Made by a program: the position numbers and the translations under genes. Shown here piece after piece: positions 1-64,000 of a stretch of DNA of 64,000 nucleotides. The number at the start of each line of letters is the position of its first letter. Positions within the stretch are counted from its first letter, which is position 1. The stretch comes from Sulfurimonas sp. (GTDB taxonomy: Bacteria > Campylobacterota > Campylobacteria > Campylobacterales > Sulfurimonadaceae): contig JAABQD010000002.1 of assembly GCA_011391635.1 (NCBI GenBank), forward strand, positions 1 to 64,000. The letters run 5' to 3'. The notes under the pieces were generated by a model. It saw only the letters and a program-made list of their open reading frames with translations, was not told where the DNA came from and did no database searches.

Positions 1-354
1 CGAGGAGATATCATCTACTAAAATATCATTCGAGAGAAGCGTAGGAGATAAAAAGGAAACTACCGTGTAAAGAATAATTTGCAAGAGAGCAAACAACCGT
101 ACAAGAGAATTTTGCGTGATAATTCCCTGCCAAAGGAAGTAGAGAAGAGTGAAACTATCGAGTACGAGAAACAGGGTATGAAAAAAGTGAGGCAAAATCA
201 TTACGATTGGAGCATCAAAAGTTACAATATTGCTTACACTTAAAGCACTCAACCCAAAAACAAAAAGGATAGTCGCAACATTTCTAAAACCAACACCACT
301 CAAAAGTGTTATCAGTGCAAAAAATAGCGGTGCGACTATGAGATAGCTAGTCAT
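1..354 (-). CDS. Membrane protein of the hydrogenase operon, partial at left edge
   Basis: Open frame of 118 codons running off the left edge. It begins MTSYLIVAPLFFAL and contains four or five hydrophobic segments with few charges, so it is a polytopic inner-membrane protein. Its ATG overlaps the stop of the hydrogenase large subunit (ATGA at 351-354), which implies translational coupling and membership of the hydrogenase operon. I do not recognise the family and see no metal-binding motif in the visible part. A membrane anchor or ion-translocating partner of the hydrogenase is possible from position only. Confidence 0.6.
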   Translation of the reverse strand, partial: MTSYLIVAPLFFALITLLSGVGFRNVATILFVFGLSALSVSNIVTFDAPIVMILPHFFHTLFLVLDSFTLLYFLWQGIITQNSLVRLFALLQIILYTVVSFLSPTLLSNDILVDDISS

Positions 355-2021
355 AATGTTTTGAGTTTATAACGGCTAAGCTCTTTGCCCTTTGTGTCAA
401 TGATATGAACTGCACATGCCAGACAAGGGTCAAAAGAGTGCAACACTCTTAAAACTTCAAGCGGTTTTGAAGTGTCTTCTATTTTTATCCCAATAAGTGC
501 CTCTTCATACGCACCTCTCAGACCATCAAAATTTTTAGGAGTAGCATTCCATGTTGTTGGTGCGATGACGGAGAAGTTCTCTATTTTTGCATCTTTTATT
601 TTTACAAAATGTGATAAAACACCCCGTGGTACTTCTAAAAATGCTCTTCCTTTTGTATCTTGAGGTAAAGTGTTAAAATCATATTTACACCAAGTATCTG
701 TATCGTAATACTTGATATTTTGAATAAGACGGGAGACAAGTTTAAAAATATACTCACAAATATAGCTCGTTTCAATAGCTCTTGCACAGTTTCTACCAAC
801 CGTCGTGGATAAATCTATAAGTTCCAAATCCGTCTCCATAAGAAATTCATCTACAAAAGATTTGATAAGCTGATTCCCTTTTGAGTAGCTTACAAACACC
901 CTCGCAAGCGGTCCACTCTCCATGGTTTTGCCATCATACCTTGGAGCTTTTATCCATGAATATTTATCATCATTTTTTGCAGTTTTGAGTGTTCCATCTT
1001 CATTTAAATCTGTGTAACAAACTTCATTGTTCAATGCATCGCCACAATACCAAGCACGATCCACCTCTTCGGTTACTTTATTCTCATCAAACTCTTCTAT
1101 TTTACTGAAATCATGTCCATAGATGACACCATTACAAAAGAGTCTCTTCTCACCCTCAAACTCATACCCACCGACGCATAAAAAGTTACCATTTGCCCGA
1201 CCTGCACCAGCTTTTATCTCCTCTCTATACGCCGTAGCGATGAGTTTCATATCTGGCAGATACGCTCGGTCAATAAACTCTTTTGCCTCTTTGATGATAA
1301 AGAGATAATCATTTAATCTTTGAGGATTGAGCATATCAGCAACACTTGTAACACCGCCTACAACGATGCTCTGAGGGTGTGGAGTTTTTCCTCCAAAAAT
1401 CGCTACTGCTTTACTAATGTTTGTTTGAAATTTCAACGCTTGTAAATAGTGCGAAATCAGAACTAAATTCTGTTCAGGAGTGAGTTTATAATCCACATGC
1501 CCCCAATATCCATTGCTAAAGGGTCCAAGTTTTCCAGCTTTGACAAAGTTTTGAAGTTTTACAAGTACTGCTTCATAGTGGGTATTGGAGTTTCCAAATG
1601 GATTTTTGGAGTATTTATGTGCCTCGATAGATGTCAGTTCTGGGTCTGCAGTTAAGGCACTTGTTACATCCACAAAATCAAGAGAGTGAAGATGATAAAA
1701 ATGAACAACATGGTCTTGAATAAAAAGAGCCATCGCCATCAAATCTCTCAAAATCTCTGCATTTTTTGGAAGCTTCAAAGAGTAGGCATCTTCCACACAA
1801 CTTACAGCTGCACGAAAATGGGAATTTGTACAAACACCACAAATCCTACCAGCCAAAAGCCCAGCATCACGCGGGTCTCTGTTTTTTAAGATAATTTCTA
1901 TGCCACGAAAAAGTTGTCCACTCACGAATGCTTCTTGCACAACTCCATTCTCATCTACTTCAACTTCAGCTCTTAAATGCCCTTCTATTCTTGTGATTGG
2001 GTCAATTACAACTTTACGCAT
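351..2021 (-). CDS. [NiFe] hydrogenase large (catalytic) subunit
   Basis: Catalytic subunit of a [NiFe] hydrogenase. The N-terminal metal-binding motif RICGVCTNSH and the C-terminal motif DPCLACAVH supply the four cysteines that hold the Ni-Fe centre. About 17 residues follow the final His; in this family such a tail is removed by a maturation endopeptidase. I start the protein at MRKVVIDPITRIEGH (2021) because that is the family's usual N-terminus. This ATG overlaps the stop of the fused small-subunit gene by 8 bases. There is no twin-arginine signal on either subunit, so the enzyme should be cytoplasmic, as in group 2-like uptake hydrogenases. A variant of the dispersed motif (GCACATGCC) lies near 411. 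Confidence 0.95.
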   Translation of the reverse strand: MRKVVIDPITRIEGHLRAEVEVDENGVVQEAFVSGQLFRGIEIILKNRDPRDAGLLAGRICGVCTNSHFRAAVSCVEDAYSLKLPKNAEILRDLMAMALFIQDHVVHFYHLHSLDFVDVTSALTADPELTSIEAHKYSKNPFGNSNTHYEAVLVKLQNFVKAGKLGPFSNGYWGHVDYKLTPEQNLVLISHYLQALKFQTNISKAVAIFGGKTPHPQSIVVGGVTSVADMLNPQRLNDYLFIIKEAKEFIDRAYLPDMKLIATAYREEIKAGAGRANGNFLCVGGYEFEGEKRLFCNGVIYGHDFSKIEEFDENKVTEEVDRAWYCGDALNNEVCYTDLNEDGTLKTAKNDDKYSWIKAPRYDGKTMESGPLARVFVSYSKGNQLIKSFVDEFLMETDLELIDLSTTVGRNCARAIETSYICEYIFKLVSRLIQNIKYYDTDTWCKYDFNTLPQDTKGRAFLEVPRGVLSHFVKIKDAKIENFSVIAPTTWNATPKNFDGLRGAYEEALIGIKIEDTSKPLEVLRVLHSFDPCLACAVHIIDTKGKELSRYKLKTL

Positions 2022-4425
2022 CTTCAACCTTCCTTTCATTTGCATACTTATCAAAAAAACCAACTTCCACACATCCCATACATCCATGTCCAGCCTGAAC
2101 AGGCCAACTTGTGCCACTGTTAAACTTCATGGTCGGGCAGTTTACATTGGTGTAAGGACCTTTACATCCCATCTCAAACAGACAATACCCTTTTTTCGCA
2201 CCAGCGTCGCCCCACTCTTGCACAAATTCGCCAAGCTCATAATGCCCTCTTCGCTCACAGTTGTCATGCACTCTTCCCTCATACGCCCATAAAGGACGGT
2301 TAAATTTATCAAGTGGTGGCAACTCTTCAAACATGATGTAAGAGAGAAGCGTTCCTACGATATTTGTAGGGTTTGTTGGACACCCTGGAATATTTATAAT
2401 ATCACTTCTGCCAAGTGCCTCTGCAACCCCCACTGCGCCCGTAGGATTTGGGAATGCTGCTACAACGCCACCATCAAGTGCACAACTTCCAAGTGCAATA
2501 ACAAGTGCCGCATCTTTTGCACATTTAGTCAAAAGTTCTAAGCCTGTTTCGCCTTTTGGTCCAATGCGAAGATATTTTCCATCCATCGCCAAAGGAACTG
2601 CACCCTCAACTATCAAAATGTACGCACCCTTTTGGTTTTTGATAATATCTTCTAAAATCGTCTCGCTCTGATCCCCGCTCGCACTCATCAAAAGTTCATG
2701 ATAATCAAGCGATATATAATCAAAAATCAAATCTTCAATAGCTGGATTGGTGGATTTGATGAACGCTTCAGAGTTTCCACTACAATCAGAGAGCTCCAAC
2801 CAAATAATAGGAACTTTATTGAGATTACAAACTGCTTTTTCCACGATTTGCTCAAAACTTGGATGGAGTTGCATGTTTGCTGTAACCATCGATATCCAGC
2901 TATTTATCTCATGTTTTGCAATGTCTAAAGACTCCATTGCTGAGTTGAGATTATCTGTTGTGAGATTATTTCTTGGATGGAGTGTATTAAATTTATCGAT
3001 TCGCTTTTGAACTTCGGCTATCTCTTTTTCTCTTTTGATATCCTCAGCACTCTTTCTTGGCATATTAGGGTCTATGAGATGTTGTGACTCTTTGATGATA
3101 TCAGAGACCATAATCTTACATCTGCCGCACACTCTTCCAGCTTGTGAAAACTCTGCCAACTCTGCAAACGATGTTATGCCACTCTGTGTCACAAGAGTAA
3201 CCAAATCTTGATGATAGACATGTTCACAACTACAAACGAGTCTTCCGCGTTCTCCAATGAGTCTGTTTTGATAGAGATAGTTTATGTCCACCTCATCGCC
3301 ACTGTTTATGAGAGTTTCGATATAACCTACATCTACATTTGAGTTGATTCCTATAAATCGGGTGAGTTTGTTATCATTTAAAAAATACTCATCCACTCTT
3401 TTGTCATCTTTAGAACTAATAAGAACTTTTTCATACCCACAACTAAATTTTGGAGAACAAACATCGACTAAATCAAATTCGCCTACTTTAAGCATGTCGA
3501 TAGTCGTCTCAAGTTTAAACTCTTTTGCATCTGTACCTAAAAGATGTGCAATTGCACAATCTGCTTGAAGGGTACACTCTTTGACATGTCCTGCGATGAA
3601 ATTCAGCTCTTGTATCTCTGCACATTCGCCAACCGCATAGATATTTTCATCTTCACTTTGCATAAAAAGATTTGTTAATATTCCCTTTCCACATGCCAAG
3701 CTTTCTCTAAAATTTTCACTATTTGGTCTGATGCCTGTGCCAAAGATTAAGAATGGATTGTTGATTTGGAGTTTTTTTGTTTTAAGTGATGTAATCTCAT
3801 TCTCTTGCACAACATAATCTTCTATCTCATCTTCGTATGAGATTCTAATTTTTCCACCCCTCTGATAGCACTCTTCTATAATTTTTATAGAATCCATAGA
3901 GAGATTGATGTTGTAAAGATGTTTACCACGAAGAAGAAGCGTTATGTTTTGTACATTTGACATCTCGTTTAAAGTCTCAAGAAGTTCAAGCCCGATAGGT
4001 CCACTTCCCACAACCACGACTTCACGAGAATCGACACCAAGCCTGATATTTTGGCAATCCTCTGCACTTCTGAATACTGCGGCATTTTTGATGTTTTCTA
4101 TGTTAAAAAGTGTAATGGGAAGAGAGCCTGTTGCGATAATCAATTTATCGTAACTAAACATAGCTTTGTCTGAAAAGACTCTTTTGTTGTGTCTATCTAT
4201 TTTATTTATTTTTTGATTTAGTTCAAGTTTGACAGTTGGATTTAGAGTAAGAGAAATTCCACTTAAATCTTCTGAACCATCCACAAGACGACAGAGATGA
4301 ATCCTATCATAAGGTGGATATTTCTCATCACTGACCACCGTAATTTCTAAAGATGCATTTTGTTTTTTAAGACTGTTTGCTAAATATACCGCAGCTATTC
4401 CGCCGCCCACGATTACTATTCTCAT
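2014..4425 (-). CDS. Fusion: NirB-like FAD/NAD(P) oxidoreductase + [2Fe-2S] domain + [NiFe] hydrogenase small subunit
   Basis: About 803 residues, roughly twice the length of a normal small subunit. Residues 1-380 form a pyridine-nucleotide/FAD oxidoreductase with two Rossmann signatures (IVIVGGGIAAVYLA and VVVVGSGPIGLELLE). Residues about 395-440 form a BFD-type [2Fe-2S] domain (CSCEH then CGRCK). The hydrogenase small subunit begins near 540 and shows GSCALDGG, IPGCPTNP, HDNCERRGH, GYCLFEMGCKGP, NCPTMKFN and GCMGC, matching ligands of the three Fe-S clusters. The second proximal-cluster position, normally Cys in CxGC, reads CSGN. ATG 4425 is preferred over the upstream TTG because AGAAGGA sits just before it. 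The expected route is H2 to Fe-S to FAD to NAD(P) or ferredoxin in one chain; this is inference. The dispersed motif occurs at 3689. Confidence 0.93.
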   Translation of the reverse strand: MRIVIVGGGIAAVYLANSLKKQNASLEITVVSDEKYPPYDRIHLCRLVDGSEDLSGISLTLNPTVKLELNQKINKIDRHNKRVFSDKAMFSYDKLIIATGSLPITLFNIENIKNAAVFRSAEDCQNIRLGVDSREVVVVGSGPIGLELLETLNEMSNVQNITLLLRGKHLYNINLSMDSIKIIEECYQRGGKIRISYEDEIEDYVVQENEITSLKTKKLQINNPFLIFGTGIRPNSENFRESLACGKGILTNLFMQSEDENIYAVGECAEIQELNFIAGHVKECTLQADCAIAHLLGTDAKEFKLETTIDMLKVGEFDLVDVCSPKFSCGYEKVLISSKDDKRVDEYFLNDNKLTRFIGINSNVDVGYIETLINSGDEVDINYLYQNRLIGERGRLVCSCEHVYHQDLVTLVTQSGITSFAELAEFSQAGRVCGRCKIMVSDIIKESQHLIDPNMPRKSAEDIKREKEIAEVQKRIDKFNTLHPRNNLTTDNLNSAMESLDIAKHEINSWISMVTANMQLHPSFEQIVEKAVCNLNKVPIIWLELSDCSGNSEAFIKSTNPAIEDLIFDYISLDYHELLMSASGDQSETILEDIIKNQKGAYILIVEGAVPLAMDGKYLRIGPKGETGLELLTKCAKDAALVIALGSCALDGGVVAAFPNPTGAVGVAEALGRSDIINIPGCPTNPTNIVGTLLSYIMFEELPPLDKFNRPLWAYEGRVHDNCERRGHYELGEFVQEWGDAGAKKGYCLFEMGCKGPYTNVNCPTMKFNSGTSWPVQAGHGCMGCVEVGFFDKYANERKVEDA

Positions 4426-4458
4426 TTGCAATCCTTCTACATTTATAATTTAATAATA

Positions 4459-5355
4459 CTATCTCGAAAAACTAAATCCTATTGAGGCTTTGTGTATCTC
4501 ATTATTATAATCAATCAAACTCTCGCCATACCCACTAAATACTTTCGTATAAAGGTAAGCACTTTGAAGAAGTGGATAGGAGTAACTCCCCTCTACAGCT
4601 CCATGCCCCTTGGAAGGATTACCTCTCCCCATAAGAGTGTACATGTGTTTACCAGAAAAATAGCTGAGTTTAAGTTCTCCATATCCATAATAGTCCATTA
4701 TATCAGGATTATCATCTTTGTCAGGATTTTCTGGAAGTCTTGACATAAGTGTCCAATCACTCAAAAGTGTTCCATGTTGCAATCGTAGAGTTGTGTAAAC
4801 ATAATTTAAACTTCGTGAACGATTACCAAGATTATCAGCTGGATTACTATAGACAACCTCACGATTACTTCCTTGACCATTGGATTTATGTGCAAGTGCT
4901 ATTTTAATAGATTTTAGGTTAATAATATCATCTTCTACCGGAAACTCAATAAACCCTTCTGGATTATAGTTTGTCTCTCGAAATGGTGAAGATTCCGTAT
5001 AAGTCTGCCAAAATGCATCATGCGAATAAGAGAGATAATATCGCTCTTTGAGACCTAAAAGATTATTTCCAACATTGAGCTTGAGACTCACTTGAAGTTC
5101 CGCTTCCGCATTCATATATTTGTCTGTTGGCGTATAGGAGCGATATACTTTTGTAGAATACCCATAAGGAAGGAGATAATTTACCCTGTAGGGCTGCAAT
5201 CCAAAGAGACCTGAGAGCCAATTATCCATAGAGTGTTTAGAATCTATCTCTTCTGTAATTTCAAACTCCTGATTCGAAGTTTCATTATTTTGACTTGGCA
5301 TATCATTTGCAAAAAGTGTCGCACCAAAAAGCAGTACCCATAAAAACTGTTTCAT
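4459..5355 (-). CDS. pldA: Outer-membrane phospholipase A (OMPLA)
   Basis: Outer-membrane phospholipase that hydrolyses acyl chains of phospholipids reaching the outer leaflet. A signal peptide (MKQFLWVLLFGATLFA) is followed by a mature beta-rich protein. The active-site block AHKSNGQGSNRE carries the His-x-Ser-Asn-Gly arrangement typical of OMPLA, and a downstream N-R-S-R-S-x-N run follows as in the family. The C-terminus SIGFSFSR ends near a barrel-type aromatic signature. Length, 298 residues, fits. It sits between the hydrogenase genes and recR on the same strand, with a 10-base gap to recR. The precursor has an acidic, Asn/Glu-rich stretch after the signal peptide. Confidence 0.9.
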   Translation of the reverse strand: MKQFLWVLLFGATLFANDMPSQNNETSNQEFEITEEIDSKHSMDNWLSGLFGLQPYRVNYLLPYGYSTKVYRSYTPTDKYMNAEAELQVSLKLNVGNNLLGLKERYYLSYSHDAFWQTYTESSPFRETNYNPEGFIEFPVEDDIINLKSIKIALAHKSNGQGSNREVVYSNPADNLGNRSRSLNYVYTTLRLQHGTLLSDWTLMSRLPENPDKDDNPDIMDYYGYGELKLSYFSGKHMYTLMGRGNPSKGHGAVEGSYSYPLLQSAYLYTKVFSGYGESLIDYNNEIHKASIGFSFSR

Positions 5356-5365
5356 CTCTTCTCCT

Positions 5366-5935
5366 TTAAATATGAACTCTATCTTCTAACGCCCTAGTGA
5401 GCGATAAGATATCTATATTTTCCAAACTCACACCCGTTGGGACACCTTGGGCAATTTTAGAAAAATTGAGGTTATACCCACGAAGTTTATCTTCGATATA
5501 TAAAATAACAGCATCATTTGAAATAGATGGAGTAAGAGCAAAAATAACCTCTTCAATTCCATGATTCACAAGTTCTACTAAATGAGTCACATTAAACTCT
5601 TCAAGTGATTCCAAAACAAAATATTTGCCATCAAAAAGACCATTCTCCTCAAGAAGTAAGATATCTTTTGCATTTTCCACAATGCACAACATCGTTGCAT
5701 CGCGTCTCTCATCTGAGCAGATGTAGCAGAGTTCATCTTCGCTCATCCCTCCACATGCCGAACATTTTTTGAGTGTTCCTAGTGCATCTTCTATGGCATG
5801 TGAAATCTTCATTCCAACAAAACTATCTTTCATCAGCATGTGATATGCTAATCTTGTTGCAGATTTTTTTCCAATCGTTGGCAACTCTTGGAGTGCTTCT
5901 ACAAGGGTGCTGAATTTTTCGAGTGAACCTCTCAT
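5366..5935 (-). CDS. recR: Recombination protein RecR
   Basis: RecR, partner of RecO/RecF in loading RecA at gaps. The order is a helix-hairpin-helix N-terminus (LQELPTIGKKSATRLAYH), a four-cysteine zinc finger (CSACGGMSEDELCYIC) and a Toprim domain (MLCIVENAKDILLLEENG), ending in the usual helix near residue 185. The length of 189 is normal for Campylobacterota. Its ATG overlaps the mltA stop by 4 bases (5932-5935), so the two are translationally coupled. The dispersed motif core lies at 5751 inside the zinc-finger codons. Confidence 0.95.
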   Translation of the reverse strand: MRGSLEKFSTLVEALQELPTIGKKSATRLAYHMLMKDSFVGMKISHAIEDALGTLKKCSACGGMSEDELCYICSDERRDATMLCIVENAKDILLLEENGLFDGKYFVLESLEEFNVTHLVELVNHGIEEVIFALTPSISNDAVILYIEDKLRGYNLNFSKIAQGVPTGVSLENIDILSLTRALEDRVHI

Positions 5936-7167
5936 AGACTACTTACTTGTACATTTTTTGGAAGTAAAATCCAAAGCTTGAGTGGTGCTTTAAGCTCTCC
6001 AGCAATATTCATCGCCTCCTCTCCATGCCCCAAAAACATATCTGCTCTCACAGCACCTTTGATGGCTCCACCTGTATCTTGAGCCATTACAACCTTATTC
6101 ATACTCTGTTTTTGCGATTTTGCATTCAAATAGAGCATACTTCCAAGAGGAATATATCGCTGATCTACTGCAATAGAACGATTTGGAGTAAGCTCTAATC
6201 CAAGAGAACCCGTTGCAGCTTGATCTCTTTGTTCAAAATAGACAACTGACTCATTGTAATTTAACACTTCATCTACTCTACTAGGATTTTCATCCAGCCA
6301 TTTTTTGATATTTTGAAGGGAAACATCTTCGAGTTTGAGTGCTTGTATCTTGACAAGATAGCGTCCTACAGCTCTATATTTATGCCCATTTTGATTATCA
6401 AAGCCCAAAAACATTGTTTCGCCATTATCGAGTGTAATTCTTCCAGAACCTTGTATCTCTAAAAAAAAGATATCCACTTTTGAATCCGCATAACAGATAA
6501 TATCTGCATTGATATGATTCGAATTTGTCTCTTTTCTCGTGTAATAAGGTACGATTTTATTCCCTTTGAGTTTTCCTCTGAGTCTATAATCTTTGAGAGC
6601 TGGGTAGATAGAACTGAGTTCTACGGTAATTAAATCATCTGGCGTATTGTAGATTGGATATTGATATTTGCCATGTTTTGTCAAAGAGGCATGAAGATGC
6701 GGTTCATAATAACCCGTGAGCAATCCCTCTTGTTTTGTATTTTCATTTTTGATTTCAAAAGGCTCAAACTCTTTTTCTAAAAACTCTTTTGGATTTTTTA
6801 CACCTTTGGCTTTAGTGCATATATCACTGTACATTTTCTGTGTTTTTTTTGTACGACAACTATTAACAAATGAGTTTAATGCAGAGTCATGATCCTCTTT
6901 TTCCCAGTTTGGAAGCTCTCTGAAGTCACTTTTTATCAGATGTGTTTTTGGCAAAGAGCTGCATGATACTCTTTGAGCGTTCTCCTCTTTAAGAGCATCA
7001 TCGCCTTCTTCTTCTGTGCTATCGTCACTTTTGGTTACATTATCTTCCACACACTGTTTAAGTTCTGAGGACATCTCAATCTCTTTTTTGGGTGCAACTT
7101 CCGGCTTATGAGAACAAGCAACAAACACTAATAAGGTCGTTATTAAAATAATAGGAGTTAATTTCAT
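5932..7167 (-). CDS. mltA: Membrane-bound lytic murein transglycosylase A, lipoprotein
   Basis: Lytic transglycosylase that cleaves peptidoglycan from the outer membrane. I start it at MKLTPIILITTLLVFVAC (7167), which gives a lipoprotein signal with lipobox FVAC; an upstream in-frame ATG would add 19 non-signal residues. An acidic linker (residues about 30-70) is followed by the MltA domain (GLLTGYYEPHLHAS) and the 3D domain (QDTGGAIKGAVRADMFLG) containing the catalytic Asp. It is the first gene of a likely mltA-recR unit. A TATAAT on the minus strand at 7175-7180 lies only 7 bases from the ATG, so the message may be leaderless. Confidence 0.92.
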   Translation of the reverse strand: MKLTPIILITTLLVFVACSHKPEVAPKKEIEMSSELKQCVEDNVTKSDDSTEEEGDDALKEENAQRVSCSSLPKTHLIKSDFRELPNWEKEDHDSALNSFVNSCRTKKTQKMYSDICTKAKGVKNPKEFLEKEFEPFEIKNENTKQEGLLTGYYEPHLHASLTKHGKYQYPIYNTPDDLITVELSSIYPALKDYRLRGKLKGNKIVPYYTRKETNSNHINADIICYADSKVDIFFLEIQGSGRITLDNGETMFLGFDNQNGHKYRAVGRYLVKIQALKLEDVSLQNIKKWLDENPSRVDEVLNYNESVVYFEQRDQAATGSLGLELTPNRSIAVDQRYIPLGSMLYLNAKSQKQSMNKVVMAQDTGGAIKGAVRADMFLGHGEEAMNIAGELKAPLKLWILLPKNVQVSSL

Positions 7168-7171
7168 AAGT

Positions 7172-7212
7172 GGAATTATACTAATTTTAAACTGCAAAAA
7201 CGGTATAATTCC
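7172..7212. promoter_or_regulatory. Divergent promoter pair between mltA and dnaJ
   Basis: GGAATTATAC at 7172-7181 and GTATAATTCC at 7203-7212 are a perfect 10-base inverted repeat. Each arm contains a TATAAT -10 hexamer facing outward, the left one (7175-7180) toward mltA and the right one (7204-7209) toward dnaJ. The dnaJ message would have a leader of about 23 bases carrying AGGG. Confidence 0.6.
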
Positions 7213-7238
7213 GAAAAATATCAATTATGCAGGGTCAA

Positions 7239-8360
7239 ATGGAAAATTTAAGCTACTATGAAATCTTAGAAGTCACACAAACAGCCGACAAAACAACTAT
7301 CAAAAAAGCCTATCGAGAGATGGCAAAAAAGTATCATCCTGATAAAAATGCGGGAGATGCTGAGGCAGAGCATAAGTTCAAATTGTGCAATGAAGCCTAT
7401 CAATGTCTCAGTGATGATAAACAAAGAAGTATCTATGACCGCTACGGAAAAGAGGGACTTCAAGGGCGAGGTTCAAGTCGTTCATCAGGTGGATTTGATG
7501 ATTTAGGCTCTATGTTTGAAGAGATGTTTAGCGGTTTTGGTGGTGGAAGAAGAAGTCGCCAAAATCCAGCAGATATGGAAAAATATTCACTCGATATGAA
7601 TATAAATATGCAAATTAGCTTCCATGAAGCAGTTTTTGGATGTGAAAAAGAGATAGAGTTCTCCTACAAAAATGCGTGTAGTGATTGTAAAGGCACGGGT
7701 GCAAAAGATGGAAAACTTTCCACATGCCAACAGTGTAAAGGTCAAGGTCAAGTTTATATGAAACAGGGCTTTATGACTTTCTCACAAACTTGTCCAGTTT
7801 GTAATGGTATTGGAAGTTCTGCTGCTGAAGCCTGTGGAACTTGTCGCGGTGCTGGATACAAAGAGGTAAAAGAAAAAGTTACAGTAAAAATTCCAGCTGG
7901 TATCGATTCTGACAATCGCCTCAGAGTCTCTGGCAAAGGAAACATTGGTAAAAAAGGGACGCGTGGAGATTTATATGTCACATTTAGTGTCAAAGCAGAC
8001 AAACACTTTATCCGAAATGGAAATGATATTTATATAGAGATTCCTGTATTTTTTACTCAAGCAGTTGCTGGAGATACATTCAAAATCCCATCGCTCACAG
8101 GCGAATTAGAACTCAAACTTGATGTAGGTACACGCGACAAACAGCATTTTACTTTCAGAGGCGAAGGTATTGCAGATGTTCATGGACATGGAAAAGGAGA
8201 CTTGATTGCACAGGTTAATATCACCTATCCAAAAAAACTTAACGATGAACAAAGAGAGCTTCTCTCGAAACTTCAAGAATCTTTTGGTTTAGAAGAGTCC
8301 AAACCACATGAAGGAATTTTAGACTCTGCAATCGATAAAATGAAAAGTTGGTTTAAATAA
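7239..8360 (+). CDS. dnaJ: Chaperone protein DnaJ
   Basis: Type I Hsp40 co-chaperone of DnaK. The J domain has YHPDKN, a Gly/Phe-rich region follows (GGFDDLGSMFEEMFSGFGGG), then four CxxCxGxG zinc repeats (CSDCKGTG, CQQCKGQG, CPVCNGIG, CGTCRGAG) and the C-terminal client-binding domains. The start at 7239 (MENLSYYEILEV) is preferred because AGGG lies just upstream; an ATG four codons earlier has no ribosome site. The dispersed motif at 7720 encodes STCQQC within the second zinc repeat, so it is tolerated inside a conserved domain. Confidence 0.96.
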   Translation: MENLSYYEILEVTQTADKTTIKKAYREMAKKYHPDKNAGDAEAEHKFKLCNEAYQCLSDDKQRSIYDRYGKEGLQGRGSSRSSGGFDDLGSMFEEMFSGFGGGRRSRQNPADMEKYSLDMNINMQISFHEAVFGCEKEIEFSYKNACSDCKGTGAKDGKLSTCQQCKGQGQVYMKQGFMTFSQTCPVCNGIGSSAAEACGTCRGAGYKEVKEKVTVKIPAGIDSDNRLRVSGKGNIGKKGTRGDLYVTFSVKADKHFIRNGNDIYIEIPVFFTQAVAGDTFKIPSLTGELELKLDVGTRDKQHFTFRGEGIADVHGHGKGDLIAQVNITYPKKLNDEQRELLSKLQESFGLEESKPHEGILDSAIDKMKSWFK

Positions 8361-8433
8361 TCCACAATTTATATTTTATTATCAAAAATTGAGGTAGAAT
8401 GAACCAATTTTATTCAAATAGCTAAGGGAACGA

Positions 8434-9042
8434 ATGGAACAACTTTTTTTACAATGGCTCAAAGAGTATGGGTATATAGTGCTATTTGGATGGAGTATTT
8501 TAGAGGGTGAGATGGGGCTAATCATGGCTGGTATCATGTCCCATACAGGTGACATGTTCCTGCCAATAGCTCTTATTGTAGGTGCTTTAGGTGGTTTTAC
8601 TGGGGATCAAATCTATTTTTATATTGGGCGATATAACAAAAACTATATCCACTCCAAACTTCGTTCCCAAAGACATAAGTTTGCCATTGCTCATCTCTTA
8701 CTCAAAAAATATGGTTGGCCACTTATCTTTGTACAACGCTACATGTACGGAATGCGAACAGTTATTCCTATGGCAATCGGAATTACAAAGTATTCATCCA
8801 AAACTTTTGCTATCATAAATCTTGCGAGTGCTTTTGCATGGGCTGCTATTACAATCGTTCCTGCTTACTTTTTTGGCAATGAACTTCTTGAACTTCTCAA
8901 ATGGATGAAAGCAAACTGGTACTTTGCCCTGCCTCTTGTCCTCACAATTGCTGGGAGCGTACTCTACTCTCTTAAACGACTTGAAAACAATATAGCTAAA
9001 AAGCGTCGTTTGAGAACTAAAAAAGTGGCAATTCAAGAGTAA
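8434..9042 (+). CDS. DedA/SNARE-associated family membrane protein
   Basis: Polytopic DedA-family protein (202 residues), a group implicated in flipping or transport of undecaprenyl phosphate and phospholipids and in membrane homeostasis. The N-terminal re-entrant part contains GEMGLIMAG, and the conserved motif FVQRYMYGMRTVIPMAIG fits the family's F-x-R-x-x-x-G-x-R signature. A final transmembrane segment precedes a basic tail (KKRRLRTKK). It lies 73 bases after dnaJ with no clear terminator between, and converges on the response-regulator gene. A hairpin of two dispersed-motif copies follows its stop by 13 bases. Confidence 0.9.
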   Translation: MEQLFLQWLKEYGYIVLFGWSILEGEMGLIMAGIMSHTGDMFLPIALIVGALGGFTGDQIYFYIGRYNKNYIHSKLRSQRHKFAIAHLLLKKYGWPLIFVQRYMYGMRTVIPMAIGITKYSSKTFAIINLASAFAWAAITIVPAYFFGNELLELLKWMKANWYFALPLVLTIAGSVLYSLKRLENNIAKKRRLRTKKVAIQE

Positions 9043-9055
9043 AAGTTATATGTTC

Positions 9056-9082
9056 TGGCATGTGGAACATTTGCACATGCCA
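9056..9082. terminator. Hairpin made of two inverted dispersed-motif copies
   Basis: TGGCATGTG (9056-9064) and CACATGCCA (9074-9082) are perfect 9-base arms around a 9-base loop. The left copy is canonical (GGCATGTGGAA); the right copy has lost one C. It fills the space between convergent stop codons (9042 and 9083), so it could terminate both transcripts. There is no T-run. Confidence 0.6.
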
Positions 9083-9757
9083 CTAATGATTGAGCTTATA
9101 CCCCAAACACTGCACAGTCGTAATAAATTCATACCCTACCTTTTTTCGTAATCGAAAGAGTAGGTTTTTGAGTGCGGAATCACTCATGGTTTTCTCTTGC
9201 CAAACATTTCTTTGAATCATATCTGTTGTAACTATTTTTTCGCTATTTGCTAACATCAACTCAACAAATAAAATCTCTTGATTTGCCAATTTAATCCGTG
9301 TATCCCCTAATACAAAATCTTTTTTTCTAAAATCATAGCAAAGTCCATTTTTCAACACTACAAGATGTTGCGATGCAGGTGTAAATATATCTGCTATTTT
9401 TTGTAAAAGAGCTATAAATGCATCATAACGCAAAGGTTTGAGTTCGTAGGATGTGATGTGTAGAGGAATTGCTTTAAAGAGAAAACTTTCATCTTTATGT
9501 GCACTCAAAATCACGATTGGAATCTCTCTGTTTTTCTCTCTTATTGCCTCTATGAAAGTCAATCCATTCCCATCTTGGACCTTGATATCAGAGAAAATAA
9601 CATCTATTTTATAATCATCAAAAAGCTTCATCGCGTTTTGAATAGTTGGTGAATGATATACTTGCTTAAAATAGAGATTTAAAAACTCCATAGTATTTGT
9701 TGCAAACTCTTCATTATCTTCTAAAAAAAGAAGATTGAGACTTTTTAATCCATCCAT
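9083..9757 (-). CDS. Response regulator, OmpR/PhoB-type
   Basis: A receiver domain (residues 1-120) with acidic pocket LEDN, phospho-acceptor Asp in IFSDIKVQDGNG and Lys in ELKPL is followed by a winged-helix DNA-binding domain (ALKNLLFRLRKKVGYEFITTVQCLGYKL). It should bind DNA when phosphorylated. It overlaps the upstream kinase gene by 13 bases, so it is the output of the three-gene relay at 9083-13649. Targets are unknown. Confidence 0.9.
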   Translation of the reverse strand: MDGLKSLNLLFLEDNEEFATNTMEFLNLYFKQVYHSPTIQNAMKLFDDYKIDVIFSDIKVQDGNGLTFIEAIREKNREIPIVILSAHKDESFLFKAIPLHITSYELKPLRYDAFIALLQKIADIFTPASQHLVVLKNGLCYDFRKKDFVLGDTRIKLANQEILFVELMLANSEKIVTTDMIQRNVWQEKTMSDSALKNLLFRLRKKVGYEFITTVQCLGYKLNH

Positions 9758-10857
9758 GTAATAAACTCTATTGTAAAAATCGCACCATCTTTTGTGTTGG
9801 CTGCTGTGATAATCCCATTTTGTTTTTCTACTATGTTTTTAGAGAGATAAAGCCCTATTCCCGTACTGCTACCAGAGCCAACATAAGGGAGAAAAATTTT
9901 ATCTAGTAAACTTTCTTCTATTCCTCCACCATTATCACGAATAGAGATTTTTTGATTTTCTATGCGTATATGAATTTCTGGATTTTCTATCTCTCTTGCT
10001 TTAAAATTTTCTCTTGCATTACTCAAAATAGAAAAAATAACTTGTGAAAATTCATTCACATTTCCATAAGTTTGTTCCTCTTCACTCGAAGTAATGTAGA
10101 TTTGAATATTGTCAAAATAAAATGTTGCTTCAACAATAGATAAAATATTTAAAACACACTCAGAGATAAAATAGTGTTCATTGACATTCGATGATTTATA
10201 GAAATTTTTGAAGGTATTAATCGTATCAGCCATAAACATAATCAAATCCTCAGATTTCTCCACCGATTTTTTAAACTCCCCAAGTGAGGGTAAAACTCCC
10301 GCTTCTGCTTTTGCTTTATTGAGAAGATTTATAGACGCGAGAGAAGAGAGAGGCTGTTTCCACTGATGTGCTATATGCATCAAAAGTTCACCGATGGCTG
10401 CTTGTTTTGCTTGTTGATGTATCATCTGCTCTTTTTGAAGATTTTTTTGTATCTCCTCTTGGACGCGTATCTCTAAATTTTTTTGATAACTTCTCAGCTC
10501 TAAATGTGTCGCAACCCTTGATAAAAGCTCATTAGGGTGAAATGGTTTGATGATATAATCCACTCCGCCAAGTGCAAAACCCTTTTCGATATCTTCACTT
10601 TTATCTCTGGCACTTAAAAATATAACAGGAATATTTGCAGTTTTTGGATTTTGTTTGAGTATAGTACACACTTCAAATCCATTCATGTGTGGCATCATAA
10701 TATCCAAGAGTACCAAATCTATATTCTCCTCTTGAAGTGCTATATCTATTGCTGTTTGTCCATCAAGTGCTGTTACAATATCAAACTTTTTAAGTAACTC
10801 TACCAAAATATCTATGTTCTCTTTTATATCATCTACAATTAAAATTGTTTGTTTCAT
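9745..10857 (-). CDS. Receiver domain-histidine kinase (no sensor domain)
   Basis: A 370-residue protein with an N-terminal receiver domain ([12 protein letters not shown]; Asp in [15 protein letters not shown]; Lys in [11 protein letters not shown]), a coiled coil (about 125-155), a HisKA H-box ([13 protein letters not shown]) and a HATPase domain (DNGGGIEE, then [18 protein letters not shown]). There is no membrane segment. The order REC then kinase suggests it receives phosphate from the upstream membrane kinase and passes it to the downstream regulator. It overlaps the upstream gene by 4 bases and the downstream gene by 13. Confidence 0.9.
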
Positions 10858-13649
10858 TTGAATAGCTCCATTGCCTCATTAAATTTATATTTGCTTACCA
10901 ATTTTTTTATTTTTATAAAAAACTTCTCATCCTCTTCAGCTAGAATATAAGTATCTAACTCTTCGATAATAGGTTCACATAGATTGGGTCTTCGTTTCAT
11001 AATTGCAGTTTTAAGATTTGCAAAAAGCTCCTCTTTTTTTTGAACATCTATGACTCTGTTTTTAATCTTTTTATTTTGTGGAAGTGCTGTTTCTATCAAA
11101 ATAGGATGTTTTTTCATAGGTTCATCCACCTCTTCTAACTCCACTTCAAAAATAAATCTGCTCCCCTCATCAAGGGTACTTTCCACCCAAATTTTTCCAT
11201 TCATAAGTGCAACAATCTCCTTAGAAATGGCTAATCCTAAACCTGTCCCCCCATATTTTCTTGTTGTACTTGCATCTGCTTGTGTAAAGGAGGAGAAGAG
11301 TTTGTCAATATGTTGTGAATCTATCCCTATTCCTGTATCACACACAGAAAATCTAAATCTATCTGCTGCAATTTGTTCAACAACCAACTCAATTTTTCCA
11401 CGATGCGTAAATTTCACAGCATTGGATGTAAGATTGATGAGAACTTGACTCAGTCTCAAACTATCCCCATATAAATAGAGCGTATCACTCTTATTGTAGA
11501 TGACTTCGAACTCTAACCCTTTTTCTTCACCAATAACATGAATAATATTACTCACATTATCCAAAAGCTCTATCAAACTAAAATTCACTTTGCTGAGTTC
11601 CAATTTTTTGGCTTCGATTTTAGAATAATCAAGTACATCATTGAGAAGTTTGAGTAGATTATTGGAAGCTTTTTCAATCTTTTCCATATAGTTCAGTTGT
11701 ACTTCATTCAAGTTTGTTTGTTTAACAAGATAACTCATACCCACAATGGCATTCATGGGTGTGCGAATCTCATGCGACATGTTCGCCAAAAAGTTAGATT
11801 TCACTTGTGTGGCATTTTCTGCTATCTCTTTTGCCTCTTGAAGCTCTTTATTGATTTGTGATAATCTTCTATTCCAATATACCGCAAAAGAGAGAAGAGT
11901 GAGAGCAAAAAGTGCAATTTGCCATACCAGCGTATAATCAATTCCTCTCTCATATTTCACGGCTATCCATTTGTTGAAAATAGCCTGTCTTTGAGATTCA
12001 CTTATCGAATCTACAGCTTTTTGAAAGAGCCTTAGCAACATTGCATCATCATTTCTTACACCTACACCAAGCTCCCAAAATTCATCAAATTTTCCAGCAA
12101 TTTTGAGCTCTCCTGTAAACTCTTTTTGAAACATATACCCAACTTCTGCGAGTGTACCAACAAAACCAAAATTTTCTCCATCTTTTACTTTTTGCAAACC
12201 ATCTCTTGTATTTTCAACATCTACAATATTTAAGTTTGGATATTTTTGTCGCAAAATTTCAGCTGAAGAGTACCCCTTAGGGATTCCCAATCTCTCATTT
12301 GTAAAACTTTTAAAATCTACTATAAAAGGAGCATCTAGTTTTGTAGCAAGAACAAGTGGACCCCTGATATACGGCGTTGTAAAGTTCATATACTCTTTTC
12401 TTTGAGGCGTTTGCATCGCAAGTGAAAAAATATCACACTTTCTTTGTTTGGCAAACTCTATAGATTCCATCCAATTTTGTGTCTGTACTACCTCTATAGG
12501 AATGGTGAGTCTCTCTTGAAAAATTTTGAAGTAATCCGCTGCAAGCCCCACATGCCGACCTTGCGTCAAACTCTCATAAGGCATCCAATCTGGGTCGATA
12601 CACATCGTAATTTTTTTCTTATTTTTAAGATACTCCTGCTCCTCTTGTGTTATCATAAATCCGTTGGAAGCCTCTTTTAAACTCGAATTTACATCATTTT
12701 TGAGTTTGGGATTCAGTACATTTTCCAAAAAGTACCCTTCCAAATTTATAAAATTAAAATCTGCTTTTACAAAACCTAATTTTACATACATATCCGTATT
12801 TAACTTTACAAGTTCAGGGCTAACAGAACCTACTTTGTAGATATGTGTTTTAAAAATTTTCTCCGTTTGAATCGCCTCAAACAAAAGTGCATCTTTGGAT
12901 TTTTTCTTTGAATATTTATCATAGATGAGATCAATAATTTCTCGCTTATTTGCAAAAGCATACTCCCAGCCTCTGTTGGTTGCTTCAATAAATTTTTGCA
13001 CCATTTGTGGATTTTCAAGTACTGTTTTTTCACTTGTAAAGAGTTCTACATCATAGGAGTAGATACCATAACTTGCTGGATTTAAAATATTATATTTTTT
13101 ACCCAAACGATTAATATCAAAAGGCTGATTTGTAATAAAAACAGTCATGGCATCCACTTCTCCATGCACAAACTTATCGATAGAAAAATCATGATTTACG
13201 AGTGAATAATCGCTATTTTGCACACCTGCATCTTTGAGCATAACACCCAAACCTGTATGATCCATCTCCCATGGCACTGCCATAATAATTTTGCCTCGAA
13301 GGTCACTTGGAGATTTGATTTCTGGTTTTGTAAGAAGTGCAAGGGCATTTTGTTTGAAATAAGAAGCCAGAAGTACAATAGGTTTATTTTGAAGTTTTTC
13401 TAAGATGAGTGATGAGGATGAAATACCAAAAGTAGATTTACCTTCTATGACTTCATTACTGATTTGAATATTATCATGGAACTCTTTTATCTCAAGTTCG
13501 ATACCGATATCTTTGTAATACCCTTTTTCAACAGCAGCATAAAACCCTGCAAATTCAAACTGATGTTTCCATTCCAGTTGCAAAGATACTATTTGCACCG
13601 AAGCAAACAAAAACAGTGGGAAAAACAGAATAAAAAGTATCTTCTTCAT
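10854..13649 (-). CDS. Sensor histidine kinase with two periplasmic solute-binding domains
   Basis: A 931-residue membrane kinase. After a signal peptide, residues about 18-320 are an NMT1/THI5-type binding domain ([21 protein letters not shown]). Residues about 345-570 are a family 3 amino-acid-type binding domain ([13 protein letters not shown]). A transmembrane helix near 575-595 leads to HisKA ([18 protein letters not shown], about 628) and HATPase ([28 protein letters not shown]). The last 55 residues resemble the helical tail that normally follows a receiver domain in related hybrid kinases, but no receiver domain is present here. Ligands are unknown; pyrimidine-like for NMT1 and amino-acid-like for the second are family-based guesses. 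The dispersed motif core is at 12548. Confidence 0.9.
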
Positions 13650-13704
13650 CGCATACCCCTCTCAATAAAACACTATTTTAACACATAATAGTCTCAAAAA
13701 AGTC

Positions 13705-15003
13705 TCAGTCTAAAAGTCGTATAGCTTCGTATGCAACATCCATCATCGTATCAATTTCCTCTTTTGTAATGATATATGGAGGCATAAAATAGATTACATT
13801 CCCTAGTGGTCGCAGTAAAACACCATGTTTGAGTCCATACGCATATATTTTGAGTCCCGTGCGGAGTTCTGGAGCATATCCAGCCAATGCAACAACACAA
13901 ATCATCCCTGTTTGTCGTATTTCTTCCACATTTTCAAGGTTTAAAAAATTTTGTAATTTTTCACCCATATATCTGGCAGTATCTCGATTTTTTTCTATGA
14001 TATTTTCATTTTCAAAAATATCAAGTGTCGCATTTGCAGCTCCACATGCCAAAGCATTTCCTGTATAAGAGTGTGAATGTAAAAATGCCTTATGTTCACT
14101 GTAATCGCAGTAAAATTTTGCATAAATTTCATTCGTTGTTAAAACCACTGAAAGAGGTAGATATCCACCAGTCAAACCCTTGGAGAGTACCAAAAAATCT
14201 GGCGTGATGTGGGCATGATTACACGCGAAAAATTCGCCCGTTCTTCCAAAACCAACCATCACTTCATCCGCAATAAAATGGATATCGTATCTATTACACA
14301 TGCCACGAATCAGTCTTAAAAACTCTGGATGGTACATGTGCATAGAACCAGCACCTTGCACAAGTGGTTCTAAAATAATTGCACTTATCTCTTCTGCCCT
14401 TGCTTGACATAAGATTTCAAATCCACATGCCGCTTCTTGTGCCGCTTCTAAACTCATATCGCGTGGCACGGCTGTCTGAATGGAGTGCATCAGCAGTGGC
14501 TCATAAGTCTCCTTATAGAGTTTGACATCACCCACACTCAAAGCACCAATAGTTTCGCCATGATAGGAGTTTGTGAGTGAAACAAAAAGTTTTTTATTTT
14601 TGCCACTATTTTTGTGTGCATGATAACTCATCTTCAGAGCCACCTCAACACCGCTCGAGCCATTGTCTGCATAAAAGCACTTTTTTAAACCTTGAGGAGC
14701 GAGTTTAATAAGTCGCTCAGAGAGTCGTACAACTGGCTCATGTGTAAATCCAGCCAAGATAACATGCTCTAAAGAGTCTAACTGCTCTTTTATTTTTTGA
14801 TTTATATACGGATTCGTATGCCCAAAGAGATTGACCCACCAGCTACTAATTGCATCTATATAACGATTTCCATCAAAATCTTCAAGATAGATTCCATGTG
14901 CTTTTTTGATAGGAATGAGAGGAAGTGTTTCATGGTCTTTCATCTGTGTGCATGGATGCCATAAAACATCTAAATCTCTGTTTTTTAATGCTTCATTGTT
15001 CAT
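13705..15003 (-). CDS. bioA: Adenosylmethionine-8-amino-7-oxononanoate aminotransferase
   Basis: PLP-dependent enzyme of biotin synthesis that converts KAPA to DAPA with SAM as amino donor. The N-terminus WHPCTQMKDHE, substrate-binding SSWWVNLFGH, PLP pocket DNGSSGVEVALKM, Asp-containing IADEVMVGFGRTG and the Schiff-base lysine in LVLSKGLTGG are all BioA features. Length 432 is normal. It is isolated on the minus strand; no other bio gene is in the window. Two dispersed-motif cores lie inside, at 14042 (encoding LACGAA) and 14423 (encoding AACGF), plus a variant near 14278. Confidence 0.95.
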   Translation of the reverse strand: MNNEALKNRDLDVLWHPCTQMKDHETLPLIPIKKAHGIYLEDFDGNRYIDAISSWWVNLFGHTNPYINQKIKEQLDSLEHVILAGFTHEPVVRLSERLIKLAPQGLKKCFYADNGSSGVEVALKMSYHAHKNSGKNKKLFVSLTNSYHGETIGALSVGDVKLYKETYEPLLMHSIQTAVPRDMSLEAAQEAACGFEILCQARAEEISAIILEPLVQGAGSMHMYHPEFLRLIRGMCNRYDIHFIADEVMVGFGRTGEFFACNHAHITPDFLVLSKGLTGGYLPLSVVLTTNEIYAKFYCDYSEHKAFLHSHSYTGNALACGAANATLDIFENENIIEKNRDTARYMGEKLQNFLNLENVEEIRQTGMICVVALAGYAPELRTGLKIYAYGLKHGVLLRPLGNVIYFMPPYIITKEEIDTMMDVAYEAIRLLD

Positions 15004-15127
15004 ACTTGTTACCTACTAATTTATTTCAATTTTTTTTGAGAGCAAAGCCAAATTTCATACAAAATAGAGAGGCATTTCATCATAAAATAAACATTATTTT
15101 AGCATTTAAATTATAAACTTTAGTGTT

Positions 15128-16666
15128 ATGCCTATTTCAAGACAAGTGATTACATTGACATTTTTAAAAAATATTTTATTAATTTTACTTCTCTCTTTAC
15201 CTCTTGTTGCATCACCAAAAGTGAAAGTATTTACTTTGCACTCCTATTCGCAAGAGTATCCTTGGACAAAAAATCAGCATGTCGGATTTGTCGAGGGAAT
15301 CAGTAAATCAAATCAAAAATTTGAGCTCTATACAGAATATTTAGATACAAAAAGATTAGAGCTTACTTCAGAATATGAGAAAAACTATCTCAACTATTTA
15401 CAACTAAAATATAAAAATTCAGAACCTGATATGATTTATGTTACAGATGATAATGCACTTACATTTATACATAAATATTATAGAGAGTTATTTCCTAATG
15501 TGAATGCTATACCTATATTTTTTTCAGGAATCAATAATTTAGCCATGCAAAACATTTTGCCAAGTGAACAATTTGTGGGAGTCTATGAGACAAAAGAGAT
15601 TAAACCTAATTTGGAACTTATCAAGCAATTTTCACCACAAACGAGAGATATCTATTTTGTAGGAGATGATTCAAGCACCTACTTCAACATACAAAAAGAG
15701 ATTCAACTCCAAAAAGAGAGCTTTAAAAATCTTACTTTTCATTTTATAAGTGATGAAAAAATCTCAAAAGTCAAAACTATGCTCTCAAAAGAGAGTAAAA
15801 ATTTTGTGCTATTAACTACAATAGGAAACTTTAAAGATGACAATAACAATACACTCCTCGTCCAAGAATCGATAGAGAAACTCAAAGAAAATCAGAATCT
15901 AATCATCTTAAGCATGGAAGATGCTTATATGTTTCATGGTGTGGTGGGCGGATTTGTTACAAGTGGAAATAAGCAAGGTGAAGAAGCAGCAAACTTAGTT
16001 TTAAAATATTTACAAGAGAAGTCACTTCACAATGTAAAATCTCTACTGAAAAGTCCTAATGTGTACATGTTCAACTCCAAAGAGCTAATCAATGCAAGAG
16101 TTATTCTCTCAGAGTATATTGCAAGAGATGCGATTTTTCTTGGTAAAAATCAAGACTTTATAGAAAAAAATCAATCCTTGCTTTTAAATATTTTGACTAT
16201 TGCTTTTGTCCTCTCTATTTTTGGTGCAATCACTATATTCGCACTCCAAAGAAAACGATGTGCCAAACAATCAGCCAAACTCCATCTTTTAGAAAACATA
16301 AGAGTTGAACTCCATTCAAAAGAGCATTTTATAACGCACTTACTTCCATTAAATAGAGTTGGCTATTGGAAATACAACCTACTAACAAACGAACTTTTTC
16401 TTTCACAAGAGTTATTAAATATATTGGAAATAACAGATAACACCTATAAGGAAGATTCTAAATTTCTCTCCTATTTTGTGCATTTAGAGGACAAACAACT
16501 CTTTGAAGAAAAAATGAATTTTGCAAAAGAGTCACAAACAACGCTTCAATTTAATCATAGAATCGTGAGTTGTAATAAATATATTCTCCATGTAACCCAT
16601 CACATTTACACAGAATTTTCAAATCATAAACCCTCTTTACTTATCGGAATTATGAAGTTTGACTAA
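15128..16666 (+). CDS. Membrane sensor with ABC-type solute-binding periplasmic domain and PAS-like tail
   Basis: A 512-residue protein. After a signal segment (LLILLLSLPLVASP), residues about 30-330 match the ABC_sub_bind sensor fold (LHSYSQEYPWTKNQHVGFVEGI). A second transmembrane helix lies near 348-370, followed by about 130 cytoplasmic residues resembling a PAS fold (NRVGYWKYNLLTNELFLSQE). There is no kinase, GGDEF or methyl-accepting domain, so its output partner must be separate. The next two genes, an SCO-like protein and a GGDEF-EAL protein, follow on the same strand, and the SCO-like gene overlaps it by 8 bases. The start lacks a clear ribosome site, so the N-terminus is uncertain. 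Confidence 0.75.
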   Translation: MPISRQVITLTFLKNILLILLLSLPLVASPKVKVFTLHSYSQEYPWTKNQHVGFVEGISKSNQKFELYTEYLDTKRLELTSEYEKNYLNYLQLKYKNSEPDMIYVTDDNALTFIHKYYRELFPNVNAIPIFFSGINNLAMQNILPSEQFVGVYETKEIKPNLELIKQFSPQTRDIYFVGDDSSTYFNIQKEIQLQKESFKNLTFHFISDEKISKVKTMLSKESKNFVLLTTIGNFKDDNNNTLLVQESIEKLKENQNLIILSMEDAYMFHGVVGGFVTSGNKQGEEAANLVLKYLQEKSLHNVKSLLKSPNVYMFNSKELINARVILSEYIARDAIFLGKNQDFIEKNQSLLLNILTIAFVLSIFGAITIFALQRKRCAKQSAKLHLLENIRVELHSKEHFITHLLPLNRVGYWKYNLLTNELFLSQELLNILEITDNTYKEDSKFLSYFVHLEDKQLFEEKMNFAKESQTTLQFNHRIVSCNKYILHVTHHIYTEFSNHKPSLLIGIMKFD

Positions 16667-17234
16667 TATATACAAACGCATTGCACTTGTATCGACTCTC
16701 TTGCTTTTTTTTATGATGCCTCTGTTTCAATCTCTCTTATTTGATGCAGACACACAAGGGAGTATTGAAATAAATAAAAACATTGATGCAAAATTTATCC
16801 AAAGTGATAAAAAGATTATCTTACTTTTTTTTGGATATGTTGGATGTGCAGATATATGCACACCTCTGTTACAAGAACTAAGTAACCTTTACACATCGAA
16901 AGAGTTTGAGATACACCAAAAAGATGTAGAAGTTTTGTTTATCAATCTTACACCCGAGATTGATGCATTGCAACCTGATTTATTTGCAAAATTTTTCAAT
17001 AAAAATTTCAATGGTGTCTATCTCTCCAAAAAAGAGATACTCACTCTCGATAGAAATTTTGGACTCTTTTTTTCACAAGATTTAAGTGATGCAACACAAC
17101 TCAATCATACAGATTATCTCTATCTCATTCAAAACGACAAAGATATTAAAACAGTGAAAAGCATCTATACAACACATCCATTAAAAACAAAAAAGCTAAT
17201 AGATGATATCATACTAATAAGCAGTAAAAAATAG
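16659..17234 (+). CDS. SCO1/SenC-like thioredoxin-fold protein, membrane anchored
   Basis: 191 residues with an N-terminal anchor (ALVSTLLLFFMMPLFQSLLF) and a thioredoxin-like domain. FGYVGCADICTPLLQEL carries the CxxxC copper or thiol motif of SCO proteins, and the distal His is probably in LNHTDYLYLI. Known SCO proteins deliver copper to cytochrome oxidase or act as thiol reductases outside the membrane. The start is TTG (16659), overlapping the upstream sensor gene by 8 bases. The coupling to a sensor and a c-di-GMP gene rather than an oxidase is unusual. Confidence 0.8.
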   Translation: MTNIYKRIALVSTLLLFFMMPLFQSLLFDADTQGSIEINKNIDAKFIQSDKKIILLFFGYVGCADICTPLLQELSNLYTSKEFEIHQKDVEVLFINLTPEIDALQPDLFAKFFNKNFNGVYLSKKEILTLDRNFGLFFSQDLSDATQLNHTDYLYLIQNDKDIKTVKSIYTTHPLKTKKLIDDIILISSKK

Positions 17235-17354
17235 TATTTTAGAAAAAGGAAGGGCAATATAAAAGCAATAATCAATTATGTATTTTCATATCCGGCAATA
17301 CCAGAGTTTGCAAAAAACAGTTTCAGGCTTTTTCATATTCAGTCTGATATTGTT

Positions 17355-19190
17355 ATGCTAGGTTTGCTCTTATTGCAGTGGTTTATTGCAACCTTTATTA
17401 CATCGATACAATACAACACCTATTTTTATGGATTTTTTGGTGGAGCGTTGATTGTTTTGCCCATACTGATTTTATATCCATTTTTTAAAGGTGACAAATA
17501 CTACAGATATTTTATCTCTATCGCTATGATGCTCTTTTCTGTTATCTATATTCAGCAATATTTGGGTCGCATTGAGATGCATTTCCATGTCTTCATAGCT
17601 ATGGCGATACTTACACTTTACAAAGATATTTTTCCACTCCTCATAGCAGCTATGACAACGCTCCTTCATCACCTCATTTTTAACTATTTGCAACTTTATG
17701 AAGTTTCACTGTTTGATATGCCTGTTATGATATTTAACTATGGGTGTGGCTTTGACATAGTCCTTTTACATGCTGTGTTTGTTATAAGTGAGTTAGCTGT
17801 TTTGGGCTATATTATCCGTCTGCAAAGAGAACACCATGTGAATTTAAATATAACACAAAACCAGATTCATGAGCTCAATCAAGAGTTGGAACACACCTCT
17901 TTACATGACTCACTCACAGGATTACCTAACAGACTCTTTTTAAGACAGCAGATAAAAATCATCAAAGATAACGCTATCCAAAACAATGAAAAATTTGCAA
18001 TTATCTTTTTGGATCTTGACCACTTCAAAAATATCAATGACACACTCGGGCATGATGTAGGAGATGCTCTTCTCAAAAGAGTTGCGACTATTTTGAGCGA
18101 ACGCATTACAAAAAACACTCTCGTTACAAGAATCGGAGGAGATGAATTTATTATTACTCTCTCTGGGTTTGCCTCAGTAGATAATCTCTTGCCAATTATT
18201 ACGGGATTGCTACAAGAGTTTCGCAAAGAGTTTTTTATCAAAGGGTACTCTTTACGACTCTCAGCGAGTATTGGTGTCTCTATTTATCCCGATGATTCAA
18301 CGAGTGTCAGAGAGTTGATGAAATATGCAGATATCGCAATGTATAAAGCCAAAACAGATGGACGCGATAACTTCAGTTTTTTTACGCAAACACTCAACAA
18401 AAAGATTCATAACGAAGTAGATATCATCAATGATATGCAACGAGCATTTTATGACAATGAATTTAAACTCTATTACCAACCAAAAGTAGATGCAAGAACG
18501 AAAAAAATAATTGGTGCAGAAGCACTTTTGCGATGGCAACATCATAACAAAGGATTAATCGGACCTAATATCTTTATCCCTTTGGCAGAGAGCACAGGTT
18601 TTATCCTCAATCTTGGAAGTTTTGTTATCCAAGAGAGTACACAAGCGATTAAAAGATTGAGCGATTTAGGTTTTCATGATTTAATTATTTCTATCAATGT
18701 CTCCGCAAGACAATTTCAACACTCTGATTTATACAAGGATTTGCAAAACGAGATTATAAAAAGTGCAATCAACCCAAAACAACTCGCTATTGAGATAACA
18801 GAGGGCATTATGATTTCCTATGTTGAGAGTGCGTTATCTCTCTTGCAAGAGGTAAAAAAACTAGGTGTCTCTCTTTATTTGGACGATTTTGGAACGGGCT
18901 ACTCCTCTTTGTCCTATCTCAAAAAATTTCCAATAGACACCCTCAAAATCGATAAAAGCTTTGTAGATGACATTAGTGATGATAGTACAAAAAACGAATC
19001 GCTCCTTGTAAATACAATATTAGAAATGGGAAAAAGTCTTAAATTGAGTGTCATTGCAGAAGGCGTTGAAAATGTGCATCAATTCAATTATCTCAAAGAT
19101 AAAGGATGCGACATCATCCAAGGGTACTATTTTGCAAAACCAATGTGTGAAGAGGAGTTTATAAAACTCCTGCAAAATCCATCCTTCTAA
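17355..19190 (+). CDS. Membrane GGDEF-EAL protein
   Basis: c-di-GMP turnover protein with five or six transmembrane helices, including a His-rich segment (GRIEMHFHVF and LLHHLIFNY). A GGDEF domain follows (RIGGDEF, intact, about residue 260), then an EAL domain (GAEALLRW; DDFGTGYSS; IAEGVE), also intact. The ATG at 17355 falls inside the first helix. The frame stays open back to the SCO-like stop at 17232-17234, and the extra codons encode plausible sequence (FRLFHIQSDIV). A strong AAGGAAGGG at 17249 precedes only an ATA codon (17259), so the true start may be non-canonical. An inverted pair of dispersed motifs follows the stop. Confidence 0.9.
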   Translation: MLGLLLLQWFIATFITSIQYNTYFYGFFGGALIVLPILILYPFFKGDKYYRYFISIAMMLFSVIYIQQYLGRIEMHFHVFIAMAILTLYKDIFPLLIAAMTTLLHHLIFNYLQLYEVSLFDMPVMIFNYGCGFDIVLLHAVFVISELAVLGYIIRLQREHHVNLNITQNQIHELNQELEHTSLHDSLTGLPNRLFLRQQIKIIKDNAIQNNEKFAIIFLDLDHFKNINDTLGHDVGDALLKRVATILSERITKNTLVTRIGGDEFIITLSGFASVDNLLPIITGLLQEFRKEFFIKGYSLRLSASIGVSIYPDDSTSVRELMKYADIAMYKAKTDGRDNFSFFTQTLNKKIHNEVDIINDMQRAFYDNEFKLYYQPKVDARTKKIIGAEALLRWQHHNKGLIGPNIFIPLAESTGFILNLGSFVIQESTQAIKRLSDLGFHDLIISINVSARQFQHSDLYKDLQNEIIKSAINPKQLAIEITEGIMISYVESALSLLQEVKKLGVSLYLDDFGTGYSSLSYLKKFPIDTLKIDKSFVDDISDDSTKNESLLVNTILEMGKSLKLSVIAEGVENVHQFNYLKDKGCDIIQGYYFAKPMCEEEFIKLLQNPSF

Positions 19191-19194
19191 ATTT

Positions 19195-19218
19195 TGGCAT
19201 GTGCAAATCCACATGCCG
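19195..19218. terminator. Hairpin made of two inverted dispersed-motif copies
   Basis: GGCATGTG (19196-19203) and CACATGCC (19210-19217) form 8-base arms around the loop CAAATC, starting 5 bases after the stop of the GGDEF-EAL gene. The right-hand copy is canonical CCACATGCC. There is no T-run, so termination would be weak or bidirectional. Confidence 0.55.
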
Positions 19219-19306
19219 GAATTTGCAAAGAAAAAAAGCTTTTTATCAAGCTTTAATACGAATTTACATAAAATTACAAAAATATCAAAGCAAGGCTACT
19301 AAATTA

Positions 19307-20773
19307 ATGATTACATGGATGCAGAGACATAAAAAATATCTCATAATAACTATTTGGGTTTCAACTATTGCATTTGTCGGCGCTGGTTTTGTTGGATGGG
19401 GTCAGTACAGCTACGGAGACAAAGCAGGAGCTATTGCAAAAGTTGAAAATGTTGAGATAACACAAAGTCAGCTACAACAAACCTACTCTCGTCTTTATAG
19501 TCAATATAGCCAGGTGTTTCAAGGCAATTTTGATGAAGAAAAAGCAAAAACATTCGGATTGCAAAAACAAGCACTCCAACAACTGATAGACGAAGCTCTT
19601 ATCCTCAATCTTGCGGCATCGTATGATTTACAAATCAGTGACGCAGAACTTCTTGATGAACTCAAAACAGCAGAACAATTTTCAAAAGATGGTGTATTTG
19701 ACCCACAAATTTATAAGGCTGTACTTTCTCAAAACAATTTAGACATCAAAGAGTATGAAGCTGATATCAAAAGAAAATTATTAATTCAAAAAACTTTTAA
19801 ACTGCTACCAACAGAGGTAAATGAAAATGAGCTTTTAGCATTCAACACTCTTGTAAACATTGCAGATAAAATCAACTATCAGGTATTGAGCGATGAAGCA
19901 ATTAAAATTGACACAACAGATGCATCACTCAAACCTTTTTGGGAGAAAACACAACAAAATTATATGAGTGAAGTTACTTATGAAGTAAAATCAGTCAAAC
20001 AAAATAAAATCGTAGAACAGTATAACGAAGCAAAAATAGCTGAATATTACAATCAAAACAAAGCAATTATAAAAGATAAAGATGGGAAAATTCTTCCGCT
20101 TGAAGAAGCCAAAGATATCGTAATAGCTCAACTAAATGACAAAGCTACAAAAGATATGGCATTAAAAACATACATAAGTTATAAAAAAGGAAAACTAGAA
20201 GGAGATGTTGGCATTCAAAATGTAACGCTCTCAGACTCTAAAAATCCATACGATGCTGAAACTCTTGAAAAAATAAAAAAATTATCTCTTACATCTCCTT
20301 TCTTAAAGCCTGTATTTGTAAACGGCGACTACTATATTTTTGAACTTACAAAAATCAATCCTTCAAAAGTGAAATCTTTCGAAGAAGCAAAAGAGATGGT
20401 TTTACCTCTTTTTATTGCAGAGCAAAAAACAAATCAACTTTTAAATAAAGCAAAAGAGAGCTTGGCAAATTTTAAAGGAACAACGACAGAGTTTATTACA
20501 AGTGCTGATGGAGCAAAACTCAGTGGTCTCAACACAGAGGAAGCACAAGAATTTTTATCACAACTTTTTAATCAACAGAGTAAAAAAGGATATATTTCTC
20601 TAAAAAATGGAAAAATTGTTCTTTTTGATATTTTGGAACAAAAGTTGCTTAGTAATCAGAATGGTGATCAAAGCAACAGTGTTGCAAGATTAAAGAGTAC
20701 AATGTTTAGTAATGGATTTATCGATAACTTAAGAAACAAGTACAAAACAGAGACATTTATCCAAGGACTTTAA
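19307..20773 (+). CDS. PpiD/SurA-like membrane-anchored periplasmic foldase
   Basis: A 488-residue protein with a short cytoplasmic N-terminus, one transmembrane helix (YLIITIWVSTIAFVGAGFVGW) and a SurA_N-type chaperone domain (AKVENVEITQSQLQQTYSRL). A parvulin-like middle region and a C-terminal helical part follow, as in PpiD. I start at MITWMQRHKKY (19307); upstream codons to 19199 look non-coding. The parvulin active site is not obvious, so it may be a chaperone rather than an isomerase. It lies directly before ftsA (1-base gap), so it probably shares a transcript with the division genes. Confidence 0.8.
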   Translation: MITWMQRHKKYLIITIWVSTIAFVGAGFVGWGQYSYGDKAGAIAKVENVEITQSQLQQTYSRLYSQYSQVFQGNFDEEKAKTFGLQKQALQQLIDEALILNLAASYDLQISDAELLDELKTAEQFSKDGVFDPQIYKAVLSQNNLDIKEYEADIKRKLLIQKTFKLLPTEVNENELLAFNTLVNIADKINYQVLSDEAIKIDTTDASLKPFWEKTQQNYMSEVTYEVKSVKQNKIVEQYNEAKIAEYYNQNKAIIKDKDGKILPLEEAKDIVIAQLNDKATKDMALKTYISYKKGKLEGDVGIQNVTLSDSKNPYDAETLEKIKKLSLTSPFLKPVFVNGDYYIFELTKINPSKVKSFEEAKEMVLPLFIAEQKTNQLLNKAKESLANFKGTTTEFITSADGAKLSGLNTEEAQEFLSQLFNQQSKKGYISLKNGKIVLFDILEQKLLSNQNGDQSNSVARLKSTMFSNGFIDNLRNKYKTETFIQGL

Positions 20774-20774
20774 G

Positions 20775-22169
20775 TTGAGTAGAACTGTTTTAGCCATTGA
20801 TATTGGCTCAACAAAGATATGTGCAATAATTGCTCAAATTAATGATGATAACTCTATCCAGATAATTGGTGCTGGTGTAACTAAATCACAAGGACTAAGA
20901 AGAGGAAGCATCACAAATATAGAGCTTGCATCCAAATCTATAAAATTAGCAGTTTCCGACGCCAAAAGAGTTGCTGGAAGCGATATAAGAAGTGCGATTG
21001 TATCTATCTCTGGTGCATACACAAAAAGCTTAAACTCCAATGGTATAGTGAATATCCCAAATAAAGAGATAAGTTATAAAGAGATAGAGAAGGTCATGCA
21101 CACCTCTTTATATAATGCAAATATACCAAATGAGTATGAAATTCTTCATGCCCTCCCTTTTAACTTCAAGGTGGATGGTCAAGATTTTATAGAAGACCCT
21201 CTTGGTATGAATGCTTCACGACTTGAAGTTGAAACACATATTATTACAACACAAAAATCAAATCTTAACAACCTTAGAAAGGCTGTTCGTGGTGCAGGTA
21301 TTGAAGTAGAAAATGTTGTGCTTAATGGCTATGCATCTTCAATCGCAACACTCAATACGGATGAAAAAGAGCTTGGTGCGGCAGTGATAGATATGGGTGG
21401 CAACACTTGTAATATTATTATTCGTGCTGGTAACTCTATCAAATACAATGATTTTCTTGGTGTGGGTTCAAGCCATGTAACGAGTGATTTATCTATGGCA
21501 CTCCATACACCGCTCAATATCGCAGATTCTGTCAAACTCAATTATGGTTCTCTCTTGACACCTACAAATGATTTAATTGAACTTCCGATAATTGGTGATG
21601 AAAGCACGACGCATGAAGTCTCTTTAGAGGTTGTTCACAATGTAATCTTTGCAAGAGTTGAAGAGACGCTTATGATTTTAGCTCAGTTTATTGAAAATAG
21701 TGGACTAAAAGATCAAATCGGTGCAGGTGTCATTCTCACAGGTGGCTTTTCAAGAATGGAAGGTATCCGAGAATTAGCAGTTGCTACTTTTGGTTCGATT
21801 CCTGTGCGTATTGCTCGTCCAATCGAGATGGATGGTCTCTTTGAACACATGCGTGAGGCTGAGTATTCAACTGTGGTTGGACTTGTTATGTACAGTGCAT
21901 CTTACTACACACCATACGAAATTGATGTCAATAAAAGAGTGCGTCACTCAAATGAAACACCAACTGCTCATGTAAATGTTGATTTTAAAGTCTCAGAACC
22001 AGAGGCACCAATTCCAACTGCAAATACATCAGCATCTATGGCTATTCCATCCCCTGCGGAGGAACAAATACTTAGCAAAATGGTTACACTACCATCAAAA
22101 AAAGAGAAGAAGAGTGACGAAGCTGGAGCTTTTAGCAAATTTTGGAGCTGGGCAACCCAGTTATTTTAA
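20775..22169 (+). CDS. ftsA: Cell division protein FtsA
   Basis: Actin-like protein that tethers FtsZ to the membrane. The N-terminus VLAIDIGSTKICAIIA is the phosphate-1 motif, the SHS2 insert follows, AAVIDMGGNTCNIIIRAG is phosphate 2, and GVILTGGFSRMEGI is the adenosine motif. The C-terminal end KFWSWATQLF is an amphipathic membrane-targeting helix. The start is TTG (20775) with AAGGA eight bases upstream, one base after the ppiD-like stop. ftsZ follows 12 bases downstream. No dispersed-motif copy occurs in this gene or in ftsZ. Confidence 0.96.
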   Translation: MSRTVLAIDIGSTKICAIIAQINDDNSIQIIGAGVTKSQGLRRGSITNIELASKSIKLAVSDAKRVAGSDIRSAIVSISGAYTKSLNSNGIVNIPNKEISYKEIEKVMHTSLYNANIPNEYEILHALPFNFKVDGQDFIEDPLGMNASRLEVETHIITTQKSNLNNLRKAVRGAGIEVENVVLNGYASSIATLNTDEKELGAAVIDMGGNTCNIIIRAGNSIKYNDFLGVGSSHVTSDLSMALHTPLNIADSVKLNYGSLLTPTNDLIELPIIGDESTTHEVSLEVVHNVIFARVEETLMILAQFIENSGLKDQIGAGVILTGGFSRMEGIRELAVATFGSIPVRIARPIEMDGLFEHMREAEYSTVVGLVMYSASYYTPYEIDVNKRVRHSNETPTAHVNVDFKVSEPEAPIPTANTSASMAIPSPAEEQILSKMVTLPSKKEKKSDEAGAFSKFWSWATQLF

Positions 22170-22181
22170 GGAGTAAGAGAT

Positions 22182-23300
22182 ATGGAACCATTTTTAATTG
22201 AAGAAGCAAAAAGTGTAAACGGGGCAAGAATTATTGCTGTTGGTGTCGGGGGTGGCGGTGGAAATATGATCGGTCACATGATAAAAGAGGGTGTAACTGG
22301 TATAGAGATGATTCTCATCAATACGGATGCTCAAGTTTTATCAGAAACAGTAGCAGCAGGAAAAATTCAAATCGGCACAAAACTTACAAAAGGTCTTGGT
22401 GCTGGAATGAAGCCCTCAGTTGGGAAAGATTCTGCACTAGAGAGTTATGATGAAATTAAAAATGCGTTAAGTGGTGCTGATATTGTTTTTATCTCTGCTG
22501 GTCTTGGTGGTGGAACGGGTACAGGGGCTGCTCCAATCATTGCTCAAATTGCAAAAGAGGTAGGTGCTTTAACTATCTCAATTGTTACAAAACCTTTTAA
22601 ATTTGAAGGAAACAAAAGACTTAAACTTGCAGAAGCAGGACTTGAAGAACTTAAAAAAGAGAGCGATTCTATCGTTGTAATTCCAAATGACAAACTTCTT
22701 TCTATTATCGATAAAAAACTTGGACTCAAAGAGAGTTTCAAAATCGTTGACAGTGTTTTAGCACAAGCAGTGAGTGGTACATCAGGTGTGATTCTCTCAA
22801 GTGGAGAAAATGACATCAACCTTGACTTTGCTGACTTACAAACTGTTATGAGCCATAAGGGTATGGCACTTATGGGTGTAGGCGAATTTGAAGGTGAAAA
22901 TGCAGCATATGAAGCTATTAAAGCAGCTATCGAGTCTCCTCTGCTTGATAATATGTCTATTAATGGTGCAATGGGTGTGTTAGTACACTTTAAAATGCAC
23001 CCAGAATTTCCACTTATGGAAATTTCTGATGCTATGAATGTTGTCCATGAAAGTGCTCACGAAGATGCTGAAGTTATTTTTGGTACTTCAACAGATGAAA
23101 ATATTCCAGAAAATTATATTAAAATCACTATCGTAGCAACTGGATTTGAAAAAGAGGCAACAACAACGAATAATAAAAATTTCGTCAGCGAAACTCCAGC
23201 TGTTCAAAAAATTAAAATTCGTCCAAGACTCGTAGTAGGTGGCGATTATGACACAGATTACTTAGAAATCCCAGCATATATGAGACAACAACAAGACTAA
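22182..23300 (+). CDS. ftsZ: Cell division protein FtsZ
   Basis: Tubulin-like GTPase that forms the division ring. Visible are the N-terminal GVGGGGGNMIGHM, the tubulin signature GGGTGTGAAPIIA, the T7-loop region and the C-terminal conserved tail DYLEIPAYMRQQ that binds FtsA. Length 372 is normal. AAGGAG lies just before the ATG. It is last in the ppiD-ftsA-ftsZ unit and is followed by a hairpin. Confidence 0.98.
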   Translation: MEPFLIEEAKSVNGARIIAVGVGGGGGNMIGHMIKEGVTGIEMILINTDAQVLSETVAAGKIQIGTKLTKGLGAGMKPSVGKDSALESYDEIKNALSGADIVFISAGLGGGTGTGAAPIIAQIAKEVGALTISIVTKPFKFEGNKRLKLAEAGLEELKKESDSIVVIPNDKLLSIIDKKLGLKESFKIVDSVLAQAVSGTSGVILSSGENDINLDFADLQTVMSHKGMALMGVGEFEGENAAYEAIKAAIESPLLDNMSINGAMGVLVHFKMHPEFPLMEISDAMNVVHESAHEDAEVIFGTSTDENIPENYIKITIVATGFEKEATTTNNKNFVSETPAVQKIKIRPRLVVGGDYDTDYLEIPAYMRQQQD

Positions 23301-23309
23301 ATAAATTAT

Positions 23310-23336
23310 GAAGTCCAAAGCTTTGCTTGGGACTTC
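23310..23336. terminator. Hairpin after ftsZ
   Basis: GAAGTCC (23310-23316) pairs with GGACTTC (23330-23336), and inner AAGC/GCTT pair around a TTT loop with one mismatch between the stems. It starts 9 bases after the ftsZ stop, between convergent genes. There is no strong T-run. Confidence 0.55.
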
Positions 23337-23374
23337 CTGGCACTCCAACTCTCAAAAGACTCCAACTCTTCTAC

Positions 23375-24334
23375 CTAAAGCCAAACACCATTTTTGAGAT
23401 AATAATATATTGGGTATAAAGTAAGCAATAAAACATACAAAGAATTAAAAAGCAGTGCTACCTTGTATCTTCTCTCTATCTGACTCTTTGAAGCTTTTAA
23501 AAAGGCAACAATAACCCCTTGAAATGTACCAATAAAGAGCAATATATATAAAAAATAGCCAATATAATTGTACTCTTTTTGTAAAAAGCAAAAAGGACAG
23601 TGGTGTGTTGGAAGCTCATAAATATATGCCCCAAAAAATGCGATAAGAGTTATAAGTGAGATTATAAGAAACAGAACATTTAAAAGTGCAAAAATATATC
23701 TATATTTTAAAAAATAAAATAGAAGCAAAAATAAAAAAGTACCATAAAAAAGTACTAACAACATTGGTGTTGAAAGATGAAATATATTGGATAAATAACT
23801 ACCTGAAGAGCTTGAATAGATGACTCCACAACAATCGACCACTTTATGAATATCAATAGCATTAAACATAACGCCCTCAAGCAAAATCTCTGCTATTAAG
23901 AGTAAAAAAGCAACGAGGAACACTCCAAACTTCATTTTTGTATAGGGCTGTTCTTCCTCTTTCATATCTTCTCTATGAAGTACAAGCCAATAGGCAAAAA
24001 TATATAAATTCAAAATTTTTAAAATAAGAAGATATACTCCATAACTTGTGGCATCCACTACACCCGCAGCACACATTGCACCTGTTAGTAAAGCAGAAAT
24101 TTTATCGAGAGTAAAAATAAAAAATAAAAAGAGAGGTACTTTAATCATAAAAATATATTTGATAATCGTAGCAGCAAGAAAGCTCTGTTTCTCAAGCTTG
24201 TATTGAACTTGGCATGTGGAACTTCTATCCCACTTTAAAAATATTTGTAAACTCAGATAAAAAGCAATTATCGCAAAAAATAGGAAAAGTGCATTTAAAA
24301 TAAAAAGCGTCAGTACCTCTGGTGAGAGCATCAT
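23375..24334 (-). CDS. Polytopic membrane protein of the NosL/ABC cluster
   Basis: 319 residues with about eight hydrophobic segments. Cysteine pairs VVDCCGVIY and HHCPFCFLQKEYNYIGY near membrane borders suggest metal or thiol chemistry at the outer face, but I do not recognise the family. It overlaps the ABC ATPase gene by 4 bases (24331-24334) and is the last gene of the operon, so it is probably part of the same export or maturation system. The dispersed motif at 24211 encodes STCQ near the N-terminus. Confidence 0.75.
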   Translation of the reverse strand: MMLSPEVLTLFILNALFLFFAIIAFYLSLQIFLKWDRSSTCQVQYKLEKQSFLAATIIKYIFMIKVPLFLFFIFTLDKISALLTGAMCAAGVVDATSYGVYLLILKILNLYIFAYWLVLHREDMKEEEQPYTKMKFGVFLVAFLLLIAEILLEGVMFNAIDIHKVVDCCGVIYSSSSGSYLSNIFHLSTPMLLVLFYGTFLFLLLFYFLKYRYIFALLNVLFLIISLITLIAFFGAYIYELPTHHCPFCFLQKEYNYIGYFLYILLFIGTFQGVIVAFLKASKSQIERRYKVALLFNSLYVLLLTLYPIYYYLKNGVWL

Positions 24335-25002
24335 AACTGAAGTGTTCCATTATGCATCGCTATCTCACGCGTAACAAAATCAAGGTTAAAAAAAAGTGGG
24401 TCATGCGTAGCAATAATGATAGTTTTGTTCAAAGATTTCAATTCTCTGAGTATCTCTATAAAACTCAAAGAGAGTTTTTCATCGAGATTTGCAGTTGGCT
24501 CATCCGCTAAAATAATTTTAGGATTATTCACATTTGCTCTAGCAATAGCAACGCGTTGTTGTTCTCCACCTGAGAGATTTTTTACAAGCGTATCAGCTTT
24601 GTGTGTGATATGAAATATCTCCATAACCTCTGAGAGTTTTTTTTGAGCATCTTTGGCATGTGGATTGAGTGGAACAAGAGGAAGCAGAATATTTTCTCGA
24701 ACACTCAGTGAAGGAATGAGATTATATTTTTGAAATATAAAACCTATGCTATCGCGTCTAAATATAGAAGCAAAATTATCCGAGAGTTTAGAGACCTTTT
24801 TGCCATCGACCACCACTTCGCCACTCGTGGGTTTACTAAGGGCTGCTATAAGCGAGAGGATAGTGCTTTTGCCACTTCCACTCGCACCTTTAAGCACAAC
24901 AACCTCACCCTCTTTTACAGTTAGGCTAACATCATCTAAGGCTCTTACTTCATCCACTTTACTTAATGCATACAATTTTGTAATATTTTTTAATTCTATC
25001 AT
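24331..25002 (-). CDS. ABC transporter ATP-binding protein, LolD/MacB type
   Basis: 223-residue ATPase with Walker A GASGSGKST, Q-loop FIFQKYNLIP, signature LSGGEQQRVAIARA, Walker B IILADEPTANLD and H-loop ATHDP. LolD/MacB-type ATPases pair with FtsX-like permeases, and such a permease lies in the same operon at 26063-27247. The dispersed motif at 24655 encodes PHAKD. Confidence 0.93.
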   Translation of the reverse strand: MIELKNITKLYALSKVDEVRALDDVSLTVKEGEVVVLKGASGSGKSTILSLIAALSKPTSGEVVVDGKKVSKLSDNFASIFRRDSIGFIFQKYNLIPSLSVRENILLPLVPLNPHAKDAQKKLSEVMEIFHITHKADTLVKNLSGGEQQRVAIARANVNNPKIILADEPTANLDEKLSLSFIEILRELKSLNKTIIIATHDPLFFNLDFVTREIAMHNGTLQL

Positions 25003-25003
25003 T

Positions 25004-26005
25004 TCAGATTTTTAAATCTACCTCTTGCATCGTTCCCACTCCACCACTCTCTTTAAGATATACACCACTCTCTTTGAGCTGACCTTGCATATTTTGTGTG
25101 CTGTCATTAAGGGTAAATTGTGTATTTACATTTCCAAGATAAATCGCACCTACATTTTTCTCTTTTAAGGTATAGAGATTCTCAACACCTTCATCATCTT
25201 TGGTCCAAAGAACTAAGCTATTAAAAATAGAATCATTCTCATCTATCCAATTATTTTTATCACTATCATATGCAGCTAACTCTTTGAAGCCATTGCCTTT
25301 TGTTGGTCCAAAAAGCTCACTTCCGTTATTAATTTTTCTATCATTGTTTTTATCAAGTGCCAAGAAACCGCTTCCACTCCCTACGAATGAGAAAGTATCA
25401 CTTTTGCCATCAAGGTCTAAATCAAATTTATGTTTGACATCACTTATTGTTACTGTATCTGCTCCAAAATTGAGAACCAAGGGGTCAATCAAAGCATCTC
25501 CCGCTTTAAAACTTACACTCTCATGCACTTCTGAATGATTTCGCATACTGACAGCCACAGCAAAATCCATAGTTCTGCCATCCTCTGTTTTCACATTCCC
25601 CTGTGCTGAAAAATCTAAACTCTCGTCATGCACTTCATGGTGTTCATAACTATAATTCACTCCCCACCCTACTCTTTGAGGTTGTTCTGATGGTTCAGCT
25701 TGGAGTTTTTTAAACATAGACATATCTATTTTTTTACCCGTCAAAATCTCTAATGCACGAAGAATTCGCATCAATTTTGGATCAAGAGATATCTCATCAC
25801 CCATCTCATCTGTCAATTTCCCCGCCTGTTTACTCTGATTGAGAGATTGAAAAGTATTACTCAGCTCTAAGCGATCTCCGGGGCGTCTGAACCTCTCTGG
25901 AGCCTCAGCTTCTGAGTCCCATTTCTCAAGTTTTTCCGCCTCATACACCTCACTCGTTTTTTGATGAGAAGCATAAAGCGATACATTCGATTGTTCTATT
26001 TTCAT
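25004..26005 (-). CDS. Conserved protein with calcium-binding-like loops
   Basis: 333 residues with no signal peptide and no membrane segment. The second half contains three Asp/Asn-rich loops, DLDLDGKSDTF, DKNNDRKINNG and DSDKNNWIDENDS, that look like EF-hand or dockerin calcium loops. The N-terminus (MKIEQSNVSLYASHQK) is of a kind seen in uncharacterised proteins of aquatic proteobacteria. It has its own strong AGGAGG ribosome site and ends 1 base before the ATPase start. It sits inside an otherwise contiguous ABC operon and separates permease from ATPase. Function is unknown. Confidence 0.8.
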   Translation of the reverse strand: MKIEQSNVSLYASHQKTSEVYEAEKLEKWDSEAEAPERFRRPGDRLELSNTFQSLNQSKQAGKLTDEMGDEISLDPKLMRILRALEILTGKKIDMSMFKKLQAEPSEQPQRVGWGVNYSYEHHEVHDESLDFSAQGNVKTEDGRTMDFAVAVSMRNHSEVHESVSFKAGDALIDPLVLNFGADTVTISDVKHKFDLDLDGKSDTFSFVGSGSGFLALDKNNDRKINNGSELFGPTKGNGFKELAAYDSDKNNWIDENDSIFNSLVLWTKDDEGVENLYTLKEKNVGAIYLGNVNTQFTLNDSTQNMQGQLKESGVYLKESGGVGTMQEVDLKI

Positions 26006-26062
26006 AACATCCTCCTTGATTTTCTATGCATAGCATATCGACAAATAAAGTGAACTATAAAC

Positions 26063-27247
26063 TTATCGCATCACTTCATCAGCATCAAGAGTGGCAATTC
26101 TCCATGATGGAATAAGTGTCGCAGCAATATAGATAGGAACACTCAAAAAAAATACTAAAAAAAGTGTTTGCACATCCAGTACAAATGGGAGTTCAAAAGA
26201 TGGCTTGAGCTCTGAATATCCTATGAAAATATCTCGTAAAAGTGGTGCTTGGAATATATAAACAAATGCCATCGCCAACCCTACTCCGATGCTATAAGAA
26301 AAAAATGAGATAAGAAATGACTCATAAAATTTCTCTACTAAAATATCATCAACTCTCCAGCCTAGAGCTTTTAATATACCAACTTCTCGTTTTTCTTCAC
26401 TACTTAAGCCACTCACTTTATCATAAATGATGATAAAAAATGTAAAAAGCGAAATCACAAAGAGTGCTAAAAAGAGACCACTTTTATAGTTGAAAATATT
26501 TTGATAACTCACTTTTAAATCATTTTTTGTGATGATTCTGCTCTCAGGATAGAGCAGTTTTAGTTTTGCAAGAACAGTAGCGACCTCATTTGGATTTGCA
26601 ACCTTTACTACTATATCTGTTGCACTCGATTCTGGCATGTGGAAAATTTCTCTGGCTGTCTCTTTGGACATCACAATCATATCATTGGATTCAAGATTCG
26701 TATCCGCATCAAAAACTCCTGCAATAGAGACTTTTTTGAGTGTTCCATCACTTTTTATAAAATTAAAATACTCTTTATAATAACTCTTTTGCATACTTTT
26801 TTGCACACCACTTCCAATCACCATCGAAGGATTTTTTGCATCGTCAAGTTCATAGGTATCAACAATTTTTGAAAGAGAGTTTTTATATTGGTTTTCAAAT
26901 CTCTCCACTCCGACAATGGAAAAATAGACCCCAATATTTTCAAAATAGTAATATCCCCACACCCTTGCATTGGCATCGCTTACGCCTTCAATCGCAAGGA
27001 TTTTATCTACTTCTGCCACATTAATATCATCGTGTCTCTGAGCTTTTGTTTTTTGGATGAGTATCTCTGGGAGTGAATCAAGCGTGCTGTTTAGCTCATA
27101 TTTGATGGAATTTGTAATAAAAAAAACAGAAGTAAGCAAAAAGGTGAGGAGTACAAAAACCACCGCTATAAAAAGACTTTTATACTTTTGTCTAAGGATT
27201 GCATTGATTGCAAATTCTATAAAATAGATGTTTATTTTACTTTTCAT
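26063..27247 (-). CDS. FtsX/MacB-like ABC permease
   Basis: 394-residue permease with the FtsX topology: one N-terminal transmembrane helix, a large periplasmic domain (about residues 50-260) and three C-terminal helices. The coupling stretch EEKREVGILKALGWRVDDIL before the second helix is typical of MacB/LolC-type permeases. It overlaps the small upstream gene by 11 bases. With the ATPase at 24331 it should form a complex that moves a substrate at the periplasmic face. The dispersed motif at 26634 encodes FHMPES. Confidence 0.9.
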   Translation of the reverse strand: MKSKINIYFIEFAINAILRQKYKSLFIAVVFVLLTFLLTSVFFITNSIKYELNSTLDSLPEILIQKTKAQRHDDINVAEVDKILAIEGVSDANARVWGYYYFENIGVYFSIVGVERFENQYKNSLSKIVDTYELDDAKNPSMVIGSGVQKSMQKSYYKEYFNFIKSDGTLKKVSIAGVFDADTNLESNDMIVMSKETAREIFHMPESSATDIVVKVANPNEVATVLAKLKLLYPESRIITKNDLKVSYQNIFNYKSGLFLALFVISLFTFFIIIYDKVSGLSSEEKREVGILKALGWRVDDILVEKFYESFLISFFSYSIGVGLAMAFVYIFQAPLLRDIFIGYSELKPSFELPFVLDVQTLFLVFFLSVPIYIAATLIPSWRIATLDADEVMR

Positions 27248-27533
27248 TATTTGTATTCGCGTGAGAAATAGTATAGGTTGCTATTGCATACTCTCGCAAA
27301 CTTCCATCCTCTTTGTAGATTGAAGAAACATCACTCAAACTTCTGTGTCTCAAAGAGGGATTTTCATTGGAGAGTGCCAAGTCAGGAAGTCCAGAGAGTT
27401 GCACAAAAGCTCTTTTTTTTTCAAGCTCCTCATGAGTCATGCTTTTTGTTATTTGCAAATAGGCTATCTCTATACCCAATAAAAAAAAGAGTCCCAAAGA
27501 GAGAAAAAAGAGAGTGAAACTTTTTTTATTCAT
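27237..27533 (-). CDS. Small membrane-anchored protein of the NosL/ABC cluster
   Basis: 98 residues with one N-terminal transmembrane helix (FTLFFLSLGLFFLLGIEIAYL) and a polar periplasmic tail. The family was not recognised. It overlaps NosL by 8 bases and the permease by 11, so it is surely co-translated with them and probably a subunit of the same complex. Confidence 0.75.
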   Translation of the reverse strand: MNKKSFTLFFLSLGLFFLLGIEIAYLQITKSMTHEELEKKRAFVQLSGLPDLALSNENPSLRHRSLSDVSSIYKEDGSLREYAIATYTISHANTNNEK

Positions 27534-28182
27534 CTAGTTTTTCTATCTCTTGGGCTGTAATTTCTTTAAACTGCACAATTTGTTTTGCTTGGTGGTCTGC
27601 ATAAAAACTTTTTGCATCACTCTCTTTTTCAAAAGGTATCAGCTCCGCCCCCATAGGACCATAGATATCACTCCCTAAAACAAAATAGGCTTTTTGTGCA
27701 TCAATCGCTTTTTGAGAGTAATAATCCGTTACCAATATTTTTTCTATGTTTTGCTTGTTTTGAAAATAATACTTCATCATATCTTTGACACCATCAAAGG
27801 AGAAGTGCATCTGTTTGTAAAAAATTTGAGTCGCCCATTTTGGATATTTATAGACAAACATACCACAAATAGGGCATTTCTCATCTTTATTTACTTCTAT
27901 TTTTTCCTCTGTTTCCACATGCCAAGATACTCTTTTTACTTCCCAAAGATAGGCGATAAGAGCCTCAAAATGCTCCTCTTTGAGAGGTTTACATACATTA
28001 TCATCTTTGATAGATTTTTTGAGTGCCTCTACCGTCGCATAACTTTGTAAATCCAATGTTTGCTGACACATTTTTTCATACACATTTTTCCCAACCTGAT
28101 ACACCTTTTTTTCTTCAGCTCCAAGAGGCAGAGAAAAAAGAGCAGTAAGAAGCAAAAGAGAAACGCCTGTTTTTAAAAACAT
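27526..28182 (-). CDS. NosL-family copper chaperone-like protein
   Basis: 218 residues. A signal peptide (LLLLTALFSLPLGA) is followed by about 70 residues shaped like a cytochrome c domain without a haem motif, then a NosL domain with metal-binding CPICGMFV and conserved HFSFDGVKDMMKYY and SDIYGPMGAELIPF. NosL binds Cu(I) and helps mature nitrous oxide reductase; other homologues serve other copper proteins. No nosZ is in the window, so the client is unknown. First gene of the operon ending at 23375. The dispersed motif lies at 27915 (encoding WHVE). Confidence 0.88.
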   Translation of the reverse strand: MFLKTGVSLLLLTALFSLPLGAEEKKVYQVGKNVYEKMCQQTLDLQSYATVEALKKSIKDDNVCKPLKEEHFEALIAYLWEVKRVSWHVETEEKIEVNKDEKCPICGMFVYKYPKWATQIFYKQMHFSFDGVKDMMKYYFQNKQNIEKILVTDYYSQKAIDAQKAYFVLGSDIYGPMGAELIPFEKESDAKSFYADHQAKQIVQFKEITAQEIEKLDE

Positions 28183-28192
28183 CCAATACCCT

Positions 28193-30154
28193 CTATTTTA
28201 TATCCTGTGTAGGTGAACCAAAGTAGTATCCTTGCGTATAATCCACTCCAAGTTCTACTATTTTGTCATACACATTTTTAGAGTGAACAAACTCTGCCAC
28301 TGTTTTTATATTCATTCTTTGTGCAAATTCAACTATGGTTTGCGTAATCATTTGCGAATTTTTATCTGTGTCTATATTTTTTATCATCGAGCCATCAATC
28401 TTAATATAATCAACTTTTAGCTTCATAAGATACTCAAAATTGGAGTATCCTGTACCAAAATCATCTATCGAAATTTTTGCTCCATAGCTTTTAGCACTAT
28501 CAATAAACTTCAAGACTTGATCAAAATTTTCTATCCCCTCAGATTCTAAAATTTCAAAAACTATATTTTTACTGATTGGGCTCGCGTGCAACTTCTCTAT
28601 AATAAACTGATATATCTCTTTATTCGTAATATCATCGACTGAAAGATTGATAGAAACAGAGTATGGCAAGTGTTTAAATCGCTCAAATGTTTTTTCAATC
28701 ATTATCATTGTTAATTGATGATAGAGCTTATTTTTTTTCGCAAGTTCAAGGAAATGGATTGGTGCGATGAGTGAACCATCACTATCTACCATTCGCATTA
28801 GCGACTCATATTTCACTATTTTTTGCGTTTTTGTATCTAAAATCGGCTGATATACAGGAATGATTTTATCCTCTTCTATCGCTGATTTCAGTCGTTTTGT
28901 CCATTCAAGATTTTTCTCATACTCTTTTGCCATTGCCATGGAATCTTCATAAATGAGATAATCTTTTTTTGCTTTTTTTGCGAGTTTGAGTGCCGTATCT
29001 GCATTTGCCAAAAGGAGTTCAGTGCCATACGAGATACCCAGTGTAGCAGTTAAACTTAGCTCATTTTTTTCATCTATTTTAAATCTTTTTTTAGAAATAT
29101 TTTGAGTGATGAGAGTAGCAAAACTTTGAAATTCTCCTATATCTTTTGGTGATTGACAAAGATAAGCAAACTCATCGGAATGCAATCTGTAAAGTGTCGC
29201 TTCTTTAAATATATTTTCTTGCAAAAATCGAGAGAACTCTTTTAAAACGACATCCCCAGCCTCTTCGCCATACAAATCATTTATCTCTTGAAACGCATCA
29301 ATGTTGATAATAGTTAAAAAAGAGCTGACTCTTTTTTCAAGCTTCTCTGTCAATCTTCTTCTGTTTTGTAATCCCGTCAAACTATCATTATAAAACTGAT
29401 TTTCAATAGAATCAAGCATTCCATTGAAAATGCCTTTGATAGAATCTAGCTCTTCAATATTATCGTTTATCAAAACTCTTTTTGTCATATCATGTGAATT
29501 TGTTATATTTTTAATGACATTAGAAAAGTTTTGGATAGGTTTAATAAGATATTTATTGAGTTCAAAAAAGATAGCTATGAAAATCACCAAAGAGAAAACG
29601 ACAAGAAATATCATAAAAAAATTGATGAGTTCAGAGAGCGAGACTTTCAAATCTTCCACAGGATAGGAAACATCGATAATTCCCAAAACATCGCCATTTT
29701 TTGCGTTAATATGACATTTAAGACAATCCTCTTTTGCTACAACGGGATAAAAATATTCTATAAAATTTAAATCAGAAATATTGAGTAACTCTACTCCCGA
29801 CATAGCACTTTTTACATTTGGATTTGTCTCTCTGATTCGTTTATCCAGCTCAATTTCACCAAATCTACTTGCGACAACTTCACTTCGATACACATTGACT
29901 TTCATGTTTGTATCGACTTTGTTGAGCCTCTCTATGACTTCATAAATATCATTTTTATTCCATCCTCTTTGCATTGCAGAGTAAAGAGCTTCAAAAATAA
30001 GCATACTCGTCTTTTTTGCATCCACATGAGCAAGATTGGAGATGGCATCTTTTTTCATATATTCACCATATATAAAACCACCTGCAAGTGTAATGAGCAT
30101 GGTAACAAAAATAATTTTTGCAGTTATTTTGGCATAAGAAGTTTGATTTTTCAA
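28193..30154 (-). CDS. Haem-binding sensor with degenerate GGDEF and EAL domains
   Basis: 653 residues. Two transmembrane helices flank a periplasmic domain containing one c-type haem motif (DCLKCHINAKNGDVLG), like Tll0287/DUF3365 redox sensors. A HAMP-like region leads to a GGDEF domain whose signature reads LHSDEF, so cyclase activity is doubtful. The EAL domain has YESLMRM, INLSVDDI, IDDFGTGYSNFE and IKIDG; these keep most catalytic residues, so phosphodiesterase activity is plausible. It follows NosL by 10 bases, upstream in the direction of transcription, and may head the same transcript. Confidence 0.9.
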   Translation of the reverse strand: MKNQTSYAKITAKIIFVTMLITLAGGFIYGEYMKKDAISNLAHVDAKKTSMLIFEALYSAMQRGWNKNDIYEVIERLNKVDTNMKVNVYRSEVVASRFGEIELDKRIRETNPNVKSAMSGVELLNISDLNFIEYFYPVVAKEDCLKCHINAKNGDVLGIIDVSYPVEDLKVSLSELINFFMIFLVVFSLVIFIAIFFELNKYLIKPIQNFSNVIKNITNSHDMTKRVLINDNIEELDSIKGIFNGMLDSIENQFYNDSLTGLQNRRRLTEKLEKRVSSFLTIINIDAFQEINDLYGEEAGDVVLKEFSRFLQENIFKEATLYRLHSDEFAYLCQSPKDIGEFQSFATLITQNISKKRFKIDEKNELSLTATLGISYGTELLLANADTALKLAKKAKKDYLIYEDSMAMAKEYEKNLEWTKRLKSAIEEDKIIPVYQPILDTKTQKIVKYESLMRMVDSDGSLIAPIHFLELAKKNKLYHQLTMIMIEKTFERFKHLPYSVSINLSVDDITNKEIYQFIIEKLHASPISKNIVFEILESEGIENFDQVLKFIDSAKSYGAKISIDDFGTGYSNFEYLMKLKVDYIKIDGSMIKNIDTDKNSQMITQTIVEFAQRMNIKTVAEFVHSKNVYDKIVELGVDYTQGYYFGSPTQDIK

Positions 30155-30223
30155 GAGTTGCTCACATCTAAATAATTTTTAAATATGAGTGTAGCATTTG
30201 CGATATTGATTATCGCTGAATGT

Positions 30224-30245
30224 TAGACTTCTTATAAGAAGTCTA
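30224..30245. terminator. Perfect palindrome downstream of the DUF4149 gene
   Basis: The core AGACTTCTTATAAGAAGTCT (30225-30244), with one further A/T pair outside, can fold into an 8-9 base stem with a TATA loop. It lies 11 bases past the stop of the 30256 gene and upstream of the 30154 start. There is no T-run, so a regulatory palindrome is the alternative. Confidence 0.5.
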
Positions 30246-30255
30246 TTCATTTTAC

Positions 30256-30750
30256 TTATAGAGTATTTACTCTCGCCTGTCTTAGGAGCATCAATCTTCG
30301 AATAAAAAGAGTGAGTAATGCAAAAGCTAAAATTTTAAAATCGAGCTCACTCGCCATATGAACATTTGCAAATGTGTCGCTTTGTGTCGCTTCCATTCCA
30401 AGCCCTTGCATTACGAGTATTTTTGGTGCATATACCGCACTAAACATAAGACTAGAAAATAAAACTGTCGCAGCCGAAGCAAAAGCTATCGCATCTCTTT
30501 GTCCCATTTTGTACCAAGCCGCTTCATACAAAGCAACAACACCAGCGATAACATAGAGCCAGTAGCTAAATCTGTGAAACACCTCACCCATGATAATTCC
30601 AGAGTTGTACTTATTGAGCAAGACATCCACTAAAATTTTATCTGAGTGGAAAATGACAGGAGCAACAACAGCCCCCAAAACAATCACAGCACCAAAAGTC
30701 GCCGCAATAATAATTAAATAACCAAAATCTACATATATTCTTTTACTCAA
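30256..30750 (-). CDS. DUF4149-like membrane protein
   Basis: 164 residues with four transmembrane helices. The pattern VVAPVIFHSD, then GEVFHRFSYWLYV, then FSAVYAPKI fits DUF4149 proteins, whose role is unknown. It overlaps prmC by 4 bases (30747-30750). Confidence 0.8.
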   Translation of the reverse strand: MSKRIYVDFGYLIIIAATFGAVIVLGAVVAPVIFHSDKILVDVLLNKYNSGIIMGEVFHRFSYWLYVIAGVVALYEAAWYKMGQRDAIAFASAATVLFSSLMFSAVYAPKILVMQGLGMEATQSDTFANVHMASELDFKILAFALLTLFIRRLMLLRQARVNTL

Positions 30751-31583
30751 TTTTCTAACCTTAGTGTAAAACCTCTATCAAAGTCACTTAAATCTTTGTA
30801 GAAGTCCAAATTTTTATACTTTTCATTTTTTAAATAGGCTCTTATTTTATCTTGTTGGTCATAACCTATCTCACATGTAAATAAGTTAATTTTTCGTTTT
30901 AATACCTCATTAAGAAGCTCTCTAATTATCTCATCGCCCACACTTCCGCCAAAGAGTGCATTTTGCGGTTCATAGGAGAGGTTTGATTCCAACTCTGCAT
31001 CATTTGCAATATAAGGCGGGTTTGAAACCAAATAGTCCACATGTTCTGTTATAGGCTCTAAAAGTGAGCCGAGTCTAAGTTCTATCCTCTGTTCAAGCCC
31101 AAATCGAGCGATATTTATCTTTGCAATCGCCAGAGCCTCTATGGAAATATCCACTGCAATAATCTTGGCATGTGGAAACTGTTTTGCCAACATTATGGAG
31201 ATAATTCCACTTCCAACGCCCACCTCTACGATAGTAAACTCTTTTTTGGCATGTGGAATATTTTTTATCACTTCATCGATAAGAAGTTCGGTTTCAGGAC
31301 GAGGAATCAAAGCACCTTGAGCAATATAAAACTCCTCGCTATAAAAACTAACACGATTTGTAATGTACTCCAGAGGTTCATTTTTGGCTCTTCGCTCTAC
31401 CCACTCCAAGAGCTTTTGAATCTCTTGAATTTCGCTATTTTGATTCGTGATAATCCAAAGCTCATCGCATCCCAAATGTGCCATCAAGAGAAGATGTGCT
31501 TCTCTTGATGCCCTCGGGATGAGAGGGTTTAATCTCGCAGTAGTATCTTTTAAAAAATCTTTGACTAAATATTGGCTTGGCAT
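30747..31583 (-). CDS. prmC: Release factor glutamine methyltransferase PrmC (HemK)
   Basis: SAM-dependent enzyme that methylates the Gln of the GGQ motif in release factors. An N-terminal helical domain precedes the methyltransferase fold with VEVGVGSGIISIML (SAM site) and the catalytic VSNPPYI. Length 278 is normal. It overlaps the M48 peptidase gene by 19 bases. Three dispersed-motif cores fall here: 31167 (encoding PHAKI), 31248 (PHAKK) and 31579 at the junction with the peptidase gene. Confidence 0.95.
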   Translation of the reverse strand: MPSQYLVKDFLKDTTARLNPLIPRASREAHLLLMAHLGCDELWIITNQNSEIQEIQKLLEWVERRAKNEPLEYITNRVSFYSEEFYIAQGALIPRPETELLIDEVIKNIPHAKKEFTIVEVGVGSGIISIMLAKQFPHAKIIAVDISIEALAIAKINIARFGLEQRIELRLGSLLEPITEHVDYLVSNPPYIANDAELESNLSYEPQNALFGGSVGDEIIRELLNEVLKRKINLFTCEIGYDQQDKIRAYLKNEKYKNLDFYKDLSDFDRGFTLRLEN

Positions 31584-32821
31584 GTGGAACCTAAAGAACT
31601 CTTGTCACTCTCACCTACATCCACACCCAAAGCTTTTAGACGCTCTAAAACAGGTGGATGTGTATAGTGAAAAAAGATATAAAGCGGATGAGAGAGTGGA
31701 AAACTTTTGTTTTCACTCACAAGCTTTTGAAGTGCATTTGCAAGTTCTATTGCACCAGCAGCACCTCCGAGTTCACTTCCCATTTTATCGGCTTCATACT
31801 CATTATGACGACTCACAATACCCATAATCGGCATCATCACAAAACCCAAAATCGGCATAAAAAGAAGCAAAAATATCATCGTAATCGCTGGAGATTGGCT
31901 CAAGCCCATCTCCAAATAGAGACTCTGGGGAAGATTGCCAAAAATCGCAAACATTGCAAAGAGCATCGCTCCCACAAGTGCTATATTTTTGTAAATATCT
32001 CCATGAGCGAAGTGACCAAGCTCATGTCCCAAAACTGCCAGAAGCTCTTTTGTACTCAATTTTTCGATAAGGGTATCAAAAAGAACAACTCTTTTTGTTT
32101 TTCCTAAACCGCCAAAATAGGCGTTAAGCCTCGCATCTCTTTTACTTGCGTCACTGATAAAAACGCCAGAACTGACAAAACCTGTTTTGTCCATCAAAGC
32201 TTGGATTTGAGTTTTTAACTCCTCATTATCAAGCGGAGTGAGCTTATCAAAGAACAAGGCTCTAAAGGTTGGAAAAAGCATATTGATAAGAATCACAATC
32301 ACAAAAATAAAAGCAAAACTCCAAATCCACCAATTACTAAAGTTTGCAATAATCTCATAAATCCCCCAAACAACCAAAGAACCGATGAGAAGAGTCATCA
32401 CAAAAGAGATAAGTGTGTCTTTTATATATTGAGCTTTTGTGGATTTGTTAAACCCAAATTTTGTATCCAATACAAACTTCTCATAATACGAAAATGGCAA
32501 AGATACAAAAGAGTTAAGAACTATAAATCCCATAACAATGGCAACATTCATCAATACTTCGCTCTCATAAACAAAAGTTTTTGATAAAAAAGAGATACCA
32601 AATCCAAGCCATGCTATAAAAAGCAAATAATCCACAAATATATTTGCAATCACCATTTTTTCTTTTGCAACAGCATAATTCCCTGCTTTGAGGAAATCAC
32701 TCTCTGAGAGTAAAACCGCTGTTTTTCTTTTTGCCTGATTGACGAAACCAATCTGCATCACACTTGTATAAATTGTAATTAAAACATAAAAACTATATAT
32801 CGCTACAACGAGAGTCAACAT
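31565..32821 (-). CDS. M48 family (CaaX protease/Ste24-like) membrane metallopeptidase
   Basis: 418-residue integral membrane zinc protease. Several transmembrane helices surround the HELGH motif (LGHELGHFAHG) with a third zinc ligand in RHNEYEADKMGSEL. Homologues clear damaged membrane proteins. The last residues (STCQANI) are encoded by a dispersed-motif copy that overlaps the start region of prmC. Confidence 0.92.
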   Translation of the reverse strand: MLTLVVAIYSFYVLITIYTSVMQIGFVNQAKRKTAVLLSESDFLKAGNYAVAKEKMVIANIFVDYLLFIAWLGFGISFLSKTFVYESEVLMNVAIVMGFIVLNSFVSLPFSYYEKFVLDTKFGFNKSTKAQYIKDTLISFVMTLLIGSLVVWGIYEIIANFSNWWIWSFAFIFVIVILINMLFPTFRALFFDKLTPLDNEELKTQIQALMDKTGFVSSGVFISDASKRDARLNAYFGGLGKTKRVVLFDTLIEKLSTKELLAVLGHELGHFAHGDIYKNIALVGAMLFAMFAIFGNLPQSLYLEMGLSQSPAITMIFLLLFMPILGFVMMPIMGIVSRHNEYEADKMGSELGGAAGAIELANALQKLVSENKSFPLSHPLYIFFHYTHPPVLERLKALGVDVGESDKSSLGSTCQANI

Positions 32822-32845
32822 TCTTGAAACCTTAAAAAAATTTTA

Positions 32846-33040
32846 TTATCGCATAGGTACGGTTTTAATTGGATCTTGCACCTTGATTGCCTCATCTTTT
32901 GCATCGAGCATATTATACGCAAACATATATGCAACGCCCATCAAAAGCCCAACTGCGACAACCATCCAAACAATCTTTTTCTTTTCACCTTTGAGTGTAT
33001 TGTAATCACTTATATCTTCTAATCTTGGCTCACTCATCAT
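32846..33040 (-). CDS. Small single-pass membrane protein
   Basis: 64 residues with a charged N-terminus, one helix (IVWMVVAVGLLMGVAYMFAYNM) and a short tail. AAAGGAG precedes the start. No family was recognised. It lies 24 bases upstream of the peptidase gene and diverges from the cytochrome c gene. Two TAACAAAATT direct repeats lie in the divergent promoter region (33070-33115). Confidence 0.7.
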   Translation of the reverse strand: MMSEPRLEDISDYNTLKGEKKKIVWMVVAVGLLMGVAYMFAYNMLDAKDEAIKVQDPIKTVPMR

Positions 33041-33137
33041 TTACTCCTTTTCTTGTTTTTCTTGACGCATGTTAACAAAATTGCAACGCGATAATGGTAC
33101 ACTAACAAAATTAATAGAACGATTTAAGTATTTTTTT

Positions 33138-33143
33138 TATAAT
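33138..33143 (+). promoter_or_regulatory. -10 box for the cytochrome c gene
   Basis: TATAAT preceded by an eight-base T tract, 34 bases before the ATG at 33177, matches the sigma-70 promoter style of Campylobacterota, where a T-rich stretch replaces a clear -35 box. Confidence 0.6.
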
Positions 33144-33176
33144 AGTTTCTTCGTCAGAATAATTCAAAGGAGTAAA

Positions 33177-33587
33177 ATGAAAAATATTGTTATATCGTCA
33201 CTCTTATTTAGTATAAACCTATTTGCAACGGATGGCTATGAGGTGTACAAAAAAAACTGCATGAGTTGCCACGTAGAGATCATGCAAAAAGGTGAAGCAC
33301 TCAAAAACCTCAAATCGATGAAAGCACCGCCTATGGTCGAAGTCTCAAGCCGTCTCAAAGAGAACATTATTATCAAAGATGATGAAGATGATATCCATCG
33401 CCATCTCTTTATTCTTTTTGTCAAAGATTATATTACAAATCCAATCATCGGCAAAAGTATGTGCAATGCCGGAGCATTAGAGCGATTTGGTGTGATGCCC
33501 TCCCTTGAGGGCAAAATCAGTAATGAAGAGAAACAGGCCGTAGCAGAGTGGCTTTATGATAGATATGAAAATGTAAAATTTGAGTAA
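33177..33587 (+). CDS. Periplasmic monohaem cytochrome c
   Basis: 136 residues from MKNIVISSLLFSINLFA, chosen because AAAGGAG precedes this ATG and it gives a clean signal peptide; upstream codons lack these. The haem motif is CMSCH, and a Met that could be the sixth ligand occurs in FGVMPSLEG. It is an electron carrier of unknown partner. An exact inverted pair of dispersed motifs follows its stop by 7 bases. Confidence 0.88.
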   Translation: MKNIVISSLLFSINLFATDGYEVYKKNCMSCHVEIMQKGEALKNLKSMKAPPMVEVSSRLKENIIIKDDEDDIHRHLFILFVKDYITNPIIGKSMCNAGALERFGVMPSLEGKISNEEKQAVAEWLYDRYENVKFE

Positions 33588-33594
33588 ATTCTAC

Positions 33595-33621
33595 TTCCAC
33601 ATGCCAAAGTGGCATGTGGAA
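33595..33621. terminator. Perfect 12-base inverted pair of the dispersed motif
   Basis: TTCCACATGCCA (33595-33606) and TGGCATGTGGAA (33610-33621) form a perfect stem with loop AAG, between convergent stops at 33587 and 33634. This is the cleanest pair in the window and defines the motif's boundaries. It is likely a bidirectional terminator. Confidence 0.75.
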
Positions 33622-33633
33622 ATCAAAATAGTT

Positions 33634-33927
33634 CTACTCTAAGATATAATCCACTACTTTGGACTCTATCGTAACCTCTTTGATAAGTTCAACCACTTTA
33701 AGGTGGTCTTCGTGTGTTGCATACGCTTTTAAATCCGCTTCATCTTCAAAAGTGCTATAGAGAGACAAATCAAAAGCTCTATCAGATTCATTAAAATTGA
33801 TACCCACTTCCATAGATTTCAAATAGGGAATCTGCGTCTCAAGCTTTATCAACTTATGTTGCACTTTGGCTATATTTAGGGCTTTATTCTCTTCTTTAAA
33901 CTTAAACATTACTATATGCACTACCAT
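33634..33927 (-). CDS. Dabb (stress-responsive A/B barrel) domain protein
   Basis: 97-residue dimeric ferredoxin-like fold. MVVHIVMFKFKEE at the N-terminus and the middle FDLSLYSTFEDEADLKAYATHEDHLKV are typical Dabb features. The ATG at 33927 is preferred because AGGAGG lies eight bases upstream; earlier in-frame starts overlap that site. The precise role is unknown. Confidence 0.85.
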   Translation of the reverse strand: MVVHIVMFKFKEENKALNIAKVQHKLIKLETQIPYLKSMEVGINFNESDRAFDLSLYSTFEDEADLKAYATHEDHLKVVELIKEVTIESKVVDYILE

Positions 33928-34029
33928 TGGCATCACCTCCTAAAAAATTGTGGAATTCTATCTTTTAGTATCTAATGAAGAGATAAATATAAGAAGGTAA
34001 TTTCGCAAATATTTATCTAAAACAACTAC

Positions 34030-35337
34030 CTAACTTCTCCTTGTGTTTTGTCGCACGGAGACTATGAATTGGTAGATTAGGTAGGCTATGGTTATTTTGA
34101 AAATCAACATCTCAAATGTTATATCTTTTCCCAATTTCCCAAATGGATTTATTTTGTCTGCAACTGCGTTAAAAATACTTGCATAACTACAATCAGAAAT
34201 AAATTTCAAATAATAAAGTTGCAAAACGCCTACATAAAATATTTTACATATATGACTGATTCCACATTTTTTATAAAAAAGTGATAATGTAATTAGTATT
34301 CCCATCACATTGACAGAATGAAAAAATAGCCAATCCCCAAAACTATAGTCTTGCAAATTGATTTGAATATATGTAAGATAAAAAAAGCTTATTGAGAATA
34401 TCCAAATAATTGGCAATACAGGGTCTTGCGAGTGGTTTGAACTAATTCCATGCAATTTGAAAATAATGTAGTCAGTAAAAGTTTTTAAATCTCTTTTTTC
34501 TTTAATCTCATTATCTAATTCATCCTCCCGCTTTTTCATCTCCAATTCATAAAATTTATTAGCTTCAATAATATTGTTTTGTTTTTCAAAACTATTTTTT
34601 ATTTTTCTTGCCGTTTCTCTATTGGCTACTTCTGTTTTAATTTTTAAAAAATCTACATCCTTATAAAAGGTTGCTGTTTCTAAATTTATTTCTTGTGAAC
34701 ATTCTGCTTCATTGAAAAAAGTCTTCTCCTCAAAAGATGTATATCTAAAATTTGTTTTACCCTTAAATTTACATTTTACAAAAGCAGCTCCAGCTTCAAA
34801 AATCGTATTTTTAAACGACACAGTATTTTTAAAAGTTGTGCCTGTAAAATCGACAAAATCTTCAAAAGTGGAGCCTGTAAGGTTTAAACATTCCATATTT
34901 TTTTTAAGAATCTCAAATTTACCCTTCGCAATCGACTTGCTCATTGTTGCTTTCTTGATCTTTGAATTTTTATCTTTATTAATTTTTAAAGCATTTAAAA
35001 TACAGTTTTTAAAAACTATCTCTTCTATTTCACTAATTAAACATAACTGTTGAGAATCAGATTCATTAGGAACAGCCTTTGAAGTGATTTTTTCAATAGT
35101 TGTTGGCATTTCGTAAAAGCGACTATCGCCGTCACTACTATCTTCTTTGATTCTTGTAATTTCTAGATTATCCCTAAATATCAACTCTGCAATATCGGAA
35201 AAATCAAAATTTTGAAAGGTTAATTTTTTGCCTTCTAGCGTTAAAGCATTATAAGTATCTAGCTCTAAAGAGTGTTCTTGTTCGTTATAGATTTCTTCAA
35301 AACGAAACACTTTATTAACTTTTTCTTTCTTAGTCAT
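34030..35337 (-). CDS. Pentapeptide-repeat protein with C-terminal membrane domain
   Basis: 435 residues. Residues about 145-235 are A(D/N)LXX-type pentapeptide repeats (NLTGSTFEDFVDFTGTTF and onward). A charged coiled helix follows (about 245-300), then four hydrophobic segments (WIFSISFFYLTYIQI; VNVMGILITLSLFY; others). Similar proteins of this plan have been suggested to be channels, but that is weak. The ATG overlaps the toxin stop as TAATG at 35335-35339, so it is translationally coupled to a RelE-like toxin. There is no dispersed motif in this or the two toxin-antitoxin genes. Confidence 0.85.
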   Translation of the reverse strand: MTKKEKVNKVFRFEEIYNEQEHSLELDTYNALTLEGKKLTFQNFDFSDIAELIFRDNLEITRIKEDSSDGDSRFYEMPTTIEKITSKAVPNESDSQQLCLISEIEEIVFKNCILNALKINKDKNSKIKKATMSKSIAKGKFEILKKNMECLNLTGSTFEDFVDFTGTTFKNTVSFKNTIFEAGAAFVKCKFKGKTNFRYTSFEEKTFFNEAECSQEINLETATFYKDVDFLKIKTEVANRETARKIKNSFEKQNNIIEANKFYELEMKKREDELDNEIKEKRDLKTFTDYIIFKLHGISSNHSQDPVLPIIWIFSISFFYLTYIQINLQDYSFGDWLFFHSVNVMGILITLSLFYKKCGISHICKIFYVGVLQLYYLKFISDCSYASIFNAVADKINPFGKLGKDITFEMLIFKITIAYLIYQFIVSVRQNTRRS

Positions 35338-35597
35338 TAATACACCTCTTTCCTATGCCCAACTCGGACAACTATGATTATAAGTTCTTCATCTTTTACC
35401 TGAAAAACGACTCTGTATTGGTTTATACGTAATCTAAACTTCCCTTTATATTCGCCTTGAAGCGGTTTGATGTTGTTTTTTAAAATATCTGGATTTGTGA
35501 CTAAAAGAAGAAGTTTTTCTTTGATGATTTTTTGGGCGGGTGTGTCTAGTTTGGCGAACTCTTTTTTTGCACTGCTTAAAAAGTGGAGTTCATACAT
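35337..35597 (-). CDS. RelE/ParE-family toxin
   Basis: 86-residue toxin. YELHFLSSAKKEFAKLD at the N-terminus, PLQGEYKGKFRLRINQYRVVFQV in the middle and the end VVRVGHRKEVY match RelE mRNA interferases. It lies 4 bases after the antitoxin and overlaps the pentapeptide gene downstream. Confidence 0.92.
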   Translation of the reverse strand: MYELHFLSSAKKEFAKLDTPAQKIIKEKLLLLVTNPDILKNNIKPLQGEYKGKFRLRINQYRVVFQVKDEELIIIVVRVGHRKEVY

Positions 35598-35601
35598 AAC
35601 G

Positions 35602-35829
35602 CTATAAACCTAACTCTTTAAATACTTCGTCTGCTGGGATGAGTTTCTCTTTTTTGTCGTCTAAATTTTTAAGTCTTTGGTCGGAAAGTTTCTCATCTAT
35701 GTGGTCGAAGTACATGCTAAGAGCTTTTTCAACAATATGAGATTTTTTTTCATTCAACTCTTGTGAAACACTGTTTAGCTCATCCACAATAAAATCTGAG
35801 ACTGTAAATGTCGTTCTTATTTTATGCAT
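35602..35829 (-). CDS. Ribbon-helix-helix antitoxin
   Basis: 75 residues. The N-terminal RTTFTVSDFIVDELNSVSQELNEKKSHIVEKAL is a ribbon-helix-helix DNA-binding fold, and the acidic/basic tail would wrap the toxin. AGGAG precedes the ATG by 7 bases. It is the first gene of the three-gene operon and is expected to repress it through the upstream repeats. Confidence 0.88.
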   Translation of the reverse strand: MHKIRTTFTVSDFIVDELNSVSQELNEKKSHIVEKALSMYFDHIDEKLSDQRLKNLDDKKEKLIPADEVFKELGL

Positions 35830-35842
35830 AGTTGCCTCCTTT

Positions 35843-35867
35843 TCATATAATCGTATGAATGATTATA
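35843..35867 (-). promoter_or_regulatory. Operator/promoter of the toxin-antitoxin operon
   Basis: TATAATC (35846-35852) and GATTATA (35861-35867) form an inverted repeat. TCATA and TATGA (35843-35858) form a second, nested one. The minus-strand TATAAT at 35862-35867 is a good -10 box, so a repressor bound to the repeats would block initiation. Confidence 0.55.
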
Positions 35868-35889
35868 CATAAGAGCAACTAACTATTGA

Positions 35890-36753
35890 CTAAAAAGCCG
35901 AAAAAACTTTTTTAATCAAATCGCTGTTTTGAGCAACTGGATTGCTTCGTATTGTTTTTTCTTTCTCTTGTATCATCGACATGAGTCCATCAATCGATTT
36001 ATTGGTTACAAAGCCATTTAAATCTGTATCTTTGTCACTTGGAACCATTCCACCGTACCCTAACATGTTTGCAGCACCTGAGACATACTCATTTTTGAGT
36101 GCTCCAGCATTTGATTTGTAAAACGATTGAAAAGAGTCATAATATTTTGCAACACTGTTATTTTCCATACTTGTTTTTATAATCGGTGCGATGGTATCTT
36201 GCAACTCTTTTGTTGAGCTTTTTCTAAAATAATCTGTTGCTGCTTTATCCGAACCTGCCAAAATCTCTTTTGCATCTTCTATCTTCATATTTGAGATACT
36301 TTTTGCAAAAATTTGAGCAGTTTTTGGTGCGGCTTCTGTTGCGGCACTATTGATAGCGACAACTAAATCATTGACATACTTCTCTCCGCCCACTTTTTTG
36401 ACCAAATCTGCTGCTTTTTGCATATCTTCAGGCAAACCGATTTTAGCCAAAGGATTGTTCAAATAGCCATCTTTTGCACCGAGCGATTTTACAGCATAGT
36501 CCACACCCATATTTAAGGCACTCTTCAATGCTCCATTCATATCTGTAGATGAGAGACTATTTGCCGCAGCACTTGTTGGAGTTTTTGCGGTAGTCGTTTG
36601 CGTATTTGCCTCTTGCTTGGTTTCACCCGTGTATGCTTTAGCACTATCCATCGCCGTCGCCTTCGCCACATCACCCAAACTATCCATAAATCCAGCACTC
36701 AAAACCGTTGCACAACAAAACAAACCTGCAAGTGTCACTTTTGTATATCTCAT
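35890..36753 (-). CDS. DUF4197 protein, exported
   Basis: 287 residues with a signal peptide (MRYTKVTLAGLFCCATVLSA), a Thr/Ala/Gln-rich linker (about 35-70) and a helical DUF4197 domain (MNGALKSALNMGVDYAVKSLG to the end). The function is not known. It is monocistronic or leads into the TA operon 60 bases away. Confidence 0.85.
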   Translation of the reverse strand: MRYTKVTLAGLFCCATVLSAGFMDSLGDVAKATAMDSAKAYTGETKQEANTQTTTAKTPTSAAANSLSSTDMNGALKSALNMGVDYAVKSLGAKDGYLNNPLAKIGLPEDMQKAADLVKKVGGEKYVNDLVVAINSAATEAAPKTAQIFAKSISNMKIEDAKEILAGSDKAATDYFRKSSTKELQDTIAPIIKTSMENNSVAKYYDSFQSFYKSNAGALKNEYVSGAANMLGYGGMVPSDKDTDLNGFVTNKSIDGLMSMIQEKEKTIRSNPVAQNSDLIKKVFSAF

Positions 36754-36780
36754 CTATTTCTCCTTTTTTTGATGTAAACT

Positions 36781-37668
36781 TTAACTTGAGAGCAAATCTC
36801 TAAGTGAAACACGAGGATTTTTTCCCTCAAGTAACTCATACACTTCTCTTGCAATTGGCAAATATAACTCTTTTTGCTTTGCTATTTCATAGAGTGCGTA
36901 CGCTGTTCCTATCCCCTCAGCAACCTCGCCCAACTCCTCGACTATCGCTTCTTTGGACTTTCCACATGCCAAACCTAAACCCACACGATAATTTCTACTC
37001 ATCGTAGAAGAAGCTGTGAGAAACAGATCTCCTGCACCGCTGAGACCTATGAAACTCTCCTCTTTAGCACCATACACTTTGCCAAATCGCAGCATCTCCA
37101 CCAGACCTCTTGAGATAAGAGCCGCCGCCGCATTTTTTCCAAGAGAGAGACCTTCACATATCCCTGCTGCTATGGCTATCACATTTTTATAGGCACCTGC
37201 AACCTCTGCACCAATTACATCTGTAGAAGTGTATGTTTTGATAAAATCAGGGAAAAAAGAGGCGAACTCTTTGCTCAACTCCTCATTATGAGAATTGACA
37301 ACCAATGCCGTAGGAAGTGACTCTAGCACTTCACTTGCAAACGATGGACCAGAGAGAAATGCAATGTTGGCATGTGGAATGTATTGCTCATAAATTTCAT
37401 TGAGAAATCTTCCACTTACTGCTTCTATTCCCTTAGAAGCAACAAGGATTTTTTGATTTTTAAAGACAAAATTTTCTTCAAGCCAAGTAGAAATTTGTTG
37501 CGTTGAGATAGAAATAACCAGATATTCACACTCCAAAATCTTCTCTAAAGAGACAAAATTTGGTATCTCTCTAGGCGTTCTTGAGTGGATAAAGACTTGA
37601 TTATTTTTTGAAAAAGCGTACGCCAGAGCCAAGCCCCATTTACCTGCTCCAATTACACCAATTGACAT
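36781..37668 (-). CDS. gpsA: Glycerol-3-phosphate dehydrogenase [NAD(P)+]
   Basis: Makes sn-glycerol 3-phosphate for phospholipids. It has an N-terminal Rossmann motif (IGVIGAGKWGLALA), catalytic Lys in GAEVAGAYKNVIAIAAGI and FIGLSGAGDLFLT. Length 295 is slightly short but normal for this phylum. Its start overlaps the upstream RCK gene by 29 bases. Dispersed-motif cores occur at 36962 (LACGK) and 37369 (PHAN). Confidence 0.95.
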   Translation of the reverse strand: MSIGVIGAGKWGLALAYAFSKNNQVFIHSRTPREIPNFVSLEKILECEYLVISISTQQISTWLEENFVFKNQKILVASKGIEAVSGRFLNEIYEQYIPHANIAFLSGPSFASEVLESLPTALVVNSHNEELSKEFASFFPDFIKTYTSTDVIGAEVAGAYKNVIAIAAGICEGLSLGKNAAAALISRGLVEMLRFGKVYGAKEESFIGLSGAGDLFLTASSTMSRNYRVGLGLACGKSKEAIVEELGEVAEGIGTAYALYEIAKQKELYLPIAREVYELLEGKNPRVSLRDLLSS

Positions 37669-38368
37669 CGCATCGTCCTCCTACCACTTTTTCAAAATCG
37701 CTTATACAAGTCTCATATCCTACGATAACAAACATATCACCCTCTTTGATAGTATGGTGTCTTATTTTTGAAGAGTAGATAAAATCACTACTCGTATCTT
37801 CATGGACAATAGCCAAAGGGATTACCCCAAATTTATATTTCCAATCAATTTGAGAAATCTCTTTGCCAAGATAATCATTGGAAGCATTGAGCTTAATTTG
37901 TGTTATTTTCAACTCTCCGCTGTCAAACAAAATACTATGAAAAACTTCTTTTACAATCGGCTTTTCCAACATTTCAGAAATCATCTCTGCTGTTGTTTGA
38001 ACCAAAGGAATAACCCTATTTGCTCCTGCCATTTGGAGTTTATTTGCAGTCTCTTTGTTATTTGAGAGTGCAATGATGTGAAGCTGACTAAAAAGAGAAC
38101 GCAAGGATATAGTCAAAAAGATGTTTTCTGCATTATCTTCTAAGACACAAAAAGCTATAGAATTTTCAAAATCAACATTTTCACTGACACCTTCCCAGTG
38201 ATCACTCAAATCAAAACTTCGTATCTCAAAGTTGGATCTGTTGTTGAGACTATCCTGTTCACGATGTAAGCTATAAATAACTACTTCATCATACTTATCA
38301 CGAATATTATTCCCGATTTCTAACGCATAATCGTTGTAGCCAAAAATTAAAGCCATTTTAGTTTTCAT
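37640..38368 (-). CDS. TrkA-like RCK domain protein
   Basis: 242 residues. An N-terminal nucleotide-binding RCK_N fold (MALIFGYNDYALEIGNNI) and an RCK_C domain (about 150-235) make it a regulatory subunit for K+ transport. It overlaps the channel gene by 4 bases, so it probably gates that channel or a partner transporter. There is no membrane segment. Confidence 0.85.
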   Translation of the reverse strand: MKTKMALIFGYNDYALEIGNNIRDKYDEVVIYSLHREQDSLNNRSNFEIRSFDLSDHWEGVSENVDFENSIAFCVLEDNAENIFLTISLRSLFSQLHIIALSNNKETANKLQMAGANRVIPLVQTTAEMISEMLEKPIVKEVFHSILFDSGELKITQIKLNASNDYLGKEISQIDWKYKFGVIPLAIVHEDTSSDFIYSSKIRHHTIKEGDMFVIVGYETCISDFEKVVGGRCDVNWCNWSR

Positions 38369-39930
38369 GATTTAATCTTCTTATGTAAATATTTTTCAAA
38401 CTCTTTAATAAAGATGATTTTGCCAATAACAAGCAGATAATCCCCACTCTCAAGTGTAGTTTCATCAATCGGATTGAAGAAAAATCTTTTTTTATCTTTT
38501 TTATAAATTCCAAGCAATACAACTCTAAATTTTGTATTGTTCAACTCTTTGACATAGACAATTTTTTGACTCATCCTGTCATCTACTAAAATCTCTTCGA
38601 TATTAACACCATAATAGTCATTTCGAAGAGCATGAATGACCTCAAAAGCAACTGGTCGCCCAATGAGTTCCTTGGAAATCATACCCACCAAACCTTTTGG
38701 ATAGAGAATCTCATTGACACCTGCAAAAGAGAGTTTTTTTCTATTTGTATCATCCATCAAAAGTGAAACAATATTAACATCTTTATTTATAGATCGAATC
38801 GTCAGTGTAGTGTAAACATTCTCAACATCACTCTCTCGCAAACACAGTACAGATTTGACTTGCGTACCAAGCTCGATACCAATTTTTTTATAACTTTGTG
38901 TATCCCCTGGATCATAATTAAGAGCAACAAGACCATCTCTTTTGGCATGTGCAATGCGATGTTCATCCTCATCTAAAACAATCACGGTTGTCATAGAATG
39001 TGCCAATTTTTTTGCAACCTCTTGAGCAACATGCTCATAACCACAGATGAGATAAAATTTTTTGAGTTTTCTAATATCTTCAATGATTTTAGTCTCTTTA
39101 ATCTCATCGAGTTTTTCAGTAAATGCAGAAACAACGATAGAAGTTGTAAATGCCAAAACAGAAACCCCAGCAATAATAACAAACATAGCAACAATACGCC
39201 CCTCAGTTGTAACCGCTGTAACATCGCCATAACCAACTGTGGAGATAGTCACTATAGACCAGTAGAGTGCATCAAAAAGCGTATTGACAGGAGAGTCAGG
39301 ATTGTTTGCTTCCATAACATACACTAAAACAGAAGAGACAAACACAACAATAGATGCAAACATCAAAAGCATTATAAATTCAAATTTTTTCGTAGATAAG
39401 ACAGAAGAAAATGTTTGAAAACTTGTAGCGTATCTAAAGAGTTTGAAGACTCTAAAGAGAACAAAAAGACGAAGAAGTCTCAACTCATGGAAGAAAGGTA
39501 AAATTGCAAGTAAATCGATGATTGCTTTAAAAGAAAATATAAAACTTAGCTTTGCTTTTATCACTTTTAAGATTGCTCGAGAGAGAGAAAACTCTCGCCC
39601 AAGCATCGTATCATGTTCACTCTTTGCAATAATAATCTCACAAACACTACTGCTTATCCAAAATCTCAGTATATATTCGATAAAAAAGATGATGGAAATA
39701 ACATAAATGTTAAAAAATTTGATGTATTGAGGAACTTCATGCTTCACTTCAGCAATCAAAATAAATACACTCAAAAATATGAGTATGATCATTAAAAAAT
39801 CAAAAAACTTTTTGTACTTAAATCTATTGTTTTCTAAAAGGTCGTAAAAAAATCGCTTCTTATGTTGATACGCATCCGAAGTATGGATAAAATAAGCTAT
39901 GTCAACAATAAGACGAGCAAAAAAATTCAT
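38365..39930 (-). CDS. Voltage-gated-type K+ channel with RCK domain
   Basis: 521 residues with six transmembrane helices. S4 is Arg-rich (RLLRLFVLFRVFKLFRYA), the pore holds TISTVGYGDVTAV, and a C-terminal RCK_N (FYLICGYEHVAQEVAKKL) and RCK_C follow. It is a Kch/Kv-like potassium channel. The start is 1 base after gatB. A variant of the dispersed motif (GGCATGTGCAA) is at 38943. Confidence 0.92.
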   Translation of the reverse strand: MNFFARLIVDIAYFIHTSDAYQHKKRFFYDLLENNRFKYKKFFDFLMIILIFLSVFILIAEVKHEVPQYIKFFNIYVISIIFFIEYILRFWISSSVCEIIIAKSEHDTMLGREFSLSRAILKVIKAKLSFIFSFKAIIDLLAILPFFHELRLLRLFVLFRVFKLFRYATSFQTFSSVLSTKKFEFIMLLMFASIVVFVSSVLVYVMEANNPDSPVNTLFDALYWSIVTISTVGYGDVTAVTTEGRIVAMFVIIAGVSVLAFTTSIVVSAFTEKLDEIKETKIIEDIRKLKKFYLICGYEHVAQEVAKKLAHSMTTVIVLDEDEHRIAHAKRDGLVALNYDPGDTQSYKKIGIELGTQVKSVLCLRESDVENVYTTLTIRSINKDVNIVSLLMDDTNRKKLSFAGVNEILYPKGLVGMISKELIGRPVAFEVIHALRNDYYGVNIEEILVDDRMSQKIVYVKELNNTKFRVVLLGIYKKDKKRFFFNPIDETTLESGDYLLVIGKIIFIKEFEKYLHKKIKS

Positions 39931-39931
39931 A

Positions 39932-41356
39932 TTAGCCTAGTTTCGCTTTTAAGAGTTCATTCACAGTTTGCGGATTCGCACTCCCTTTGGACTCTTTCAT
40001 AACCTGCCCTACAAAGAAGCCAAAAAGTTTATCTTTTCCACTTCTGTACTCCTCAGCTTTATCCCCATTTGCAGCGATAACAGCATCACAAATCGCTTCA
40101 ATCGCACCTGTGTCGCTTACTTGTTTGAGTCCTAGTTTCTCGATAACGCTATCGACATCCGTATCATTTTCCATCAAATAATCAAGGACATCTTTTGCCG
40201 CTTTTCCACTGATTGTGCCATCTTCGATGCGTTTGACTAAAAAGCCAAGCTTCTGTGCATCCACTGGCGAATTTGAGATATTCATCTCACCTTTGAGACG
40301 CCCTTGAAGTTCAGTCGTGAGCCATGTTAAAGCATTTTTAGCACTGATTCCACATGCCATCATCGCTTCAAAAAAGTGTGCCATCTCTACTGAAGAGGTA
40401 AGAACACTCGCACTGTACTCATTCATGCCATACTCGCTTACAAATCGAGCCATTTTTTGGTCTGGAAGCTCAGGAATCACGCTAAATTGCTCCAACATCG
40501 CATCAGTAACTACAGCTTTAAGTAAATCCGGCTCTGGAAAATAGCGATAATCCGCCGCTTCCTCTTTTCCACGCATAGAACGCGTTTCTTGTTTAGTTTG
40601 GTCAAAAAGTCTCGTTTCTTGAACTATCTCTTTATCGTACACACCATCTTCCCACGCTTCACACTGACGAGCTACTTCAAGCTCGATAGCTTTTTGGATG
40701 AACTTAAAGGAGTTGATATTTTTTATCTCTACACGCGTATAAAGTTTTTCATCCCCTTTTGGACGGATAGAGACATTCACATCCACACGGAATGAACCCT
40801 CTTGCATATTTGCATCGCCGATATCAAGATAACGGATGATAGAGTGAAGTTTTTTGAGGTACAAAATCGCCTCATCCGCACTTCGCATATCAGGCTCAGA
40901 AACTATCTCCAAAAGAGGTGTTCCAGCACGGTTTAAATCCACTTTGGAGATATCGCCATCATGGATATTTTTTCCCGCATCCGCCTCAATGTGTGCACGA
41001 TTAATACGGATAGTTTTATGTGAACCATCTTCAAAATCGATACGAAGTTTTCCATGCTCCACTATCGGAGTATAAAGCTGAGTGATTTGATATGCCGATG
41101 GGCTATCAGGATAGAAGTAAGACTTTCTATCAAAATAAGATGTTTGATTGATTGTCGCTTCAATTGCACGACCAAGCATAATAGATTTGTGTAAAACTTC
41201 TTTATTGAGAACAGGCAAAGCCCCTGGAAGAGCTAAACAAGTCGGACAAGTATTTGTATTTTGTTTGTGATTAAAACTCGTAGCACACGAGCAAAAAAGT
41301 TTAGTTTTTGTATTGAGTTGCACATGGACTTCAAGTCCTATAACTGTTTCAAACAT
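39932..41356 (-). CDS. gatB: Asp/Glu-tRNA(Asn/Gln) amidotransferase subunit B
   Basis: Subunit of the GatCAB complex that converts Glu-tRNA(Gln) and Asp-tRNA(Asn). The N-terminus [22 protein letters not shown], a zinc motif with [24 protein letters not shown] and [10 protein letters not shown] are diagnostic. The YqeY-like C-terminal tail domain is present. Length 474 is standard. A dispersed motif is at 40350. Confidence 0.97.
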
Positions 41357-41447
41357 AAGTTTCCTTGAATTAAAATTTATAATATAAGAGGTGGATTCTA
41401 TCTAATTAAAGCTTTCAACTCTCATAAGTAGATGTTCAGTTTTATAT

Positions 41448-44400
41448 TCACAGTCTATTTTTAAAAACTATTTTACAAAGTGAATGACGAATGTTTTTAC
41501 TATTTTGTGAATCATACCAAACAACAACATATTTAAGTGTAACTCCATCGACAACATAACCATTAACAAACTTTTCTTCTAGTTTTTCCTGAAAAGATGC
41601 TGAAAATGTAGATATTATCCTCCCCTTATGAACTATACAATAGTTTTTAAAATTAGGTCGCTTCTCTATCTGCAATTCATCTGAAGCAATAAAATCATTA
41701 TTTTTATAATGTCTATCAACATCAAAGCCAAGACTAATGTCAGACAAACTCATCTCATGTGTAAAAATTTTGTTTTCTAAAAGATAATTTTTCGTATATA
41801 AAAAATATTTTGCATACGGTTTTTTATTTTTTAGCTCATTCCCAACTCTTAAAATATGAAGTTCATTTTTTGCTCTGGTCATGCCAACATAATATAATCT
41901 TTTTTTCTCATCAGATGATGGATTCTCACTCACCAAAAGAAAAACTTTATCAAACTCCATCCCTTTAGATTTATGGATTGTTGACACAATTATACTTTTG
42001 TGATAACTTTGAAAATCTTCTAACTTAATCTCATAGATATAAGATTCCCACTGTGAAATATAATAAGTTTCACTTTCACTCAAAAACTTCTCTATTATTT
42101 TTTCCAAAAGTTTTAAATTTGATGACTTTTTATATCTATCTTGTATGATTTTAAGTGCATCATTAAAATACTTTTCTTTATACGAATTCTCATCTAGTAA
42201 AAAACTATTGAGTACATGACCAAATTCGACAAGTTCTACAATATTTTTTAACTCAAATTTTTCTCTTTCTATAATATATTTAGCTTCAATACCATTTTCT
42301 ATAAGTAGTGAGTATATCTGCATTACCTCATCATTTGTGTATGTAAGTATCGCTATATTTTCATATATTTCTTCTTGTTTTATTAAATCTATTACAGCAG
42401 GAACTAAACTTTGAGCATATGGGTATGAGTGAACTTCAACACTACCGCGTTTTGATGAATTAGCGTAAAGCTTGTGTGTTTTATATCTTTTTTTTATCAT
42501 GCCAGCGAAATCATTGGAGTACTCAACTATATCCGTATTACTCCTAAAATTACATAGCAGTTCATACTGTTTAAAAGACATCTCGTTCTCTTCGTTTTGA
42601 GCGAATTCTTCTCTAAATTTATCTATATATGTAACACTTGCACCTGCATGCTCATTGATGCACTGATCATCATCTCCAACAGCAATAATCTTCAACTCTT
42701 CATTACTAGCTTTATATATAGCTTTTAGAAGTTCAAAACTATTTTCATTTACATCTTGAAACTCATCCAAAACGAGGACGGTGATATGTGGAAGAGCTAT
42801 ATCTCCATCATTTATCTGCTTTGTTGCCTCTTCTATAGCTTTATTTAATATATCCTCATCGCCGTTTTTTGCTACTCGAGCTATCAGCTTTAAAGCAAAA
42901 GAGTGAAATGTTTGAATCTCTATGTCATACGATAATGCACCTATTAGATTATTTAATCTACTTTTAAACTCCCATCTTGCTGTCTTTGAAAATGTAAGCA
43001 TCATAAATTGTTCAGGTTTTATATCTTCAGTCAATATAAGAGAAGCTATCTTATGCACTAAAACTTTTGTTTTTCCACTTCCTGGTCCTGCTAAAATCAT
43101 CATTGCTTTAGTTTTTTTATCTTCTATTATCTCTCTTTGCTCGTCTGACATCTCTTCAAAAAGTTTCTTAAACCTTTTTTTTGTTATAGGTTGAGAAAGT
43201 TGCTCTTTTAAAAGATTATATTGTTTTTTAAATTTGTCATAAGGCAATGTAAAATAATCTTTTAAAAAAAGTATCGCTTTATAGTCATCATTTTGCAATC
43301 TTTTTGCATACTCTCCCATAATATGGATAGATTCTATCTTTGTTTTGTAATGCTCCGCTAATCTATTTTTATATTCAACTAATGTATATTTTTTATTGCC
43401 TGATGCTTTTTCTTCCTTATAAATACTCATAGGGGAATAACTAATAAATCTGCCATTTAAAAGCTCTAAAATATTTAGATGATGAAGATATAACAAAGTT
43501 CTATCTATCTCTTTAATAGATATTTTTTTGTCTAATTTATCGTATAAGTCTTTTAAAGAAAATTCTATTGTCTCTTTTTTTCTAGGTTCAATATTATCTG
43601 TAAAAATAGCTATAAGCTTATTTGCTATTGTGTGCTTGGTCAATATTAATTCTTTAATGTTATTACTATTTTCAAATTTAAAATACCACAAGTTTTGTTC
43701 TCTATTTGTTCTTTTAAACATAAAATTAGATTTATCTTTCCAGTTTTTTATTATTGATTTTATTAACTCAATACTGTTTTTAGTTATAACTTTTTTGCTA
43801 TGAAGATATTCATTCAACTCTCGCATAGATATTTGTGAGTTCATTAGAGAATCCATATAATCAAAGAGCAAGAGTTCTATAGTCTGCACATTTTTAAATT
43901 CATTTACAGCTGTTTTATCTATTTCCAAACTTAAATCTTTACTATTTCCTAAAATATTCATCTCTTTTAGTTGATTAATACTCAGTGAAATATCATGCTT
44001 TTCATATCCAAGTATGTATGCGAGTTCATCTACTTGTATTGATTTTATCTTACCTCTTCCTATAATACTTTGTAAAACTAATGTCAATTTTTGTTTTTCT
44101 TCACTGTTATAACTAGAGTTATTTAAATTTTTGTGAAACTCTTCCATACAATTAGAAGCGATAGAGTCAGCAAAAAAGTTTGTTTTATTCCTCTTTCTGC
44201 TTATATACTTTTCTCTCTCTAACTCAAGCAAAATGGTCTTTACCTTTGTACTATAATCCAAAGAGCTGTCTTCTACATCCCAACCTGCTTCTTTTGCTAA
44301 CTCAAAAGCTGTTTTATTTACTACATTATTTTTTGAATTTTTTATAACTCTTAGTATAGAATTAATCTCACTAGCAGTAAGTTTAGAACGATTTAAAGAG

Positions 44401-46289
44401 ATAAAATGTTTATCTAAATCATTTTCATCAAAAAGTATTGGGCAGTAAGCGTTTAGGTCTTTATTTCTAGCACCTCTTCCCGCTTCTTGTGCATAACTTT
44501 CTAGAGAATCAGATACCTCATAATGTATGACATTCATAATATTTGATTTATCTACCCCCATGCCAAACGCTGTAGTCGCTACTATAATGTCAATCTTGTC
44601 CTCTAAATAATCCTTAAGTATATTCATCTTCTCTCCAGATTCTATCTTAGAGTGAAATGATTTGACATTTTTTTCTGTATCTAGTGATAACTGTTCAGCA
44701 ATTTTATCGCACTCTTTTGTAGATGATGGAATATATATTAATGTTGAACCATCATGTTCATTTAGTATTTGTAATAAATCTTTATATTTATTTTTGCTTT
44801 GAGATTCTATAGATTTATATGTTAAATTTTTTCTCTCTGGAACTGCAAAATACTTATCAAGTTTTATGTCTAAACCATCTAAAAAAAACTTCTCAATATC
44901 ATCTATAACACTAGGTTTAGCTGTTGCTGTAAAACAAGATATAGGAATACTGTCTTGAAAAGGCTTAGCCTCTATAAGTTCCTTGATATATTCACAAATA
45001 TAGTAATAATCTTGTCTAAAATCATTCCCCCAAGTAGATAAGCAGTGTACTTCATCTATAACAAATCTTTCTATTAGTCTATTTTTTAAAATTGCAAAAA
45101 TTGAGTTCGAACGAAGAGATTCAGGAGCAATATATAAAATATCCGCTTCTCCATTTATAACAAGTTCTATAGCTTCACTTCGTTCTAGGGGGCTTAAAAA
45201 TCCACTTATAGCGACTGCTTTATAGTTAGCAACATTAGCATTAAAACTCTTTATATGGTCCTCTATCAGTGCTTGAAGAGGAGAGATAACAACTGTGAGA
45301 GATTTATAAGAAGAAGATTTATAAATTGCTGGTAACCAAAAAGTAAATGTTTTACCTCCACCTGTTGGTAATATGCACAAAAAGGAATCATCTCGTAATG
45401 AAGCTTCTACTATCTCCCTTTGAGAAATAGTAGGACTATCAAGAATACTAGCATTTAATCTAGGAAATTCATTAAATTCATCAAATCCAAATACTTCCTT
45501 TGAAAACTCACTTAAATTATCATTCGCTATATCAATATCAAAGCATAACTTTTTTTGGATATTGACTATATTTGGATAATCAAACAGTACTTTTGGTGGA
45601 TGTGATTTTATCTCAATATGTGGCGTTAATAAAGCAAGTATATATACTAATTCTACAGGATTAGATTCAATTAGTTCTTTTAAATAATCTTTATTTACAA
45701 TTCTCTTTTGATGTGTATCTAAAATCAAATCATATATATTTATTTTTTCTAAAATAGATAGTTTTAAACTCTTTGTTAGATATATGAAAAAACCCTTAAA
45801 ATACAATTCATCCTTGAGTAGTGAATAAAATAAATTTTGAGTATCAGATTCTAAAGACTTAAACTTATCTTCGAGTTTCATAAAAAGTTTCAAAGTAATT
45901 ATAGAATCTTCTACTGGATTATTTTTAAAATCATCTTCACTTTTGTAATTCTTTGGTAAGCTATGGTGAGTTTTTTCATTAAACAATAACAAAGACAAGG
46001 GTAAAGTATCTATAATATTGTACTTTTCAAGATAGTTACTTAATGAAGTATCTTTTAATTTTTCTAAATCAAAATTGATAAAATTATGCCCTGCTATAAA
46101 ATCTGATTTGATAGAAGATATAAAATCTATACTTTGAGAAATAGAAGATGTTCTAAGCTCTCTATCTTTATAAATAAATCCTAACTCATGTATTATATTT
46201 TTAGTTTTACTTACTTCTATATCACAAAATATAATATTTGTATTTTTAGAATAATCACTTAGTAGAATGTCTATCTTCTCTGCATTCAT
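41448..46289 (-). CDS. Giant exonuclease-RecQ-UvrD fusion helicase
   Basis: 1613 residues in one uninterrupted frame. Residues 1-150 are a DEDD-type 3'-5' exonuclease fold (FCDIEVS, FIAGHNFINFDLE, PVEDS). RecQ-like helicase: Walker A PTGGGKT near 310, DEVH near 412, and motif VI region AYAQEAGRGARNKD in variant form (ESYAQEAGRGARNKD). A middle region of about 400 residues is unassigned. UvrD-like helicase: Walker A AGPGSGKT near 1065, DEFQDVNENS, GDDDQCINEH, and STIHKSKGMEFDKVF near 1440, with VGMTRAKNELHI. The C-terminal part is a small folded domain. The start codon overlaps the stop of a decayed nucleotidyltransferase (TAATG). The 4.8-kb gene is AT-rich and has no dispersed motif, which suggests acquisition. 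A role in repair or phage defence is inference. Confidence 0.92.
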   Translation of the reverse strand: MNAEKIDILLSDYSKNTNIIFCDIEVSKTKNIIHELGFIYKDRELRTSSISQSIDFISSIKSDFIAGHNFINFDLEKLKDTSLSNYLEKYNIIDTLPLSLLLFNEKTHHSLPKNYKSEDDFKNNPVEDSIITLKLFMKLEDKFKSLESDTQNLFYSLLKDELYFKGFFIYLTKSLKLSILEKINIYDLILDTHQKRIVNKDYLKELIESNPVELVYILALLTPHIEIKSHPPKVLFDYPNIVNIQKKLCFDIDIANDNLSEFSKEVFGFDEFNEFPRLNASILDSPTISQREIVEASLRDDSFLCILPTGGGKTFTFWLPAIYKSSSYKSLTVVISPLQALIEDHIKSFNANVANYKAVAISGFLSPLERSEAIELVINGEADILYIAPESLRSNSIFAILKNRLIERFVIDEVHCLSTWGNDFRQDYYYICEYIKELIEAKPFQDSIPISCFTATAKPSVIDDIEKFFLDGLDIKLDKYFAVPERKNLTYKSIESQSKNKYKDLLQILNEHDGSTLIYIPSSTKECDKIAEQLSLDTEKNVKSFHSKIESGEKMNILKDYLEDKIDIIVATTAFGMGVDKSNIMNVIHYEVSDSLESYAQEAGRGARNKDLNAYCPILFDENDLDKHFISLNRSKLTASEINSILRVIKNSKNNVVNKTAFELAKEAGWDVEDSSLDYSTKVKTILLELEREKYISRKRNKTNFFADSIASNCMEEFHKNLNNSSYNSEEKQKLTLVLQSIIGRGKIKSIQVDELAYILGYEKHDISLSINQLKEMNILGNSKDLSLEIDKTAVNEFKNVQTIELLLFDYMDSLMNSQISMRELNEYLHSKKVITKNSIELIKSIIKNWKDKSNFMFKRTNREQNLWYFKFENSNNIKELILTKHTIANKLIAIFTDNIEPRKKETIEFSLKDLYDKLDKKISIKEIDRTLLYLHHLNILELLNGRFISYSPMSIYKEEKASGNKKYTLVEYKNRLAEHYKTKIESIHIMGEYAKRLQNDDYKAILFLKDYFTLPYDKFKKQYNLLKEQLSQPITKKRFKKLFEEMSDEQREIIEDKKTKAMMILAGPGSGKTKVLVHKIASLILTEDIKPEQFMMLTFSKTARWEFKSRLNNLIGALSYDIEIQTFHSFALKLIARVAKNGDEDILNKAIEEATKQINDGDIALPHITVLVLDEFQDVNENSFELLKAIYKASNEELKIIAVGDDDQCINEHAGASVTYIDKFREEFAQNEENEMSFKQYELLCNFRSNTDIVEYSNDFAGMIKKRYKTHKLYANSSKRGSVEVHSYPYAQSLVPAVIDLIKQEEIYENIAILTYTNDEVMQIYSLLIENGIEAKYIIEREKFELKNIVELVEFGHVLNSFLLDENSYKEKYFNDALKIIQDRYKKSSNLKLLEKIIEKFLSESETYYISQWESYIYEIKLEDFQSYHKSIIVSTIHKSKGMEFDKVFLLVSENPSSDEKKRLYYVGMTRAKNELHILRVGNELKNKKPYAKYFLYTKNYLLENKIFTHEMSLSDISLGFDVDRHYKNNDFIASDELQIEKRPNFKNYCIVHKGRIISTFSASFQEKLEEKFVNGYVVDGVTLKYVVVWYDSQNSKNIRHSLCKIVFKNRL

Positions 46290-46465
46290 TAAATTAAATT
46301 TCTATTTATATAGGTTTTTAAAGTACTATATATTTTATATAAATCTATATTGCCACTTTTTTTTGTATCATCGACCCTACTTCCAAACAGATAAAGCTTG
46401 GCATGTGGAAAGAAGGAAGTAAAGTGTTTTATAATAGTGTTTTGTTCAAATTCTGTTAGTCTCAT
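46289..46465 (-). pseudogene. Truncated MNT-type nucleotidyltransferase
   Basis: A 58-codon frame beginning MRLTEFEQNTIIKHF. LYLFGSRVDDTKKSGNIDL resembles the GSx(n)DxD active site of minimal nucleotidyltransferases, but the first Asp of GDIDL has become Asn, and the protein ends soon after, about half the usual length. Its stop overlaps the helicase ATG. It looks like the head of an MntA-like antitoxin gene cut off by insertion of the helicase. The dispersed motif lies within it at 46400. Confidence 0.65.
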
Positions 46466-46501
46466 GCAACGATTCTACATAAAATTTAATTATATAAAGC
46501 T

Positions 46502-46514
46502 TTGGCATGTGGAA
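46502..46514. repeat. Dispersed-motif copy just downstream of the 46520 gene
   Basis: A full 13-base copy, TTGGCATGTGGAA, in the gap after the minus-strand gene ending at 46520 and before the nucleotidyltransferase remnant. It is unpaired here, although another copy in the same orientation lies about 100 bases to the left at 46398-46410. Confidence 0.8.
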
Positions 46515-46519
46515 CTTTT

Positions 46520-46912
46520 TTACTCTTCATCTATGAGTATCACTTTAATATTGTATATTTTTGCGACTGCGTTCAGTCTGCTTATAAACTTCTCATCTCC
46601 TGCTCCTGCGATAAGCCCGACAGCTGGTTTTTTACCGCTCATCTGTGCGTAGTAGAGAGCTTGACCAATTCCTTCCGCCCATTTTTTGGCAAAATCTACT
46701 TCGATTGCGTACTCTGAGGTAAGGCAGTCGATTCTGGCTTTGTCTTCTAGGACAACTTCCATCGTACCGCCGAGTGCATTGCACATTTTGGTCTGGTAAT
46801 ATTTTTCATTGTGGTTTGCAATAGAGAGTTTTTGGGATGTGATATCCTCTTCAAAAAGAAAGTAAAACAGAGCGACAATAAGGGAAAATAGAATGGAAAC
46901 TATTTTTTTCAT
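46520..46912 (-). CDS. Exported or membrane-tethered protein with PD-(D/E)XK-like core
   Basis: 130 residues. One N-terminal hydrophobic segment (IVSILFSLIVALFYFLF) is followed by a compact domain with E52, D62, E71, D73 and K76 in ARIDCLTSEYAIEVDFAKKW and a helix IGQALYYAQ. This order (D, then ExD and K, then Gln) resembles restriction-endonuclease-like folds. If so, it is an unusual periplasmic nuclease or nuclease-like protein. It lies 5 bases after the 46918 gene. Confidence 0.7.
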   Translation of the reverse strand: MKKIVSILFSLIVALFYFLFEEDITSQKLSIANHNEKYYQTKMCNALGGTMEVVLEDKARIDCLTSEYAIEVDFAKKWAEGIGQALYYAQMSGKKPAVGLIAGAGDEKFISRLNAVAKIYNIKVILIDEE

Positions 46913-46917
46913 TGATA

Positions 46918-47181
46918 CTATTTTGTATGTTTGGAGTAAATTTTTTCCAAAAGTTTAGTCTGTTTTTGAGCCTCTTCTAATCGTTTTTTATTGACAGCAA
47001 AAGCATCCAATGTCAAAATAAGAAAGAGTGAAACTACGATAAAAAGAATGGTTATAAAAAGAGAGAAACTAACGCCAAAAGGGAGAAAAATATTGAAAGT
47101 TATCAAAGCACCAAAAAGGACAACCGCCCATGATGCTCCAAGCAAAAAGCTTATAATTCTCTCGAATATATCTTTTTGCAT
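46918..47181 (-). CDS. Two-helix membrane protein with coiled-coil tail
   Basis: 87 residues with two transmembrane helices (about 10-30 and 37-60) and a basic helical C-terminus (NKKRLEEAQKQTKLLEKIY). The family was not recognised. It lies 9 bases downstream of atpB and 5 bases upstream of the PD-(D/E)XK-like gene, so it is probably co-transcribed with both. Confidence 0.7.
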   Translation of the reverse strand: MQKDIFERIISFLLGASWAVVLFGALITFNIFLPFGVSFSLFITILFIVVSLFLILTLDAFAVNKKRLEEAQKQTKLLEKIYSKHTK

Positions 47182-47190
47182 GTGCGATAA

Positions 47191-47865
47191 TTAGTGTTCG
47201 TCAACAGCGATTGCACCACCAAGGTACACATAAGTAAGCATCATAAAGATGAACGCTTGTAAGAATGCCATAAAAGTAAGAAGAGCAAATGGAATCATTG
47301 GTAAAAGCCATGGAGCAAGCATAAGGATTACCATTAAGAACATATCATCCCCTTTTACATTTCCAAAAAGACGGAAGCTCAAAGAGATCAAACGAGAAAA
47401 GTGAGAAACGATTTCGATTGGGAACATCAACCAATATAACCACCAAACAGGTCCTAAAAAGTGTTTAAAATACTTCACAACACCCTGACGACGGATACCC
47501 TCATAGTTATAGTAAACAAATACAGACAAAGCAAGTGTAAGAGGCATCTCCAAAAATGCGGTCGGAGCTTCAAAACCTGGAATTACACCGATTAAGTTTG
47601 CGATTCCTACAAAAAGACCGATTGTCGCAACAAGTGGAAGATAACGACGCGCTGGTTCTTGACCCATAACATCTGTTCCCATTTTAAGAACACCTGAAAT
47701 GTATGCTTCCATCACATTTTGCGTTCCTCTTGGAACGATTTGAAGGTTTGACATAGCTATTTTAACAAGCATCAAAGCGATACCAGCAGATAGTAACATG
47801 TGTGTTACATAAATAAAAGTTTTATCGTGAGAAATTACCCCGAAAAAAGTAAACAATTCACCCAT
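47191..47865 (-). CDS. atpB: ATP synthase F0 subunit a
   Basis: Stator subunit that forms the proton half-channels. [14 protein letters not shown] carries the essential Arg, and [20 protein letters not shown] is the conserved last helix. At 224 residues it is typical for Campylobacterota, in which atpB is commonly separate from the main atp operon; no other atp gene is here. The 85 bases upstream (47866-47950) are AT-rich and should hold its promoter. Confidence 0.97.
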
Positions 47866-47950
47866 AGGCGTGCTCCCTAGTCTTAAAAAATTGTGTGATT
47901 ATATTCAAAGCTTCATTAAACTTTCTTAATAAAAGCAAAAAATTTATCAA

Positions 47951-48970
47951 TTATTTTGTTTTTACATCTTTTGCTGTGAAATTTTTATTGGCGATACTCT
48001 CCAAGAACACGGTCGCATACGCACCTTTTGCAAGTGAAAAGCTAAGATTTAAAAGACCAAAATTTTTATTATATTTTATCTCTATGGCATGTGGATAGAC
48101 GAGAGCTTCTCGTCTTTGCCCTTTTTCATACAAAAATTCATCATCATATTTCTCTTCTATCTCTCTTGCCGCATCTCTTGCACGATAGACATCTCGACCG
48201 CATAACAAGCCAGTTGGAACAACTTTTTTCTCTTCAAAATCTTTTGTAGGCATGTTTTTTGGAGTAAAGAGTTTGCCCTCATTTGAGAGATAAATATCCC
48301 CCTCAAGCAACATAAAATTGCCCTCATTCTTTTCACGGCTCAAAAGCACTCTCTCTTTGAGCCACTCGTTAAAATGGACACTTTGATAAATCGAAATTAA
48401 AAAAGATTTGAGTTTTGCATCTTTTATGTACAAATCCCCTGCTATCATCTGTTTTGCCTGTTCAATCGAATCATTGTCGCGACCAAATCTTTGATAGCCA
48501 AAGTAGTTAGGAATCCCTGATTTTTCAGCTTTTCTAGCTAGTTTTTCAATCTGCCCAGCTTTTGTATCGTCAATATCAAAAAGATTGATACTAAATCGAT
48601 TTCCAGCCAAATCACCCATTCGAATGGAGTGCGTATGTCTTATAGTTTTGAGTATTTTTATCTGTGGATGCTTAAATTTTTTAAAATTGTTTTCATACTT
48701 TGCTTCCACAGAAATATACTGTGTTGTGGTTGCATGTTTATCTTTAAGCCCAGCGTAGCCTATCTTCTCCGCGGGTATTTTTAAAAACTCTGCGAAAATT
48801 GCTATCATATCCCATGTCGTGAGTTCCACTTTTTTTACATGCAAAACTAGAAAATTTCCGTTGCCCTTAAATGTGGCATGTGGAATCTCATCGACGATAA
48901 AATCTTTTTGTGTCTGCACAAAGTCAAAATAGATTGGTTTGTTGTCTTGTAAATATTCTCTTGATTTCAT
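47951..48970 (-). CDS. truD: tRNA pseudouridine(13) synthase TruD
   Basis: YAGLKDKHATTTQYIS contains the catalytic Asp and Lys of the TruD family, and GNRFSINLFD and GIPNYFGYQRFGRDND follow. Length 339 fits. It begins 9 bases after ribF. Dispersed-motif cores at 48086 (PHAIE region) and 48875 (PHATF) are in coding sequence. Confidence 0.96.
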   Translation of the reverse strand: MKSREYLQDNKPIYFDFVQTQKDFIVDEIPHATFKGNGNFLVLHVKKVELTTWDMIAIFAEFLKIPAEKIGYAGLKDKHATTTQYISVEAKYENNFKKFKHPQIKILKTIRHTHSIRMGDLAGNRFSINLFDIDDTKAGQIEKLARKAEKSGIPNYFGYQRFGRDNDSIEQAKQMIAGDLYIKDAKLKSFLISIYQSVHFNEWLKERVLLSREKNEGNFMLLEGDIYLSNEGKLFTPKNMPTKDFEEKKVVPTGLLCGRDVYRARDAAREIEEKYDDEFLYEKGQRREALVYPHAIEIKYNKNFGLLNLSFSLAKGAYATVFLESIANKNFTAKDVKTK

Positions 48971-48979
48971 ATTCTCTCT

Positions 48980-49825
48980 TTATAATTGTAAGAGTTTTAA
49001 TTCTCTTGACGCGATAGCTATATCTTTTTGTATAGCCTTTTTTAACTCTGCTAATGACGCAAATTTTTCATTGTTTCTTATATATGAAACAAAACTTATA
49101 CTTGCTTTATCTTTACACGAAACTTCGCCATCGAGGATATGACTCTCTATAGCAAATGAACCATCCGTGGTTACTCTATGCCCAACAAATGAGACTGAGG
49201 GATGGTAATGTTCCTCTTCATCAATACGAGTGAGCGTCGCATACACACCCTCTTTTGGAGTTAAATATCCACATGCCGTGATGTTTATCGTCGCAACAAG
49301 TTCTTTTTTTCCTATCCCTTGCCCTGAAATATGCTCACCTCGAATAGTGTAATTATGCCCTAAAAATGCGTTTGCACCTTTGATGTCGCCTATTTGAAGT
49401 TTGGCTCTGATTTTGTGCGAATGGACAGAGTCGCCCTCATGTGTCACCTCATCAATGACCACAACTTCGCCATCAAAAAGTGTCTTGAGGCTCTCGTACG
49501 AATACTTTCGATTTTTACCAAAGTGAAAATCATACCCGACTACAATCTTTTGGAGTTTTGGAAATCGCTCTTTAAGTAGAGCCAAAAACTCCTCTCCACT
49601 CAAATGACGAATCGTATCCAACTCAATATACATAATCGGATAATGTGAAAATTTCTCTCTCTCATTTTTAGGTGTCAAATTCGCATATCCCGTCTCTATA
49701 ACGACGATAGTTCCATTCTCGCCCAAAGCATTAAAAAGATGCTGATGCCCAATATGCATCCCATCAAAACCGCCGATTGCGATTGCCGTACTCTCTTTTT
49801 TCAAATAACTTTTTCCTTCATTCAT
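48980..49825 (-). CDS. ribF: Riboflavin kinase/FAD synthetase
   Basis: Bifunctional RibF that makes FMN and FAD. An adenylyltransferase domain (IAIGGFDGMHIGHQHLF; VGYDFHFGKNRKYS) is followed by a flavokinase domain (AFLGHNYTIRGEHISGQGIGKKE; PKEGVYATLTRI). Length 281 is normal. The dispersed motif core at 49269 encodes TACGYL. Confidence 0.95.
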   Translation of the reverse strand: MNEGKSYLKKESTAIAIGGFDGMHIGHQHLFNALGENGTIVVIETGYANLTPKNEREKFSHYPIMYIELDTIRHLSGEEFLALLKERFPKLQKIVVGYDFHFGKNRKYSYESLKTLFDGEVVVIDEVTHEGDSVHSHKIRAKLQIGDIKGANAFLGHNYTIRGEHISGQGIGKKELVATINITACGYLTPKEGVYATLTRIDEEEHYHPSVSFVGHRVTTDGSFAIESHILDGEVSCKDKASISFVSYIRNNEKFASLAELKKAIQKDIAIASRELKLLQL

Positions 49826-49831
49826 CTCTAT

Positions 49832-49965
49832 CTATGCAACTCTTCGTACAATATTTTGTATATTTTCTTTCTCTTTTTCGTAGGTTTTGTGCAAATCATA
49901 AGCATTTTGCAGATTGAGCCAACAGAGTTTTTATAATGTCAGAATAGTATCGTGATGCAATAAGT
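49832..49965 (-). pseudogene. Relic of a HigA-type antitoxin (C-terminal end)
   Basis: On the minus strand the frame ending at TAG 49832-49834 reads WLNLQNAYDLHKTYEKEKEN, the signature end of HigA antitoxins (FWLNLQ..YDL). Upstream codons continue only after a frameshift (ASRYYSDIIKTL). There is no N-terminal helix-turn-helix and no HigB beside it. A dispersed motif (50007-50019) lies just upstream in the relic's direction. Confidence 0.6.
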
Positions 49966-50043
49966 TAGTCAAGATTATACTAACATTCTTAGCATGTAAA
50001 AATTTTTTGGCATGTGGATTTGTCTCATTCCAACTCTTGCTTT

Positions 50044-51174
50044 TTACTCTAAAACTATCTCATAACAGATATTTCTTCCGCTTGTTCCCTCTTTTTGCCT
50101 TATACATCCCATCTCAAGCAGTTGTGTTATATCTCGTGAAGCAGTAGTTGAAGCTGCATTGGCTAGGCTCATATACTTTTTTTTACTTAAGTTTCCTTTG
50201 AAATTTTCAATGCCGATATCCAGAATAAAGTTCAGCACTTTTGTCTGTCGTGTATTGAGATTTTCGTTTTTATATTTGTCCCAAAAATTTGTTTTATCCA
50301 CGATAGTGTCTAACTTTTTTTTCGTTTGCTTCAGTGCTGTGTATAAAGTAGATAAAAACCATTCACACCAAAGAGTAATATCAAGCTGATTCTCCACTTT
50401 TTTGATGTATCCAGTCGTGTGTTCGAGGACTTTATAGTAATTTTTTCTATCCGCATGGATGGCACTTGACATAGAGTAAAGTCTTGAAACTTTAGAGTTT
50501 TCTATATTTGAGAGTACCAAATCGGTAATTGCTCTGGCAATCCTGCCGTTTCCATCATCAAAGGGATGAATAATAACAAACCAAAGATGTGCGATACAAG
50601 CTTTTATCAAGCTTGATGGCGTTGTGTTGAACCAGTTTAAAAACTGTTGCATCTCTTTTTCTACTCTCTCTTTTGGAGGTGCTTCATAAAAAACCTCTTC
50701 TCCTCCAGCGATAGAACCTACTATTTGCATTGTCTCTTCACCTCGAAACGATGCCGTATTGATTTTGTAAAATCCGCTGTAGCCTTTTGGAAAAAGAGCA
50801 TTATGCCAACCAAAGAGTCGCTCTAGAGTGAGCGTATCATGATGATTTGTATTTGCATCTATCAGTATTGCTATAAGATTATCAGCTACTTCATCTATCT
50901 TGTTAGAATTTCCCTCTTTAAAACCAAGTTTTCTTTGAATGGAAGCCTTTACGCTGTCACGGTTGAGCATCTCCCCTTCTATCGCAGAAGTGTTCATCGC
51001 TTCACTCATTAAAGCATCAAATTGTCTTTGTGCAATATTTTCTTTATCCATGATTTGCGTTATGGCTATGAGATACCCTTGTTCTAACGATACTTTTTGA
51101 ATAAGTTCTTCAAGCTTTTTGAAATCGTAAGTAAAATTTGGATAATTATCTTGTTGCCAAATCCAGCGTTTCAT
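50044..51174 (-). CDS. Fic-domain protein with DUF4172 and winged helix
   Basis: 376 residues from MKRWIWQQDNYPNFTYD, the usual start of the DUF4172 domain; an upstream ATG would add 10 residues and has a poorer ribosome site. The Fic motif HPFDDGNGR is intact near residue 203. The inhibitory motif appears to be S-x-I-E-G (TSAIEGE) near residue 65. The C-terminus is a winged-helix domain (YMSLANAASTTASRDITQLLEMG). Fic enzymes AMPylate targets; the winged helix suggests autoregulation at the palindromes upstream. Confidence 0.92.
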   Translation of the reverse strand: MKRWIWQQDNYPNFTYDFKKLEELIQKVSLEQGYLIAITQIMDKENIAQRQFDALMSEAMNTSAIEGEMLNRDSVKASIQRKLGFKEGNSNKIDEVADNLIAILIDANTNHHDTLTLERLFGWHNALFPKGYSGFYKINTASFRGEETMQIVGSIAGGEEVFYEAPPKERVEKEMQQFLNWFNTTPSSLIKACIAHLWFVIIHPFDDGNGRIARAITDLVLSNIENSKVSRLYSMSSAIHADRKNYYKVLEHTTGYIKKVENQLDITLWCEWFLSTLYTALKQTKKKLDTIVDKTNFWDKYKNENLNTRQTKVLNFILDIGIENFKGNLSKKKYMSLANAASTTASRDITQLLEMGCIRQKEGTSGRNICYEIVLE

Positions 51175-51191
51175 AAAGTTTATTCCTTTTG

Positions 51192-51254
51192 TGGTACGAT
51201 TCATAACTATAATCGTACCATAATTGGTATGAAAAACTCAATTTTTCGTACCAT
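51192..51254 (-). promoter_or_regulatory. Repeated operator upstream of the Fic gene
   Basis: TGGTACGATT (51192-51201) and AATCGTACCA (51211-51220) are a perfect 10-base inverted repeat. A GGTATGA half-site follows (about 51226-51232), and another CGTACCAT half-site is at 51247-51254. On the minus strand TTGAGT and TACGAT can serve as -35 and -10, so the repeats span the promoter. Confidence 0.6.
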
Positions 51255-51276
51255 TATGATTTAAGCAGTATCAAAA

Positions 51277-54045
<2,769 letters not shown>

Positions 54046-54066
54046 TTATTCCACACACTTCATTTT

Positions 54067-56910
54067 TTATGCGAGCAGTTTTAATTGCTTTAACAAAGAA
54101 TTTCGTAGATTATGAAGCTCATCCAGCTGAGATAGAACTTCTTTAGATTCACCGTTTGAGTGTAATTTCAGTAGTTTTTCTACTAGTTTATGTATCTGCT
54201 GATGAAGCGATTGAATCGTATGGAAAGCACTCTGTTCCCCATATTTAGCGGTTCCATCTGTATCCATCCATTTACCGAATCGACATTGATGATGATCTTG
54301 CGGCATCAATATTTCACGCTCACCTCTGAGATACTTCTCTGTAGCAGAAATCCATGCTCGATGTTCCACACCAGCATAAAGTAATGGTAAATCACTTATA
54401 TTTGCAAACGGCATCGTTGTCCAAACTCTATCTGGATGCCATGATTGAGCCCACAAAAAGAACGCCTCAGGGGGTAATGGATGTGATATACCATATCCTT
54501 GAGCAAGTTCACACCCTAATTGCAACAGCATCTCACCGTGTTCTATCGTTTCGACTCCCTCAGCAATAATATCGCGACTAAACGCTTTAGCTAATCCGAT
54601 TACCCCTTCTAGTATTGCAAGGTCATCTGGATCATCCAGCATATTTCGGACAAAACTTTGATCAATTTTTAAGAGGGTAATCGGTAATCTTTTAAGGTAG
54701 GTCAGTGATGAATAGCCGGTTCCAAAATCATCCAATGCAAAATGAACTCCAAGTTCTTTGCAATCTTCCATGACTCGAGAGACCCAATTTATATCTTCTA
54801 GTGCACTGGTTTCTAATATTTCCAACTCTAAAAATGAAGGTGAAACACTTGGATAGAGATGTAAAAACTCTTGTAAACGACGCACGAAGTTTTCTTGCTG
54901 CAATTGTCTTGCACCGACATTGACACTTATCTGAATTTTCAGCCCTTGTGCATGCCAAAATTGCAACTGTTTTAATGCCGTATTGATAACCCATTCACCG
55001 ATATCTATGGCTAAAGGATGATTTTCTATAATCGGCAAGAAGAGTGCAGGAGCCAAAATTCCATCCATAGGATGATTCCATCGAATAAGTGCTTCAGCTC
55101 CTATAATAGCTCCTGTACGCATATTTACTTTGGGTTGGTAATAGAGGATAAATTCATTATTGTTAAGTGCTTGACGGATACGCTCAACACTTTCGTGATG
55201 CCCGCGAATATTACGGTCTTGTTCAATATCAAAAACATGATAACAGTTCTTTCCAGAGAGCTTTGCTTGATACATAGCATTATCTGCCTGACGCAACAAC
55301 TGATCCGCATCCACTTCATCCGCTTGCGGGAAAAAAGTAATTCCAAGACTCGCTGAAATTTTCAGTGAATTCTCTCCAATCCGTACAGACTCTGAAGCGG
55401 CACTAAGGAGCCGATTGATCATCGGTATGCTGGCTGCTGTATTTTCTAAATCAATCAATACTGCGACAAATTCATCTCCTCCCAAACGCGCCAAAGTATC
55501 ACCATGTCTAAGTGTACGACCCATACGAGAGGATAAAGCGATTAAAAGTTGATCGCCAACATCATGACCATAGGTGTCATTGATTTGCTTAAATCCATCC
55601 AAATCCAAATAAATAACAGCTAGTTTTTGTTTGTTTCTCAAAGTCAGTGTTATAGCATTTTGCATACGATCGCTAAGTAGTGCACGATTGGGAAGCGAGG
55701 TCAGTGCATCGTAATGTGCAATACGCTCAAGATGTTGTTCATGCTCTTTGATAGTCGTAATATCGGAAAAAAGTGCCACATAATTTTGAATCTTTCCCTC
55801 AGAATCAACAATGGAACTTATGGTGAGCATCTCAGCATATACCTCTCCGCTCTTACGGCGGTTCCAGATTTCACCGTACCAATGCCCTTTTTCGATCAAA
55901 TTATGCCACATATTACTATAGAATTTTTTTCCATGGCGTTTTGAACTGAGTATTCTCGGATTTTGACCTACTATTTCATCACGACTGTATCCGGTAATAC
56001 GGCTAAAAGCATCATTAATATCTATAATTGTTCCATCTGGCGATGTGATAATAATTCCTTCTCGAGCATAAGTGAATACACTCGCCGCCAGATGAAGTTT
56101 ATCTTGGGCTTTTTTTCGTTCGGAGATGTCACGGGTTATCGCCAAATGGATTCTTTTTCCATTATCTTCCATCGGTACGGCATGTGTCTCCAATAAACGG
56201 CGTCCACCATGCAGACCCAGAACTTCATACTCCATCTGCATTGATTCACCCGCCATGACCCGATCAAGCAAAACTGAATAAGCAGCACGATATTCAGGTG
56301 CAATTACACCTAGAACAGGATGTCCAGAGACTTGATCTAATGAATCGGCTTCTATCATCTCCAGCCCTGCTGGGTTCATTTCCAGTAAAATACCATCTGA
56401 ATCTATGATTTTGATACATTCTGGCTCATTCTTAATAATAGCTCTCATCCGAGCTTCACTTTCACGCAGTTTCTCTTCTATGAGTTTTCGAGTAGTAATG
56501 TCCTCTATCATCACTATAAAATAATCAACTGAACCCTCTTCGCTTCGGATACAACTCGATCGCACATAGGTATAAATGATACGACCATCTTGATGGATAA
56601 AACGCTTTTGCATCTCATATTTATCAGCTTCACCTTGTAAAACTTTATTAAATAATCTATTTTGTTCTTCAATATCCTCTTTATAGGTTATCTCTTCCCA
56701 TGTCATTTGAGTCAATTGCTCTTTGGAATAACCTAATATTTCACATAACCTGTCATTCACTTCGAGCCATTTTTTTTCTGATGAGACAGCGGCCATACCT
56801 ATCATAGAGCGTTCAAAGTAAACCCGAAAATGTTCTTCACTCATCCATAATTTTTTTTCATGCTCAGATGTATTTGAAATGAGAACATTCTCTCCTGTAG
56901 CTATTTGCAT
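54067..56910 (-). CDS. PAS-PAS-PAS-GGDEF-EAL-CZB signalling protein
   Basis: 947 residues, no membrane segment. Three PAS domains (about 22-150, 150-265, 270-400) precede a GGDEF domain (RLGGDEF, intact), an EAL domain (GAEALIRW; LDDFGTGYSS; IAEGVE, intact) and a C-terminal CZB zinc-binding domain (VEHRAWI, DHHQCRFGKWM). CZB domains sense zinc or hypochlorous acid in other proteins. Base use looks richer in G+C than its neighbours, and it carries no full dispersed motif (only GGCATGTGT near 56173), so it may be a recent acquisition. Confidence 0.93.
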   Translation of the reverse strand: MQIATGENVLISNTSEHEKKLWMSEEHFRVYFERSMIGMAAVSSEKKWLEVNDRLCEILGYSKEQLTQMTWEEITYKEDIEEQNRLFNKVLQGEADKYEMQKRFIHQDGRIIYTYVRSSCIRSEEGSVDYFIVMIEDITTRKLIEEKLRESEARMRAIIKNEPECIKIIDSDGILLEMNPAGLEMIEADSLDQVSGHPVLGVIAPEYRAAYSVLLDRVMAGESMQMEYEVLGLHGGRRLLETHAVPMEDNGKRIHLAITRDISERKKAQDKLHLAASVFTYAREGIIITSPDGTIIDINDAFSRITGYSRDEIVGQNPRILSSKRHGKKFYSNMWHNLIEKGHWYGEIWNRRKSGEVYAEMLTISSIVDSEGKIQNYVALFSDITTIKEHEQHLERIAHYDALTSLPNRALLSDRMQNAITLTLRNKQKLAVIYLDLDGFKQINDTYGHDVGDQLLIALSSRMGRTLRHGDTLARLGGDEFVAVLIDLENTAASIPMINRLLSAASESVRIGENSLKISASLGITFFPQADEVDADQLLRQADNAMYQAKLSGKNCYHVFDIEQDRNIRGHHESVERIRQALNNNEFILYYQPKVNMRTGAIIGAEALIRWNHPMDGILAPALFLPIIENHPLAIDIGEWVINTALKQLQFWHAQGLKIQISVNVGARQLQQENFVRRLQEFLHLYPSVSPSFLELEILETSALEDINWVSRVMEDCKELGVHFALDDFGTGYSSLTYLKRLPITLLKIDQSFVRNMLDDPDDLAILEGVIGLAKAFSRDIIAEGVETIEHGEMLLQLGCELAQGYGISHPLPPEAFFLWAQSWHPDRVWTTMPFANISDLPLLYAGVEHRAWISATEKYLRGEREILMPQDHHQCRFGKWMDTDGTAKYGEQSAFHTIQSLHQQIHKLVEKLLKLHSNGESKEVLSQLDELHNLRNSLLKQLKLLA

Positions 56911-57048
56911 GAAAGATTTCCTTTTTTGATACTTGATTGCTTAAATATATTAGATTTTAGTATATTTGGAAAATCTTACCATAGAAAAATTCATATGGTG
57001 TCTTAAATTGCACTATTTATCATGGTCTGTAGTTGAGATTATTGGAAT

Positions 57049-57110
57049 TTCCACATGCCAACTGAAACTACTACATTATTCGAGTTTCAATCATCTCTTG
57101 GCATGTGGAT
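57049..57110. repeat. Inverted pair of dispersed motifs with nested stem
   Basis: TTCCACATGCCAA (57049-57061) and TTGGCATGTGGAT (57098-57110) face each other, and inside them TGAAACT and AGTTTCA form a second stem. The right copy touches the stop codon of the 57111 gene, so the structure should sit at the end of that transcript. Confidence 0.65.
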
Positions 57111-57455
57111 TTAGTTGAGTGTCTGAAATTCATGTTCTAAAATACTTTTGTACTCTTCATAAATAGACTCAGGTGTTTTGTGATTTTTATACATATGTAA
57201 AATTGCACGCACAAAATCAAGCGGATATTCCACTTTATGACCTGCATCTCTTTTTATAATTTCGTTAAGGACATCATACATTTTTTCATATATTTGAGGA
57301 GTTTCAACTTTTAATTTATCTAAATGCTCTTGTGCTTGAATCAACTTCGCATCGTTAAACTCACCCCGCTCATTGATAGTTTTGCGGACTTCTACATACT
57401 CTTTAAGACTTTTGCGATGAACGACATAATCAGTAAATAACTCGATAAGTATCAT
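57111..57455 (-). CDS. Conserved hypothetical protein, helical
   Basis: 114 residues from MILIELFTDYVVHRKSLKEY, chosen because AAGGGG lies just upstream (57455 start). Mostly helical and charged, no signal or membrane segment. The family was not recognised. It lies between the GGDEF-EAL gene and MATE gene, and its stop abuts a dispersed motif. Confidence 0.7.
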   Translation of the reverse strand: MILIELFTDYVVHRKSLKEYVEVRKTINERGEFNDAKLIQAQEHLDKLKVETPQIYEKMYDVLNEIIKRDAGHKVEYPLDFVRAILHMYKNHKTPESIYEEYKSILEHEFQTLN

Positions 57456-57547
57456 AATAACCCCTTGCAACTAATTTATAAGAAAGCATTATAAAACTCA
57501 AACGAAGCAATAGTATAGCAATGTAGTAACTTGTGAAAAAATTTGAA

Positions 57548-58783
57548 CTAAATCTTAGTATCGAGCCAACTTCTTTTTTGGTAGATATACCAGAAAATAA
57601 GACCTTTGATAAGCGTCTCAATGTTCATAATGACAAAAATCGCGATGATTCCAAAACCCATCTGATAGGCCATATACGAGGGAATAACTCTAAAAACCCA
57701 AAGGGAAGCAACATTGACATAGAGTGTGATTTTGGTAGCCCCTGCTCCGCGAAGTGCGGCGGAGTACACAAAAACTATCGCCAAAGGAATCTGAGCCAAA
57801 CCAACTAAAATGAGGTAATACGAAGCGACTTGGATTGTAGCAACATCTTGTGTAAAAAAGCGTACCAAAAACTCAGGAAAAAGAATCAAACAAGCACCGA
57901 CAAAACCCATAAAAACATAGGCAATTCTGCCACTAATAACGCCCATAGCAAAGGCTCTCTCTTTGTCTTTTGCACCCAAACTCTGTCCAACAAGAGCCAT
58001 CGCTGCTATGGCAAACCCAAACCCTGGCATAAAGGCAATGCCCTCGATGCGAAGCCCGACCTGATACCCCGCTAACTCCGCAGTTCCATAATAAGCGATG
58101 ATAGCTACAAAAAGCAAAAATGATAAACTAGAAATCCCTCGCTCTAACGCCGCACTCCATCCCACATGCCAAGCTTTGAGCAAATCTTTGATGCGAATGA
58201 TTGGAAGAATGTTCAGTTTGGCATGTGGATTATTTATGAGAAAAGAGTACACAACGATGCTAAAGAGATAGGACAAAAGCGTCGCATACGCCGCACCTTC
58301 GATACCATGTGCCTGAAATCCGAAATGCCCAAAAATGAGAACATAGTTAAAAAATGCGTTGAGAGCGGCTGCAAAAAGTTTGATGTAGAGTGAACTTTTT
58401 GTATCTCCCGCGGCAGAGAGTGCGTTGTACATGAGCGTATCTAAAAAAATGAGAGGCATTCCACATGCCAAGATACTAAAGTAAAGTCCGCCCTGATGCA
58501 CGACTTCAGGCTCTGCACCCATTATTTCATAGATAAATTCACTTCCAAAATATCCGCCAACAGCTACAAAAACAGATAAAAAGAGAGCAAAAATTCCAAG
58601 CGAATAGAGCAAAGCCGAAGCCCTTTTTTTGCGACCTTGTCCGATATAACGGGAGATGAGTGCATTGCCACCGACGACATAAAGCGTCATAAGGACATTC
58701 ACAACCATCATAAACTGCATACTCATACCAACCGCGGCAAGGGCGTAAACGCTCACAAATCCCACCATTATCATATCAATCAT
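57548..58783 (-). CDS. MATE-family multidrug efflux transporter
   Basis: 411 residues from the first ATG, with 11-12 helices and MATE features (DMIMVGFVSVYALAAVGMS; NALISRYIGQGRKKRA; GIEGAAYATLLSYLF). The ATG lies inside the first helix: the frame stays open for 27 more codons to 58864 and encodes TKHVFRLAIPAALKHLVDIL, the typical MATE N-terminus, without any ATG, GTG or TTG. The real start is therefore probably ATA 58864 or ATC 58861, overlapping the upstream stop. Dispersed-motif cores are at 58162 and 58220 (inverted) and 58461. Confidence 0.9.
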   Translation of the reverse strand: MIDMIMVGFVSVYALAAVGMSMQFMMVVNVLMTLYVVGGNALISRYIGQGRKKRASALLYSLGIFALFLSVFVAVGGYFGSEFIYEIMGAEPEVVHQGGLYFSILACGMPLIFLDTLMYNALSAAGDTKSSLYIKLFAAALNAFFNYVLIFGHFGFQAHGIEGAAYATLLSYLFSIVVYSFLINNPHAKLNILPIIRIKDLLKAWHVGWSAALERGISSLSFLLFVAIIAYYGTAELAGYQVGLRIEGIAFMPGFGFAIAAMALVGQSLGAKDKERAFAMGVISGRIAYVFMGFVGACLILFPEFLVRFFTQDVATIQVASYYLILVGLAQIPLAIVFVYSAALRGAGATKITLYVNVASLWVFRVIPSYMAYQMGFGIIAIFVIMNIETLIKGLIFWYIYQKRSWLDTKI

Positions 58784-58860
58784 GATTTGGAGGATATCGA
58801 CGAGGTGTTTGAGTGCGGCGGGAATTGCTAGTCTAAAAACATGTTTGGTGTCGCTACTGA

Positions 58861-59133
58861 TTATTCTTGAAAAAATTGTGCTACCTCGCTCATCGTCTCT
58901 ATCAGCTCCTCTTTTGTCTCAAACTCCAACACGGTTCTGTTTTTGACATCATCCTGAGGCTGAGTAAAATCAAAAACCAAAATATAAGAAACCAACTTCA
59001 CTTTTTCGCCATAAAGTTCCATCCACTCCAAACTCATCTCCGCCACTTCGCCATGTAAATCGATAACGACCGCGGGATAGAGTCGCGTGATTTTTGAGAG
59101 GTCTAAATCGCCTTTTTTTGAGTTATAAATCAC
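58861..59133 (-). CDS. Conserved hypothetical protein
   Basis: 90 residues starting at GTG 59133 (MIYNSKKGDLDLSKITRL), supported by AAGGA eight bases upstream. A longer frame to 59184 would overlap the SNF2 gene and starts with Cys-rich sequence that looks non-coding. Alpha/beta composition, no signal. The function is unknown. It lies 25 bases after SNF2 and directly before MATE. Confidence 0.65.
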   Translation of the reverse strand: MIYNSKKGDLDLSKITRLYPAVVIDLHGEVAEMSLEWMELYGEKVKLVSYILVFDFTQPQDDVKNRTVLEFETKEELIETMSEVAQFFQE

Positions 59134-59158
59134 TTTGTTATTTCCTTTTTTATTTGAC

Positions 59159-62100
59159 TCATCGCAACAACTCCAACAGCTCATCAGAACTAAATTTCAT
59201 CTCTTCTTGCTGTTTGTTGTTGTCATAGATTCCATCTTGAAGCGACTGTTTTTTGTGTTGCAACTCCAAAATTTTCTGCTCGATACTATTTGCAACAATG
59301 AGTTTATAGACAAAAACTGCTTTGGTTTGCCCTATGCGGTAGGCTCTATCTGTGGCTTGATTTTCAACTGCTGGATTCCACCATGGGTCGTAGTGGATGA
59401 CGGTGTCGGCTTCTACGAGATTAAGCCCTACTCCACCCGCTTTGAGAGAGATGAGAAAAAGCTGGGCATCGCCTTTTGTGAACTTCTCTATCGCTTCTGG
59501 GCGATTTTTTGTAGAGCCTGTGAGTTTCGTATATTTTACTCCCATCTCTATGATTTTTTCTTCTATAATTGCCAACATAGAGGTAAATTGTGAAAAGACA
59601 AGTATCTTTCTTCCCTCTTGCAAAAGCTCATCCACAAGGTCTAAAAAAAGCTCAAGTTTTGCAGACTCTTTTACTTTTTTGGCTTCATCAATTTTGAGAA
59701 GTGAAGGGTCACAGCAAACTTGACGAAGCTTGAGAAGTGCGTCTAGTATGGTGATGTGTGAAGAACCTAGCCCTTTTTTACTCACCGCTTCTCGCACTTT
59801 TTTCTCCATCATGACACGAATCGATTCGTAGAGTTTGGATTGTTTCTCATCAAACTCTGTGTATTTGATAATCTCCGATTTTTGCGGAAGTTCGTGGGCT
59901 ACTTTCTCTTTTGTGCGTCGTACCATAAAGGGTTTGATTCTCTTGTTGAGAAGCTCTTGTCTGGCAAAATCATGCTCTTTTTCTATGGGTGTTTGGTAAT
60001 AATTTCTAAAAAAGTTCAAACTGTCCAAAAACCCCGGCATCAAAAAGCTGAAAATCGACCAAAGTTCCCCCAAATGGTTTTCAATTGGCGTTCCACTCAG
60101 AGCCAATCGATGTTCGGATTTGAGAGTTTTTATAGCCACTGTCATTTTTGCAGTCGCATTTTTTATCTTCTGTGCTTCATCCAAAATGAGATAAAAAAAG
60201 CTCTGAGCATCGAGTTTCTCTTTGTCTCGGATGATGAGCGGATAGGTTGTCAAAATCAAATCATAATTTGCTATTTCACTAAATCTCTCTGCTCTCTCAC
60301 TCCCATGAAGAGAGAGAACGCTCAAGTTTGGAGTGAACTTCTTAACCTCATTTTTCCAGTTGGCGATAAGTGAAGTTGGCATGATGATAAGCGAAGGTTT
60401 TATAAGTTTGCCATCCTCTTTTAAACGTGAGAGATGCACCAAAGTCTGTATGGTCTTTCCAAGTCCCATATCATCCGCCAATATTCCGCCAAACTTAAAC
60501 TCATACAAAAAGTTGAGCCAGTTTACGCCCTCTTGCTGATAATCTCTTAGGGTTGCTGTGAAGAATTTTGGTGGTACAACTACTTCCATGCCCTCAAAAT
60601 TTTTAAGTTTTTTGGAGAGTTCCAAGATTTCACGGCTTCCCTTCCAGATAACAGTTTCATCTAAATTATCTATAAGATGGGCATCGAACGCAGAAATTTT
60701 GAGACTATCATCTTTCTCTTTTTTATCCAAAAGCTCAAAAATTGTTTTGAGAATTGGAGCTATCTGTTTGGTTTGCAGAGTTACAAAACTATTTTGCGAA
60801 ATTTCTATATTGATAAGCTCTGGTAGGTTTTCATAGTCGTCAAACTCCGCAATTATGCCACTCACAAGAGGTACAAGCGAGAGTGAAACTCCGTTGAACT
60901 CAAGATTGAATGCGAGGTTAAACCAATCATTTGTGTTCTCACTCTCCACCACAATGTTGGCATGTTGCTCAAATTTCATCTCAAAACTCGCATCTACTTC
61001 CACATGCCAACCTTCACTCTCCAAACTTGGCATGTGGAACTCTAAAAACTCACTCCATGTTTGGAGTTGTTCTTGTCTGGTTTTGTAGTTTGAAGGAAGC
61101 ATAAAAAGTGCCGTAGCATCTGAATTTGCAACAAATCCAAACTCCTCTAACCTCTGTTTTACACTCTCTTCAAATTGCAAATCTCTAAGAATTTCCGTCT
61201 TAATTTTCTCTTGTAAAAACGATGTTTTTTGCTCTTGGGGATAATAATTTTGTTTGTGATTTTCATACAAAAAACTCACTTCCATACTATGAAATATACT
61301 CATTTGCTCTTTGGGAAGAAAAAGTTTTATATATGCTGTTGGCTGCGTTTGAATCGTTTTTGTTTGGATACCTTTTGGTGTTTGAAGCTCTATATTTGGA
61401 GCTATTTTTTGGATTGTTTCATACACTTGGATAAGCTGTTCTTCACTGATTTGAGGAGCATTTTTCAGCTCTTTTAACACTTTTGGCTCTATACTCATCT
61501 CATAAACGACAGAGTTTATTGTGTCAATAATCAAAGGCGGTGTGGTGTAAAGAAGTTGATACTCTTTTGTGATGTTGGACTCTATACTATATTTATCTTT
61601 TATTTTTTTCCAGCTAAATTTTGGATGATAGACAGTTGGACTCAGATGAAGTGGCACTTCATTTGCACCGCAATAGCATCGATTGGTTTTGAGAAGTTCC
61701 AAAAGTGCCATATAACCCAATCTCTCTCTAAAAAAACCGTTTGTGCCTCGAAAATTTGAACGCAAACCCTCAAGCAACATGGCAATAGTGTCATCTTCAC
61801 TCTTCTTGATATCACTGTAACCATAATTGGTAAAAAACTTGTACTCATCGAGTTTCGTACCTTGAGAGAGCTTTTTATTTTTTAAGATTTTTGATTTAAA
61901 AATCGAAAACTCTACTGTGCCATAGCGAGAAACCTTATCAAAAAGTCGGTAGGTTATAAAATACTCATTTGCATTTACAGACTTTGGTTTGGCACTCTCT
62001 TGGAGAGTATAGAGCCACTTGCTCAGTTGCGTATCTGAGCTTGATTGCATTGAGATAGCGGATGGGACTCTATTTTTTATTACATACGCCAAACAAGCAG

Positions 62101-62362
62101 CGACGACATGCTTACAGTTATATCCAACGGGACATGTGCAATCACCGTAAAGCACAAATTTTTTGTTTGTGTACACAATCTTGACACTTTGTTCATAAAC
62201 CTTGCCACTACTTCCTTGGACATAGGAGGAGAGTTTGAAATTTGTTTCATCATTATTGAGAACGCGGTACGATTGTACCTTTGAATCATAGTAATAAGTA
62301 ACACCGTGAACATAATCTATTGGCTCGACACAAGAACGGATATCTTCAGGTGTTAAAATCAT
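59159..62362 (-). CDS. SNF2-family helicase with SWIM zinc finger
   Basis: 1067 residues. N-terminal SWIM motif CTCPVGYNCKH (about 76-88), a long middle region, and an SNF2 ATPase with LADDMGLGKT (near 630), DEAQK (near 727), GTPIENHLGELWSIFSFL and the C-terminal helicase block DPWWNPAVENQATDRAYRIGQ. Bacterial SWIM-SNF2 proteins occur in many genomes with unknown role. Two dispersed motifs (60998-61010 and 61027-61039) form an inverted pair inside the coding sequence, encoding FHMP and WHVE. Confidence 0.93.
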   Translation of the reverse strand: MILTPEDIRSCVEPIDYVHGVTYYYDSKVQSYRVLNNDETNFKLSSYVQGSSGKVYEQSVKIVYTNKKFVLYGDCTCPVGYNCKHVVAACLAYVIKNRVPSAISMQSSSDTQLSKWLYTLQESAKPKSVNANEYFITYRLFDKVSRYGTVEFSIFKSKILKNKKLSQGTKLDEYKFFTNYGYSDIKKSEDDTIAMLLEGLRSNFRGTNGFFRERLGYMALLELLKTNRCYCGANEVPLHLSPTVYHPKFSWKKIKDKYSIESNITKEYQLLYTTPPLIIDTINSVVYEMSIEPKVLKELKNAPQISEEQLIQVYETIQKIAPNIELQTPKGIQTKTIQTQPTAYIKLFLPKEQMSIFHSMEVSFLYENHKQNYYPQEQKTSFLQEKIKTEILRDLQFEESVKQRLEEFGFVANSDATALFMLPSNYKTRQEQLQTWSEFLEFHMPSLESEGWHVEVDASFEMKFEQHANIVVESENTNDWFNLAFNLEFNGVSLSLVPLVSGIIAEFDDYENLPELINIEISQNSFVTLQTKQIAPILKTIFELLDKKEKDDSLKISAFDAHLIDNLDETVIWKGSREILELSKKLKNFEGMEVVVPPKFFTATLRDYQQEGVNWLNFLYEFKFGGILADDMGLGKTIQTLVHLSRLKEDGKLIKPSLIIMPTSLIANWKNEVKKFTPNLSVLSLHGSERAERFSEIANYDLILTTYPLIIRDKEKLDAQSFFYLILDEAQKIKNATAKMTVAIKTLKSEHRLALSGTPIENHLGELWSIFSFLMPGFLDSLNFFRNYYQTPIEKEHDFARQELLNKRIKPFMVRRTKEKVAHELPQKSEIIKYTEFDEKQSKLYESIRVMMEKKVREAVSKKGLGSSHITILDALLKLRQVCCDPSLLKIDEAKKVKESAKLELFLDLVDELLQEGRKILVFSQFTSMLAIIEEKIIEMGVKYTKLTGSTKNRPEAIEKFTKGDAQLFLISLKAGGVGLNLVEADTVIHYDPWWNPAVENQATDRAYRIGQTKAVFVYKLIVANSIEQKILELQHKKQSLQDGIYDNNKQQEEMKFSSDELLELLR

Positions 62363-62419
62363 AAAAATACCCCCAATAGTTTTTTTGTCATTTTAAGATA
62401 ATTGTCATCAAGTGGAGCT

Positions 62420-62466
62420 TTGGCATGTGGAATTATTGGCATGTGGAAATAGTTTGGCATGTGGAG
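62420..62466. repeat. Three direct copies of the dispersed motif
   Basis: TTGGCATGTGGAA at 62420-62432 and 62436-62448 and TTGGCATGTGGAG at 62454-62466, in the same orientation, 16 and 18 bases apart. They fill much of the gap between cytochrome c peroxidase and the SNF2 gene. Direct orientation rules out a simple hairpin. Confidence 0.85.
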
Positions 62467-62488
62467 CAACTTGAGAGTTGCTTCACAC

Positions 62489-63502
62489 TTAGTTCATATC
62501 TGGTTGTGGAGTTGTTGCTGTTGATGCTGGTAATATTGGCATACTTAGAGCTGGTTTTTTACCTTCGAGTGATTTAAGGAACTCTTCGATAGATGCAGCT
62601 TCCGCATCTGTGATAGATGTACCAAGTTGAATACGACCCATCTCGATAATAGCCTCTTTTAAGCTCCAAACTTGTCCATTGTGAAAATAGGGAGCAGTTT
62701 GTGTAATATTTCTCAGTGTTGGTACTTTTACCATGTTATTTGCATTCCCTTTGAAGTCACCTACATCTTGATATTTGTAAGTTCCTGTTACATTGAATGC
62801 ATTCATAGTATTACCTAAAGTTCGACCATTATGACACGTCACACACCCTTTATCCATGAAAGTTTTTAAACCCTCTTGCTGTACTTTTGTGAGTGCATTT
62901 TTTTTGCCATTTAAGAAATCATCGTACGCAGATGGAGTGACAAGTGTTCTCTCAAAAAGACCGATAGTATCCGTAACTTTTTCAAACGAAATAGCTACAT
63001 CTTTTCCGTACGCTTTTTTAAATGCATCTACATACTCAGGCATGGATGTCACAGTGGCTACAACATGCTCTTTTGTTGCTGCCATCTCTGGGTGTGCTTG
63101 GATTGGACCTTGAGCTTGCTCTTCTAAATCTTTTGCACGACCATCCCAAAATTGTGCTTCAAAAAAGACTGCATTGTAAACTGTTGGCGAGTTTAAGTGG
63201 TGTGGATTTGGAGTCCATTTATGCCCAATTGCAGCAGAAATACCATCATCTCCACCCTCCATCAGGTTATGACATGAGTTACAACTTATAATTCCACTCT
63301 TTGATAACCTTGGGTCAAAATAGAGTTTTTTTCCTAACTCTATCTTCTCATTTGTGATAGGATTTCTTTTATCATCAATAAGTTTCATTATCTCAGATTT
63401 TGAGCTTGGAATCGAAACTAAACCAGACTTTTTCGCTTGGTCAACGAGGCTTGAAGCTGACAAAGAGGCTACGACTAATACTAATGATATTGCTATTTTC
63501 AT
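62489..63502 (-). CDS. Di-haem cytochrome c peroxidase
   Basis: Periplasmic enzyme that reduces H2O2 with electrons from cytochrome c. After a signal peptide (MKIAISLVLVVASLSASS), two haem motifs appear, SCNSCH (near 74) and CVTCH (near 220), with the family stretch VKVPTLRNITQTAPYFHNGQVWSLKEAI. Length 337 fits. AAGGTG precedes the ATG. A PerR/Fur-like box overlaps its promoter. Confidence 0.95.
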   Translation of the reverse strand: MKIAISLVLVVASLSASSLVDQAKKSGLVSIPSSKSEIMKLIDDKRNPITNEKIELGKKLYFDPRLSKSGIISCNSCHNLMEGGDDGISAAIGHKWTPNPHHLNSPTVYNAVFFEAQFWDGRAKDLEEQAQGPIQAHPEMAATKEHVVATVTSMPEYVDAFKKAYGKDVAISFEKVTDTIGLFERTLVTPSAYDDFLNGKKNALTKVQQEGLKTFMDKGCVTCHNGRTLGNTMNAFNVTGTYKYQDVGDFKGNANNMVKVPTLRNITQTAPYFHNGQVWSLKEAIIEMGRIQLGTSITDAEAASIEEFLKSLEGKKPALSMPILPASTATTPQPDMN

Positions 63503-63511
63503 ATTTACACC

Positions 63512-63540
63512 TTATAATAATTATCATTTATAAAATGATA
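63512..63540 (-). promoter_or_regulatory. PerR/Fur-like operator of the peroxidase gene
   Basis: TTATAATAATTATCA (63512-63526) differs from the Bacillus PerR consensus TTATAATNATTATAA at one base, and TATCATTT / AAATGATA (63522-63540) is a perfect 8-base inverted repeat beside it. Both lie 10-40 bases upstream of the ATG, over the likely -10 region. Confidence 0.55.
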
Positions 63541-63599
63541 TTTTGACCCGAATTGTAGCTCCTAAAAGCTTAAAGGAGAATATTTATCTTTTATTAGAA

Positions 63600-64000
63600 C
63601 TATCTTTTAAAAAGTTTTACACTAAGAAGTACGACTGCACCAATCACGAGTCCAACCAACAGTTCGTTGATAAGAGAAGGAACACCCTCAATAAAATAGT
63701 GATGAAAAAACTCTACATTGTGAGCGAGAATACCACCACCCACCAAAATCATGGCAAATGTTCCTATAAATCCAAGCGTTTTTATCAGTTTTGGCATCGC
63801 ACTGATAAGAAAATTTCCACTTTTTTCATGCTTTTTTTCTAAAAGCCAAAAACCCACATTGTCCATTCGTACTATCATTGCCACCAATCCATACACACCA
63901 AAAGTAGCCAAGATTGCTACAAAAACAGTGGAAGCTACTTGCACTGCAAAAGGCTGATGTGCCACACTTGCGAGTGCAATGACCACAATCTCGATGGAGA
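63600..64000 (-). CDS. DUF808 family membrane protein, partial at right edge
   Basis: C-terminal part of a DUF808 protein (E. coli YedI-like). The frame stays open to the edge (SIEIVVIALASVAHQPF), so the ATG-like GTG at 63986 is internal. VRMDNVGFWLLEK and LIKTLGFIGTFAMILVGGGILAHNV match the family; three transmembrane helices are visible. The role is unknown. The gene ends 97 bases before the peroxidase start. Confidence 0.85.
   Translation of the reverse strand, partial: SIEIVVIALASVAHQPFAVQVASTVFVAILATFGVYGLVAMIVRMDNVGFWLLEKKHEKSGNFLISAMPKLIKTLGFIGTFAMILVGGGILAHNVEFFHHYFIEGVPSLINELLVGLVIGAVVLLSVKLFKR

Follow-up and report, generated by a model that had tools for sequence, protein, structure and literature searches.

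The window that we analysed, a 64,000-nucleotide stretch of Sulfurimonas DNA, contains a gene (41448..46289, minus strand) whose product unites RecQ and UvrD motors with a predicted DEDD-type exonuclease on one polypeptide, and which belongs to a conserved family of accessory genes that move horizontally. The open reading frame runs from an ATG at 46289 to 41448 with zero internal stops and encodes 1,613 amino acids, in the order DnaQ/DEDD-type exonuclease domain, RecQ motor, approximately 400 unmatched residues, and UvrD/Rep-type motor. This agrees with an earlier note on the same DNA, which had claimed exonuclease, RecQ and UvrD parts in one 1,613-residue protein; the intact frame, the Pfam and NCBIfam matches to the motors, and the DEDD motifs and structural model all bear the claim out. 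An alignment of 24 homologues served to build AlphaFold models, which are confident, with a mean pLDDT of 83.7 for the N-terminal 660 amino acids and 85.5 for the C-terminal 989 amino acids.

To survey the phylum we used the middle region of the protein as query, chosen because ordinary RecQ and UvrD proteins lack such a segment. The fusion gene was found in 24 of 397 Campylobacterota genomes, its own genome counted, and was absent from 94%; nearly all of the 24 carried it in an open frame of approximately 1,570–1,710 amino acids. A scan of GTDB genome contigs, together with direct retrieval, yielded 89 further single-chain, full-length homologues of 1,500–1,875 amino acids with the same domain order, falling into two length classes (approximately 1,600 and 1,730 amino acids) and distributed among the Campylobacterota, Pseudomonadota, Bacteroidota, Bacillota, Mycoplasmatota, Chloroflexota, Planctomycetota, Verrucomicrobiota and other phyla. 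Because full length is kept in these 89 other frames, a chance joining of domains is excluded, and the combination represents a conserved family rather than an accidental fusion. Two findings that would have told against the earlier note, a frameshift or assembly artefact and universal presence as a housekeeping gene, are likewise ruled out, the former by homologues of equal length and domain order and the latter by the low count in the phylum. Ordinary RecQ- or UvrD-type matches were present in all 60 relatives searched, and the Sulfurimonas genome itself has separate RecQ-like and UvrD-like genes besides the fusion gene. There was no full-length match among 50,697 phages, and none at the DNA level between E. 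coli and a Pseudomonas homologue, a search that a diverged protein could escape. RefSeq plasmid records label such proteins "RecQ family ATP-dependent DNA helicase", and no description of a RecQ-UvrD fusion was found in the literature searched, which lay mostly outside subscription journals.

The exonuclease domain (residues 17–150; 45840..46241, minus strand) was recognised from its motifs, its AlphaFold topology and a profile-profile match. Three DEDD motifs lie in the first 150 or so residues (D23-x-E25, GHN(x4)D74 and N123-x-P-x-x-D128), and they were invariant or nearly so, first in 24 and then in approximately 87 homologues; in the joint alignment the metal-binding acids were kept in 87/87 (D23), 86/87 (E25), 87/87 (D74) and 88/89 (D128) sequences. 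The model shows the DnaQ-like order of strands and helices, with low confidence at residues 107–121. Comparison with the RNase_T exonucleases of related genomes gave a global E-value of 4.5e-6 in a single comparison and a local alignment probability of 38%; the domain had no Pfam match and no significant PDB match by sequence. With four acids, three motifs, a DnaQ-like fold and a moderate profile match, the domain is a predicted member of the DEDD/DnaQ superfamily. It has neither the His five residues before the last Asp that defines the DEDDh subfamily nor the Tyr four residues before it that defines DEDDy. In 85 of 89 sequences an Asn occupies the DEDDh His position (N123 in the window protein), three have Ser there, and no description of such a DEDD variant was found in the literature searched. 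Since the metal ligands are kept, which would be surprising in a catalytically dead domain, we postulate a variant active site, in which H109 (present in 86 of 87 sequences) is a possible substitute for the missing His.

The RecQ motor (residues 289–635; 44385..45425, minus strand) contains the motifs LPTGGGKT, DEVHC, FTATA and QEAGRGAR, and matched the Pfam models DEAD at 289–464 (1.7e-30) and Helicase_C at 501–609 (6e-20). The NCBIfam model recQ_fam (TIGR00614) covers residues 289–634 with 226.4 bits against a cut-off of 219.8, while TIGR01389 (recQ) reached 229.8 of 640 bits and stopped at residue 636. The canonical RecQ zinc motif was not seen, and there was no RQC or HRDC Pfam match in the protein; together with the shortfall against TIGR01389, this indicates a member of the RecQ motor family rather than a RecQ equivalog. 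The best PDB fold matches of this part were RecQ, BLM and RECQL5, with WRN also among the matches, and in 90 aligned proteins the Walker A, DExH and arginine residues that were scored varied little or not at all. The set of motifs (Q, Walker A, DExH, arginine) is thus that of a complete RecQ-type motor.

The second motor (residues 1041–1480; 41850..43169, minus strand) carries AGPGSGKT, DEFQD, GDDDQ, NFRS, HKSKGMEF and VGMTRAK, and was matched above cut-off by UvrD-helicase (PF00580) from residue 1047 (9e-31) and by UvrD_C (PF13361) at 1383–1479 (2e-15). Its top PDB fold matches were UvrD, PcrA and Rep, with RecB, AddA, AdnB and GajB also matched, and the Walker, DExxQ, GDDDQ and TRA positions were invariant or nearly so in the joint alignment. 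Both motor domains and the SF1 motifs are present, which makes this a complete UvrD/Rep-type SF1A motor. The earlier note was therefore correct in describing motors of opposite superfamily type, RecQ in SF2 and UvrD in SF1, but the opposition does not extend to direction of travel: both families travel 3'-to-5' along single strands, the two motors here would accordingly load on 3' single-stranded DNA, and this common polarity matters for the mechanism proposed below.

The remaining parts of the chain resisted assignment to known families. A helical linker in the AlphaFold secondary structure (residues 151–288; 45426..45839, minus strand) has no Pfam match. The middle region (residues 636–1040; 43170..44384, minus strand), noted earlier as about 400 unassigned residues between the motors, is helix-rich and includes a conserved KTALLELE segment; no Pfam domain lies inside it and no PADLOC model matched it when searched alone, so that the profile searches that the note had called for leave it family-specific. 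The C-terminal tail (residues 1481–1613; 41451..41849, minus strand), of approximately 130 residues, is beta-rich in the model and matched no family. PADLOC model C3a193 ("poss. alt. Cas3") aligned with residues 238–994 of the window protein; because the middle alone has no PADLOC match, and because the alignment stops close to the motor in two further members of the family, we regard this as a generic helicase match and reject the alternative Cas3 assignment. A promoter and terminator scan performed no better than on shuffled sequences.

Comparison with a congener (G021) revealed that the gene lies in an inserted block (41357..46519), bounded by gatB (39932..41356, minus strand), a housekeeping gene found in 37 of 38 genomes, and by a 130-aa gene (46520..46912, minus strand). 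In G021 the site is empty, with 97 bp between gatB and a 131-aa gene, compared to 5,163 bp in the window; with only 24 of 397 genomes positive, this substantiates the accessory-looking slot proposed earlier. The 130-aa gene had no Pfam or NCBIfam match, and just 3 of 40 relatives have it; its sequence looks somewhat nuclease-like (AIEVDFAKKWAEGIGQA). Beside the fusion gene is a truncated, antitoxin-like MNT/Polbeta nucleotidyltransferase fragment (46304..46465, minus strand), 54 amino acids long against a 93-position family model, with a sub-threshold match (E=0.005) and no toxin partner, which confirms, as a fragment, the decayed antitoxin described in the earlier note. A 13-bp repeat read by eye, TTGGCATGTGGAA, occurs inside this fragment and just downstream of the stop of the 130-aa gene, and is possibly a trace of how the accessory block was exchanged.

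Sequence relationships indicate that the fusion gene has moved between lineages. The closest homologues of the window protein belong to a different genus of the family (70% identity, G398) and to a different family (66%, G430), and a homologue on the Aliarcobacter cibarius plasmid pACIB is also 66% identical, while copies in congeners share approximately 48% or less. For gatB the pattern is reversed, with 80–90% identity within the genus and approximately 71% in family f9. Forced monophyly of six same-genus copies was rejected (AU test, p=0.00016), and the GC content of the fusion gene (27.8%) is the lowest of 36 window ORFs compared (mean 36.3%). Broken copies were also observed, as fragments (G041), a C-terminal half (G031), a frame break (G368), a stop (G025), a split gene in Stutzerimonas and an IS-interrupted gene in a Nostoc plasmid, some of which may be sequencing errors of draft genomes. 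The fusion gene is an accessory, horizontally moving gene. One genome of the same genus (G374) has two divergent fusion genes, each beside an HNH/methyltransferase module that is split at one locus and fused at the other. Elsewhere in the window, a SoFic-like Fic-family gene (50044-51204, minus strand; PADLOC 2e-40) between two housekeeping genes is likely a second accessory gene, and another accessory patch is likely at 34030-35597, where a low-GC (28.4%) membrane protein gene, pentapeptide-repeat-like by look (34030-35337, minus strand), adjoins a RelE-like toxin gene (35337-35597, minus strand).

Clustering of 852 neighbour genes revealed no universal operon partner, and none of the genes was shared by the majority of loci; the window's copy is solitary, as are most others, and the genes nearby vary from locus to locus. 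Within this variation certain genes recur. A SauUSI-like type IV enzyme (PLD, helicase and DUF3427 domains) is near the fusion gene in seven loci from several phyla, three of them related Rhodobacterales, and is immediately upstream on the same strand in three of the seven; one such neighbour matched the PADLOC model mREase_IV at 4e-199. The first neighbour cluster had mixed SauUSI-like helicases with methyltransferase-HNH proteins by way of a fused protein, and profile searches separated them; a further gene (L067 gene 10) scores on the SauUSI profile but resembles type I HsdR and was therefore left out of the count. The fused protein, in an Accumulibacter MAG (L161:1149-5009, plus strand), combines a methyltransferase with the SauUSI-like PLD-helicase-DUF3427 architecture directly upstream of the fusion gene. 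HNH and/or methyltransferase modules occur in six loci. At one locus (L074) an HNH gene overlaps the start of the fusion gene by 4 bp, and in two different families a DUF2779 gene overlaps this start, so that at some loci the fusion gene is probably co-translated with a second gene.

Mobile elements provide further context. Of seven plasmid records inspected, four had HipA, BrnT, RES or VapC toxin genes within approximately 10 kb of the fusion gene, and other plasmid copies are near partition or replication genes. On contigs whose viral status is a prediction only, full-length copies have as near neighbours a C5 methylase, an Eco57I-type RM enzyme, or, together with a GIY-YIG-like gene, a TOTE primase-helicase-PLD protein; in one of them (L214:1389-15033, plus strand) the order is SMEK-domain protein, GIY-YIG-like gene, fusion gene, RhuM-like gene and TOTE primase-helicase-PLD protein. 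On the Nostoc sp. C052 plasmid pC052_A (L187:10821-18779, plus strand), an MZB-domain helicase of the MrfA/YprA type follows the fusion gene after approximately 105 bp. A PADLOC case-control tally in the Campylobacterota gave 121 versus 28 matched models in 145 versus 144 genes, which is only suggestive since redundant models, rather than genes or loci, were counted. Homologues scattered over phyla, on plasmids and beside restriction genes give the appearance of a travelling DNA-processing machine. The check for homologues in defence islands that the earlier note had suggested gave a mixed picture: restriction, methyltransferase and toxin-antitoxin neighbours recur, but most copies are alone.

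Several known enzymes share part of this design. In WRN, too, an N-terminal DEDD-type exonuclease, of the DEDDy kind, precedes a RecQ motor in the chain; WRN differs in having no UvrD motor, while the fusion protein has N-x-P-x-x-D as its last exonuclease motif and no recognisable RQC/HRDC order of WRN. RecBCD, AddAB and AdnAB similarly combine two motors and a nuclease in one machine, but their nuclease is of the RecB-type PD-(D/E)XK kind and their SF1 motors are spread over several subunits; the fusion protein had no RecB-type PD-(D/E)XK domain in Pfam searches and reached no RecB or AddA cut-off in NCBIfam. Gabija, a defence system, likewise pairs a UvrD-type helicase with a nuclease, and GajB was among the sequence and fold matches, but Gabija is without RecQ and DEDD domains, and a GajA-type (OLD-nuclease) neighbour was neither recurrent among the 852 clustered genes nor present beside the fusion gene in the window. 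PsyrT and DpdF have RecQ-type motors of anti-phage systems, and their PADLOC models match approximately residues 289–673; these matches end at or just beyond the motor, leaving the middle and the UvrD half uncovered. SauUSI-type type IV enzymes, although recurrent as neighbours, are separate proteins that are not homologous over the length of the fusion protein, and are possibly its functional partners. To our knowledge, none of WRN, RecBCD, AddAB, Gabija, PsyrT, DpdF, DinG and MrfAB has the combination of DEDD, RecQ and UvrD parts. In DinG and MrfA-MrfB a bacterial DEDD exonuclease is fused to an SF2 helicase or cooperates with one (PMC12525004, PMC10889028), but these helicases are XPD-like or MrfA-like rather than RecQ, and there is no second motor.

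Our preferred explanation is that the fusion protein acts as an end- or branch-directed helicase-exonuclease in genome defence, functionally comparable to RecBCD or Gabija, a proposal for which we consider the chances evenly balanced. DEDD exonucleases degrade 3' ends. Going by the properties of the families, both motors would load on a 3' tail and drive 3'-to-5' into the duplex or branch, with the exonuclease trimming the tail behind them, and would unwind the duplex of invading DNA or dismantle its forks, D-loops and recombination intermediates; the trimming, we propose, would destroy the ends needed by recombination-dependent phage or plasmid replication. At some loci a neighbouring nuclease (SauUSI-like, HNH or DUF2779) may cut first, and the fusion enzyme would process the product. 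We put forward more tentatively, and with distinctly more doubt than belief, that these proteins form a new class of prokaryotic defence enzyme, in which one chain combines two helicase motors with a "DEDDn" exonuclease, so called for the near-invariant Asn at the catalytic His position, and which works alone or processes the cuts of such interchangeable nucleases. The defence role is suggested by genomic context, namely the restriction, methyltransferase and toxin-antitoxin neighbours, the mobile elements, gene transfer and decay. This context lends support to the earlier note's idea of a defence candidate, but "single-protein" requires a caveat given the overlapping second gene at some loci. 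Counting against defence are the stand-alone copies, the differing neighbours, a middle region that has no PADLOC match, and the near-invariant Asn, which may signify impaired exonuclease activity.

Accessory and mobile behaviour is also in line with DNA metabolism of the mobile elements themselves, in which the protein would replicate, resolve or recombine the DNA of plasmids, integrative elements or prophages, and chromosomal copies would be relics. Consistent with this, parA/parB, replication initiator or SSB genes adjoin plasmid copies, serine-recombinase-like or phage-like genes are found a short distance away on predicted viral contigs, and transposases are near some copies. Yet many copies, the window's included, have housekeeping genes on both sides and neither integrase nor transfer genes around them, and repeated linkage to restriction enzymes would not be expected, so that we consider maintenance of mobile elements unlikely. 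The domain logic shared with WRN, and with DinG and MrfAB (PMC12525004, PMC10889028), and the MrfA-type helicase directly downstream in Nostoc C052, point instead toward an accessory chromosomal repair or recombination helicase, a bacterial WRN analogue with an added UvrD motor that would act on stalled forks and 3' ends in strains under genotoxic stress. Absence from 94% of sampled relatives is difficult to reconcile with such a role, as is a gene that is plasmid-borne, transferred and repeatedly broken, and we judge it quite improbable. Compatible with any of these functions is a further alternative, that the N-terminal DEDD fold is catalytically dead and serves solely to grip DNA ends, which would make the protein effectively a double helicase. 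With Asn where a catalytic His would stand, the exonuclease could be weak or inactive, and the low model confidence at residues 107–121 is in keeping with this; retention of all four metal-binding acids, the loss of which would be expected in a dead domain, and a nearly invariant H109 that could take over the role make it rather unlikely in our estimation.

If the preferred defence reading is correct, the family would represent a widespread helicase-nuclease of which the PADLOC library (2023) captures no more than the generic motors. Beside RecBCD, AddAB and Gabija, a 3'-5' exonuclease combined with two motors that differ in superfamily yet run in one direction would be an unusual design, and the near-invariant Asn poses a clear enzymological question about DEDD catalysis. 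Each of the predicted activities is within reach of a point mutation in one gene.

Follow-up and report, generated by a model that had tools for sequence, protein, structure and literature searches.

A putative exported PD-(D/E)XK-fold nuclease at the Sulfurimonas atpB locus and its unnamed, phage-borne family

The open reading frame that occupies exactly positions 46520-46912 on the minus strand of the window (the whole 64,000-nucleotide stretch of Sulfurimonas sp. contig JAABQD010000002.1 analysed here) starts with ATG and encodes a protein of 130 amino acids that is very probably exported and built on a nuclease fold. The protein is probably also catalytically active, and the chance that it acts chiefly on incoming phage DNA is judged to lie slightly below even. 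The reading proposed here, an envelope-side nuclease directed against incoming, chiefly phage, DNA and domesticated from prophages, is put forward with the same reserve and draws on export, the fold, an intact active site and carriage by phages. There is support for export, for the fold and for the association with phages, and we infer DNA cleavage and protection against phages. The fold itself is ordinary; its place in the cell is unusual, and the family is phage-borne and unnamed.

Gene, predicted fold and active site

The reading frame is real rather than a product of chance, since relatives are widespread and purifying selection acts on the core, with dN/dS values of 0.03-0.07 in the seven of ten close pairs with finite dS; these values are rough because dS is near saturation. 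The N-terminus evolves more loosely than the core (dN/dS 0.10-0.51). The gene is single-copy in the genome of the window (2,345,822 bases, 84 contigs). Directly upstream, across a gap of 5 bases, lies a gene for an 87-residue membrane protein (46918..47181, minus strand), and further upstream in the same direction are atpB, encoding F-type ATP synthase subunit a (47191..47865, minus strand), and truD. Because of the short gap and the shared direction, the gene would probably be co-transcribed with all three.

Searches of the window protein against Pfam, PHROGs, NCBIfam and PDB sequences gave nothing convincing, the best chance-level matches being KaiA_N (E 0.054), phrog_2682 (E 0.011) and an MreC model (E 0.028). 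When 92 members or their profile were compared with Pfam, PHROGs, PADLOC and PDB, only stray matches of one or two members each appeared; those to phrog_5928 (two members) and to an Rz-like spanin model (one member) are read as signal-peptide matches. The absence from PADLOC counts against the proposed reading. Literature searches found no paper describing the family, though one may exist. The family is unnamed and has no entry in any of the family libraries that were searched.

The structure predicted by AlphaFold2 from a 33-row alignment has a mean pLDDT of 89.6, with values of 96-99 in each ten-residue block from residue 41 and below 50 at residues 23-30. Residues 34-130 (46523..46813, minus strand) are predicted to form a restriction-endonuclease-like core in the order a-b-b-b-a-b-a-b, with helix 36-46, strands 50-54, 60-64 and 68-74, helix 75-92 and strand 95-102, followed by a further helix and strand. 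Foldseek against the PDB returned nothing significant, its best match (E 0.14) belonging to an unrelated fold, and this too weighs against the proposed reading. Realignment of Foldseek's 1000 best PDB chains placed NucS/EndoMS of Pyrococcus abyssi (2vld) first, with Z 10.1 and rmsd 2.2 over 89 residues at 9% identity, and AF1548 (1y88) second, with Z 8.9. These were followed by CdiA-CT toxins (Z 7.0 and 6.8), Cdn1 and PaqCI (Z 6.5 each), and then ERCC1, FAAP24, SfsA, EcoT38I and BglII; Z values below 8 may reflect a common arrangement, and NucS and AF1548 exceed that level. What these matches have in common, as we take it partly from their titles and partly from general knowledge, is the restriction-endonuclease-like fold. 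An earlier note on this DNA had proposed a nuclease-like core and named structure prediction and fold search as the check; the core is indeed present in the model, and the outcome that the note had named as refuting, a structure lacking this core, did not arise.

In BFVD, eight matches have E below 0.001, seven of them with E of about 1e-7 to 1e-4 and 20-30% identity, to giant-virus KilA-N proteins. These are structurally similar; they differ in being fused to, or named for, KilA-N domains and in belonging to viruses of eukaryotes. The matches hint at a link of the present family to nuclease domains of such viruses.

Conservation was read over 109 members, distinct at 95% core similarity, from 139 open reading frames collected from the loci (the window gene counted twice and some loci repeated). 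Motif I Glu36 (46805..46807, minus strand) is kept in 108 of the 109, the remaining one being truncated, and motif II Asp62 (46727..46729, minus strand) in all. Motif III, Glu71-Val-Asp73 with Lys77 at the start of the next helix (46682..46702, minus strand), keeps Glu71 in 109 members, Asp73 in 105 (Glu in three) and Lys77 in 108. In motif IV (46649..46663, minus strand), Gln84 is found in 109 and Tyr88 in 108. Furthermore, E36, D62, E71, K77, Q84 and Y88 are invariant over the 92 aligned rows. Because the scan patterns spanned E71-Q84, conservation in that stretch is partly imposed by the search, while E36, D62, Y88 and both cysteines lay outside the patterns of the viral-contig search.

The predicted element order, the motif II aspartate and the motif III acid all agree with the PD-(D/E)XK superfamily. 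The lysine expected two residues after the motif III acid is absent, Asp73 standing in its place, which is a further point against the proposed reading. Lys77 is apparently a relocated catalytic lysine, making the protein a candidate for the migrated-lysine variant, which is accepted within the superfamily. The account of DUF506 in PMC1913061 places its motif III lysine in the helix after the third strand and gives its motif III as (D/E)X(D/N/S/C/G), a pattern that the present family matches; for DUF790 and DUF1626 it describes a move of lysine or arginine. The likeness to these three families lies in the missing motif III lysine and the basic residue in that helix; the passages of PMC1913061 used here describe no export for them, and the Pfam scan shows no sequence relation.

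A similar correspondence is found with NucS, whose motif residues are given in the relevant part of PMC7343888 as E127, D160, E174, K176, Q187 and Y191. In our own pairing, E127, D160, E174, Q187 and Y191 correspond to E36, D62, E71, Q84 and Y88, and the spacing E71-Q84-Y88 (13 and 4) equals that of E174-Q187-Y191; by spacing, K176 falls on Asp73, so that the catalytic lysine position is not matched. The window protein differs further in having only an anchor and a linker before the core instead of an N-terminal DNA-binding domain, in being exported and in showing no sequence match to NucS. Under the proposed mechanism, Glu36, Asp62 and Glu71 would bind metal, Lys77 would substitute for the usual motif III lysine, whose position is here Asp73, and Gln84 with Tyr88 would form a motif IV of the RecB/NucS type.

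The family might instead be a non-catalytic relative that uses the fold to bind DNA, a phage tail protein or a host partner. The replacement of the motif III lysine by Asp73 is consistent with this, as is the presence among the structural matches of ERCC1 and FAAP24, presumably non-catalytic members of the same fold. The near invariance of E36, D62, E71, K77 and Q84 argues against it, and this alternative is considered distinctly unlikely.

Export, anchoring and the cysteine pair

The protein begins with MKKIVSILFSLIVALFYFLFEED, a basic-hydrophobic-acidic signal-anchor whose hydrophobic part (residues 2-19; 46856..46909, minus strand) is modelled as a helix, in agreement with the hydrophobic anchor before the core described in the earlier note. 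A hydrophobic export or anchor segment of this kind is found in 102 of the 109 distinct members, compared with 241 of 740 other genes of 80-200 amino acids on the same viral loci, where the cut-off was slightly stricter. An envelope location, as expected of a superinfection-exclusion protein, is thus predicted for these 102. Other members carry a cleavable signal peptide or a lipobox instead of a plain anchor. By eye, a lipobox is seen in about eleven (L012, L014, L016, L017, L019, L021, L022, L027, L046, L050 and L072), and the lipobox pattern flags 18, some of them by chance. L014, found at the chromosomal position of the window gene, carries a lipobox instead of the window protein's plain anchor, which indicates that anchoring is kept despite sequence change.

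The segment is missing from seven members: L026, which is truncated, L059, a weak outlier, and the intact L033, L035, L090, L096 and L134. These five intact members without an export signal count against the proposed reading. The frame of L026 (4929-5318, Sulfurimonas UWMA-0129) ends at 5039 and then resumes, as would a decayed copy or an assembly error.

Cys44 (46781..46783, minus strand) and Cys63 (46724..46726, minus strand) are both present in 103 of the 109 distinct members and both absent from five; the remaining one is truncated, and no intact member has a single cysteine of the pair. In the oxidising environment of the periplasm, the two would probably be joined by a disulfide. The pair does not strictly accompany export: of the five intact members without the segment, three (L090, L096 and L134) retain both cysteines and two (L033 and L035) have neither.

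Taking into account the structure prediction and the pattern of N-termini across the family, the protein would be a small, single-domain PD-(D/E)XK-fold protein that its signal-anchor tethers to the periplasmic face of the inner membrane. There it would most likely cut foreign DNA in transit through the envelope, chiefly that of phages, and the cell's own chromosome would be spared since the protein sits outside the cytoplasm.

Phage carriage and the chromosomal slot

Relatives of the gene are patchy on chromosomes and frequent in phages. A search of genome contigs with the window protein as query yielded 28 loci from 139 stretches, those of close relatives bearing the label Sulfurimonas. Among whole genomes, the gene is present in 23 of 135 of the genus, in 17 of 397 of a phylum sample (9 of 68 genera) and in 4 of 369 sampled from the class to which the genome of locus L028 belongs. 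Eight of 50,697 phage records contain relatives, and two further queries gave the same eight: Nitratiruptor NrS-2 to NrS-5, Dulem virus 31, Salicola SCTP-2 and Rhizobium RR1-A twice. With the alignment as query, 245 stretches of viral contigs yielded 205 relatives, and 80 of these were retained. None of 72,556 plasmids carries a relative by either of two queries.

Among individual phages, the gene lies directly after the CI repressor in Dulem virus 31, by the repressor and early region in NrS-4 and NrS-2, and by a recombinase in RR1-A. Repressor-like genes occur within three genes of it in 21 of 75 distinct viral loci, whereas draws from the other genes of these loci give an expectation of 8.2 (none of 20,000 draws reached 21). 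PHROGs searches, in which one protein may match several families, point the same way. At positions -2 and -1 (144 proteins), repressor phrog_4 is matched by nine and CI-like phrog_6201 by six; at +1 and +2 (141 proteins), integrase phrog_1 is matched by nine and phrog_4 by six. In the control at offsets 6-7 (144 of 213 proteins, shuffled), integrase is matched by two and no repressor family stands among the 25 families matched by most members, which does not amount to true absence. Neighbour clustering places a repressor cluster in 18 of the 75 loci, upstream in 13, and an integrase cluster in nine, always at +1 or +2 and in eight cases on the same strand. A motif-filtered integrase detector found just seven, so the evidence on integrases rests on PHROGs and clustering. 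Collectively, the gene has a CI-type repressor or an integrase gene close by more often than expected, yet in a minority of loci: one or the other is found within four genes in 25 of the 75, and neither in 50, a figure obtained with detectors that miss many repressors and integrases. These 50 loci weigh against the proposed reading, and some phage loci sit amid head or terminase genes.

Clustering revealed no constant partner gene in the phages, none recurring besides repressor and integrase. At three viral loci (L067:6140-6418, L111:7666-7923 and L128:8300-8566), a short, cysteine-rich protein with a signal peptide adjoins the nuclease-fold gene and ends in RGCCSHHGGVCGC...CCDG-like repeats.

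The association with the lysogeny module, present as an enrichment, would be expected of a superinfection-exclusion gene. The relevant part of PMC11437467 describes several phages in which such genes have LexA-like repressor and integrase genes on either side. For the Nitratiruptor phages, the main text of PMC9723563 contains neither the word 'superinfection' nor two searched locus tags, and protection is credited there to CI and restriction-modification. Temperate phages would, under the proposed mechanism, carry the gene beside repressor and integrase for superinfection exclusion. Phage fitness genes in general also sit by repressor and integrase, and this, together with export and the kept active site, would fit equally an anchored nuclease that degrades extracellular or periplasmic DNA for phosphate or nucleotides and is carried by phages as a lysogen fitness gene. 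No phosphate or nucleotide genes turn up among the neighbours that recur, as judged from aggregated lists of the top 25 families, and scavenging is judged unlikely.

As to the history of the chromosomal copies, a midpoint-rooted tree of 92 rows and 128 columns with many weak forks nests 13 Campylobacterota rows within phage rows as a single clade (99/96); the adjoining branch holds NrS-4 together with further viral rows. This points to transfer from phage to chromosome, a direction that we infer from a tree in which only some of the 'chromosomal' rows are shown to lie outside prophages. A Sulfurimonas ancestor would have taken over a phage copy, which is now kept beside atpB and the 87-residue protein gene.

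The gene stands behind these two genes in 12 of the 28 genome-contig loci (L001-L011 and L014; three of the 12 are incomplete at one end). The 87-residue protein was considered as a partner of the nuclease and rejected: its gene is found in 114 of the 135 genus genomes, so it is not specific to the nuclease and serves here as a marker of the insertion site. An empty site is seen in the sibling genome G067, where 178 bases separate the 87-residue protein gene from gatB and no nuclease gene is present; in G005 the distance is 89 bases. Four further genomes lacking the gene carry other cargo there, the survey covering 6 of the 112 genus genomes without it.

The interval from the 87-residue protein gene to gatB (39932-41356), its far boundary, forms a variable cargo slot at 39932-47181. 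A defence island at this place is unsupported, since the 12 intervals read hold varied genes, and this variety counts against the proposed reading. Named by eye, the cargo includes sensory, cytochrome and riboflavin-type proteins, and in L142 a nucleotidyltransferase/HEPN-like pair whose first gene is found at the contig edge in L002. In the window, the slot beside the nuclease-fold gene is filled by a RecQ-like and UvrD-like helicase of 1613 amino acids (41448..46289, minus strand), which is not found there in the relatives' loci read. Its RecQ-like helicase region (residues 289-636) is joined to UvrD/PcrA-like motifs from about residue 1041, and residues 289-627 also resemble DpdF.

The chromosomal members keep all active-site residues under strong purifying selection, which would also suit a broad envelope-side DNase that acts on any incoming DNA (conjugation, transformation or phage) and serves the host as a general rather than a phage-specific barrier. 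Plasmids would suffer from such an enzyme, and none carries it; this absence may have other causes, the plasmid collection holding few from Campylobacterota, and the broad barrier is considered rather unlikely.

The uptake-like repeat and known envelope systems

The 12-mer TTGGCATGTGGA is a strong uptake-sequence candidate. One copy (46502..46513, plus strand) lies just past the stop codon of the nuclease-fold gene, another nearby at 46398-46409, and further examples at 62420-62465. The window holds 39 sites at up to one mismatch, against 0.3 expected, and the genome 357 + 375 exact copies (732), against none of the reversed control. On a rough map of open reading frames, 13 of 40 core sites in the window are intergenic, and only about 8% of it is non-coding. 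At least ten copies of the uptake-like 12-mer occur in 19 of the 135 genus genomes, with few or none elsewhere. Literature searches found no paper on a Sulfurimonas uptake sequence, though one may exist. The candidate uptake sequence to which the earlier note had drawn attention is thus a real repeat.

The link that the note had drawn from this repeat to the protein is not supported. The gene is present in 6 of the 19 genomes with at least ten copies and in 17 of the 116 others (Fisher p = 0.096), and at a threshold of at least 100 copies in 2 of 11 versus 21 of 124 (p = 1.0). Repeat-rich genomes such as G031 (626 copies) and G066 (555) lack the gene, and others, for example G008 and G114, carry it with no copy of the 12-mer. 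Gene presence is therefore not found to track the uptake-like repeat, in a comparison where some genomes may use a different uptake sequence.

These results bear on natural transformation, in which a periplasmic nuclease would nick or trim DNA during uptake in connection with the repeat. The abundance of the 12-mer over its reversed control, the membrane anchor of the protein and a ComEC-family match in the genome of the window, where alone competence genes were sought, are consistent with such a role. Against it stand the failure of gene presence to follow the repeat, the lack of a frequent uptake-like word at the loci of the close relatives L001-L004 (a weak test, with 5-10 kb each), and the fact that the gene is phage-carried and missing from most genus genomes. 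A function in transformation is highly improbable. What survives of the note's proposal is the processing of incoming DNA, which is plausible; with so many phage carriers, often with a repressor or integrase gene nearby, the evidence favours phage DNA over transforming DNA.

Among known proteins, EndA (endonuclease I) of E. coli is a periplasmic nuclease credited with degrading the DNA of superinfecting phages. The window protein is likewise predicted to be a periplasmic nuclease; EndA has another fold and is host-encoded. Superinfection-exclusion lipoproteins and morons such as Ltp of phage TP-J34 and gp15 of HK97, both named among the references of PMC11437467, offer a different likeness: temperate phages encode these exported or membrane-bound proteins, often between repressor and integrase. 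They are not known to have nuclease folds. A further parallel is SNIPE, described in the relevant part of PMC13190303 as a membrane-bound nuclease that cuts phage DNA during injection, with the nuclease facing the cytoplasm. Both are membrane-anchored nucleases, and the window protein is proposed to meet DNA at entry. SNIPE combines GIY-YIG and DUF4041 on the cytoplasmic side, whereas the window protein is a single-domain PD-(D/E)XK protein predicted to be periplasmic; the fold differs, and no Pfam match to GIY-YIG or DUF4041 was found among the 92 members.

The history of the gene points to phages and not to competence, which corrects the first reading of this locus. In its widest form, held slightly more tentatively still than the action on phage DNA, the proposal is that of a widespread PD-(D/E)XK family on the periplasmic face, serving temperate phages as an entry barrier, sparing self solely through where it sits, not through sequence or methylation, and domesticated repeatedly, or at least once at the Sulfurimonas atpB locus. 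The family occurs on hundreds of phage contigs, and as a single small gene it is directly testable by cloning. SNIPE is the single well-worked recent example of self/non-self discrimination by an envelope-side nuclease, and it acts on the cytoplasmic face. If the proposal is true, a second, unrelated fold on the opposite face of the membrane would widen the battleground of DNA entry beyond what has been catalogued.

Follow-up and report, generated by a model that had tools for sequence, protein, structure and literature searches.

Why should a helicase gene of Sulfurimonas carry the same 13-base word, TTCCACATGCCAA, twice and in opposite orientations within its coding sequence? The gene lies in the 64-kb stretch of DNA analysed here (the window) and encodes a protein with SNF2, Helicase_C and SWIM domains. 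An earlier note on this DNA had described an inverted pair of 13-base words read in frame as FHMP and WHVE, and had taken it as a word fixed despite its coding cost, through uptake rather than transcription control. The description was accurate in its coordinates, spacing and arms (Table 1): the spacer is 16 bases long, the arms are complementary at 13 of 13 positions, and both words are in frame, FHMP occupying residues 442–445 and WHVE residues 452–455.

How much does the pair cost the protein? In another word-rich species (L004), the SNF2 homologue is 68% identical and carries the same two words at the same codons. Homologues from word-free genomes lack both words and lack FHMP, having other residues there. 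In these word-free homologues, residues 442–445 are among the freer columns (pairwise identity 0.08–0.35), three residues of WHVE (W, V and E) are largely tolerated in any case, and the segment containing the words is of average variability for the N-terminal part. The orthologues align across the site by substitution, with no insertion. One word is found in the homologue of L006 and near-misses of both in that of L005, the peptide being retained where the word is lost in L005 and partly in L006; because both genomes are members of the word-bearing clade with decaying copies, this retention does not refute the earlier reading. The pair represents ordinary word copies at a cheap protein site, with a small cost to the protein. 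Two further homologues, 64% and 49% identical (L009 and L015), are on AT-rich contigs (35–41% GC) labelled Lysobacterales, which are perhaps misbinned.

The word is found throughout the genome. Its core, CCACATGCC, has 1393 copies (697 on the plus and 696 on the minus strand), against 3 for the reversed control. Alignment of the copies yields a sharp T-CCACATGCC-A, flanked more weakly by T and A; beyond about 13 bases the sequence is random. The word is asymmetric and not palindromic, about 10–13 bases long, and its near-misses concentrate at its ends. Most copies are single and the majority lie within genes; both copy number and spacing are highly variable. A simple ORF rule was used to call the genes in 344 kb of this genome; 59 of the 223 copies there were intergenic (2.36 per kb, against 0.51 per kb in genes), and four word-rich genomes pooled showed a 3.9-fold intergenic enrichment. 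In the same 344 kb, 87 copies were oriented with the gene and 77 against it; all frames were used, with a preference, since 59 of the 87 co-oriented copies shared one frame. Placement favours permissive places, in genes and between them, in both orientations. The idea of fixation despite coding cost therefore holds in part: fixation within genes is real and involves mixed frames and either strand, but the cost in SNF2 is low. Coding cost is avoided rather than overridden, since the density of words per kb is about fourfold lower in genes than between them and one frame is preferred.

Pairs within 60 bases are also more frequent than expected. Within genes of the 344 kb there were 11 (4.9 expected, 95% range 1–10), including 6 convergent pairs against 1.2 expected; between genes there were 18 (7.1 expected), 10 of them convergent. 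An inverted intragenic pair of the SNF2 type is, as such, only mildly special. As a separate observation, a 63-base in-frame direct repeat with one word copy per unit occurs at G000:C1 239285–239411 (L055). GATC is strongly depleted in G000 (L044–L057), where 280 kb contain 342 sites and about 2089 would be expected, as in most sampled Sulfurimonas; it is not depleted in G031 (390 against 437 expected).

The window itself contains 42 copies of the core, and TTCCACATGCCAA with up to 3 mismatches occurs 73 times, compared with 22 ± 4.5 in shuffled sequences. The copies listed in Table 1 include a second intragenic pair, in the MATE gene, which the earlier note had also named; its 9-base cores at 58162 and 58220 are exact, but both copies are one mismatch away from the 13-mer. 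We considered whether word-free stretches might mark foreign islands and rejected this, because the 5–6-kb gaps of the window also hold the housekeeping genes ftsA and ftsZ; in this window, lack of the word does not cleanly mark DNA as foreign. One GC-poor (0.30), word-free stretch of 6 kb, between gatB and atpB, holds a gene at 41448–46289 on the minus strand whose 1613-aa product joins DEAD/Helicase_C to UvrD helicase domains and which is possibly acquired or defence-related.

Table 1. Word copies and the genes that carry them in the 64-kb window
Feature	Position	Strand	Remark
SNF2-family helicase gene with SWIM domain, 1067 aa	59159..62362	-	
Word TTCCACATGCCAA in SNF2 gene	60998..61010	+	coding strand reads WHVE
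Word TTCCACATGCCAA in SNF2 gene	61027..61039	-	coding strand reads FHMP
Three tandem word copies upstream of SNF2 gene	62420..62466	-	
MATE transporter gene	57548..58783	-	
Word copy in MATE gene, TCCCACATGCCAA	58160..58172	+	exact 9-base core
Word copy in MATE gene, ATCCACATGCCAA	58218..58230	-	exact 9-base core
ligA, NAD-dependent DNA ligase	51980..53947	-	
Word copy in ligA, codon 252	53183..53195	-	same codons form TACATGTA in six related genomes
Word copy in ligA, codon 400	52739..52751	-	
Two direct word copies upstream of ligA	53942..54020	+	at 53942 and 54008
Two direct word copies within one gene	31165..31258	-	at 31165 and 31246
Intergenic convergent word pair, almost touching	33595..33621		hairpin, terminator-like arrangement

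Among 135 Sulfurimonas species, 11, including the source genome, are word-rich (411–1427 copies), a handful have intermediate counts (50–226) and the others are near chance. Sampled genomes from other families of the same order have 0–18 copies, nearly all of them fewer than 9. When viral contigs were scanned for the word as a 14-mer, the matches listed were single and scattered.

Are the copies maintained? At 72–82% DNA identity, orthologous copies were intact in word-rich genomes at 15/18, 22/38, 13/23, 6/8 and 5/8 sites (61/95 in total), compared with 6–24% for control random 10-mers, and the copies were mostly either letter-perfect or wholly different. In a sister trio, G172, G138 and G166, in which DNA identity was as high, only 1/29, 1/15 and 2/10 copies were intact (4/54); the decay in G138 and G166 is read from these small samples together with genome-wide counts. 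G172 has a clear excess of one- and two-mismatch forms of the word. Genome-wide, near-misses per exact copy (one-mismatch counts minus a background of about 30 per Mb) amount to approximately 1.6–1.8 in the trio, compared with 0.13–0.26 in word-rich genomes. In a LigA and DprA protein tree, the three form a clade (support 100/98) beside G000 and G137, and the maintaining force has most simply been lost once in the trio; it has probably also been lost in G041 (90 copies), which adjoins G111 with 786. A new dialect replacing the word in the decaying G172 and G138 was sought and rejected, as no other enriched uptake-like word was found. In 386 kb of G172 (L071–L073, L154–L168), a repeat around ACAACCCCCTAAAGC occurs about 17 times.

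A second word occurs in the genus. The palindromic TACATGTA (extended, YTACATGTAR; hereafter word B, CCACATGCC being word A) has 200–850 copies in some 20 species of the genus; these comprise G055, G032, G108, G011, G101, G110, G099 and others (L082–L101, L175–L190), S. autotrophica with 611 copies being one of them. It is mostly intragenic, with an intergenic enrichment of just 1.5-fold. Word B is at background where word A is abundant, and relatives poor in word A often carry word B; the distribution of these forms is patchy on the LigA and DprA tree. Both words contain ACATG. At ligA codon 252, 12 genomes read (T/G)CC ACA TGC CA(A/G), which is word A, and 6 read (T/G)CT ACA TGT AAA, which is word B; the remaining genomes have neither. 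Comparison of all genome pairs gave 400 aligned word-A sites, and at 50 of them word B stands exactly in register; among 915 control ACATG positions it does so at 17. Where ACATG is kept, the figures are 50 of 103 and 17 of 240; the 50 cases rest on about 8 distinct sites, so that these counts are not independent. The letters may have been substituted in place, or the two words may each settle at one set of permissive sites; either account fits a single recognition system whose core, ACATG, is common to both words. Further dialects are apparent in G036 (CCACATGCT/C; L185/L077–L079) and in G035 (ACATGCCAAGG; L238, L213, L039), and G171 has near-misses of word A plus a rising count of word B.

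What maintains such a word? We consider it probable that TTCCACATGCCAA, with its core CCACATGCC, is a genome-wide, non-mobile, asymmetric DNA uptake sequence, and the best reading of the whole is a putative uptake-sequence system with dialects, in a phylum with no known case. In this reading the competence machinery would have a receptor at the cell surface, probably a minor type IV pilin, to which free DNA binds through the word, and DNA of the same lineage would be taken up preferentially. Word-bearing alleles would then replace word-less ones by recombination, and this replacement would build up and repair words wherever coding permits. We infer uptake bias as the maintaining force, a pilin as the receptor and the two words as dialects of one system. 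The earlier preference for uptake over transcription control is favoured on other grounds than those first given, namely the letter-perfect maintenance at orthologous sites, the decay in one clade and the dialects.

Known uptake words show the same habits (PMC3630211; PMC12616744), and sequence-marked DNA uptake has been reported from just two proteobacterial families, Neisseriaceae and Pasteurellaceae (PMC12616744). These shared habits favour an independent uptake-word system in Sulfurimonas. Like the DUS of Neisseriaceae, whose receptor is ComP (PMC3630211; PMC12616744), the word is contiguous, of about 10–13 bases, and present in many hundred copies on both strands; the copies occupy permissive places inside genes as well as between them, inverted pairs occur, and there are putative dialects with an inner core in common. 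In contrast to the DUS, it is unrelated in sequence (ACATG core) and belongs to another phylum, one dialect of its relatives is palindromic, the dialects are patchy on the LigA and DprA tree, and its receptor and uptake preference are predicted ones. The USS of Pasteurellaceae, with the proposed receptor ComN/PpdA (PMC12616744), is likewise found genome-wide with a 9-base core, and its two dialects share an inner core, as those proposed here would, but no AT-rich helical-repeat flanks were seen downstream of the Sulfurimonas word. A literature search for uptake words in Sulfurimonas or Campylobacterota, or for TACATGTA, found nothing relevant.

The strongest rival is an element like HIP1 of cyanobacteria, linked to methylation: a DNA methyltransferase together with biased repair, rather than uptake, would create the words and preserve them, and a change of methyltransferase would change the word. 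HIP1 is highly iterated and is replaced by alternate HIPs in some cyanobacterial lineages (PMC4390886), much as the Sulfurimonas words replace one another between lineages; near-misses concentrated at the ends, as in word A, have been reported for HIP1 too, and the word B of relatives is palindromic and mostly genic. Word A, however, is asymmetric, longer, fourfold denser between genes and paired. This explanation fits word B better than word A, and for the word of the window we regard it as unlikely. It is conceivable, if doubtful, that both words are interchangeable dialects of an independently evolved self-DNA tag, with a single receptor for the two and replacement of one by the other at identical chromosomal sites. 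Uptake sequences and HIP1-like palindromes would in that case be aspects of the same phenomenon.

A chromosome-organising or DNA-repair protein might instead bind the word as a nucleoid, segregation or Chi-like site under selection at each position; such a site would also be conserved letter by letter among orthologues and would be lost clade-wide with its protein. We consider this quite improbable, because strand bias of the Chi or KOPS type is absent by contig (697:696) and by gene (87:77), copy number and spacing vary widely, and presence in only about 11–20 of 135 congeners would be odd for a housekeeping site. That the word spread because inverted pairs terminate transcription is more improbable still: convergent pairs are enriched between genes, yet most copies are single, most lie in genes, and conservation at orthologous sites extends to single copies. 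An origin as a mobile repeat (REP/MITE) or as a protein motif has only the in-frame position in SNF2 in its favour; it is almost certainly wrong and was rejected, given the use of all frames and both strands, the random flanks beyond about 13 bases, the alignment of orthologues through the site by substitution and the word-free SNF2 homologues without the peptide.

If the word is an uptake sequence, are the genes for uptake present? comEC was found in 78 of 79 good genomes, dprA in 23 of 24 genomes searched, and type IV pilin genes are present, the comEC locus lying near pilins; comEC is also found in many word-free species. The one genome with no comEC match is the decaying G172, in which comEC and the linked pilins are missing together from the assembly, possibly through a single assembly gap. 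In G138, comEC is interrupted by an 8.1-kb insert of low GC content (29%; L184:1262–9354), the genes of which include a radical-SAM-like one and several small ones, one of them prepilin-like. The low-copy genomes G166 and G041 have full comEC ORFs and also dprA ORFs, and because they retain comEC, loss of the word does not map cleanly on loss of this gene. Loss of dprA was rejected as a cause of the decay, the gene being intact in G172, G138 and G166. A link between word decay and loss of competence is suggestive. Comparison of pilins for a candidate receptor singled out none: pilins linked to priA or comEC occur in nearly all species examined, and pilin similarity tracks phylogeny more than dialect. 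Separately, we noted dnaB ORFs of about 826–837 aa in L183, L185, L187, L188 and L177, which give two split matches to the 483-aa form, the pattern that an intein would produce.

A third, independent case of sequence-marked uptake, in abundant sulfur oxidisers, would, if true, show how uptake-word systems arise. Within this single genus, words seem to have been gained, to have changed dialect and to have decayed, and because one of the dialects has cultured carriers (S. autotrophica), the molecular-drive explanation of uptake words should become testable.
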